A DNA stretch of 36,158 nt. It comes from Gemmatimonadota bacterium (GTDB taxonomy: Bacteria; Gemmatimonadota; Gemmatimonadetes; Longimicrobiales; Gaopeijiaceae). Positions 1 through 36,158 of the stretch are shown here, piece after piece. The stretch is from contig JADFNK010000020.1 of assembly GCA_022563405.1 (NCBI GenBank), positions 1-36,158 of the forward strand, read 5' to 3'. A program made the translations under genes and the position numbers. Within the stretch, counting starts at the first letter, position 1, and every line of letters begins with the position of its first letter. The notes beneath the pieces are model-generated. The model did not search any database, was not told where the DNA came from, and saw only the letters and a list, made by a program, of their open reading frames with translations.

Positions 1-75
1 CGTGAACACGATCCCGGCGACCGCCAAGACAGCTACCACGGGTGCCGCACCTCGCAGCGAACGCACTCTGTCCAT
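1..75 (-). CDS. Partial CDS, N-terminus of a membrane or secreted protein
   Basis: Only the first 25 codons lie in the window and the gene runs off the left edge. They start MDRVRSLRG and continue into a hydrophobic stretch (APVVAVLAVAGIVF), which is a signal peptide or first membrane helix preceded by Arg residues. The ATG has a strong ribosome binding site: the complementary strand reads GGGAGGT about seven bases upstream. The gene lies downstream of the small MetS-like gene on the same strand, with about 90 bases between them. No family can be assigned from so short a piece. Confidence 0.6.
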   Translation of the reverse strand, partial: MDRVRSLRGAAPVVAVLAVAGIVFT

Positions 76-168
76 GCCGACTACCTCCCTTACAAGTGGC
101 ATCCCACACGATGGGACGATACTCACACGGATTCCCTGAGGCAAGTGAGCTCGGGCATGGGTAGGCCC

Positions 169-279
169 TCAACTTCCCTTGTCGGACTCCTTGCGGACCG
201 CGATGAACAGGGCCAAGAGAAATCCACCCCAAACGAACCCGAGAATGAGCACCATCGTGATTACGGCAGAAGTCGTCAT
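169..279 (-). CDS. MetS-like small subunit of an NSS-type amino acid importer
   Basis: This is a 36-residue protein. It begins MTTSAVITMVLILGF, has a single membrane helix containing VWGGFLLALF, and ends in a short charged tail (VRKESDKGS). A start of the type M-(S/T)-T-S-A-I/V, a WGG in the helix and a basic end are typical of the methionine/alanine importer small subunit family (MetS, PF16951). In Corynebacterium MetS is required for MetP, an NSS-family transporter. MetS genes normally sit directly after their large subunit; here the upstream neighbour is a lipoprotein gene. The only NSS transporter in the window is about 6.5 kb away (6717-8195). The ribosome binding site is weak. The family call rests on residue pattern only. 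Confidence 0.6.
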   Translation of the reverse strand: MTTSAVITMVLILGFVWGGFLLALFIAVRKESDKGS

Positions 280-322
280 ACGCCCATGTTCTCAACGGGA
301 AAGGCTGGGCGCAAGGCGGTCA

Positions 323-700
323 TCAATTGAGTTGGACCGCAATCCCACTGAGGTCCGTGATCACCGAGTTGTTGTCGTCCACGGCCTCGACGACCACTGC
401 GGTCAGCGGGGAGCCGCGGACATCGTCCACGTCCACCTGAAATCGGATTTGATCCGGGTCGGCCGTGACCAGCACAACCCGGTACACGTCGGTCGCGGGC
501 TCGGCGAAGAAGACCCGAGTCTGTCCGGACTCGGAGAACCCTTGGATCCCGGGCCCGCTGATCTCGAGAACGATCGCACCCACGGGAATCGCACCCGACG
601 TAACGATGCCGCTGAGTTGGCCGTGACCCCTCGGTCCCCAATCACACGCGCTTAGCGCCAGTACGACACCCATGACCGTAACCAGCCTCGCCCACCTCAT
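323..700 (-). CDS. Lipoprotein coupled to the M6 protease gene
   Basis: A 125-residue protein with a lipoprotein signal peptide: Arg residues, hydrophobic core and lipobox LSAC with the lipidated Cys at 19. The mature part looks like one small all-beta domain (GIVTSGAIPVGAIVLEISGP near its start, VVVEAVDDNN near its end). It probably sits in the outer or inner membrane facing the periplasm or outside. Its ATG overlaps the TGA of the upstream protease gene (ATGA at 697-700), so translation is probably coupled and the two products may work together. It may anchor the protease, whose C-terminus carries a dockerin-like acidic motif; that is inference. No enzyme motif is visible. An earlier in-frame start would only add Arg-rich sequence lying inside the protease gene, so this ATG was chosen. 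Confidence 0.7.
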   Translation of the reverse strand: MRWARLVTVMGVVLALSACDWGPRGHGQLSGIVTSGAIPVGAIVLEISGPGIQGFSESGQTRVFFAEPATDVYRVVLVTADPDQIRFQVDVDDVRGSPLTAVVVEAVDDNNSVITDLSGIAVQLN

Positions 701-3270
701 CGCTCGGTCCCCTCGGATAGGGGAATCACGATCGCGTCGGCGGGCACCGGGGCGCGGGCCACGAGCGCTGCCCCGGCCGGCGTGCCCACCGGGTGGTTCG
801 GATTGGCCAGAACCCACGAACGAAAGTCGCCGAGGTCGTATGTGCCATCGGCGTCGCCCTGGAGGTCGAGGAAGGTTTCGAGCGGAACATTCGTCGTACC
901 AACACCCATAAACGGCTCCGCCATGAGCTGAAGCCCTGCGTCCGGCGGGCCTACCGTGAGGTCGACGTCGACGGCACCCGTCAGGCCAATGGCATCGGTG
1001 GCCTGAACGTTCATCACGAAGTCACCCATGACCACCGGCGCTCCTCTCAAAGCCTGCGCGCTCCCACCTACGAAAAACAGGCCCGTGGGCAGGCCACTCG
1101 TAACCCACAGCAGGGGCGGGTTGGCATTCGAGACCGTGAATCGAATATCCACGTTGGATGCGGCACCCACGTCCAACTGCATCCCGTCGTCCGACGATAC
1201 GAGGTAGGTGAGATCGAAGCGGGCGGTGGCCGCACTCGGAGTGGTGACCGTCACGATGGCGGGATTGAGCTGGCCCGCCAACGCCCCTGTCCAGTCCCTG
1301 AACGCCACCCCCGTATTGGGCTGCACCAAGACACTCACGCTCGTTGCCTCCCGGATCCACCCGGACTCGGAATCCGGATTGAGAACCACCACACCGGGCA
1401 CCACCCCCGGCACCGGACTCTCGAGCGTGATATCGAAACTCACCTCCGAATTTCCGTAACTCGCCGTGAGCGTCGAATCGACGATCCCCGTCGTCCAGCT
1501 CCGGACACGCGGCTGACCGTCGCTCCACGCCAGGAAACCGTCACGGAACCCGGGGGCGCTTTCGGCGCCGCCGCCGGCCTCGAGCGTATGCCCCTGGAAA
1601 GGCGCCGACGTAAAGACGAGGGACGTCACGGCAGAAGCCACGCTGTCCACCGTGAAGACACTCCCGGACGCGCCGAGACCGGCGGACTGGAGCGTCACGT
1701 CCTGGTAGCGCGTGAGCGTCCGAAACTCCATCCGGTCGCCCACCTGTCGGATGTCCAACAGGGTGACACCGGCAGCCGTGTTCACCGGGATGCCGCCCAG
1801 TCCGTTCAGGCCATTATAGGTGAAGGCGGACGGCACCGTCCCGGCGTTGAACGCGGTCATACCAGTGGCTCCGGGGAACGGATCTCCGTCATCACCCCGC
1901 TCACCCGGCTGAGCCAAATCGTTGTTGCCGTCCGCCTGCCGGAGCCATACACCCATGCGGGACGCCAAGCTATTCACCTGGTTGCCGGCCCACGAGGCGT
2001 TGACCCTCTCGGTGTCGATCTGCCAAACGAAGAGCCCAGGCGCCGGAAGGCTCGCGTCGAAACCGAGGCGTTGCCGGTTCTCCACCAGGTAGTAGTCGCC
2101 GCTCCCGTCGCCGGCGTCGATCCTGATGACGTCATTGGTGGTCTCCACCGGATCGAGGGTGAGCACACCGAGATCGGCGTCCGGCACCAGCGTCGTGACG
2201 TTGGTCCAACCCAGCACATCCTTACTCCAGGCCGTCATATGGCACGGCATCTCCGCTCCCTGCCCATCGCAGCCCCAGGGTCCCGTGCCCATCAATCCCC
2301 AACGCCCCACACCCCCATGACTCGCGCCGACGGCGTACAGGTCCGGAAGTCCGAACCCGTGGCCGAGCTCGTGTGCGAAGACCCCGATCTCGTTGATCTC
2401 CGAAGGATCACACGAAAGAACCGGCAGGATCGTGAAGTCATCGACGACGATGTTTTCCACGCGCCCGGTGGAAGGCGTCGATGTCTCGAAGACCTGTCCC
2501 GCCGAGAAGAGGAGCTGCCAGAAGTGAGACCACACCACACCGGGGCCGCTTCCGCCGCACTCGGCGCCCGACGTGGGATGCATGACGGCTAAGAGGTCCA
2601 CGAAGCCGTCGTCGTCACCGGAGTTGGGCATGCCGTCGGGTCCGTCGTTGTCGTATCGACCCCAATCGACGCCTCCGGCGTCCGCGTCCGTGAGGAGCTC
2701 GATGATAAATTCACCCACGTCATCGCTGGGGCTCAGACCGTTGCTGTTTCCGGCGACGTCGTCCGCACTGAGGCTCGCCTGGAACCAGTCCCGCGTGTCG
2801 CCGAGGAGCGTGACCAGGCCGCCCGAAAGCTCCGTGTAGAACTCGGTGATGGTCCCCGATCGGCTGTTCGGGCCGCCGAAGAACTCCCGCTGAACGACGG
2901 CCCGTGTGAGACTCTCGACCGAGCCGTTCCCGACGTCAGCGCTGGGAATCGAGGGTGTGTCCGAGTAGCGACCGAGGAGTAGGGGAATCTCGAAGGTGCC
3001 GGCCACCCTCCCCCCCCGTGGGCCCAAGACCGTGAGCGCTCTCAGCGCGGGGAAGTCGGGGTCCCCCGTAGCGGGACCCAGCCCCAGCCGGGCTCTCCAA
3101 CCCCTGGCCGGACGGTACGCCCCGGGATTGCGGCCAATCTCCTCGAAATACGCTGCGGGGGGAGTCGTGCCATAGTGCTCCGCGAGCAACTCGACATCCT
3201 GGGCACCGAGCGCGCTGGGCACGAACCCGACCGTCACCGCGAACGCTGCCATGGTTCGCGTAGCCATCAT
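697..3270 (-). CDS. Secreted M6-family metalloprotease with C-terminal dockerin-like motif
   Basis: This protein of about 857 residues has a signal peptide ending near ALGAQD. The zinc site HELGHGFGLPDLY lies at about 300-312: HExxH, then the GLPDLY extension typical of immune inhibitor A-like M6 peptidases. It is followed by GRWGLMGTG, a probable Met-turn. An Asp/Gly-rich stretch near 205-225 may bind calcium. The C-terminal third is beta-rich, with an Ig-like or putative-Ig segment. Close to the end (about 805-820) is GDADGTYDLGDFRSWV, which resembles half a dockerin calcium motif. The start chosen is the ATG with GAGG six bases upstream; a TTG four codons earlier has no comparable site. 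It is likely exported to degrade extracellular protein. The downstream lipoprotein gene overlaps its stop. Confidence 0.88.
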   Translation of the reverse strand: MMATRTMAAFAVTVGFVPSALGAQDVELLAEHYGTTPPAAYFEEIGRNPGAYRPARGWRARLGLGPATGDPDFPALRALTVLGPRGGRVAGTFEIPLLLGRYSDTPSIPSADVGNGSVESLTRAVVQREFFGGPNSRSGTITEFYTELSGGLVTLLGDTRDWFQASLSADDVAGNSNGLSPSDDVGEFIIELLTDADAGGVDWGRYDNDGPDGMPNSGDDDGFVDLLAVMHPTSGAECGGSGPGVVWSHFWQLLFSAGQVFETSTPSTGRVENIVVDDFTILPVLSCDPSEINEIGVFAHELGHGFGLPDLYAVGASHGGVGRWGLMGTGPWGCDGQGAEMPCHMTAWSKDVLGWTNVTTLVPDADLGVLTLDPVETTNDVIRIDAGDGSGDYYLVENRQRLGFDASLPAPGLFVWQIDTERVNASWAGNQVNSLASRMGVWLRQADGNNDLAQPGERGDDGDPFPGATGMTAFNAGTVPSAFTYNGLNGLGGIPVNTAAGVTLLDIRQVGDRMEFRTLTRYQDVTLQSAGLGASGSVFTVDSVASAVTSLVFTSAPFQGHTLEAGGGAESAPGFRDGFLAWSDGQPRVRSWTTGIVDSTLTASYGNSEVSFDITLESPVPGVVPGVVVLNPDSESGWIREATSVSVLVQPNTGVAFRDWTGALAGQLNPAIVTVTTPSAATARFDLTYLVSSDDGMQLDVGAASNVDIRFTVSNANPPLLWVTSGLPTGLFFVGGSAQALRGAPVVMGDFVMNVQATDAIGLTGAVDVDLTVGPPDAGLQLMAEPFMGVGTTNVPLETFLDLQGDADGTYDLGDFRSWVLANPNHPVGTPAGAALVARAPVPADAIVIPLSEGTER

Positions 3271-3276
3271 GATCGG

Positions 3277-3330
3277 CCTCAAAAGGCAGTCCGTCTCGCA
3301 GTCCGTCTCAAAGAGCGGTCCTTCTCAAAG
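3277..3330. repeat. Imperfect tandem repeats upstream of the protease gene
   Basis: On the minus strand this leader holds several partial copies of CTTTGAGACGGACTG: CTTTGAGAAGGACCG, CTTTGAGACGGACTG, a shortened CGAGACGGACTG and a final CTTTTGAGG. The last copy supplies the GAGG ribosome binding site of the protease gene. It looks like stepwise slippage or duplication of an SD-containing unit. Confidence 0.6.
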
Positions 3331-3333
3331 GGT

Positions 3334-3375
3334 GGATCGCCTGCACCTCCCCAAATATTTACCTAAAGGCGATCC
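3334..3375. repeat. Inverted repeat between the HD hydrolase and protease genes
   Basis: GGATCGCCT at 3334-3342 is perfectly complementary to AGGCGATCC at 3367-3375, with 24 bases between the arms. The right arm overlaps the last codons of the HD-domain gene. The loop contains the AT-rich run AAATATTT. It could form a 9-bp hairpin in the mRNA between the two genes, acting as an attenuator or mRNA end. There is no T-tract, so it is not called a terminator. Confidence 0.4.
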
Positions 3376-3941
3376 TCCGCTCGAACTCCCAAAACGCCGG
3401 CTATGTTCCGCATCCCCTCGATCACGTTTTGTATGTGCTCGCTACGTTCGATTCCCAAGAGCTCGACACCGCGCGTGACATCGTCCCGGTTGACCCCCGC
3501 CGCAAAGGACTTGTCTTTCAATTTCTTGGTGACCGACTTGGGTTTGAGGTCGTCGATCCCGTTGGGTCTCACGAGACAGCACGCATAAACCAACCCCGAA
3601 AGTTCGTCGCAAGCGAAGAGGACTCGATCGAGCAGAGAATCCGGGTCTACGCCCGTCCGCTCGGGTGCGTGGGATTTGATGGCTTGGAGAATCGCGTCGG
3701 GGTAGCCGCGATCCTCCAGCTCGGCGAGCCCCCGACGCGGGTGCTCGTCCGGATATTTCTCCCAGTCGAGGTCGTGGAGAAGTCCGGCCGTGCCCCAGAG
3801 GTCTTCATCCTCGCCGTGGATTCGGGCGTAGTACCGACAAGAAGCCTCCACGGCCAGCATGTGTTTTCTCAGACCTTCGTTCTCGACCCAGCTCTCGAGA
3901 AGAGCCAGAGCCGAGGCTCGGTCGGGGATCCCTGCGCTCAT
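3363..3941 (-). CDS. HD-domain phosphohydrolase
   Basis: A 192-residue cytosolic protein of the HD superfamily. His27 (RKHMLAVE), the HD pair at 56-57 (GLLHDLDWEK) and a conserved HP at about 67 form the expected metal site. Single-domain HD proteins of this size usually act on nucleotides or other phosphate esters, but the substrate cannot be read from the sequence. The start is the ATG with GGAG five bases upstream; the longer TTG start adds only six residues and lacks such a site. The gene precedes the protease gene on the same strand, 92 bases away, without obvious functional link. Confidence 0.8.
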   Translation of the reverse strand: MSAGIPDRASALALLESWVENEGLRKHMLAVEASCRYYARIHGEDEDLWGTAGLLHDLDWEKYPDEHPRRGLAELEDRGYPDAILQAIKSHAPERTGVDPDSLLDRVLFACDELSGLVYACCLVRPNGIDDLKPKSVTKKLKDKSFAAGVNRDDVTRGVELLGIERSEHIQNVIEGMRNIAGVLGVRAEDRL

Positions 3942-3984
3942 GTTCGCTCCGTTTCGCAAGCATCCGTTGATGCTTGACGGCTTG

Positions 3985-4299
3985 CTAGCCCGTCTTCCTG
4001 CGCTCCATCGCTGCCATGTATGACCGCAGGACGGCGTTTATCCGTGTCTGGTAGCGCGGGCCAGTCGCCCGAAACCACTTGAGAACATCTTGGTCCACCC
4101 GCAAGGAAATCGCCTCTTTGGGTTGCGGCCAGACTACTTCTGCATCGTCCCAAAAATTCGGAGGAAGATCGACGAGGTCACCGGGAGATGTCGCAGCGAT
4201 CTCCTTTTCCGACATCTGGCGAAGCCGCGACAGATCCGCGCGACCCTGCGCTGGAACGTCTACGGTCTTAGAAGGCATTTTCGTATCCATTTCGCTCAC
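3985..4299 (-). CDS. brnA: BrnA family antitoxin
   Basis: This is the antitoxin of a BrnT/BrnA type II toxin-antitoxin pair. The C-terminal part ISLRVDQDVLKWFRATGP followed by YQTRINAVLRSYM is the characteristic ribbon-helix-helix-type segment of BrnA proteins, which neutralise the toxin and bind their own promoter. The N-terminal half is charged and probably wraps the toxin. The likely start is a GTG (VSEMDTK) eight bases after AAGGAG; an ATG three codons later is possible. The start lies inside the end of brnT, giving an overlap of about 30 bases and hence coupled synthesis. It is about 104 residues, normal for the family. The palindrome at 4559-4574 is a likely binding site. Confidence 0.88.
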   Translation of the reverse strand: MSEMDTKMPSKTVDVPAQGRADLSRLRQMSEKEIAATSPGDLVDLPPNFWDDAEVVWPQPKEAISLRVDQDVLKWFRATGPRYQTRINAVLRSYMAAMERRKTG

Positions 4300-4552
4300 G
4301 GCGACTACTCCTTCGGCTCGATATGATACGGCGAACAATCTCTCTGCTCTCAAGTTCGCGGTCTGTGTAGACGACGGTTAACGCTACGTTCTGGGCCAAG
4401 CCCACAGCGATGACGCGTAATTCTCCGTAGTCTTTTCTGAGATCCTTCTTCTCCAGCGTGGGACCGGAAAAAATGAGCGTCGCGAACTCGAAGTCAAAGC
4501 CTCTCTCCTTGAGATTCGCTTCGCTCTTCTCCGGGTCCCAAATGAACTGCAT
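4268..4552 (-). CDS. brnT: BrnT family ribonuclease toxin
   Basis: A 94-residue protein starting MQFIWDPEKSEANLKERGF, the signature start of BrnT, then a FATLIF segment and an Arg-rich end (REIVRRIISSRRSSRRE). BrnT has a RelE-like fold and cleaves RNA, stopping translation until bound by BrnA. The usual length is about 90-100 residues, so it looks intact. The toxin gene comes first and the antitoxin second, which is the normal order for this family. There is no ribosome binding site; the ATG lies five bases after a TATATT box, so the mRNA may be leaderless. Confidence 0.9.
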   Translation of the reverse strand: MQFIWDPEKSEANLKERGFDFEFATLIFSGPTLEKKDLRKDYGELRVIAVGLAQNVALTVVYTDRELESREIVRRIISSRRSSRRERNGYENAF

Positions 4553-4557
4553 GTCGT

Positions 4558-4574
4558 AATATACATGTGTATAT
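4558..4574 (-). promoter_or_regulatory. brnTA promoter/operator with palindrome
   Basis: Directly before brnT lies ATATACATGTGTATAT (4559-4574), with perfect arms ATATAC and GTATAT around a four-base centre. On the minus strand TATATT (4563-4558) is a good -10 box ending five bases before the ATG. Its overlap with the palindrome fits repression by BrnA. No convincing -35 box is seen at 16-18 bases. Confidence 0.55.
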
Positions 4575-4779
4575 ACGAAAGGGCCATGGGGGCCGGATAC
4601 AAGGGCTCTCTCAACGTGCTACTTGGGGCGTCTCGCGCTTCTGATGGTGCGCGTCAATCTGGATTCCGCATTCCGCGCGCGTATCCCGGATTCCGCGCGC
4701 GTAGTGGACCACCCTAAATGTTACCGCGCCAGATGCAAGCACACTGGTTAGACTGAGGCGCGGATGCTCTCCAACATCG
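4575..4779. other. Intergenic region with a direct repeat
   Basis: No credible gene is seen between brnT and the next lipoprotein. The region carries ATTCCGCGCGCGTA twice (4670-4683 and 4690-4703), a 20-base period, plus a partial third copy just upstream. No terminator with a T-run was found. Confidence 0.5.
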
Positions 4780-5112
4780 CTAACGGACTCGGACGGCCCG
4801 CGTACGCGTAACACCGTCATCTCCCGTCACCGAGTAGATCAGGGTGTTACCCACGATCCGGTAGTCCATGATGAAACTGTCGCCTTCGACGGTGGCTTGC
4901 AGCTGCCCCGGGCCGATGACCTCGAATGACCCCGTTTCTCGGCGTGCGCCCTCGACACCCAAGAGATCACCGCCCGCGGAGAACTCGATCGTCCCGTCTT
5001 CGGCATCGAGGAATCGCCATTGACCAACAAGCAGTGGGTCCGCTGCCCCAGCATCACAAGCAGCGATGGCAATCACAACGCCACTGAAGAAACAGCGCTT
5101 TACGATGTCCAT
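4780..5112 (-). CDS. Small putative lipoprotein
   Basis: A 110-residue protein with an N-terminal export signal ending in IAIAAC, a plausible lipobox with Cys at about 19. The mature part starts LLVGQWRFLDAEDG and is a single beta-rich domain (GDLLGVEG, GSFEVIGPGQLQATVEG), similar in feel to lipocalin-like stress lipoproteins in which GxW opens the barrel. The ATG follows GGGAGGAG at ideal spacing. No catalytic motif is seen and the function is unknown. Confidence 0.72.
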   Translation of the reverse strand: MDIVKRCFFSGVVIAIAACDAGAADPLLVGQWRFLDAEDGTIEFSAGGDLLGVEGARRETGSFEVIGPGQLQATVEGDSFIMDYRIVGNTLIYSVTGDDGVTRTRAVRVR

Positions 5113-5159
5113 CTGACTCCTCCCGTAAGCTGTGAATTGGCGCTCAGCCTGTGGTGTAG

Positions 5160-5700
5160 CTAGGGGCGCCCACGGACTTGGGTAATGTAGGCCTTAAGCC
5201 GCCGCCACACCTCACGGAGGTTCGAGTCGACGGCTACCACGGGCTCGGTCCTAGGACGCTTGCGGAGCCCACTCCAAGATCGCTTCCTCGCCAGGCCGGG
5301 CGGCAGCTTCCTTGTTCCGCCATTCGAACCTGACGTCGATCGGGATTTCGATCGCCCTCGCGACCCGCAGGGAGTGGTCCCACGCCAGATTGGAGTCAAC
5401 GCCCTGGATTGAGAGGTCAGCGTCCTGCAGATACCTGTAGCCGCTTTCCTCGTACTTCCCCTCCCGAAGGTTCGCCGTAGATACGCGACGGAGTGCATCG
5501 AACGACCCAAGGCGCTTGTGCGCAACCACATGGAGATGGTCCAGAATGGTACTTCGGGGGTGAGGATGGCGACCCCTTTTCCGTCTGCCAAGTCAGCCCG
5601 ATTGCCCCTGCAGCCCAACCTTCAACTGTACCGCGAATCCTCTTTGATCTCCTGAAGCGAATCCGGCGCATGGATGGCAACGTAGGAGAGATCGCGCGAC
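5160..5700 (-). pseudogene. Degraded gene of unknown function
   Basis: Protein-like segments occur in two minus-strand frames but no single frame is intact. One frame gives SYVAIHAPDSLQEIKEDS, then an in-frame TGA. Another runs from about 5590 to 5251 (VVAHKRLGSFDALRRV, then AWDHSLRVARAIEIPIDVRF). The end appears back in the first frame as VVAVDSNLREVWRRLKAY, stopping at 5160. This pattern fits a coding region broken by at least one frameshift near 5255-5290 and others upstream. A short real ORF (5251-5529, GTG start) cannot be excluded but has no ribosome binding site. No family is recognised. Confidence 0.35.
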
Positions 5701-5746
5701 CCCGACAGGCCCGGTGCAGCCCCCGTTGGTGACCTCTATGCCTTCG

Positions 5747-5857
5747 GATCTCGGCCTCAGCGATCCCGATATCTCGGACGTGTGCCGAGTCAGGAAACGA
5801 GTTGGAAAGGCTACCGATAAGGCATGAGGACAGATTCTGATCGAGCAAGAGCTTCAC
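5747..5857 (-). pseudogene. Remnant of a DUF5615 PIN-like toxin
   Basis: The first 37 codons (MKLLLDQNLSSCLIGSL, then SAHVRDIGIAEAEI) match the start of DUF5615 PIN-like toxins, where an Asp in LLxDxNL is part of the nuclease site; here that residue is present in LLLDQNLS. After this point the frame continues into Arg/Pro-rich sequence unlike the family. The later motifs of the family are missing in all three frames, so the toxin is dead. The GTG start overlaps the TGA of the DUF433 remnant (GTGA), the arrangement seen in intact pairs. Confidence 0.65.
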
Positions 5858-6021
5858 GCGGGCGGAAGGGAGACCAGCCTTCGTTCACGTTCGGCGGCAA
5901 AGGCCAGCACCGCCCGGATGTCGTCGCGCTCCAACTCCGGGAAGTCAGCGAGGATCTCCTTCTCGCTCATGCCTGAAGCCAGGTACTCGAGGATATCGTC
6001 GACCGTGATGCGAAGCCCCCG
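5854..6021 (-). pseudogene. N-terminally truncated DUF433 antitoxin
   Basis: An open stretch of 55 codons reads GLRITVDDILEYLASGMSEK, then EILADFPELERDDIRAVLAF, which is the core and end of DUF433 (VapB45-like) antitoxins. The usual first 20-25 residues, with the GKPCIRG motif, are absent: a TGA lies at 6022-6024 and the nth stop codon is only about 40 bases further up. The only internal ATG would start at MSEKE, in mid-domain. It is therefore a broken gene, partner of the DUF5615 remnant. Confidence 0.7.
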
Positions 6022-6059
6022 TCAGCCTCTTCGCGGGACAGGCGGGCGTTGGGCCCCCC

Positions 6060-6710
6060 CTAGACCCTCGAGGAGGGACACAGGTGGGACATCACACACG
6101 CCTCGCACCGCGGCCGTCTCGCGATACAAACCTGGCGGCCGTGGAATATCAGCAAGTGGGACAACAAGGTCCAACGCTCCGTGGGGAACAGCCCCATGAG
6201 GTCTGCTTCGACCTTCTCGGGGGTCTTTTCCTTGGTGAATGCGAGCAGCATGGTGAGTCGCTTCACGTGAGTGTCGACGACGACACCCTCGTCGATCCCG
6301 AACGCGTTCCCCAGGATGACGTTCGCGGTCTTCCGCCCCACACCCGGCAGCTCCGTCAGCTCCTTCATCGTGTGCGGAACGTCGCCGCGGTGTAATTCGG
6401 TGACATCCTGCGCAAACCCGATGATACTCTTCGTCTTGTTTCGGAAGAATCCGGTGGAGCGGATGATCTCCTCCACATCCTCCGGTCGGGCCTCAGCGAG
6501 GTGGGCGGGCGTCGGATACGCCTCGAAGAGGACAGGTGTGACCAGGTTCACCCGCACGTCGGTCGTCTGAGCCGAGAGAATGGTCGCCACACCGAGCTGG
6601 TAGGCGTCGGTGTGTATCAGGGCACAACGAGCGTCGGGATACTCTTCCGCCAACAGACCGAATACCTCGGCGGCACGCTCCGCCCTGGCACCCTTCGATT
6701 CTCTTGCCAT
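6060..6710 (-). CDS. nth: Endonuclease III (DNA glycosylase/AP lyase)
   Basis: This base excision repair enzyme removes oxidised pyrimidines and nicks the abasic site. It is a 216-residue protein of normal size. The helix-hairpin-helix is LPGVGRKTANVILG (121-134) with catalytic Lys127; the catalytic Asp is D146 in VVDTHVKRL. The iron-sulfur cluster ligands are C195, C202, C205 and C211 in the correct C-x6-C-x2-C-x5-C spacing. All key residues are present, so it should be active. It follows the NSS transporter gene after six bases and is probably co-transcribed with glyS and that transporter. Confidence 0.97.
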   Translation of the reverse strand: MARESKGARAERAAEVFGLLAEEYPDARCALIHTDAYQLGVATILSAQTTDVRVNLVTPVLFEAYPTPAHLAEARPEDVEEIIRSTGFFRNKTKSIIGFAQDVTELHRGDVPHTMKELTELPGVGRKTANVILGNAFGIDEGVVVDTHVKRLTMLLAFTKEKTPEKVEADLMGLFPTERWTLLSHLLIFHGRQVCIARRPRCEACVMSHLCPSSRV

Positions 6711-6716
6711 GGTGCC

Positions 6717-8195
6717 CTATTTCGGGGTCGAAAGTTTCGGGACCGAAAGCTTCCGAACCAGCCAGCCATTGAGCAGCAAGAAGGCCGCGATGACGATCGC
6801 GAACTGAATCAGGACCGTTCCGATGTTGAACGGTGAGAAGAGTGTCCAAGTCGCTTCGAACGACTCCCCTCTGGCCTGATAGAACCACCATCCCATGAGC
6901 ACCACCGACTCCAAGATCACCAGGCGAATGCTCCAGTCCCACCAAGCCCCGATGTGGATGTCCGAGTCCCCGGTGTTGATGTATTTCGCGCGCCACTCCG
7001 TCACGCCGTACTTGAGCACGGCAAATGCGAAGAAGAAGCCGGAGAGCATCAAGCCGACACCCCACACCCAGTCCTGATTGGCGAAGAACGGGCCAGCGCC
7101 CGGCGTGTCCGTCCAATTGAGCGCGCTGGGCACCCCAAAAGCGATACCCGCCACCCCGACAACCGCGATCGCCCGGCCCCTGGTCAGGCCGAGATCGATC
7201 AAGATGCGACTGGCCAACTCGATCATCGCCACGAGGGACGTCCATGCGGCAAACACCAGGGCCAGGAAGAACAGGGCCATGAAAAACCGGCCCCCCGGAA
7301 TCAATGCGAAGAGCTGGGGCACCCAGATGAAGGTCAATCCCTCGTTGCCGGCCCCGACGATCTGGTCGGCGGCGTCGGGCATCACCGCGAACACCGTGCA
7401 GAGCACCATGATGCCCGCGAGCAGCGACATCGCGTTGTTGCCGAAGCCGATGACGAAGGCGTTGAGCGCTGTGTCCTCCCGGCTTCTCATGTAGATCGCG
7501 TAGGTGAGTACCAGCCCCCAGCCGGCGCCCGTGTCCCACGCGTTCTGGGTCAACGCCTCCAGCCAGATCGTCGAGTCCGCCAGGTCCGCCAGATGGGGCG
7601 TGAAGAGGAACGCGAGTCCTTCCGCTGCCCCGGGGAGCGTGACCGCGCGGATCGTGAGCACGATCACCATGAGGATGAGGCTGGGAATCAGGAACTTGGC
7701 GGCCGTCTCGATGCCCTTCACACCCTTCGACACGACGAAGAGACCCAAACCCATGGCCACGACGTGTGTCACCAACGCGGCCGGTGTCCCCGCGTATCCC
7801 TCCCAGAAGGCTTCGGGCACCGCCGAGGGGATGTCCCCACTGACGGAGGCCAGGAAGAAGCGGATGGTCCACCCCATCACCACGCTGTAGTAGAACATGA
7901 TGGCGGTCGCGACAAAGGCCACCCAAGCCCCCATCCAGGCGAATTTCGGACCGATCGTCTTCACGAACGATCCGATCGTCCCGGAGCGGGTCGCCTTCCC
8001 CATCCCGAATTCGAGAATCAGGAGCGGCACGGACCAGAGGAGCAGGAACACCGCCCAGGCGACCAGGAACGAGCCTCCGCCGTTGGTGGCGGCGACCCGA
8101 GGAAAACGCCAGATATTCCCGGTGCCCACGGCCATGCCGAGCATCGCCAGGAGCATGCCCCAGCGTGAACTGAAGACCTCGGACCTGGACGACAA
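6717..8195 (-). CDS. NSS-family sodium-dependent amino acid transporter
   Basis: A sodium symporter of the neurotransmitter:sodium symporter family, about 492 residues and about 12 membrane helices. The signature GTGNIWRFPRVAATNGGG (from residue 24) contains the helix-1 break that binds Na+ and substrate; SVPLLILEFGMG follows in helix 2. The start chosen is TTG at 8195, five bases after AGGAGG; a longer TTG start overlaps glyS by 40 bases without such a site. The protein ends in a tandem LSVPK/LSTPK encoded by a 15-base duplication (6726-6755). The substrate is unknown but amino acids are typical. A MetS-like small subunit gene lies 6.5 kb downstream on the same strand. Confidence 0.93.
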   Translation of the reverse strand: MSSRSEVFSSRWGMLLAMLGMAVGTGNIWRFPRVAATNGGGSFLVAWAVFLLLWSVPLLILEFGMGKATRSGTIGSFVKTIGPKFAWMGAWVAFVATAIMFYYSVVMGWTIRFFLASVSGDIPSAVPEAFWEGYAGTPAALVTHVVAMGLGLFVVSKGVKGIETAAKFLIPSLILMVIVLTIRAVTLPGAAEGLAFLFTPHLADLADSTIWLEALTQNAWDTGAGWGLVLTYAIYMRSREDTALNAFVIGFGNNAMSLLAGIMVLCTVFAVMPDAADQIVGAGNEGLTFIWVPQLFALIPGGRFFMALFFLALVFAAWTSLVAMIELASRILIDLGLTRGRAIAVVGVAGIAFGVPSALNWTDTPGAGPFFANQDWVWGVGLMLSGFFFAFAVLKYGVTEWRAKYINTGDSDIHIGAWWDWSIRLVILESVVLMGWWFYQARGESFEATWTLFSPFNIGTVLIQFAIVIAAFLLLNGWLVRKLSVPKLSTPK

Positions 8196-8209
8196 TCCGG
8201 CCTCCTGAC

Positions 8210-9541
8210 TCAGGTGAGGGATTCCCCGGCCAACTGCTCCTGGATCCAACCCGGCACGGCCTCGGCACCCACCCGCACCTGCTCCAGTGTGTCCCGCTCC
8301 CGGATCGTGACCGTGCCGTCATCGGACGTCTGCCCGTCCACCGTGATGCACCACGGCGTGCCGGCTTCGTCTTGGCGCCGGTAGCGACGCCCGATGGAGC
8401 CTGCTGCATCGTAAAACGAGGGGATCGAACGGGACCTCAGATCGGCGTGCAACTTCTCGGCGATCTCCGGCAGCCCATCCTTCTTGACCAGAGGAAATAC
8501 GGCAGCCTTCAAAGGAGCGAGACTCGGAGCGAGCTTGAGAAGCACCCGCTCTTCGCCGTTCACCTCCTCCTCGGTGTAGGCGTCCACCAGCGCCACCAGG
8601 ACCGTGCGGTCCACCCCCACCGCGGTCTCGACCACGTAGGGCAGAAAACGTTTGCCCGCCGCCGTATCGATGTACTCGAGCCGCTTACCCGAGTACTCCT
8701 GGTGCCGTCCGAGGTCGAAGTCGGTCCGGTTGTGGATCCCCTCCAACTCCTTCCACCCGAAGGGAAACTCGTACTCGATGTCGAACGCCTTCTTGGCGTA
8801 GTGCGCCAACTCGTCCGGCCCATGCTCGTGGAAACGGAGTTTGTCCTTGTTGATCCCCAGCGCGATATGCCACTCGAGACGGGCGTTCATCCAGTAGTCG
8901 AACCACTCCTCGTCCGTCCCCGGCTCCACGAAGAACTGGAGCTCCATCTGCTCGAACTCACGCGTCCGGAAGATGAAGTTTCCGGGCGTGATCTCGTTCC
9001 GGAAGGCCTTCCCGATCTGCGCGATTCCGAACGGGATCTTCTGGCGTGACGACGTCTGAACGTTCAGGAAGTTCACGTACGAACCCTGAGCCGTCTCGGG
9101 CCGCAGGAAGATCACTGACGCGTCGTCCTCCACCGGGCCCATGAACGTCTTGAACATGAGGTTGAAGAGACGCGGTTCACCGAACGTGTCCTTGGTCCCG
9201 CACGTGGGGCACTGGCCGCCTTCGACCTCGGGAAGATCGGCACGGAAGCGCCGGTTGCAGCTGCCGCACTCCACGAGGGGGTCCGTGAAGCCGTCCACGT
9301 GCCCCGAGGCCTCCCAAACCTTCGGATTCATGAGAATCGACGCGTCGAGTCCCTCGACATCGTCACGCTGGTGCACCATTGTGGTCCACCAACGCTCTTT
9401 GACGTTACGTTTCAGTTCGACGCCCAGCGGACCGTAGTCCCACACCGACCCGGTTCCCCCGTAGATCTCGGACGACTGGAAGATGAATCCCCGGCGCTTG
9501 GCCAGGGACGTGAGCTTATCCATCACGGAAGTTTCAGCCAT
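8210..9541 (-). CDS. glyS: Glycyl-tRNA synthetase, alpha2 type
   Basis: Charges tRNA-Gly with glycine. It has 443 residues and is the single-chain dimeric class II form rather than the GlyQ/GlyS tetramer. The start IYGGTGSVWDYGPLGVELKR is typical. Zinc ligands are C92/C95 and C111/C114. Motif 2 is FRNEITPGNFIFRTREFEQM. The C-terminal anticodon-binding domain ends with TPWCITVDGQTSDDGTVTIR and RDTLEQVRV. It appears complete. The next gene on the strand (NSS transporter) starts 14 bases after its stop. The ribosome binding site is modest, so the exact start could move by a few codons (MDKLTSL is an alternative). Confidence 0.97.
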   Translation of the reverse strand: MAETSVMDKLTSLAKRRGFIFQSSEIYGGTGSVWDYGPLGVELKRNVKERWWTTMVHQRDDVEGLDASILMNPKVWEASGHVDGFTDPLVECGSCNRRFRADLPEVEGGQCPTCGTKDTFGEPRLFNLMFKTFMGPVEDDASVIFLRPETAQGSYVNFLNVQTSSRQKIPFGIAQIGKAFRNEITPGNFIFRTREFEQMELQFFVEPGTDEEWFDYWMNARLEWHIALGINKDKLRFHEHGPDELAHYAKKAFDIEYEFPFGWKELEGIHNRTDFDLGRHQEYSGKRLEYIDTAAGKRFLPYVVETAVGVDRTVLVALVDAYTEEEVNGEERVLLKLAPSLAPLKAAVFPLVKKDGLPEIAEKLHADLRSRSIPSFYDAAGSIGRRYRRQDEAGTPWCITVDGQTSDDGTVTIRERDTLEQVRVGAEAVPGWIQEQLAGESLT

Positions 9542-9710
9542 CGAGATCGATCCAGGGAGCCGGGGGGGTGTCGCGGTGAGTCGAAGCGATGCAAGCTAGA
9601 CTGGCGCGCCCGCCGCATCAACCGATCGAGAAGGCTGTTGAAGAAAGAACCCCGAGAGGGGAAGCGGGTATACGCCGGAAGCCCGGACTTGTGTCTCAGA
9701 GGAGTTTTCG

Positions 9711-10304
9711 ATGATAACGCTGACGGATAAAGCGCTCGAAGTGGTTCGAGGTTATTTGGACAAGGGTGAGGGTGAGTTCACGGCCCTGCGCATCGGCATC
9801 TCAGGTGGCACACCCCTGGCGCCCGACTTCGAGCTTACACTCGTGGGGCCGGACGACATCGGTGAAAGCGAGCGAGAGGTGAAGGTGGGCGACCTGACGA
9901 TCGTCGTCCAAGAGGAGTTCGCGCCCCGCCTCGAAGGAGCGACCGTGGATTTTGTCCAGCGCGTGAATGAGAGCGGCTTCGAGGTAAAACTGGCCGAGGC
10001 TGCGCAGCCCGCCGCACCGAAGCTCGAGGGGCCGCTCGCTGAACGGGTGAAGACGGTCCTGGACGCGGAGATCAATCCGGCCATCGCCTCGCACGGAGGC
10101 ACCATCACGCTGGTGAGCGTCGAAGGCACCGAGATCTACTTGGAGATGGGCGGCGGGTGCCAAGGATGCGCCATGTCACGCATGACACTCCGCCAGGGAG
10201 TCGAGCGTATGGTCCGCCAAGCGGTTCCCGAGGTGACCGTCATCCACGACGTGACCGACCACGCGTCGGGTGAGAATCCGTTCTTCGAGGGACCGACCGT
10301 CTAG
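9711..10304 (+). CDS. nfuA: NfuA-type Fe-S cluster carrier
   Basis: A 197-residue protein with two domains. Residues 1-95 are a degenerate A-type (IscA/HesB-like) domain starting MITLTDKALEVVRGYL but lacking all cysteines, as in E. coli NfuA. Residues 108-185 are a NifU-like domain with the cluster-binding CQGC at 150-153 (GGGCQGCAMSRMTLRQGVE). It carries 4Fe-4S clusters to apo-enzymes; nth, encoded divergently nearby, is one such protein, though no specific link is implied. GAGGAG precedes the ATG by six bases. It is divergent from glyS. Confidence 0.93.
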   Translation: MITLTDKALEVVRGYLDKGEGEFTALRIGISGGTPLAPDFELTLVGPDDIGESEREVKVGDLTIVVQEEFAPRLEGATVDFVQRVNESGFEVKLAEAAQPAAPKLEGPLAERVKTVLDAEINPAIASHGGTITLVSVEGTEIYLEMGGGCQGCAMSRMTLRQGVERMVRQAVPEVTVIHDVTDHASGENPFFEGPTV

Positions 10305-10345
10305 ACGTTGACACTTCCCCTCTTCATAGTGGCCCCCTACCGCCC

Positions 10346-10744
10346 GTGGTGATATACGGCGTAGCACTGCTCGCGGGGTGCATGCTGGTCGGCGCGTTCA
10401 TAGGAGAGCTGATCGGCTTGCTGATCGGCATCGACGCGAACGTAGGCGGGGTCGGCATCTCCATGTTGTTGCTGATTCTGGTCGCCGCGAAAGGGCGGGC
10501 CAGCGGTCGCCTCCGCCCCATCTCCGCGACGGGCATCACCTTCTGGAGTGGAATCTACATACCGATAGTCGTGGCGATGGCGGCCAGCCAAAACGTGGTG
10601 GCGGCGGTCCGCGGGGGGACAGCCGCAGTGGTGGCCGGGGTCCTGGCCGTTGTCGTCAGCTGTGCCCTGGTGCCGTTGCTCAGTCGCATCGGCGGTGAAC
10701 GGCCGCCGCCCCTGCCGGACCCAGACGTCGAGCAAGGCGTGTGA
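10346..10744 (+). CDS. madL: Malonate transporter subunit MadL
   Basis: The small membrane subunit of the MadL-MadM malonate importer, 132 residues with about four helices. The start VIYGVALLAGCMLVGAFIGE is characteristic of the family. The start is a GTG; two GTG codons are adjacent, and the first gives the usual residue spacing (M-x-I-Y-G). No clear ribosome binding site is present. A TTGACA occurs 32 bases upstream (10308-10313), but no matching -10 was found. It overlaps madM by four bases. Confidence 0.9.
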   Translation: MVIYGVALLAGCMLVGAFIGELIGLLIGIDANVGGVGISMLLLILVAAKGRASGRLRPISATGITFWSGIYIPIVVAMAASQNVVAAVRGGTAAVVAGVLAVVVSCALVPLLSRIGGERPPPLPDPDVEQGV

Positions 10745-11514
10745 CCCAGATTCTCGATCTCCTGGCAGACGTAATGAGCCGATATGGCTTGATCACTGCT
10801 TTCGCCATCGTGGGGATCACCGTGTGGGTGTCCTATCAGCTGTCCGCGCGTCTGACCAGAGGGAAGCTACACGGGTCGGCCATCGCCATCATGCTCGGCT
10901 TGTTGGCGGCCTATGTTGGTGGTGTCGTTACCGGAGGGTCCCGTGGCATTGCCGACCTGGAGGTATTGGCCGGTATCGGATTGATGGGCGGCGGCATGCT
11001 TCGGGACTTCGCGATCATTGCCACCGCTTTCGGCGTCGACACGCGGGAGTTGGCGCGTGCCGGAGCGGCTGGGGTCATCTCTCTGTTTACCGGCGTGTTC
11101 GTGTCTTTCGCGATCGGCGCTACGGTGGCCTATGCTTTTGGCTATACCGATCCCGTGAGCATGACCACGATCGGCGGCGGCGCGGCCACGTACATCGTGG
11201 GGCCCGTTACCGGGGCAGCCATTGGGGCCAGTTCGGATGTGATCGCGCTCAGTATTGCCGCCGGGCTGATCAAATCCATGCTGGTGATGGCCGGAACACC
11301 CTTTGTCGCACCGTTCATCGGATTGAATAATCCGCGTTCGGCCATGATCTATGGTGGCCTCATGGGCACCACGAGCGGGGTGGCGGGGGGGCTGGCCGCC
11401 ACCGACGAACGGCTGGTTCCTTATGGCGCGATGACGGCTACGTTCTATACTGGCTTGGGTGCCCTGTTGGGGCCTTCGGTGATTTTCCTGTTCATCAGGG
11501 CGATCATGGGCTAG
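10741..11514 (+). CDS. madM: Malonate transporter subunit MadM
   Basis: The large subunit of the malonate importer: 257 residues, about eight to nine helices rich in Gly and Ala. MadM motifs include GLMGGGMLRDFAIIATAFGV, ISLFTGVFVSF and the middle segment TTIGGGAATYIVGPVTGAA. The GTG start overlaps the madL TGA (GTGTGA), giving coupled synthesis in a fixed ratio. In Malonomonas and others MadLM imports malonate with sodium or protons. The next gene, matB, makes the imported malonate into malonyl-CoA. Confidence 0.93.
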   Translation: MTQILDLLADVMSRYGLITAFAIVGITVWVSYQLSARLTRGKLHGSAIAIMLGLLAAYVGGVVTGGSRGIADLEVLAGIGLMGGGMLRDFAIIATAFGVDTRELARAGAAGVISLFTGVFVSFAIGATVAYAFGYTDPVSMTTIGGGAATYIVGPVTGAAIGASSDVIALSIAAGLIKSMLVMAGTPFVAPFIGLNNPRSAMIYGGLMGTTSGVAGGLAATDERLVPYGAMTATFYTGLGALLGPSVIFLFIRAIMG

Positions 11515-11574
11515 CAGTTTCCGTCTGACACGACGCCGCTGGATCAAGAAGGCTGTTGAAGGAGAGACCGAAGT

Positions 11575-13065
11575 ATGCCTGAACTTGAATGGGTTCGGCG
11601 GGCACGGAGTTTCGGGCCACGGGTCGCAGTGACCTCAGATGGCCACGATCACTCGTACGACTCGCTGCTCTCAATATCGGAGGCAATAGCCGCCAGTCTG
11701 CTCGACGGGTCGACCGACTTGGATGAACAGCGAATCGCTTTTCTCATCCCGGCGAGCTTCGACTACGTAGCGGTCCAGTGGGGCATCTGGAGAGCCGGTG
11801 GAATCGCCGTGCCACTGAGCCTGTTCTCGGCAGACCCGGAGCTCGAACACGTGATCACCGATGCCCAGGTCGATCGCATCATCGCGCCCGAGGATTCGCT
11901 CGCGAAGCTCAGGCCACTCTGTGATCGGCTTTCGGTGCCCCTGCTCAGCGTTGATCAGATCTCATCGCGGCAGTCCGTGCCGTTGCCGGAGCTGGACGCA
12001 CAGAGGCGGGCAATGATTCTCTACACCAGCGGAACGACCAGTAAGCCCAAAGGTGTCGTGAGCACGCACGCGAACATCCAGGCCCAGATCACGACGCTGG
12101 TTGAGGCCTGGGGTTGGCAGTCGAAAGATTCGATTCCGCTGTTTCTGCCGCTGCATCACGTTCACGGTATCGTCAACGTGCTGGGTTGCGCGTTGTGGTC
12201 GGGGGCCAAGGTGGACTGTTTCGGCTCCTTCGACGCACAGGCGGTTCTGGAGCGCGTGGCAGATAAGGAGTACTCGCTGTTCATGGGGGTTCCCACCATC
12301 TACGTGAAGCTGATCCGGATCCTGGAGGCGGCCGATGAGGGGGATCGGGCCCGATACGCTGATGGATTCGCCCATATGCGATTGATGGTGTCGGGTTCTG
12401 CCGCATTACCGGCCAGTGTGCATGAACAATGGACCGACTTGACCGGGCAGAAACTTCTGGAGCGTTATGGCATGACGGAAATCGGCATGGCGATCTCCAA
12501 CCCTCTGCAAGGGGAGCGCAGGCCAGGTGCGGTGGGCGTGCCGCTGCCTGACGTCACCATCAGATTAGTCAGTGAAGCGGGCGAGTTGATCGAAGAGGAG
12601 AACGAACCCGGAGAGATTCAGGTTCGTGGTCCCGCGGTCTTCTCCGAGTACTGGCACAAGCCCGACGTGACGGAGGCATCCTTCGTGGAGGGATGGTTCC
12701 GTACGGGAGACATGGCTGTGTTGGAGGATGGGTATTACCGCATCATGGGTCGCCTGTCGGTGGATATCATCAAGTCGGGCGGATACAAGCTCTCGGCTCT
12801 GGAAATTGAGGATACGTTGCTCATGCATCCAGCGATCCGCGAGTGTGCCGTGGTCGGCTTGCCGGACGATACCTGGGGGGAGGTGGTGGCCGTTGCCATC
12901 GTCACCCGTGACGGGGAGCACATCGAGCTCCCGGCTCTGAAGGAGTGGGCCACTGAGCGCATGTCCAGCTACAAGATTCCCAAGTCGCTGTTGCTGTTGG
13001 AGGATTTGCCGAGAAACGCCATGGGCAAGGTGACCAAGCCCGCCATCCAAGATCTTTTCGACTGA
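11575..13065 (+). CDS. matB: Malonyl-CoA synthetase
   Basis: An AMP-forming acyl-CoA ligase of 496 residues, matching MatB in length. The P-loop is YTSGTTSKPKG (150-160). ERYGMTEIGMAISNP and ERRPGAVGVPLP are the regions that in MatB bind the malonate carboxylate. The C-terminal domain has SGGYKLSALEIE and the catalytic Lys485 in RNAMGKV. It makes malonyl-CoA from malonate, ATP and CoA. It lies 60 bases after madM, so uptake and activation are linked. No malonyl-CoA decarboxylase (matA) is in the window, so the product may feed fatty acid or polyketide synthesis or be decarboxylated by an enzyme encoded elsewhere. GGAG lies ten bases before the ATG. Confidence 0.92.
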   Translation: MPELEWVRRARSFGPRVAVTSDGHDHSYDSLLSISEAIAASLLDGSTDLDEQRIAFLIPASFDYVAVQWGIWRAGGIAVPLSLFSADPELEHVITDAQVDRIIAPEDSLAKLRPLCDRLSVPLLSVDQISSRQSVPLPELDAQRRAMILYTSGTTSKPKGVVSTHANIQAQITTLVEAWGWQSKDSIPLFLPLHHVHGIVNVLGCALWSGAKVDCFGSFDAQAVLERVADKEYSLFMGVPTIYVKLIRILEAADEGDRARYADGFAHMRLMVSGSAALPASVHEQWTDLTGQKLLERYGMTEIGMAISNPLQGERRPGAVGVPLPDVTIRLVSEAGELIEEENEPGEIQVRGPAVFSEYWHKPDVTEASFVEGWFRTGDMAVLEDGYYRIMGRLSVDIIKSGGYKLSALEIEDTLLMHPAIRECAVVGLPDDTWGEVVAVAIVTRDGEHIELPALKEWATERMSSYKIPKSLLLLEDLPRNAMGKVTKPAIQDLFD

Positions 13066-13104
13066 AGGGGTCTGCTTCGCTCTAACTTCATTCGAGAAGG
13101 CACC

Positions 13105-14229
13105 ATGGACCATCTGAATCGCCGAGATTTCGTCAAGAAAGCCGGTCTCGGAGCCGCCGGAACCGGCATTCTGGCTGGCTGCGGGGGCACCGAAACACCA
13201 GGCACGAACGGAAACGGTGTCGCCTCCGGCCCCCGAGTCAGCTGGCGAATGGCCACGAGCTTCCCCACGAGTGTGGACATTCTCCACGGGGCCGCCGTGC
13301 TCGTCGCGGACCGGGTCGCAGCCCTTACGGACGGACGCTTCACGATCCGTGTATTCCCGGCCGGCGAAATCGTCCCCGCGCTCCAGGTGATGGACGCGGT
13401 GGAGTCCGGCACCGTACACGCCGGGCACACCAGCGACTACTACTACATCGGCAAGCACCCGGCACTCGCCTTCGGAACCTCCGTTCCCTTCGGGTTCAAC
13501 GCGCGGCAACAGACGGCGTGGCTACACCACGGCGGTGGGTTGGAACTGATTCGGGGGATCTACGCGGACTTCGGAATGACCTCGATTCCGTGCGCCAACA
13601 CAGGAGGCCAGTTTGGCGGTTGGTTTCGGACCCCCGTCGAGACGCTTGCAGACCTGCGGGGAACGCGCATGCGTATTCCCGGACTCGCCGGAGAGATCAT
13701 GGCGCGCCTCGGCGTCATGGTCCAGGTCCTCGGCGCCGCCGACGTCTACCCGGCCCTGGAGCGAGGCGTGATCGACGCCGTGGAATGGGTCGGACCCTAC
13801 GACGATGAAAAGCTCGGCTTCCACGAGATCGCGAAGAACTATTACGTGCCCGGGTGGTGGGAGCCGGGGCCGTCGACCTCGCTACAGATCGGCCTCGAGG
13901 CCTGGAACGACCTGCCACCGTCCTACCAAGCCGCGCTGGAGAGTGCGTGTAACGACGCCACCGTCATGTCCCTGGCCCGCTACGACGTGGAAAATCCCCC
14001 GGCTTTGGAGCGTCTCGTCAACGAGCACGGCGTGACCTTGAGGAGATTCTCGGACGAAATCCTCGAGGCCGCCTGGACCGAAAGCGAAGCCTACCTCGAG
14101 GAGCAGGCCGCCGCGAACGAAGACTTCCGGAGGATTTACACGTCGTGGAGGCAGTTCCGGGACCAGAGCTTCCCATACTTCGCCAGCAACGAGTTGGTGT
14201 ACGCCGACTTCGCGTTCCCCAGGATTTAG
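13105..14229 (+). CDS. dctP: TRAP transporter substrate-binding lipoprotein, TakP-like
   Basis: A 374-residue periplasmic binding protein. It has both a twin-arginine-like start (NRRDFVKKAG) and a lipobox (LAGC, Cys26), so it is probably exported folded and then lipidated. The family core is GGQFGGWFRTPVE, LRGTRMRIPGLAGEIMARLG and IDAVEWVGPYDDEKLGFHEI. The Arg in MRIPG and the Trp in VEWVGP belong to the carboxylate-binding site of the 2-oxo acid binding type (TakP) of the DctP family. It lies 39 bases after matB and converges with dctM/dctQ on the other strand, which encode its likely permease. The ligand is probably a 2-oxo acid or similar carboxylate; malonate is possible from context only. 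Confidence 0.93.
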   Translation: MDHLNRRDFVKKAGLGAAGTGILAGCGGTETPGTNGNGVASGPRVSWRMATSFPTSVDILHGAAVLVADRVAALTDGRFTIRVFPAGEIVPALQVMDAVESGTVHAGHTSDYYYIGKHPALAFGTSVPFGFNARQQTAWLHHGGGLELIRGIYADFGMTSIPCANTGGQFGGWFRTPVETLADLRGTRMRIPGLAGEIMARLGVMVQVLGAADVYPALERGVIDAVEWVGPYDDEKLGFHEIAKNYYVPGWWEPGPSTSLQIGLEAWNDLPPSYQAALESACNDATVMSLARYDVENPPALERLVNEHGVTLRRFSDEILEAAWTESEAYLEEQAAANEDFRRIYTSWRQFRDQSFPYFASNELVYADFAFPRI

Positions 14230-14259
14230 TAGCCTGCTGCGGATTTAGTGGCCTCCTAC
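14222..14259. repeat. Tandem duplication at the dctP/dctM junction
   Basis: A 19-base unit beginning GGATTTAGT is present twice in tandem (14222-14240 and 14241-14259) with a few differences. The first copy holds the dctP stop codon and the second reaches the dctM stop, so the convergent junction consists almost entirely of the duplication. Confidence 0.6.
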
Positions 14260-15557
14260 AGAAGTACCCAGGCGATCAACCCACCCAGCACGATCAGCTG
14301 GATCACGATGAACGGAATGGCTCCCCGATAGATCGTGGTCGTAGAAATACTCGACGGCGCGACCCCCCTGAGGTAAAAGAGTGAGAAGCCGAACGGAGGG
14401 GTCAGGAACGACGTCTGGATATTCACGGCCAGTATGATCCCCAACCACGTCAGATCGAGGCCCAGAATCTGTGCAGCCGGCACGATCAGAGGCACGATGA
14501 TGAAGGCGATCTCGAAAAAGTCGATGAAGAAGCCGAGCCCGAAGACGATCGCGTTGACGACCAGGAGGAAGCCGAGCGATCCGCCCGGGAGGTCGGTCAG
14601 CATTCCGGCGATCCAGAGGTCGCCCTCGAGCCCACGGAACACGAGCGTGAAAACGGTCGAGCCGATCAGCAGGAACATGACCATGATCGTGAGGCGCGTC
14701 GTGTCGTGCATCGCTGCCTTCAGCGCCTCCATCGACAGGCGTCGGTGCGCGGCCGCGAGCCCCATCGCACCCAGTGCACCGAGCGATCCGGCCTCGGTCG
14801 GGGTGGCCACACCGGCGAAGATGCTGCCCAGCACCACCAGAATCAGAACCAACGGCGGAAGCATGGAGCCCATGACGCGGCGGAGCAGCTCGGAGCCGGG
14901 CATGTCGAGGGATTCCCGCGGCATGGCAGGTGCGTCGTCCGGATGTACGATGGCGACGCCAATCACATAGGCCACGTAAGCACCCGTCAGGATCAACCCG
15001 GGGACCAGGGCAGCACGGAAGAGCGCGCCAACCGAAACACCCATCTGATCCCCGAGCACGATCAATACGATGCTGGGCGGGATGATCTGCCCCAGCGTAC
15101 CGGCGGCAGCGATGACCCCGACCGTCAGTTCGTCCTTGTAGCCGTTTCTCATCATGACCGGGAGCGAGATCAGCCCCATCGCGGTCACCGACGCCCCCAC
15201 CACTCCGGTCGCCGCGGCCATCAACGCACCCACGCCGATCACGCCGATCGCCAATCCGCCCCGGAAGCGGCCGAACAGAATGCCGATCGTTTCGAGAAGA
15301 TCCTCGGCCAAACCGGACTTCTCCAGAATCGTGCCCATGAAGATGAAGAACGGAACGGCCAGGAGCGTTTGGTTCGCCATGATCCCGAACGTCCGGTCGG
15401 GAAGCGCCCGCAAGAGGACGAGATCGAAGTGCCCTACCCACGACCCGACCAAGGCGAAGACCAGGGCGGTTCCGGAAAGCGCAAAGGCGACCGGGTACCC
15501 CGTGAAGATGAAGGCGAGCACCCCCAGAAACATGATCGGACCCCAGATTTCTCCCAT
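14256..15557 (-). CDS. dctM: TRAP transporter large permease
   Basis: The large membrane subunit of a TRAP transporter: 433 residues, about 12 helices. It carries family motifs such as FTGYPVAFALSGTALVFAL, LLAVPFFIFMGTILEKSGLA, GVVGASVTAMGLISLP, AAGTLGQIIPPSIVLIVLGD and ATPTEAGSLGALGA. It moves the solute delivered by DctP with sodium. It follows dctQ after 12 bases, with an AGG some ten bases before the ATG. The length is normal for the family. Confidence 0.95.
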   Translation of the reverse strand: MGEIWGPIMFLGVLAFIFTGYPVAFALSGTALVFALVGSWVGHFDLVLLRALPDRTFGIMANQTLLAVPFFIFMGTILEKSGLAEDLLETIGILFGRFRGGLAIGVIGVGALMAAATGVVGASVTAMGLISLPVMMRNGYKDELTVGVIAAAGTLGQIIPPSIVLIVLGDQMGVSVGALFRAALVPGLILTGAYVAYVIGVAIVHPDDAPAMPRESLDMPGSELLRRVMGSMLPPLVLILVVLGSIFAGVATPTEAGSLGALGAMGLAAAHRRLSMEALKAAMHDTTRLTIMVMFLLIGSTVFTLVFRGLEGDLWIAGMLTDLPGGSLGFLLVVNAIVFGLGFFIDFFEIAFIIVPLIVPAAQILGLDLTWLGIILAVNIQTSFLTPPFGFSLFYLRGVAPSSISTTTIYRGAIPFIVIQLIVLGGLIAWVLL

Positions 15558-15569
15558 TGGCCCGCTTAC

Positions 15570-16157
15570 CTAAGTGGTCTCGGTCTGCGAACCCATCGGA
15601 TCCGGCGGACCCAGCGCATCCGCCCCGGAAGTCCCCCCGTCGGATTCGGCCAGGATCGCGGCATTCTTCACGATTTGGCTGATCGCTTGAAGGAACAGCA
15701 GAAAAAACGACACCAGGATGACGGTCTTGATGGGATAACGCGGCAACCCACCGGGATCGGGCGATGTCTCGAGGATGGCCCAGCTGCGGACCACCGGCCC
15801 CCACGAGACCCACAACATCACCGCGCTGAAGGGAACCAGAAAAAGGACCGACCCGATCAGGTCGATCCAGGCGCGTGCGCGGCGTCCCAGGCGCGCGTAC
15901 ATCACGTCCACACGAACGTGGTAGTCGTGATTCAGCCCGTAGGCCGAGCCCATCAGGAAAATGAGGCTGAAGAGGTACCACTGGAGGTCCAGGTACACGT
16001 TGGAGCTGAGCGACAGGTTCGTGTACTGATCGGTGTAGCGAGCGAGGGCGTTGAACGCTCCGATGACCACCATGACCAGCGTGAGCCACTGGATGGCCGA
16101 GCCGATCCGGTCGTTGAGGCGGTCGATCGCGGCGGAGAGTCGCCGGAGTGACCTCAC
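15570..16157 (-). CDS. dctQ: TRAP transporter small permease
   Basis: The small four-helix subunit of a TRAP transporter, 195 residues. DLQWYLFSLIFLMGSAYGL and LNHDYHVRVDVMYARL are typical of the mannitol/2-oxo acid type, as is SPDPGGLPRYPIKTVI before the last helix. The C-terminal 25 residues are polar and variable. The start is a GTG; the GAGG eight bases upstream lies in an upstream duplicate of the start region itself (14-base tandem repeat at 16150-16177). It is only 17 bases downstream of the ArsA-like gene and may be transcribed with it. Confidence 0.93.
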   Translation of the reverse strand: MRSLRRLSAAIDRLNDRIGSAIQWLTLVMVVIGAFNALARYTDQYTNLSLSSNVYLDLQWYLFSLIFLMGSAYGLNHDYHVRVDVMYARLGRRARAWIDLIGSVLFLVPFSAVMLWVSWGPVVRSWAILETSPDPGGLPRYPIKTVILVSFFLLFLQAISQIVKNAAILAESDGGTSGADALGPPDPMGSQTETT

Positions 16158-16177
16158 GGCCTGGACCTCACGGCCTA
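16150..16177. repeat. 14-base tandem duplication at the dctQ start
   Basis: GACCTCACGGCCT(G/A) occurs twice in tandem (16150-16163 and 16164-16177). On the minus strand the upstream copy turns the duplicated GTGAGG into the Shine-Dalgarno sequence of the second copy's GTG start. Confidence 0.65.
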
Positions 16178-17194
16178 AACGGGTGCGAAGCTGTCACCCA
16201 GCTGCCGTCGGATGGCCTTGCCGATCTCGCGCAGCGTTTCCACGCCGTGCACGTCATGCGGAAGAAGGTGCAGGTAAATCCGCTGGAGCCCGGAGAAAGT
16301 CTCGTCGATCTCCTTCCTGTACCCGTCCTCCTGAAGCCGGCGCTTCCGGAGGAAATCACCGTCGGCGTCGGGAGGAAGCAACCGGTTCACGATCATCCCC
16401 GCCACCGGCACGTTGAACTTCTTCAGCAGGTCGAGCGTCTTCTCGGTCTCGAGAATCGGTAGCCGCTCCGCGGTGAGCACGAGCAGGAACGCCGTAACAG
16501 CCGGGTCGGTCAGGAGTTCCCGCGTCCGATGGAATTTGCGGCGCCGGGTCAGCAGAATATCCCGGATTCGACCGTCGCGGCTGTCGTCCGGCTCCTCCTT
16601 CGACCCACCGATCATCCCGAACTCGTCCTCCCTCGAGTGATCGCGGCCGAACACCTTGAGCAGCTCTCCCAGTTTTCGTGACCGATCCTGATGGCCGAGC
16701 ATTCCGTCGCTCCAGGCTCCCAGCACCTCGGGCAAGGAGAGGAGGCGGATGGTGTGGCCGGAAGGGGCCGTATCGAAAATCAGCAAATCGAAGCGGCTCC
16801 TCGCCTCCGCCATCAAATCGGCCATACGCTCGAGCAGCGCTGCCTCCATCGTGCCCGGGGAATGGCGAGCGAGCTCGAGCTGCCGGTCGACCTCCTTGTA
16901 CATCTTGGGGGCGACCAGAGATTTCATGCTCATCTTGACCGTCGCGATGTGGCTCTCGGCTACGGCCTCCGGGTCGATCTCCAGACCCGAAAGGTTGGGG
17001 CCAAGGGAAGTCTCCTCGTTTCCGATCCGTGTATCGAAAACGTCGCCGAGCGAGTGCGCGGGGTCCGTCGAGACGAGCAGCGTGGTGCGGCCCGACTCGG
17101 CCGCCATCAGCCCGAGGGCACCGGCCGTGGTGGTCTTCCCGACACCACCCTTCCCACCCACGAAGATGATGCGCCTGTCGAAGAGCTTGTCCAC
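16175..17194 (-). CDS. ArsA/Get3-family ATPase
   Basis: A 339-residue P-loop ATPase. The deviant Walker A is GGKGGVGKTT (13-22) with the signature Lys; switch I is TDPAHSLGDVF (43-53) and the Walker B/switch II region is FDTAPSGHT (140-148). It has one ATPase domain, as in Get3 and single-domain bacterial ArsA homologues. No arsenite-binding cysteine cluster is apparent and no arsB or arsR lies nearby, so an arsenite pump role is unlikely. It follows the small Cys-Cys-ending gene and cstA, suggesting a chaperone or assembly job for that transporter. The start is GTG with AGGAG 12 bases upstream, a long spacing. Confidence 0.9.
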   Translation of the reverse strand: MDKLFDRRIIFVGGKGGVGKTTTAGALGLMAAESGRTTLLVSTDPAHSLGDVFDTRIGNEETSLGPNLSGLEIDPEAVAESHIATVKMSMKSLVAPKMYKEVDRQLELARHSPGTMEAALLERMADLMAEARSRFDLLIFDTAPSGHTIRLLSLPEVLGAWSDGMLGHQDRSRKLGELLKVFGRDHSREDEFGMIGGSKEEPDDSRDGRIRDILLTRRRKFHRTRELLTDPAVTAFLLVLTAERLPILETEKTLDLLKKFNVPVAGMIVNRLLPPDADGDFLRKRRLQEDGYRKEIDETFSGLQRIYLHLLPHDVHGVETLREIGKAIRRQLGDSFAPV

Positions 17195-17265
17195 GGTCTG
17201 CTATGACTCCTGCGCGATGGGCGCCTACCGCCCCTGCCCGGCGCCCGAGCCCGCGCGGAGGACCC

Positions 17266-17544
17266 TCAACAACATCTGAAGTCGTCGAGAGGGGAATGCT
17301 CCATGCCCGCTCGTTTATGCCACTCGTGGAACTTCTCCAGCATGATCGGCTGCAACTCGAGCGTGTAATACGTGGCGGGGTTCGGGACCCCCATCATCTC
17401 CGAGAAGATGAGCAGCATGAAGAGATCGTCCTGCTCGCGCTTCGCACGCGCGACCATGCCGCGGTAGGGCGCGTTGTAGGCCTCCGAAGCCCAATACGCA
17501 ACCCAGCGGACTTTCTTCTTGATGTCGGCCCATGTGATTCTCAT
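17266..17544 (-). CDS. Small CC-ending protein (cory-CC-star type)
   Basis: A 92-residue soluble protein with no signal or membrane helix. It starts MRITWADIKKKVRWVAYW, contains YNAPYRGMVARAKREQDDLF and FSEMMGVPNPATYYTLELQP, and ends SPLDDFRCC directly before the stop. This fits the family annotated as cory-CC-star, named for the terminal Cys-Cys; I recall the name but cannot check it. The terminal CC invites a metal or redox role. It lies between cstA (53 bases upstream) and the ArsA-like ATPase (71 bases downstream). The CstA partner YbdD/YjiX also ends in Cys-Cys, though the bodies of the two proteins do not look alike. The ATG follows AAGGA at good spacing. Confidence 0.75.
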   Translation of the reverse strand: MRITWADIKKKVRWVAYWASEAYNAPYRGMVARAKREQDDLFMLLIFSEMMGVPNPATYYTLELQPIMLEKFHEWHKRAGMEHSPLDDFRCC

Positions 17545-17597
17545 TCAGCCGGTCCTTCCCGTTCAGCTCGAGCTTCTAGCCAGCCGCCCTTCTTCGC

Positions 17598-19277
17598 TCA
17601 ACCCGGCGAAGCCGCAGCCGCCTTCTTCTCCCGCGTAAAGGCCGACCACGACTCGAGGATGACGAAGGTCGCCAGGATGATCACCACGACATCTAGCGCC
17701 ATCAGCACATAACTGCCGCTGGTGAACAGATCCCACAGCTGATAGACCGCGGCGGCAAAGGACATAGTCGTCACAAACACCATGGGCACGAGGGTAAAGA
17801 TGTACCGTCGCTTGAGCTTGACCAACATGACGCTGATTACCAGTAGTGTCAGGCCCGCCAACAACTGGTTGGTGGTGCCGAAGAGAGGCCAGATTTCCAT
17901 GCCGCCCTGACCGCTGGTACCACCCGCACCGAACGCCAGCGCGAGGCACGCCCCCACCGCCGCGAACGTCGCGACATATCCGTTCTGCAACACAGGGATC
18001 TTGTAGATGGTGCCCCATTCCTGGATGATGTAACGCTGGAGGCGCACCCCCGCGTCCATCGTGGTTCCGGCGAATAGAACAGCCATGACCGCGAGTAGCG
18101 TGGCCGCGAATTCTCTCGACAGCGGCGTTCCGTCTTGGACGATTTGTGACCCGCCGGCGACGAACGTGGAGATGCCGATCGTGCCGCCGAACTCCGAGTA
18201 CACCGTCTGCCACTCGCCGAGCGAAGCGAAGCCGGCGCTGACGGCGATGATCGTGACGAGGGCAAGAAGTCCCTCACCGGACGAACCCAGATAACCCACG
18301 AAGCGGGCGTCTGTCTCCTTATTCAGCTGCTTGGACGTCGTTCCGGAAGCCACCAGACCATGGAAACCGGAAAGAGCCCCGCACGCGATCGTCACGAAGA
18401 GCAGAGGCAACAAGGGGGGCGTTCCCTCGGGAACGACCGTGTTGTACATCGGTGCGACCATCGTGGGGTTTGCAATGAACACCGCGCCGAACAACAGGCC
18501 CAGCCCGATGATGAGCTGAATGCCGTTGATGTAGTCTCTCGGCTGAAGCAGTAACCAGACCGGAAGCAGCGAGGCGACCGTGGCATAGACGAAAAGAATT
18601 ATGATCCACTGCGGAGCGGCTCCGAGACCCATGAAAGTCTCTGGTAGCGAGACCGGAACCTGGTCTCCCAAGTAGATCACCGCATAGAGGATGATGGTGC
18701 CAATGATCGTGGGCCACAGGATCGGGACCTTCACCTTGTAGATCAGGACGCCGATCACCACAGCCACGACGATCGCGCTCCAGGCCGGAATCACGCTGCT
18801 CGGCGTCGCCACGAAGGCGTTGGAGATCGAGACGGCAAACACCGCGTTGACCATCATCAAGAGAAAGAAGATCACGATCATAAAAAGTGTGCGCGCACGG
18901 AGACTGACCACATCGCCGGTGAGCGATCCGACGGACCTGCCCTGGTTACGGACGCTCGCCCAGATCGCACCGAAGTCGTGCACGCCGGCGAAGAAGATCG
19001 TGCCGCCGATCACCCAGATGAACGCAGGCACCCATCCCCAGATGACGGCGATGGCCGGTCCGATGATGGGCGCGGCACCGGCTACGGCCGTGAAGTGGTG
19101 GCCCCACAGCACGATCCTGTTGGTGGGAATAAAGTCGATGTCGTCCCGCAACGTGTGGGCCGGCGTCTCGAAGTTCGGATCGAGCTGATAGATCTTCTCG
19201 GCGATGAACTTCGAGTAGAAAAAATAGCCGGCAGCAATAAGGATCATGCCGATCAGTGCTGGAACGATTGCGCTCAT
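17598..19277 (-). CDS. cstA: CstA-family peptide/pyruvate transporter
   Basis: A carbon starvation protein A family transporter of 559 residues with about 15 helices. The signature GHHFTAVAGAAPIIGP (59-74) is exact. PAFIWVIGGTIFFAGVHDF, GFHGLVASGTTSKQL and LFGTTNQLLAGLTL are also typical. E. coli relatives (CstA, BtsT) take up peptides or pyruvate during carbon limitation and are about 700 residues; shorter forms like this one are common elsewhere. It is first in a run of five minus-strand genes. The ribosome binding site is weak. Confidence 0.94.
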   Translation of the reverse strand: MSAIVPALIGMILIAAGYFFYSKFIAEKIYQLDPNFETPAHTLRDDIDFIPTNRIVLWGHHFTAVAGAAPIIGPAIAVIWGWVPAFIWVIGGTIFFAGVHDFGAIWASVRNQGRSVGSLTGDVVSLRARTLFMIVIFFLLMMVNAVFAVSISNAFVATPSSVIPAWSAIVVAVVIGVLIYKVKVPILWPTIIGTIILYAVIYLGDQVPVSLPETFMGLGAAPQWIIILFVYATVASLLPVWLLLQPRDYINGIQLIIGLGLLFGAVFIANPTMVAPMYNTVVPEGTPPLLPLLFVTIACGALSGFHGLVASGTTSKQLNKETDARFVGYLGSSGEGLLALVTIIAVSAGFASLGEWQTVYSEFGGTIGISTFVAGGSQIVQDGTPLSREFAATLLAVMAVLFAGTTMDAGVRLQRYIIQEWGTIYKIPVLQNGYVATFAAVGACLALAFGAGGTSGQGGMEIWPLFGTTNQLLAGLTLLVISVMLVKLKRRYIFTLVPMVFVTTMSFAAAVYQLWDLFTSGSYVLMALDVVVIILATFVILESWSAFTREKKAAAASPG

Positions 19278-19387
19278 GGTTCAACCAGGATCAAAGGTGG
19301 ACTCGGAACGCGCCAACCAAACGGCAGCCCCGAACTCGGTCACCCGCAGACAACCGGGCGCCAATGTACGGGAAAAAGTCGCTCCCG

Positions 19388-20290
19388 TCAGCCCTGCGTG
19401 TGAAGAAAGTCGGTAAAGCCGGCGTCGTAATCGGAAAGACCGTTCTGCCCGGTCATCTTCATACGCTCCTCCATGATCGGCTTCATGACCGTCCACACGG
19501 CCTTTTCATAGGCCGAGGGCGGAGGCCGGATCGCGTGGAAGTCCTTCGCCAGCTCCTCGCGCAGACGCGACTCGTCCACGAGCTCGTGATAGCGGTCGAG
19601 GTCTCCATCGGCCAAGACCCGCAGGTTGCGGTGCAGGCGTTCGGCGCGAGCGGACTGCACCAGGACGGGGTCGTCCGAGGTGCTGAGTGCCAGGTAGGCG
19701 ATGGCCTGCGCCTGGAGCTCCTTGTAGTAGCCTTTTCTGTGGCAGAACTCGTGCGTAATGATATGCGGCTCGAAGATGCCGCAGTCCCGGAAGATCGTGA
19801 CGTCACCGGAGAGAATGTCGCAAGCACCCAGCGCGAAAGGGAAAAGGATCTTGGCGAGAGCAACGCTGCGGACTTGGTCGCTCGTCTCGACACGTTGACC
19901 CGTGATGGAGGCGATGTAGGTCGTGAGTTGCTCGTTCACGACCTTGGCCAACTCTTCCCGCGATAGCTCCAACGGCTGGTAGTCCCGGTTCATCACGGCG
20001 ACCAGATCCTTGACCTCTTCCTGCCGCTCCTCTTCGGTCATCGCCTCGAGATTCGACGTGTCCTGACCGAAGGCCTCCTCGAAGTCGATCGGGCGGGCCT
20101 CCTTCCGGGCAAGCCAGTCGCTCAGCGCGCTCCCTGCGTACGCCCCCAGGGCGAGGGCTTGCACGATACGCCCAGGCACACTGGCTCGGAACAGCAAACG
20201 CGACGCCAACGGCGCCAGCATGAACACGTCGGCCAGCGGGAGCGGTGAATACGTCGCTTTGTTGGGAATTTCTACGCGATCTACGGTCAC
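19388..20290 (-). CDS. Putative membrane metallopeptidase, DUF3810-like
   Basis: A 300-residue protein. The N-terminal 55 residues contain a hydrophobic stretch (FMLAPLASRLLF, then VQALALGAYAG), probably membrane-associated. The central motif HEFCHRKGYYKELQAQAIAYLA (start at 180) has zinc ligands H180 and H184 with E181, and E191 as a likely third ligand. The pattern HExxH-x-x-G-Y-x-K-E is that of DUF3810 zinc peptidase-like proteins. The substrate is unknown. The start is GTG after AGGGAAGG. It is divergent from the DUF1207 gene. Confidence 0.6.
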   Translation of the reverse strand: MTVDRVEIPNKATYSPLPLADVFMLAPLASRLLFRASVPGRIVQALALGAYAGSALSDWLARKEARPIDFEEAFGQDTSNLEAMTEEERQEEVKDLVAVMNRDYQPLELSREELAKVVNEQLTTYIASITGQRVETSDQVRSVALAKILFPFALGACDILSGDVTIFRDCGIFEPHIITHEFCHRKGYYKELQAQAIAYLALSTSDDPVLVQSARAERLHRNLRVLADGDLDRYHELVDESRLREELAKDFHAIRPPPSAYEKAVWTVMKPIMEERMKMTGQNGLSDYDAGFTDFLHTQG

Positions 20291-20420
20291 ACTTACCTTC
20301 CCTCTTGATTCCGGTCATCACCTTCGAACGTTACGTATGCCACGTCCTGAAGCTTCTCGTACCACTCCCGGCCGCCGTAGGTCCCAAGGGAAGGTTGTTG
20401 AAGGAATACAGTGGGCCGAG

Positions 20421-20448
20421 TTGCGGAGCAGTGCGCCGACGGTACAAT
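20421..20448 (+). promoter_or_regulatory. Promoter of the DUF1207 gene, probably leaderless
   Basis: TTGCGG (20421-20426) and TACAAT (20443-20448) are separated by 16 bases. The -10 box ends eight bases before the ATG at 20457, so transcription would begin at or within about two bases of the start codon. No ribosome binding site is present, which fits a leaderless mRNA. Confidence 0.5.
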
Positions 20449-20456
20449 GGTTCGAA

Positions 20457-21347
20457 ATGCTGTGGATCACCTTCGCCCTACTCCTCGTTCCCGGCGTCGG
20501 CCTGGCCCAGAGTGGAGACCGCGACGCCTGGTTTCCGGACGCGGAATATTTCTCCCGGCCGGCCGCTTCGGTCCGTGAGCCGACGTTCGGGCTGGGACTC
20601 CTGTGGAGCAGGGTATTCCGAGATCGGGCCGACCCCGCCGAACGCCCACCGTTCGACCTCCAGGGCGGAAACGGGCTCGAGACCGACCTCCAGGGTGAGG
20701 CCGCGTTAGGTGGCAACGTCCGGATCTGGCAGCCGGCACAATGGGCCGACGGCGGGCTCACGCTGGGAATCCAGGCGGGTGTCTTCGGCCGCTTTCGCCT
20801 CGAGGTTACGGGCAACGACCTCGTGGCCTCGGACTGGATCGTGGCTCTCCCGGCGGAGATCGCGCGGGGGCCTTGGTCCGGGCGTCTACGCCTTCAGCAC
20901 TGGAGCGCTCACGTGGGCGACGAGCTGATCGAGGCGGGTGTGGAACGTGTCGACTTTACGACCGAGACGCTGGAAGCCCTGGTGGCCTATGGGTCCGACG
21001 AATTTCGGGTTTACGGAGGAGGAAGCCTGGTCGTACGTTCGAGCCTCGAGAACGAGGTTCAGTTGGGCTCGGGATTCTCCGACGACGTGCTCATCCGGTT
21101 CGGTGCCGACGGCCAAGTGCGTCCTTGGGCCCGAAACGAAGTGACGGTGGACGGGGGAATCGACTGGCAAAGCGGCGATCGCTCAGGGTGGGCGGGCCAG
21201 CTTTCCGTCCGGCTCGGCCTCACGGTGCGGGACGGTACGCATAGGGCCCGGTTGAGCGCCATCTACCACCGAGGGCCATCCCCCATGGGCCAATTCTTTC
21301 TCACGAAGGAGCAGTACTGGGGGATCGAGTTGAGTCTGGAGCCCTGA
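20457..21347 (+). CDS. DUF1207 family envelope protein
   Basis: A 296-residue exported protein with a signal peptide (MLWITFALLLVPGVGLAQSG). The mature part contains YFSRPAASVREPTFGLGLLW, typical of DUF1207, then alternating beta segments (VRIWQPAQW, GVFGRFRLEV, IVALPAEIARGPWSGRLRL). It ends with FFLTKEQYWGIELSLEP, a beta-strand end like that of outer membrane proteins. DUF1207 proteins have no known function. A longer in-frame start upstream would overlap the divergent gene and precede the signal peptide, so the internal ATG is preferred. Confidence 0.75.
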   Translation: MLWITFALLLVPGVGLAQSGDRDAWFPDAEYFSRPAASVREPTFGLGLLWSRVFRDRADPAERPPFDLQGGNGLETDLQGEAALGGNVRIWQPAQWADGGLTLGIQAGVFGRFRLEVTGNDLVASDWIVALPAEIARGPWSGRLRLQHWSAHVGDELIEAGVERVDFTTETLEALVAYGSDEFRVYGGGSLVVRSSLENEVQLGSGFSDDVLIRFGADGQVRPWARNEVTVDGGIDWQSGDRSGWAGQLSVRLGLTVRDGTHRARLSAIYHRGPSPMGQFFLTKEQYWGIELSLEP

Positions 21348-21399
21348 GCGACGTAGGTTCGTCATCAGAAGTCGTCCATCTGAGCCCTGGAGGCCGCCA

Positions 21400-22257
21400 A
21401 TGACCCACACGTTCCTCGGACTTCGGTCCCGTCCACCGCTTCTCGCGGGAGTCCTGTCGCTCCTGCTTCTGCCCCTCTCACCGACGCTCGGCCTTGCGCA
21501 GAGTCTACCCGCCGACGGGACAACGGCCACGGCCCGACTCGAAGCGTCACCACGGCACGGGGAGTGGATCAACTACGACGCCGGCGGAGGCGACCAGGTG
21601 CAGGCGTGGGTCGTCTACCCCGAGAGAAACGACCCAGCGCCGGTGGTTGTGGTCATTCACGACATTCGCGCGATGTCCGACTGGGCACGGGCGGTGGGCG
21701 ACCAGCTCGCGGCCGACGGGTTCATCGCGGTGGTGCCCGACCTCCTCTCCGGCAAGGGACCCGGGGGCGGCGGTACGGACTCCTTCACCTCCAATGAGGT
21801 CGGTCGAGCCATACGAGATCTCGACCCCGCCGAGGTCAATCGGCGCCTGAGAGCCGCGGCCGCATACGGCACTTCCCTTCCCTCCGCCACGGACCGGGTC
21901 GGCGTCGTCGGGTTCTGCTGGGGCGGTTCCACGAGCTTCGCCTTCGCGGTGGATTACGGGGATCTGGACGCGGCGGTCGTCTACTACGGCACGTCCCCAC
22001 CCACCGAAACACTCGCGAGCGTCCGGGCCCCTGTGCTCGGCCTCTACGGGGGAGTGGACAACCGCGTGAACTCGACCATCCCGGCGGCCCAAGCAGAGCT
22101 GGAGCGCCTCGGCAAACGATTCGAGGTGAACATCTACGAGGGGGCCGGACATGGCTTCCTGGGTCGCCAGAGCGGCCAGGACGGGGCCAACCAAGCCGCC
22201 TCCGAATCCGCCTGGCCGGCCACGATTTCGTTCTTCCGCGAGTTGCTGGAGCAGTAA
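21400..22257 (+). CDS. Exported dienelactone hydrolase family protein
   Basis: An alpha/beta hydrolase of 285 residues with a signal peptide ending near GLAQS. The catalytic triad of dienelactone hydrolases is visible: Cys173 in VVGFCWGGS, Asp220 in YGGVDNRV and His251 in YEGAGHGFLG. VVVIHDIRAMSDWARAVGDQ is the family's N-terminal motif, with Asp where many members have Glu. The physiological ester is unknown; periplasmic location suggests a carbon scavenging or detoxifying role. GGAGG precedes the ATG by six bases. The pabBC fusion starts 11 bases after its stop. Confidence 0.9.
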   Translation: MTHTFLGLRSRPPLLAGVLSLLLLPLSPTLGLAQSLPADGTTATARLEASPRHGEWINYDAGGGDQVQAWVVYPERNDPAPVVVVIHDIRAMSDWARAVGDQLAADGFIAVVPDLLSGKGPGGGGTDSFTSNEVGRAIRDLDPAEVNRRLRAAAAYGTSLPSATDRVGVVGFCWGGSTSFAFAVDYGDLDAAVVYYGTSPPTETLASVRAPVLGLYGGVDNRVNSTIPAAQAELERLGKRFEVNIYEGAGHGFLGRQSGQDGANQAASESAWPATISFFRELLEQ

Positions 22258-22268
22258 GCGCGGAGGGA

Positions 22269-24134
22269 ATGCCGGACACGAATCCAGTCCTCTATTTCGA
22301 TTTCCGCCCCGGGGGGACCGATCGCCCCGGGGCGGGATCTCCATCCCCGTCGGTAACTCCGTCCCCCGAGGCAGTCACGCTCACCTTCCGCCGACCGATC
22401 GAGGTCATCTCCGCCCGTCGGCTGGAGGATGTGGCTCCCGCCCTGGCTCGCGTGGAGGCGGTCGCCCAGGAAGGACTCTGGGCCGCGGGCTTCGTTTCGT
22501 ACGAAGCGGCACCGGCTTTCGACCCGGCGTTCCGGGTGAAGGAGAGCGGACCACTCCCTCTGCTCTGGTTCGGAGTTTTTGAACGGCCCGCGCCCCTGGT
22601 ACCCGCGGAGGCCCTGGTACCCGCGGAGGCCCTGCTACCCGCGGAGGCCCAACCCTTCGATCTAGGTGAATGGACGCCGGACGTCGAAGCCCCGGAGTAC
22701 CACCGCTGCATCGGGGTCATCCGTGACGCCATCAGAGATGGTGCCGTCTACCAAGTCAACTACACACTACGCCTGAAGGCCTCCTTCGCGGGGGACCCCC
22801 TGGCGCTCCACCGACGCCTGTGCGCGGCACAGGGGCCGTCCTATTCGGCCTACCTCGACCTGGGGCGGTTCAACATCCTGTCCGCGTCCCCCGAGCTCTT
22901 CTTCGAGCGAAGCGGATCGACCATCACGTGCCGCCCCATGAAGGGTACGGCCCGCCGCGGGCGCTGGAAGGAAGAGGACGAGGAAGCAGGCGCTCGCCTC
23001 CTCGCTTCCGAAAAGGACCGCGCCGAGAACGCCATGATCGTGGACCTGGTCCGCAACGACCTCGGGCGCATCAGCGAATTCGGATCCGTGCAGGCCCGCG
23101 ACGTCTTCAAGCTGGAGGCGTACCACACCGTGCATCAGATGACGAGCACGATCGAGAGCACCCTGCGGGAAGGAAACACGCTCCTCGATCTCTTTCGGGG
23201 TGTCTTTCCCTGTGGATCCGTGACGGGGGCACCGAAGATCGCGTCCACGGGATTCATCACGGATCTCGAAAGGGCTCCGCGAGGTGTCTACTGCGGCGCC
23301 ATCGGTTACGTGGAACCGGGCGGCGACTGTATTTTCAACGTACCGATTCGCACGGTGGTGGTGGACCGGGAACGGGGGGAAGCCGAATACGGGGTCGGCG
23401 GGGGTATCACTTGGGATTCCTCCCCCGAGGAAGAGTACGCGGAAGTGATGGCGAAAGCGGAAATTCTGAAGGCCGAGTGGCCCGAATTCTCACTTTTGGA
23501 GACGTTTCGCTCAGATCGCCCGGCGGAGGGCCCGAGTCCGGTACGACTCACCGCGCACCTCGAGCGAATGGAAGCGTCCGCCGCTTACTTCGGCTTTCGG
23601 TTCAGCGCGTCCGAGGTAGAGACTGCCATCGAGCGTGCTCTGACCGAGGCAGAGAACGCGCGCACACAACCCGGCACCCCCGACTCGTGGCGGATCCGTG
23701 CCCTTTCGGACGAGCAAGGTCGTGTCTCGGTCGAAGTGAGTGCCTGTGATCCCGAGCCGGCGGCACCCCGTTCGGTACGGTTCGCCAGTCGCCCCGTATC
23801 CTCGGACGATCCGTTCTTGTTTCACAAGACCACCCATCGTGTGGCGTACGAGTCCCGGGCCGCTGAACACCCCGATCTCTTCGACGTCCTTCTCGTGAAC
23901 GAGGACGGCCACGTCACGGAGTTCACGCGCGGCAACGTGGTCGCCGAGATCGACGGGTCGGAGTGGACGCCGCCCCGGGCGTGCGGGTTGCTCGCGGGAA
24001 CTTTCCGAGGAGAACTGCTGGCCGAGGGTAGGATTCAGGAGCGCCTACTGACCCCCACCCAGGTGCGCGGGGCCTCTCACCTCTGGCTCATCAACTCGGT
24101 TCGCGAGTGGGTGGAGGTGCGACTGGTCGAGTAG
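22269..24134 (+). CDS. pabBC: Aminodeoxychorismate synthase I / lyase fusion (PabB-PabC)
   Basis: A 621-residue bifunctional enzyme for 4-aminobenzoate, the folate precursor. Residues 1-405 are the PabB chorismate-binding part: PMKGTARRG with catalytic Lys225, GSVTGAPK (316-323), PIRTVV (359-364) and VGGGI (376-380). Residues 408-621 are the PabC lyase, a PLP enzyme of the branched-chain aminotransferase fold: PLP Lys520 in FHKTTHR, VTEFTRGNVVAEI and GLLAGTFRGELL. PabB converts chorismate to aminodeoxychorismate with ammonia from PabA, which is not in the window; PabC releases 4-aminobenzoate and pyruvate. An 18-base unit is repeated three times at residues 110-127 (L-V/L-P-A-E-A). Confidence 0.94.
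   Translation: MPDTNPVLYFDFRPGGTDRPGAGSPSPSVTPSPEAVTLTFRRPIEVISARRLEDVAPALARVEAVAQEGLWAAGFVSYEAAPAFDPAFRVKESGPLPLLWFGVFERPAPLVPAEALVPAEALLPAEAQPFDLGEWTPDVEAPEYHRCIGVIRDAIRDGAVYQVNYTLRLKASFAGDPLALHRRLCAAQGPSYSAYLDLGRFNILSASPELFFERSGSTITCRPMKGTARRGRWKEEDEEAGARLLASEKDRAENAMIVDLVRNDLGRISEFGSVQARDVFKLEAYHTVHQMTSTIESTLREGNTLLDLFRGVFPCGSVTGAPKIASTGFITDLERAPRGVYCGAIGYVEPGGDCIFNVPIRTVVVDRERGEAEYGVGGGITWDSSPEEEYAEVMAKAEILKAEWPEFSLLETFRSDRPAEGPSPVRLTAHLERMEASAAYFGFRFSASEVETAIERALTEAENARTQPGTPDSWRIRALSDEQGRVSVEVSACDPEPAAPRSVRFASRPVSSDDPFLFHKTTHRVAYESRAAEHPDLFDVLLVNEDGHVTEFTRGNVVAEIDGSEWTPPRACGLLAGTFRGELLAEGRIQERLLTPTQVRGASHLWLINSVREWVEVRLVE
22596..22649 (+). repeat. Three tandem 18-base repeats inside pabBC
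   Basis: CTGGTACCCGCGGAGGCC is repeated at 22596-22613, 22614-22631 and 22632-22649 (last copy CTGCTACCC...). It encodes LVPAEA three times in a surface linker before the YHRCIGVIRDAIRDG helix. The period is a multiple of three and keeps the frame. Confidence 0.85.
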
Positions 24135-24150
24135 CGCCATATCATGAGCC

Positions 24151-24690
24151 ATGCGTATCGTCGCCGGAAAACACGCGGGTCGGCACCTGACCTCCCCCGC
24201 CAAGCGGATTCGACCCACCGCGGAGAACATCAGAGACCGCTGGCTCGGACGTCTGAAGGACGACCTCGACGGCGCGCGGGTGTTGGATCTCTTCGCGGGC
24301 TCGGGAGCCCTCGGGCTGGAGGCGCTGTCGCGAGGTGCCGCCTCGGCGGACTTTGTGGAAAACGGTGCGGAGGCGCTCCACTCGCTCAAGGCCAACGTAG
24401 CCGCACTCCGGGAAAAGAAGCGCACCCGCATTTTCAAACGGGACGCCATCGTCTTCGCCGAGGCACTGGATGAACACAGCTACGACATCGCTTTTGTGGA
24501 CGCACCCTACGGATCGAAGAAGCTGGACCGTATCGTCAGCGCCTGGGCCGCTTGTCACTTCGCCCGGATCCTCGGTGTGGAGCACGCGCGGGACCACGTT
24601 CTTCCGAACGGGCTCCGAGGCCGTACACGACTCCGCGGTGAGACAGGCGTGACGATCTTCCGCGCCTCCATCGTGGATGGGCTCCGATGA
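24151..24690 (+). CDS. rsmD: RsmD-like 16S rRNA (guanine966-N2)-methyltransferase
   Basis: A 179-residue SAM-dependent methyltransferase. The start MRIVAGKHAGRHLTSP with RPTAENIRDRW is the RsmD opening. Motif I is LDLFAGSGALGLEALSRGA. The catalytic motif normally DPPY is DAPYG here, an unusual second residue. It methylates G966 of 16S rRNA in small-subunit assembly. The stop overlaps the next ATG (ATGA at 24687-24690). A TATCAT box lies five bases before the ATG, so it may also have its own leaderless promoter. Confidence 0.88.
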   Translation: MRIVAGKHAGRHLTSPAKRIRPTAENIRDRWLGRLKDDLDGARVLDLFAGSGALGLEALSRGAASADFVENGAEALHSLKANVAALREKKRTRIFKRDAIVFAEALDEHSYDIAFVDAPYGSKKLDRIVSAWAACHFARILGVEHARDHVLPNGLRGRTRLRGETGVTIFRASIVDGLR

Positions 24691-25547
24691 CCATAGTCGA
24701 TCAGTTCGAGAGCGTATTCAGGTCGGCGGCGCGCACCGTCTTCCAGGCAGAGCCGGTCGAAATCGAGTCCGTCCTGGTGATCAGTGACGGGGACGGATCC
24801 GCCGCGGAGGAGTTCGCCGCGAGATCCCGCTCGTTCCTCGAGATCCTCGACCAGCGCGAGAACCTTCGCTGGACAACGGTATCGGGCAGTGAATACGGCA
24901 CGGTTCCAGACCTCCTCGACCGGGTGGAAACCGAACGCCCCGGTCTCATCTGTACACATCGCCACCTCCACTCGGAGAGCTGGAGGTGGCCGTATACTCT
25001 GGGCGAATACTTGGACGTTCTGACTCAGGCAACGACCACGCCCGTGCTGGTTATTCCACACCCGGAGCGGCCCGAGTTCCAGCAACTGGCCGGCCGTCGC
25101 CCGCGGTCGGTCATGGCGATGACCGATCACCTCACTGGGGACCACCGATTGGTGAACTATGCCGCCCACGTGACCCACCCCGGAGGACGCCTCCTGCTCG
25201 GTCATGTCGAGGACGACGTGATCTTCGAGCGCTACATGGAGGCCATCTCCAAAATCTCCACCATCAACACGGACGTGGCCCGCAAAGAGATCAAGGCCCG
25301 GCTGCTCAAGGATCCGGAGGACTACGTCGACTCCTGCCGGGAGGGGCTGGCCCGCGTTTGGCCGGAGCTTACGGTCGAGGCGATGGTCACGTCCGGACAC
25401 CACATTCGGGCCTACCGGCATCTCGTCGAGGAGCACGAAGTCGATCTGCTGGTGATGAACACGAAGGACGAGGACCAACTCGCCATGCACGGACTGGCGT
25501 ACTCGCTGGCGATCGAGCTGCGAGCGATCCCCCTCCTCTTGCTGTGA
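24687..25547 (+). CDS. Tandem universal stress protein-like protein
   Basis: A 286-residue cytosolic protein with two USP-like halves. The first runs from VESVLVISDG-type sequence to TTPVLVIPHP (about 27-128). The second runs from RSVMAMTDHLTGDHRLVNYA to DLLVMNTKDEDQ and AIELRAIPLLLL. The Gly-rich ATP-binding loop of classical UspA is not seen, so nucleotide binding is doubtful. It overlaps rsmD (ATGA) and the following transporter gene (GTGA), so it is made together with the transporter and may regulate it, as USP domains do for other antiporters. That role is inference. Confidence 0.65.
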   Translation: MTIVDQFESVFRSAARTVFQAEPVEIESVLVISDGDGSAAEEFAARSRSFLEILDQRENLRWTTVSGSEYGTVPDLLDRVETERPGLICTHRHLHSESWRWPYTLGEYLDVLTQATTTPVLVIPHPERPEFQQLAGRRPRSVMAMTDHLTGDHRLVNYAAHVTHPGGRLLLGHVEDDVIFERYMEAISKISTINTDVARKEIKARLLKDPEDYVDSCREGLARVWPELTVEAMVTSGHHIRAYRHLVEEHEVDLLVMNTKDEDQLAMHGLAYSLAIELRAIPLLLL

Positions 25548-26974
25548 CGTACACCTTGCTCGCAGCACCGGCCCTGCAGGACGCAGCCCAAGTCCCGGTT
25601 CATGAAGTCTCGCTCGGGGTGACCCTTCTCTTCGCGGCCTTACTCGTGGGCATGATCCTGTGTTTGGCGTTCGAAGAGAAGATCCACGCACAGAAATCTC
25701 TGATCGTCGGCCTCTTCGCGATGGTCGCTCTGCTCGCCGGGGCCGTACTCCTTCCCCTGCCGTATGGGCCCTATCTGATCGGTGGGCAGGAAGTCTCAAT
25801 GCCGGTCTACATTCCGGCCATCGACTGGGGTGTCATTGCTATCATCTTAGGCGCGAGCCTTTTCGTGGACGTCACCTCACGTTCAGGGCTGTTCACCTGG
25901 ATCGCAATCTGGCTCACCAAAGCCTCTCGAGGCGACCCGAGAAAGCTGCTCTGGTACTACGGCCTCATGACCGTCGCCTTTTCAGCCGTGCTGAACAACG
26001 TCACGGCGATGATCATCGTGGGGTCGCTGTCGGCCGTCTCGTTGGGCAAACTCGGGCGGTCCGACAAGCTGCTCGGTTTCCTCTTGGTGGAAGGACTCCT
26101 CACCAACGTGGGCGGGCTCCTCACGCTCATCAGTTCGGTGCCCAACATCATTGTCGGGACCGCGGCCGGCATCAGCTTCATGGCGTTCTTTCTCAAAGCC
26201 GCCCCCTTCGTGTTCGTCGTCACGATCGTCACGCTGCTAATGGGGGCACGGATCTTCGAGATCCGGGGGCTCGCCACCCCCGAAGAGATCGAGGAAGCGG
26301 CTCGCCTCGTGGAGGGCTTCGACGAAAGAGATGGCATCGAGAGTCAAGGGTTCTTCTGGTTCGGTGCGGTGATGCTCGTGCTCTTCATCGTGGCGATCGC
26401 AACGACGTCCGTGACTCCCTACATAGGCGATCTCGGGATGGGTTTCGTCGCACTCGCGTTCGCCGCCGTCATGCTCATCCGGTTCAAACACGAGGTCGAC
26501 CAGTTCTACCGAAACATCGACTGGGATCTCCTGGCGTTTTTCGCCGCCCTCTTCGTGGTCATCTCGGTGATGGAGCACGCGCAAGTTCTTGCGCTCATCG
26601 GTCGTGCCGTCGAGGCTCTGATCGCCCTGGGCCCACGCGCCGGAACAGCGGCCGTTCTTCTGTCCTCGGCGGCGTTCAGTTCGGTAACCGACAACATCCC
26701 GCTGGCGGCGATGCTGGCCAAGATCATCGCAGGTATCCCCATGCCCGGTGGCGGCGTCCTCCCGCCAGGAGATCCGCTATGGTGGGCCGTGATCTTCGGG
26801 GCGAACCTGGGCGGCAACCTGACCCCGATCGGGTCGGCCTCGACGCTGGTGGCAGTCACCATCATGCGTAAACACAACGTACCTCTCTCGTTCGTCGCCT
26901 TCGTGCGCAAGGCGTTTCCCTTCGCGGCCCTTCACCTCGCCCTCGCGGTCGGATATGTGCTCATCGGGACGTAA
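25544..26974 (+). CDS. ArsB/NhaD-type (ion transporter superfamily) permease
   Basis: A membrane protein of 476 residues with about 11-12 helices. The N-terminal half has AFSAVLNNVTAMIIVGSLSA and TNVGGLLTLISSVPNIIVG; the C-terminal half has SSVTDNIPLAAMLAKIIAG and GANLGGNLTPIGSASTLVAV. These paired Asn/Thr/Pro signatures define the ArsB/NhaD/citrate-permease superfamily. Na+/H+ exchange or anion export are the usual jobs, and the substrate cannot be decided. The start is a GTG overlapping the previous TGA (GTGA); longer open reading upstream is only a shadow of the USP gene. Confidence 0.88.
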   Translation: MTYTLLAAPALQDAAQVPVHEVSLGVTLLFAALLVGMILCLAFEEKIHAQKSLIVGLFAMVALLAGAVLLPLPYGPYLIGGQEVSMPVYIPAIDWGVIAIILGASLFVDVTSRSGLFTWIAIWLTKASRGDPRKLLWYYGLMTVAFSAVLNNVTAMIIVGSLSAVSLGKLGRSDKLLGFLLVEGLLTNVGGLLTLISSVPNIIVGTAAGISFMAFFLKAAPFVFVVTIVTLLMGARIFEIRGLATPEEIEEAARLVEGFDERDGIESQGFFWFGAVMLVLFIVAIATTSVTPYIGDLGMGFVALAFAAVMLIRFKHEVDQFYRNIDWDLLAFFAALFVVISVMEHAQVLALIGRAVEALIALGPRAGTAAVLLSSAAFSSVTDNIPLAAMLAKIIAGIPMPGGGVLPPGDPLWWAVIFGANLGGNLTPIGSASTLVAVTIMRKHNVPLSFVAFVRKAFPFAALHLALAVGYVLIGT

Positions 26975-27124
26975 CGGCCCTATCGGGGCGTAGCGGCTGT
27001 ATCCGGAGCCCCAAAACAAAAGAGCCTATGGCGACGGCGGACCCCCTTGTAGCTTTGATTGGTAAGGAGATGTCGAGCAGTTGAGGCAGGCAGGACCTGT
27101 GTGAGCGTCTGTTCAGAGGGATAA
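26975..27124 (+). other. Intergenic leader before the pseudopilin gene
   Basis: 150 bases without a gene. It ends in GGATAAATGG, which recurs 23 bases later inside the pseudopilin gene (27142-27151). Both copies look like a ribosome binding site plus ATG, but only the first is in the pilin frame. A riboswitch of the c-di-GMP class was looked for and not recognised. Confidence 0.4.
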
Positions 27125-27637
27125 ATGGGGACAGTTCTGAAGGATAAATGGCAACAGCTGCGCCAATTCATGGCGCGATACCGTTGCCAGCGTGCGCTGG
27201 ACCCAAAGGGGTTCACCATTCTGGAACTGCTTGTTGTCACCATGATCATCGGTACGCTCTCGACCATGGTCGCACCCTCGCTCCAAAGGGCACGCGAGCA
27301 GGCTCTAGTCGGGGTGGCGATCGCGGAGATCAGAATCATCTCATCGGAGTTGGAGATCTACATCGTGATCGAGTTCGAGCCACCGGTGAGCCTGGCGGCG
27401 ATCGATCGGGCGACCCTGCTCGATCCGTGGGGTAATCCTTACATGTACGTGAAGCTCACGAATGGCAACGGTCAGGCGCGGAAGAACAAGTTCCAGGTCC
27501 CACTCAACGACGACTACGACCTGGGCAGCGCCGGTCCAGACGGTCTGAGCAAGAATCCGCTCACCGCGCTGGATAGCAAGGACGACATCCTCCGTGCCTG
27601 GAACGGAGCCTTTATCGGCCGGGCCTCGGATCTATAA
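27125..27637 (+). CDS. GspG-like type II pseudopilin
   Basis: A 170-residue prepilin-like protein. The peptidase site is KG/FTILELLVV with cleavage after Gly29 and the conserved Glu at +5 (E34), then the hydrophobic helix MIIGTLSTMVAPSL. DPWGNPYMYV and DLGSAGPDG followed by KDDI are the calcium-loop region of major pseudopilins (GspG). The pre-sequence of 29 residues is unusually long; a start at Met16 would give 14. No other secretion or pilus gene lies here, so it is an isolated member. GAGGG precedes the first ATG. Confidence 0.85.
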   Translation: MGTVLKDKWQQLRQFMARYRCQRALDPKGFTILELLVVTMIIGTLSTMVAPSLQRAREQALVGVAIAEIRIISSELEIYIVIEFEPPVSLAAIDRATLLDPWGNPYMYVKLTNGNGQARKNKFQVPLNDDYDLGSAGPDGLSKNPLTALDSKDDILRAWNGAFIGRASDL

Positions 27638-27659
27638 CAGCCTCAACAACAGCCTCAAC
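27636..27659. repeat. 12-base perfect tandem duplication
   Basis: AACAGCCTCAAC occurs twice in direct tandem (27636-27647 and 27648-27659), beginning at the pseudopilin stop codon and filling most of the gap before the HD-GYP gene. Confidence 0.8.
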
Positions 27660-27676
27660 CGGATGAATCGGATCGA

Positions 27677-29437
27677 ATGAGATTCGACGTCGCGCACTTC
27701 AGGACCAAGCTGGGTCGGAAAATCGTCTTCCTGTTCGTCATGTGTGCGGTCCTTCCGACCGGAGCACTGTCGTTCTTCTCTTACCGGACGGTCCGGTCCG
27801 AGCTTCTCAATCAGAGCACCGAGCTGATGGATTTAGCCACGGGTGACGCTCAGATGGGGACCCTGGAAAGGCTGCAGTCCGTCGAGAGCGAGCTGATGCT
27901 CCTGGCCGCCTCCCCCAGCGTGGCACGCGCGCTCGGTGCAACGAGCGATGGCGCGAGCCGGACTCAGTCGCTGCGGCGCCTGGGTGCCCTGACGCTGGCC
28001 ACCAAGGATGCGACCATTCCGATCGTGGGCGACCTGACGGTCACGCCGGAGCTTTCAGACTTGACTCGCGCCAATCTCGACCGGGGTCAGAGCGCGTTGG
28101 TCGTGGTCCAGGGTGCGGGAAACGGCCCGCCGGAGATCCTGATGGCACGTGTTCCAGAAGGAGCGAGCGCCGACGAAGGCGTCCTCTGGGGGCGGGTCAT
28201 AGCCGACAGCCTCTGGGTTACGGCACAGGTGTATGCGGTCGGCATCACCATCAGCGAGATCAACCTACAGGACGACAAGGGATATTGCGTGCTGGACGTG
28301 GCCCAGAGACCCTTGGACTGCGCCGGGGCACTCCTGAGTTGGCTTACCTCTGGGGTTCCCGAGGACGTCCACCTCTTGGGGGAGCCCATTCACGGACCCC
28401 TCTCCTGGGCCACTGAGGAGACGGTGTTCAAGGGCCACTATCGCCGTCTGTTCTTGCCGGGTTTCAACATGGAGCCCTGGATCCTGGTTCTCGCCAGAAA
28501 CGAAGAAACCATTCTGCAACCCCTGGTGGATTTCCAGAAGACGCTGGTGGGCCTCCTCGTGCTCACGTTCGGTGTCGTTCTGCTGTTGGCCGCGGTCGGC
28601 ATCAAACAGAGCATGGAGCCACTGGCCAAGCTGAGCGAGGGTACCCGCCGGCTCGCTGCGCAGGACTTCAGCGCGCGCGTGCACATTTCCAGTGGAGACG
28701 AGTTCGAGGAGTTGGCCGGATCTTTCAACGACATGGCCGAAAAGGTCGGAACTCTGGTCAGCGAGTTGAAGGATCTCAACTGGAGCACGATCACCACACT
28801 CGCCCGCACCATCGATGCGAAATCCCCCTGGACCGCGGGCCACTCGGAGCGGGTGTCCCAGATGTCGGTGGCGATCGCACGTGTCATGGGGCTGGACGAC
28901 GTCGAGCTCGAGCGGCTGTATCGCGGCGGCCTCCTACACGACATCGGCAAGATCGGCGTCCCCGCCACGATCATCGACAAGAAGGGGCGACTCACCGACG
29001 AGGAAATGGCCGTGATGCGGAGTCACGTAACCGTCGGCGCCCGTATTCTCGAACCGCTCACTGCCCTCCAAGACGTGTTGCCGATCGTGCTCTACCACCA
29101 TGAACGCTGGGACGGGAAAGGCTACGAGGCCGGATTGGCCGGCAACGACATTCCCAGGTTGGCCCGTATCCTGTGCGTCGCGGACACCTACGACGCGATT
29201 CGCTCCGACCGTCCTTACCGTGCCGGAAGAAGCCCGGACGAGACACTCGAAGAGATCGCCTTGTGCGCGGGAAGCCAGTTCGATCAGGAGATCGTTCAGG
29301 CGTTCGTCGAGTACATGGCGTCGGACGAAGGTGAGCTCGCGTCCATGGGGAGGTTCACGGCGCCCTTCGGCGTGCCCGCCGAAGCGCGTATAAAGTCGTC
29401 GCGTACACTCGGCGACGTCGAGAAGGTGGGCGTGTGA
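27677..29437 (+). CDS. Membrane sensor with HAMP and HD-GYP domains
   Basis: A 586-residue protein: membrane helix (about 15-33), periplasmic sensor region (to about 285), second helix (about 290-312), HAMP domain (MEPLAKLSEGTRRLAAQDFS) and a C-terminal HD-GYP domain. The HD-GYP metal motifs are HDIGKIGVP (421-429) and HHERWDGKGY (474-483), with a GYE where GYP is usual, then ADTYDAIRSDRPYR. HD-GYP proteins degrade cyclic di-GMP. It follows the pseudopilin gene after 39 bases, fitting a surface or motility role for the signal. Its stop overlaps the next GTG start. Confidence 0.93.
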   Translation: MRFDVAHFRTKLGRKIVFLFVMCAVLPTGALSFFSYRTVRSELLNQSTELMDLATGDAQMGTLERLQSVESELMLLAASPSVARALGATSDGASRTQSLRRLGALTLATKDATIPIVGDLTVTPELSDLTRANLDRGQSALVVVQGAGNGPPEILMARVPEGASADEGVLWGRVIADSLWVTAQVYAVGITISEINLQDDKGYCVLDVAQRPLDCAGALLSWLTSGVPEDVHLLGEPIHGPLSWATEETVFKGHYRRLFLPGFNMEPWILVLARNEETILQPLVDFQKTLVGLLVLTFGVVLLLAAVGIKQSMEPLAKLSEGTRRLAAQDFSARVHISSGDEFEELAGSFNDMAEKVGTLVSELKDLNWSTITTLARTIDAKSPWTAGHSERVSQMSVAIARVMGLDDVELERLYRGGLLHDIGKIGVPATIIDKKGRLTDEEMAVMRSHVTVGARILEPLTALQDVLPIVLYHHERWDGKGYEAGLAGNDIPRLARILCVADTYDAIRSDRPYRAGRSPDETLEEIALCAGSQFDQEIVQAFVEYMASDEGELASMGRFTAPFGVPAEARIKSSRTLGDVEKVGV

Positions 29438-29868
29438 AGGGAGGCAGATGGTGGCTATCGTTGAGTGCCTTCCTCCTGGTCCTTGCTTGTGGGCCCGAAA
29501 GGTACGACACGCCTCTAGAGAACATCCAAGGGCGGTGGACCACGACCGACGACCCCATGTACGCGGATCGCGCGTTCGAGATCGATGACGATTTCCTCTA
29601 TCTACTGACGGGGGGAGATTCGTTCACGGTTCACAAGATCCACGAGGTGCTGATCGCCGAGGATGACCTTCCGAAGTACACGATCGAGTATCGAGGAGAC
29701 GAGGGCGCGTTGTTCTCGTTCAATTTTTACCTGTCGCAAGAAGAGGGCGGCACCATCCTGTTCCCGCACGAGATGCACATGAAGTGGCACAGAGACCCCG
29801 ATGCCTCGGTTCCGTGGGGTATCCTTCTGGATTCAGAGAGAGACGCCACGCCCGCCTCCGATCCATAG
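29434..29868 (+). CDS. Putative lipoprotein coupled to the HD-GYP gene
   Basis: A 144-residue protein starting at GTG and overlapping the HD-GYP stop (GTGTGA). The signal peptide ends in LLVLACGPE, a lipobox with Cys at about 19. The mature part (NIQGRWTTTDDPMYADRAFE, FEIDDDFLYLLTGG, FHEMHMKW-like end) looks like one beta-rich domain of the GxW type. Function unknown; the coupling suggests it modulates the sensor or shares its signal. Confidence 0.72.
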   Translation: MKGGRWWLSLSAFLLVLACGPERYDTPLENIQGRWTTTDDPMYADRAFEIDDDFLYLLTGGDSFTVHKIHEVLIAEDDLPKYTIEYRGDEGALFSFNFYLSQEEGGTILFPHEMHMKWHRDPDASVPWGILLDSERDATPASDP

Positions 29869-29958
29869 GAGCTCCGGGGCCGGGCTTCGCTTGCGACCCG
29901 TGCGCCATCTGCGCAGGTTCACCATCATGTAGAATCCCGGCACAATCATGGAGAGTCG

Positions 29959-30747
29959 ATGACAGCGCCCAGCGTACCGGTCGCACCGAATGTGGACCGA
30001 GAGGTCCTTCGTGAAGCGATACAGGAGGAGTACGAGGCGGTCGCGCGTGAGCCTGAGCGCGGTTTTCACTTTCATACGGGCCGCCCGCTCGCACAGATCC
30101 TGGGTTATCGGTCGGAGTGGCTCGACGGATTATCCGAGGGCTCCATCGAATCGTTCGCGGGCACGGGTAATCCGTTCAGCCTGGGGACGTTGGCCGCCGG
30201 AGAGCGGGTCGTGGACATCGGTTGTGGAGCCGGCATCGATTCGCTCATCGCCGCCGGCATGGTGGGCCCGGAGGGGGCGGTGATCGGCATCGACATGACA
30301 CCGTCCATGCTGGAAAAGGCACAGGCCGGAGTGGGAGACCTGGACCACGTGGAGTTCCGGCTCGGGTTCGGCGAGGAGCTTCCCGTGCCGGACGGATGGG
30401 CGGACGTTATCATCTCGAACGGCGTCGTGAACCTCATGCCGGACAAACAAGAGGTCTTCACCGAGATGGCCAGAGTGCTCAAGCCAGGAGGGCGCATTCA
30501 GATCGGTGATATCCTCGTCGACCGACCGGTGCCCGAAAACGCGAAAGAAAAGATCGAACTCTGGACCGGCTGAATCGCAGGCGCTCTGCTGGAAGCAGAG
30601 CTCAGTGCCACGGTCGTGGCTGCGGGATTCACGGACTTCGAGATCACCTGGCGGGCACCCGTATTCGAGGGAGCGCCCCAGCAGTCGAGCGCGGCGCAGT
30701 TCGGAACGAACGGGATCAACTACCGAGCGACGAAGGCGGGCAACTGA
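29959..30747 (+). CDS. ArsM-like SAM methyltransferase, probable selenoprotein
   Basis: A class I SAM methyltransferase of the ArsM/UbiE-like group. It has HFHTGRPLAQILGYRSEWL, FAGTGNPFSLG, motif I VVDIGCGAGIDS and GRIQIGDILVDRPVPENA. At codon 205 there is an in-frame TGA (30571-30573) in the context ELWTG-TGA-IAGALLEAEL. ArsM-type relatives have a conserved catalytic Cys here (W-x-x-C-I/V-x-G-A-L). After the TGA the frame stays open for 57 codons with family-like sequence (VVAAGFTDFEITWRAPVFEG). It stops at 30745-30747, directly against the ATG of the next gene. A hairpin suited to a bacterial SECIS follows the TGA. The full product is 262 residues with selenocysteine at 205; the only Cys is in motif I. 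GGAG lies five bases before the ATG. Substrate (arsenite or other soft nucleophile) is inferred from family. The alternative is a nonsense mutation giving a 204-residue fragment. Confidence 0.8.
30583..30601 (+). promoter_or_regulatory. Bacterial SECIS-like hairpin
   Basis: GCTCTGC-TGGAA-GCAGAGC forms a perfect 7-bp stem with a five-base loop. The stem starts nine bases after the TGA and the loop begins 16 bases after it. The loop has G at its second and third positions. These fit the known rules for bacterial selenocysteine insertion elements: a loop about 16-37 bases after UGA, with a G among the first two loop bases. It lies within the coding sequence, as bacterial SECIS elements do. Confidence 0.72.
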
Positions 30748-32010
30748 ATGGATAGACGGTCCATGCTCAAGACCGGGACGATGGGCTTCCTGGGACTGGG
30801 GCTAGGCGGGGGGCTCGGTGGGTGTGCGACGACCGGGTCAGGTCGGGAAAGCTCGCTCGTGCTCGCGCCGGTTCGTGTCTCTTGGGACCGCATCATTCGG
30901 ACGACCGTGGGCCTGCGTCCATACCGGCCCTCGGGTTTCGTACTTCGAGCCGAGAGGCTCGACGGCAAAACCGTTATCCACAACTACGGCCACGGGGGCT
31001 CCGGGATGTCTCTCTCCTGGGGAACGGGGTTCATGGCCGCTGAAATGGCTACGGAGCAGGAGGACCGCAGGGCCGCCGTGATCGGCTGCGGCGTCGTGGG
31101 ACTGACCACAGCGCGACAGCTTCAGCGGCGTGGCTTCGATGTCACCATCTATGCCATGGCCGTCCCGCCCGATACCACTTCGAACATGTCGCTCGCCGGC
31201 TTCACACCGACGTCCGGACTCGTAGAGACCAGTCAGCGCACGCCGGCCTGGGACGCTCAGTTCCGGCGTGCCGTGGAGATCGCGTACAAGCAGCTCCAAC
31301 TCCTGATCGGCCCGAAGTACGGGATCACATGGATGAACGGCTACTCGATGCAGTCCGCCCCCCCGGCGAACGCTTCGGTGCAGCCAGAGTCCCGGCCAAA
31401 CCCCCCGAGCGCCCCGCGCCGGCCGAGCCTGCTGCCCCAGGAGCTGCGGACCGGTAGTGTTATTCTCGGGCCCGGAGAGCATCCCTTCCCGACACCTTAT
31501 GTGAGCTACCGGCCCGCGATCCGCATCGAGCCCTCGATCTACCTCGACGCACTGGTGGAGGACGTCCTTCTTTTTGGTGGAAACATCGTCATCCGGAAGT
31601 TCGACACACCGCAGGACCTGATGTCGCTGGAGGAATCGGTCATCGTGAACTGTACGGGTCTCGGATCCTACACGCTGTTCAACGACCGAGAGTTGACGCC
31701 CCTGAAGGGCCAACTCACCGTGCTCGTTCCCCAGCCCGAGATCGACTACAACACCTTCGGCGGTCTACGCCGTATCGGCGGGTTCGGCATCCACATGCAA
31801 CCCAGAAGCGATGGGATCGTCCTGGGCGGCACTTCGGAACGAGGCGTCTGGTCGCTGGAGCCGAACGAAGAAGCCCTCAGGCGAGTGGTAGAAGGACACA
31901 TCGCACTGTTCGACGCCATGAGAGGGTCGGCTCGCCCGACTCAAATCGCGAGCGTAGGCCCACCGGACCACGTGCCGCCTGTAGAGGCCTTCTTCGGGTT
32001 GAACTCCTAA
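30748..32010 (+). CDS. FAD-dependent oxidoreductase, permuted D-amino-acid-oxidase type
   Basis: A 420-residue protein with an RR-containing export signal (MDRRSMLKTG) and a lipobox-like GGCA (Cys26). The motif order is unusual: GLRPYRPSGF (55-64) and HNYGHGGSGMSLSWG (78-92), which stand at the C-terminus of D-amino acid oxidases, come before the FAD-binding motif VIGCGVVGLTTARQL (111-125). The end of the protein (IASVGPPDHVPPVEAFF) lacks them. The Arg of GLRPYRP contacts substrate carboxylate in the classical enzymes, so oxidation of an amine or amino acid is plausible. The ATG directly follows the stop of the methyltransferase gene. A Pro/Ser/Arg-rich insert lies at about 210-235. Confidence 0.85.
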   Translation: MDRRSMLKTGTMGFLGLGLGGGLGGCATTGSGRESSLVLAPVRVSWDRIIRTTVGLRPYRPSGFVLRAERLDGKTVIHNYGHGGSGMSLSWGTGFMAAEMATEQEDRRAAVIGCGVVGLTTARQLQRRGFDVTIYAMAVPPDTTSNMSLAGFTPTSGLVETSQRTPAWDAQFRRAVEIAYKQLQLLIGPKYGITWMNGYSMQSAPPANASVQPESRPNPPSAPRRPSLLPQELRTGSVILGPGEHPFPTPYVSYRPAIRIEPSIYLDALVEDVLLFGGNIVIRKFDTPQDLMSLEESVIVNCTGLGSYTLFNDRELTPLKGQLTVLVPQPEIDYNTFGGLRRIGGFGIHMQPRSDGIVLGGTSERGVWSLEPNEEALRRVVEGHIALFDAMRGSARPTQIASVGPPDHVPPVEAFFGLNS

Positions 32011-32050
32011 ACAAGGGCACCAACAAGGCACCCGAACAAAGGACACCCGA
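32011..32050. repeat. Three degenerate tandem repeats in the gene junction
   Basis: The whole 40-base gap is made of three related units: ACAAGGGCACCA, ACAAGGCACCCGA and ACAAAGGACACCCGA. The third supplies AAAGGA as the ribosome binding site of the next gene. Confidence 0.7.
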
Positions 32051-33391
32051 ATGGCGCCGTTTCCGAAGCTAGGAGCCTACGCGCTCGCGTTGACGGTAGC
32101 GGGTGCCGCATGTAGCCCCGATTCCGCACCCGCGGAATCGCAGGTGGTCGAATCGCAGGCGGTCATAGACGAGGTCGCCGAGTCCTACGTGAAGTTGGTC
32201 CTCGCTGTGGGGGAGCACGACGTGGATTACGTCGACGCGTACTACGGCCCTCAGGAGTGGCGGGACGAGGTCACGGCCGAGGAGCTTGGACTACCGGCCA
32301 TCGCGGCCCGAGCCGGAACACTGATCGACCGGCTTCGGGCCGTCGATCCTCCGGGCCAGGAGCTGGAACACCTCCGATACAGCTATCTCGCGACCCAGTT
32401 GGGTTCACTCGCCGCTCGAGTGGCCATGTTGGGCGGCCGCACGATGACGTTCGACGAGGAGTCTCAGGCCCTCTATGACGCCGTGGCGCCGACCAACCCC
32501 GGGGAGTACTACCTCTCCATCCAAGAGGAGCTGGACGACCTTCTTCCGCCAGGTGGATCGATCGCGGAACGATTCCGGTGGTTTCAGTCCGGGTACGTGA
32601 TTCCGCCCGACCGACTCGACGCGGTGTTCACCAGGGCCATCGAGGAGTGCCGTGAGCGCACCCTTCGGCGGGTCGACCTACCCGACGGTGAGAACTTCGT
32701 GCTCGAGTACGTAACGGATCAATCCTGGAGCGGCTACAACTGGTACCGGGGTGAGTACCAGAGCCTGATCCAGGTCAACGTCGACTTCCCCAGCTCGATC
32801 GACCGGGCCGTGGACCTGGCCTGCCACGAGGGTTATCCCGGGCATCACACGTACAACGTCCTGTTGGAGCAAAACTTGGTGAACGGCAGGGGATGGCCGG
32901 AATTTTCGGTCTACGCGCTCTTCAGTCCCCAATCGCTCATCGCCGAGGGTAGCGCCAATTTCGGGATCGAGATGGCCTTTCCGGGGGACGAGCGACTCGC
33001 GTTCGAGCGCGACGTGTTGTTCCCGCTTGCCGGTCTGGACCCCGCTACCGCCGCGAGCTACTACCAGGTGCAAGAGCTCATGGCCCGAATGAACTACGCC
33101 GGGAACGAAGCCGCGCGACTCTATATCGATGGTGACGTCGACGCCGACGGAGCCGTCGCCTGGCTCGTTCGGTACGCGATGTACAGCCCCGGAGGCGCTC
33201 GCCAGCGTCTGCGTTTCGTCGATCAATACCGCAGCTACGTCATCAACTACAATCTCGGACTCGACCTCGTGAGAGATTTCGTCGACGGTGACGGGGCGGA
33301 CCCAGGTCCCGATGCACGCTGGGATCGCTTCCTGGGGCTGCTCACGTCGCCGAGGTTGCCAGCGGATCTGAAGTTGCCAGCGGATCTGTAG
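32051..33391 (+). CDS. DUF885-like metallopeptidase lipoprotein
   Basis: A 446-residue lipoprotein (signal ending VAGAAC, Cys at about 21). The zinc motif HEGYPGHH (259-266) is the hallmark of DUF885-type and related carboxypeptidase-like proteins, with a downstream Glu in IAEGSANFGIEMAF as probable third ligand. Much of the rest is helical. It probably cleaves peptides in the periplasm or outside. The last residues LPADLKLPADL come from an 18-base duplication (33355-33388). It lies 40 bases after the FAD enzyme gene and converges with the Omp85-like gene. Confidence 0.82.
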   Translation: MAPFPKLGAYALALTVAGAACSPDSAPAESQVVESQAVIDEVAESYVKLVLAVGEHDVDYVDAYYGPQEWRDEVTAEELGLPAIAARAGTLIDRLRAVDPPGQELEHLRYSYLATQLGSLAARVAMLGGRTMTFDEESQALYDAVAPTNPGEYYLSIQEELDDLLPPGGSIAERFRWFQSGYVIPPDRLDAVFTRAIEECRERTLRRVDLPDGENFVLEYVTDQSWSGYNWYRGEYQSLIQVNVDFPSSIDRAVDLACHEGYPGHHTYNVLLEQNLVNGRGWPEFSVYALFSPQSLIAEGSANFGIEMAFPGDERLAFERDVLFPLAGLDPATAASYYQVQELMARMNYAGNEAARLYIDGDVDADGAVAWLVRYAMYSPGGARQRLRFVDQYRSYVINYNLGLDLVRDFVDGDGADPGPDARWDRFLGLLTSPRLPADLKLPADL

Positions 33392-33441
33392 AAGGCGTTG
33401 GGAGCGGCCGCCGCGCGATCAGAATCGGACCCGCCGAGCGA

Positions 33442-34680
33442 TCAGAACATGTACCCCGTGTTGATGTAGATGGCCGCGGTGGATTCGCTGGAATGTCCCA
33501 CATCGATCCCGGCGATGAAGTTTTCGCCAAACCCGACCCGCATGCCCCCGCCGAAGGACGTGTGGAGATCGGAAAAAAGCTCCCCCGGGACCAGGCCGTC
33601 TTCCCAGACTCGTCCCGTATCGACGAAGGTGGAGAGGATCAGGTGCAATGACCGCCCCACCACGGTGAAGTCCGTCGCATGCCAACGCAGCTCAGCGTTC
33701 CAGAGGAATAGTCCCTTCCCCACGTAGCGGTTTCTGGGGATACCCCTGAGGGTCCTGCTTCCGCCGAGTCCTTCCCGTTGTTTGAAGGACGTCTGTATGG
33801 TGCTCAAGTCATAAAACGGCGCGTCACCGTACACGTCCTGGACGATGAACCGGTTCGCGAACGTGAGCCTGTCGCCGAGGGGCACGAAACGCCGATCCAC
33901 CAGCGTCCACCTGATATATCCGGACTCGCTCCCCAGAAACTCCGGCACCGCCTGGACGAGCACCTCCGACCACGTTCCACGGTGCGGGCCCGTCTCCCGA
34001 TCGCGTGTATCCCAGACGAGTCCGGTCCGAATGTGATTCGACCAACCCCCCGGGATCGTTTCGGGAATCGAGCCGGGCATGGCGTTTTCGATCACCTCAT
34101 TGAGGAGCGTCGTCATCGCATCCTTGGGGAGCGGATCAACCTTGGTGCGGGTGGCGCCCAGCCCAACCAGCACTCGGAGAGGCGTGTCCCCAAGGCTGCG
34201 TTGGACGTTCACGGCAGCCTGCCGCTGGGTACCTCCAAAGCGGTAGTAGTATTGGCCTTCCGTGTCTTCCAGCATCGCATCGTATACCGCAGAGTTCCCG
34301 AGGCCATAGTAGGGGATCGCGAACTGGCGCTTACTCCCGAGCGACGCATCGATCCGCCACCCTTCGGGAAGCAAATGGGGAGCGTCGAAGAAGAGGGTGA
34401 ACTCGCGGCGGCCCCCTGTGGTCAGAAACACCGTAGGCTGTATGGTGAACCGATAAGGTGAGTACCCACCATCGCCGTAGTTGTACAACTCGAACAGGAC
34501 GCCGTACCCGAAGCCCTCGTCCGAATCGTAGTTGAGCGCCGGAAGCCCGGTGGGCTCCCATCCGGTGGGGCCAGTAGACTCTTGAGCGTGAAGCGGGGAC
34601 GCGGCGGACAGGGTGAGGAGCATCGCGCCTACGGTGAGCATCGCGGCCAGAACGCCGGGGGCCTTTATCGACGAACACAT
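33442..34680 (-). CDS. Omp85/BamA-like outer membrane barrel protein without POTRA
   Basis: A 412-residue outer membrane protein with a signal peptide ending SPLHAQ. There is no room for POTRA domains: the barrel begins almost at once with PALNYDSDEGFGYGVLFEL. The conserved L6 segment is LGGSRTLRGIPRNRYVGKG, corresponding to the (V/L)RG(F/Y) motif of Omp85 proteins, and GLVWDTRDRETGPHRGTW is the typical bacterial surface antigen strand. The last residue is Phe (NTGYMF), the usual signal for barrel insertion. AAGGAGGT lies six bases before the ATG, so translation is strong. Function is unknown; a transport or assembly role is possible. Confidence 0.88.
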   Translation of the reverse strand: MCSSIKAPGVLAAMLTVGAMLLTLSAASPLHAQESTGPTGWEPTGLPALNYDSDEGFGYGVLFELYNYGDGGYSPYRFTIQPTVFLTTGGRREFTLFFDAPHLLPEGWRIDASLGSKRQFAIPYYGLGNSAVYDAMLEDTEGQYYYRFGGTQRQAAVNVQRSLGDTPLRVLVGLGATRTKVDPLPKDAMTTLLNEVIENAMPGSIPETIPGGWSNHIRTGLVWDTRDRETGPHRGTWSEVLVQAVPEFLGSESGYIRWTLVDRRFVPLGDRLTFANRFIVQDVYGDAPFYDLSTIQTSFKQREGLGGSRTLRGIPRNRYVGKGLFLWNAELRWHATDFTVVGRSLHLILSTFVDTGRVWEDGLVPGELFSDLHTSFGGGMRVGFGENFIAGIDVGHSSESTAAIYINTGYMF

Positions 34681-34849
34681 CAGTTGACCTCCTTCTATGA
34701 CGGTTGTGAGTGTCGATGAAGAAGATGCGTTCCTTCGCGCTGCGATATCATACGTCGAACCACGTAGTACGCGAGTGCAGATTACGTAGTCGCCGGCCCC
34801 GCCGATTCCCAGCTCACCGATGCCTCAAAGCAAAGAGGCCCTCCCATTA
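34681..34849. other. Divergent intergenic region between the barrel and vapBC
   Basis: No gene is seen. It holds the ribosome binding site of the barrel gene (next to 34680) and, on the minus strand, a TATGAT (around 34745) that may be its -10 box without a clear -35. Short inverted arms GCCTC/GAGGC (34822-34839) surround an A-rich loop. Confidence 0.4.
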
Positions 34850-34883
34850 TTGACACGATATTCGTGTAACACGATATTCGGGT
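34850..34883 (+). promoter_or_regulatory. vapBC promoter with two tandem operators
   Basis: The -35 is TTGACA (34850-34855), the spacer is 17 bases and the -10 is GATATT (34873-34878). The -10 ends six bases before the ATG at 34885, so the mRNA would start at the start codon. Two operator-like copies overlap the promoter: ACACGATATTCGTGT (34853-34867), a perfect palindrome around TAT, and ACACGATATTCGGGT (34869-34883), one mismatch. Their centres are 16 bases apart, suiting cooperative binding of a ribbon-helix-helix repressor. Confidence 0.72.
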
Positions 34884-34884
34884 C

Positions 34885-35139
34885 ATGGCCAGACGACTCA
34901 AGAACGTCACGATAACGCTAGACGAAGAGACCGCGAGCTGGGCTCGAATCGAAGCGGCCCGACGGGACACTTCCGTGTCGAAGCTCCTCGGCGGGATTCT
35001 ACGGGCCGAGATGCGCCAAGAGGCCCAATACGAGGCCGCAAAGCAGGCATATCTGGCCCAAGAGCCCGGGATTCATCGTTGCCGGGATCAGCCCCTGCCC
35101 TCCCGAGAAGAGCTGCACGATCGTGACCGTCTTCGTTGA
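34885..35139 (+). CDS. vapB: Ribbon-helix-helix VapB-type antitoxin
   Basis: An 84-residue antitoxin. The N-terminal half RRLKNVTITLDEETASWARI with SVSKLLGGILRAEM is a ribbon-helix-helix DNA-binding domain. The C-terminal half is charged (QEAQYEAAKQAYLAQEPG, then LPSREELHDRDRLR) and would block the toxin. No ribosome binding site precedes the ATG; the promoter lies immediately before it. The end overlaps the toxin start by 17 bases. Confidence 0.85.
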   Translation: MARRLKNVTITLDEETASWARIEAARRDTSVSKLLGGILRAEMRQEAQYEAAKQAYLAQEPGIHRCRDQPLPSREELHDRDRLR

Positions 35140-35566
35140 CACCAACGTCCTCGTCTACGCTCGTGACCGAAGCGAGGCCGACAAGCAGCGGCGTGCCGCC
35201 GAGTGGATGGGGAGCCTGTGGGAGACGGGCCTCGGAAGGCTGAGCTACCAAGTCATCCAGGAGTACTACGTCACCCTGACGACCAAGCTCGATCCCCCTC
35301 GTTCGACCGAAGACGCACGAGAGGACGTCACGGCTCTGGGCGCCTGGAGTCCCGTAGCCATCGATCAGCGCACCATCGAGGGAGCCTGGGACGTCCAGGA
35401 TCGATACGGCTACTCGTGGTGGGACTCGCTCATCGTCGCCGCCGCCCTCCAGTCCGGATGCCGATACCTACTGACGGAAGACCTCCAGACCGACCAGGTG
35501 ATCGATACGCTGACGATCATCAGCCCGTTCGCTCGGGAGCCCGAGGAGATTCTACCGGGTCTGTGA
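35123..35566 (+). CDS. vapC: VapC-type PIN-domain ribonuclease toxin
   Basis: A 147-residue PIN-domain protein. The acidic site is complete: D6 in VFVDTNVLVY, E47 in YQVIQEYYV, D101 in SWWDSLIVAAAL and D120 in YLLTEDLQ. PIN toxins cleave tRNA or rRNA using Mg2+ or Mn2+. The start is a GTG inside the end of vapB, so toxin translation depends on antitoxin translation. All parts look intact and the pair should be functional. Confidence 0.9.
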   Translation: MTVFVDTNVLVYARDRSEADKQRRAAEWMGSLWETGLGRLSYQVIQEYYVTLTTKLDPPRSTEDAREDVTALGAWSPVAIDQRTIEGAWDVQDRYGYSWWDSLIVAAALQSGCRYLLTEDLQTDQVIDTLTIISPFAREPEEILPGL

Positions 35567-35610
35567 GGCGGGCGGGATCGGGATGCAGGGCGGAATCGGC
35601 CCCCGCCAGC

Positions 35611-36158
35611 TCAGCCGTGGCGCAGCGCATGAATCGCGTACCCCACATCGAAGGGCTCTCCGCCCCAGAGGGACATGCTGGTCTCCGGATCTATGCGGAT
35701 CCCCAATTTGCCGTGCTCGGCTTCCAAGGCCGCGATCGGGTCGTGGGGTAGCTTCGATGCCGGTGGTACATCCGGAAACGGCCGGCCGTCGGGCCAGTGG
35801 AAGCGGAGACTTGTTCCTCCTCCTCTTCCTTCTTCTCTTCCGCCGCCCTCCTCCGCGCTTCGCATCTTCTCACTCAGTAGCGGCAGGTGCTCGAGCGCAC
35901 GGGCCACGCGCACCTTCTCGCGGGCGGGGCCTATGGCGATGCCGGTGCGCCAGCTCAGCCAGTGGGCGCAGGTCTTGAAGCCCACGCCCCAGCCCTCTCG
36001 CTGGTCGAACTCACGGATCAGCACCAGCAGACGGTAGGTGGCGGCATCGATGTGGGCGGCGAGCTCGGCGATCTCGTCGCCCAGTCGTTCGACGTCGGCG
36101 AATGGGGCGGGGGTGGGCGCGGCTGGGGCGACTGGGGTGTCACGTGTGGCGGGCGAGA
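35611..36158 (-). pseudogene. DUF222/HNH endonuclease remnant with internal deletion (partial at edge)
   Basis: The frame is open from the right edge to a TGA at 35611. The N-terminal part is a clear DUF222 start: EIAELAAHIDAATYRLLVLI, then REGWGVGFKTCAHWLSWRTG and IGPAREKVRVARALEHLPLL. After SEKMRS, where the family continues for some 200-300 residues to the HNH nuclease, the sequence passes through a Gly/Glu/Arg-rich stretch. It then goes straight to the family's C-terminal tail (LRFHWPDGRPFPDVPPA, then LDVGYAIH-like FDVGYAIHALRHG). The HNH core is missing, so the product cannot be a nuclease. The frame is preserved across the join. The true start lies outside the window. Confidence 0.72.

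Follow-up and report, generated by a model that had tools for sequence, protein, structure and literature searches.

A methyltransferase gene of a Gemmatimonadota bacterium very probably encodes a selenocysteine-containing ArsM-like enzyme from a clade lacking two of the three arsenic ligands

The window analysed here (the whole stretch of 36,158 nucleotides, positions 1 to 36,158 of contig JADFNK010000020.1 from Gemmatimonadota assembly GCA_022563405.1) contains a methyltransferase gene with an in-frame TGA, and it raises the question of whether this codon ends the protein or encodes selenocysteine (Sec), and what kind of substrate a Sec enzyme of this type would methylate. The frame lies on the forward strand, starts at the ATG at 29959, meets the TGA at 30571-30573 in the context ELWTG-U-IAGALL, and then runs through 57 sense codons to the stop codon TGA at 30745-30747, which directly abuts the ATG of the next gene (30748) with no gap; the sequence confirmed this arrangement as the initial annotation had described it. 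If the inner TGA is read as Sec, the coding sequence (29959-30747, forward strand, stop codon included) would give 262 residues with Sec at residue 205. Translation table 11 ends the open reading frame at this TGA after 204 aa, the point at which automatic annotation had been expected to cut the gene, so a Sec enzyme would be mistaken for a truncated methyltransferase.

To what family the product belongs was clear from several matches. Pfam analysis of the full frame gave Methyltransf_31 (97.5 bits), and the AlphaFold2 model, made from an alignment of 37 homologues, had a mean pLDDT of 95. All 13 best PDB matches of this fold model were ArsM or AS3MT chains, with TM-scores by query length of 0.63-0.70, and the best PDB matches by sequence were also ArsM and AS3MT. 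The SAM-binding motif I, VVDIGCGAG (residues 84-92, 30208-30234, forward strand), holds Cys89, and the protein has no Cys elsewhere, as had been noticed before. Judged by these matches, the related domain included, the gene product is a Rossmann-fold SAM methyltransferase of the ArsM-like group.

The position of the TGA was then the central point. Profile alignment to CmArsM placed Sec205 (30571-30573, forward strand) at Cys224, which agrees with the earlier proposal that Sec stands at the conserved ArsM Cys. Homologues were taken from related genomes and from a collection of contigs in which each species is represented by one genome, and codons were read only for matches with a locus given. 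Among 73 loci including that of the window, which are the best-scoring ones and not a random sample, the codon at this column was TGA in 42 and Cys (TGC or TGT) in 31, and Cys or Sec was invariant in the 37-row alignment; so the aligned homologues without TGA have Cys there, and their lacking it had been named as a possible refutation. For 57 of the loci the codon came from an alignment, before which L080-L085 were dropped as fragments or unrelated sequences, and for the other 16 it came from a pattern that expects Cys or TGA and that all 16 matched. L047 and L057 were kept among the 42 Sec loci though they are damaged upstream, the Cys rows include near-copies (for example L064 with L070, and L073 with L075), and L102-L121, which came from the NF041537-type search, are not among the 73. 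The family-like sequence claimed past the TGA proved to be conserved, with 66-69% identity in four full-length near relatives and 70% in L024, which ends at its contig end. Of the seven near relatives for which the contig reaches past the end of the gene, six stop 55-58 codons past Sec. A search of the phylum gave 48 of 395 genomes with a match at E 1e-45 or better and one inner TGA (its position was read only where a locus was given), and the TGA-containing gene is not rare in the phylum. By this comparison of sequences, Sec insertion appears at a single catalytic position, and TGA 30571-30573 very likely encodes selenocysteine.

Two other readings of the TGA have to be weighed against these data. 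One is that it is a real stop with a 204-residue product, or that the gene is decayed or mis-sequenced. UGA does also end this same gene, an internal part of the gene is deleted in a sister record (L081), and L047 and L057 are the damaged copies mentioned above; but the recurrence of TGA at this codon in 42 loci, a conserved C-terminus, and the hairpin covariation and sel machinery described below make this reading very improbable. The other is that UGA is read as a different amino acid such as Trp under a reassigned code. L057, a copy from a Chloroflexi MAG (2946-3722), carries two more TGA in frame upstream, of which one falls on a Trp position and the other where relatives vary (Arg, Ala or Thr). 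The one at the Trp position could be taken to favour reassignment, although both are probably the result of decay or sequence error; against it, the 31 loci without TGA all have Cys in this column and never Trp, and the genome has a tRNA-Sec with anticodon tca and SelB. We consider reassignment still less probable than a real stop or decay.

The sequence after the TGA contains a bSECIS-like hairpin with the letters GCTCTGC-TGGAA-GCAGAGC (30583-30601, forward strand), beginning nine bases past the TGA. It is present as the 7-bp hairpin with a TGGAA loop reported initially, except that the fold closes one extra U-A pair, which gives an 8-bp stem (30583-30590 with 30594-30601) and a GGA apical loop (30591-30593) at 17 nt from the TGA. 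The bSECIS model outlined in PMC13188914 has G in the first two loop positions, a spacing of 16-37 nt, a loop of 3-9 nt and a stem of 4-16 bp, and the window hairpin agrees with all of these. In a single sequence, the hairpin is weak evidence: a stem of at least 6 bp that fits the simplified bSECIS core follows 168 of the 998 TGA triplets on both strands of the window, and a fitting stem of 8 bp or more follows 37 of them. Folding of the single sequence was dropped as a proof, since the 61-nt fold gave an uninformative z of -0.65 and 50 of 200 shuffles folded at least as well. An Rfam scan of 29900-30800 gave no match.

Comparison across homologues was more informative. A stem of at least 6 bp with an early loop G was found after the TGA in 38 of the 42 TGA loci (window included) and in none of the 31 Cys loci, and for this reason the hairpin is taken to be beyond chance. 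The spacing was 16-17 nt in 37 of the 38 fitting loci, and L093 fits by way of another hairpin, located at 23 nt; no perfect 6-bp stem follows the TGA in L047, L053, L056 and L094. Over the 42 sequences, 89.0% of the cells were paired, compared with 43.5-58.3% when the partner was slid. Changes on both sides were seen in 23 hairpin cells versus 9.8 in shuffles, and none of 500 shuffles reached the covariation score. The number of pairs changed on both sides (3, with 37 of 500 shuffles as high) and the number of further pair types (7, with 453 of 500 as high) were unexceptional, and the outermost pair was unpaired in 22 of the 42 Sec sequences. The principal example of covariation, a C-G to G-C swap, for the most part tracks the two Sec subclades, which means that many of the double-changed cells come from few events. 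Codon usage gave a further line of evidence: between the window gene and five near relatives, synonymous codons in the hairpin were identical in 74 of 95 comparisons, versus 42-57% in four neighbouring stretches. Taken together, these comparisons support a conserved bSECIS-like element.

A further reading concerns the terminal TGA at 30745-30747, which could itself encode Sec and so join the methyltransferase to the next gene, a FAD-dependent oxidoreductase (30748-32010, forward strand; DAO, PF01266, 102.9 bits) whose N-terminus, in frame with the methyltransferase, looks lipoprotein-like by eye. The two reading frames are indeed one frame with zero gap, and a 6-bp hairpin 31 nt past the terminal TGA fits the loose core, but such a hairpin is the one that follows 168 of 998 TGA triplets in the window. 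The stops of the six near relatives that end 55-58 codons past Sec are three TAG and three TGA (the seventh, L047, extends to 72 codons), and no such partner was recognised by eye in the flanks of relatives. A fusion protein is thus highly unlikely, and the single-Sec protein of 262 residues is the form considered below.

Decoding of UGA as Sec needs a cellular machinery, and the initial annotation had proposed to look for selA, selB, selC and selD, with their absence as a reason to give up the idea. All of them were found in the window's own genome, a draft assembly of 157 contigs that is 90% complete: SelA (513.2 bits), SelB (327.9 bits, with the match spanning only profile positions 2-345 of 581), tRNA-Sec (69.4 bits, anticodon tca) and SelD (369.1 bits). 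The SelD gene itself has an inner TGA in the motif GAGU, which we take to be the SelD active-site motif (locus L020, about 1500-2500 of contig C60 in genome G000, LAHGAGUASK); SelD is therefore a probable second Sec gene of the same genome. To see how the machinery follows the gene, 146 genomes were searched twice, with a match to the TGA gene counted at E 1e-30 or better. SelA was matched in 22 of the 22 genomes counted with the TGA gene (the window's own included) versus 77 among the 124 remaining genomes (Fisher p = 1e-4, a value that is only a guide because relatives are not independent samples). In this count, G090 is among the 22 with SelA only as a fragment below the cut-off, G014 was included without its codon being read, and G115, whose partial match contains two TGA and for which SelA was not listed, was excluded; including it would give 22 of 23. 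A SelA match was found in only 3 of the 8 genomes with a Cys sister gene.

In the proposed sequence of events, the hairpin at 30583-30601 together with SelA, SelB, SelD and tRNA-Sec of the genome would direct Sec into the protein at UGA 30571-30573. On the TGA/Cys column, the conserved hairpin and the sel genes, the gene is very probably a selenoprotein gene, as had been suggested at the start, and we hold with high confidence that this UGA is decoded as Sec, through the hairpin and the genome's own machinery, in a 262-residue ArsM-like methyltransferase belonging to a clade with a single chalcogen ligand.

The second part of the question concerns the active site. CmArsM has four conserved Cys, namely 44, 72, 174 and 224 (PMC5552862), and its arsenic ligands are Cys72, Cys174 and Cys224; the C174A and C224A mutants were described as inactive on iAs and MMA, C72A as inactive only on iAs, and dimethylarsenite (DMA) as held by one Cys (PMC3877260). 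In the profile alignment to CmArsM (chain coordinates), the window protein has Thr69 (30163-30165, forward strand) at Cys72, Gly155 (30421-30423, forward strand) at Cys174 and Sec205 at Cys224. The numbering was checked with 5eg5, which is titled C72A and shows Ala there, and Cys174 and Cys44 were placed by counting; as an oddity, the chain sequence filed for 5jx7 has Cys at that place although the title gives C224A. Cys at the Cys72 position was seen in 0 of 42 Sec rows (L047 was unreadable there) and 0 of 8 Cys sisters versus 22 of 23 canonical ArsM rows, and at the Cys174 position in 0 of 42, 0 of 8 and 23 of 23, respectively. The assumption of an arsenic site that is of ArsM type except for Sec in place of one Cys was not supported, because the other two ligands are absent. 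In 7 of the 42 Sec rows, the stretch that starts 170 residues ahead of Sec and runs to the protein end holds no further Cys; L024 and L041, among these seven, are incomplete, and in the complete ones Sec, as read from the sequences, has no Cys partner in that stretch.

We then placed these sequences in a quickly built tree with 72 rows, for which the Sec column was masked and L047 omitted because its upstream part is unreadable (SH-aLRT support only, midpoint root). One clade of 49 rows with an SH-aLRT of 99 contained 41 rows with Sec and 8 with Cys, and the 23 canonical ArsM rows, all with Cys, fell outside it. The clade consists of 15 Sec rows in the window's group, 26 Sec rows in a second group and 8 rows in the Cys group, and the branching order of the three is unsettled. 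Its conserved stretches are (F/Y)HFxxGR, SFAGxGxP, and SNG or TNG. The first of these is FHFHTGR in the window protein (residues 36-42, 30064-30084, forward strand) and is aligned at the Cys44 region of CmArsM; L091 has Thr in place of its Arg. The His at residue 37 is present in 41 of the 42 Sec loci (the remaining row is unreadable there) and in all 8 Cys sisters, versus 4 of the 23 canonical ArsM rows. The records of near relatives are labelled Gemmatimonadota, Deltaproteobacteria/Myxococcota, Acidobacteriota and Chloroflexota (metagenome bins). Such a clade offers a natural contrast, with Sec and Cys versions of one site and the other arsenic ligands gone in both, and the contrast would test both the role of a selenolate in a methyltransferase and the need for a three-Cys arsenic site.

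Whether Sec forms of ArsM had been catalogued before was left open initially, and they have been. A 2008 count in ocean metagenomes has a table row of 8 sequences for Sec arsenite methyltransferases (PMC2398784), a 2022 review lists them, in the part available, without a motif (PMC9312934), and a 2026 review places Sec ArsM under "Experimentally verified" with the motif UxxG, cites Fomenko 2007 in its entry for the Sec arsenite methyltransferase, and also lists three fusion families with two or three Sec (PMC13188914). In the open-licence papers searched, we found no description of the clade-wide loss of two ligands. The four best NCBIfam matches of the window protein are all to models of ArsM type, of which three are named as selenoproteins, and no cut-off was reached. 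The best was NF041537 (ArsM_AhpD_UU, 232.8 bits against a cut-off of 510), followed by NF008823 (arsenite methyltransferase, 213.7 against 263), NF041536 (ArsM_DUF2284_UU, 211.2 against 575) and NF047649 (MTase_UXPK_star, 203.8 against 460). With the three fusion families, the match covers their methyltransferase part from near the N-terminus, but the window protein ends at residue 262 without an AhpD, DUF2284 or UXPK-star module or a second Sec, and it scores under half of their cut-offs. Bona fide NF041537 proteins, sought in order to read their Cys72 and Cys174 positions, were found over the cut-off in 0 of 19 genomes searched. The Sec arsenite methyltransferase of NF008823 / PRK11873 has in common with the window protein an ArsM-like fold, a single Sec and UxxG (here UIAG), but the window protein is below that cut-off and has lost two of the three As ligands. 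Five other clade members tested were also below the cut-off of NF008823, whereas two canonical homologues passed it with 309.5 and 286.8 bits. The window gene is thus a stand-alone, single-Sec member that lies below the cut-offs of the NCBIfam models.

Is the enzyme still an arsenite methyltransferase? In that case, Sec205 with His residues and external thiols would hold As(III), and SAM would methylate it. With CmArsM (PDB 4FR0, 4FS8, 6CX6), CrArsM and human AS3MT, the window protein has the fold, the SAM motifs and the Cys224 position in common, and ArsM and AS3MT are its best PDB matches in both sequence and fold. The ArsM of Thermus thermophilus (TtArsM) is reported to methylate As(III) using a single Cys, with two His also implicated (PMC8649762); a protein that has lost two Cys may therefore still act on arsenite. 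TtArsM differs, however, in having Cys and not Sec, and to judge from its place in the protein, its conserved Cys77 is probably another position than the residue kept here. The window also contains an ArsA-type anion-transporting ATPase about 13 kb away (16175-17194, reverse strand, PF02374, 236.7 bits), and, about 3 kb away, a CitMHS/ArsB-like transporter in the open reading frame 24986-26974 (forward strand), where the CitMHS match and a weaker one to ArsB lie in the later part, from about residue 245 of 662. The true start of the latter is probably later, because its first part overlaps the open reading frame 24687-25547 in another frame.

Several findings speak against this reading. Two of the three ligands are gone in the clade rows read, and the loss of one of them, C174A, inactivated CmArsM (PMC3877260). 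Acr3, the only arsenite exporter family searched genome-wide, gave no match in the genome. The score for NF008823 is below the cut-off in the window protein as in the five other clade members, with canonical homologues passing. No partner gene common to the flanks of eight near relatives was recognised by eye, so the gene context gives no substrate. The functional ArsM reading of the initial annotation is supported in part: Sec does stand at the Cys224 position, but the lost ligands, the lack of an acr3 match and the 213.7 bits speak against the rest. An enzyme that methylates arsenite itself is unlikely, at perhaps a quarter of our belief, and the sequence comparison favours a methyltransferase with a single selenolate over a canonical arsenite methyltransferase.

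For such a single-selenolate enzyme, the selenolate, alone or with His37, would hold one soft electrophilic centre beside the methyl group of SAM for methylation. We propose this mechanism tentatively, with somewhat less than even confidence. Because dimethylarsenite is bound by one Cys (PMC3877260), an arsenical from a late methylation step, or a metalloid or chalcogen compound of another kind, would fit better; a species that requires a single chalcogen ligand, which may be dimethylarsenite-like, another metalloid or an alkyl-chalcogen, suits the site better than inorganic arsenite. The wider proposal, to which we give about an even chance, is that a single-chalcogen clade arose from ArsM, dropped two ligands, fixed (F/Y)HFxxGR, and came to use a substrate other than inorganic arsenite by a selenolate mechanism unlike the thiol cascade. 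If this is true, a Sec/Cys single-chalcogen clade, perhaps aided by His, methylates a dimethylated or organo-metalloid or alkyl-chalcogen compound.

Two further observations were made in and around the window. The record L081 (Gemmatimonadetes NP105, about 2842-3248) has 85-87% DNA identity to the window over about 5.5 kb, lacks window positions 27410-29885 except for about 40 bases, and has the internal deletion in its methyltransferase gene, with window positions 30087-30672 missing. These gaps may be either loss or misassembly, and an NF041537-type search of its genome (G438) yielded nothing with an E value of 1e-30 or better. Near the end of the window, a small gene pair on the forward strand (34885-35566) has by eye the look of a VapBC-type antitoxin and PIN-domain toxin.
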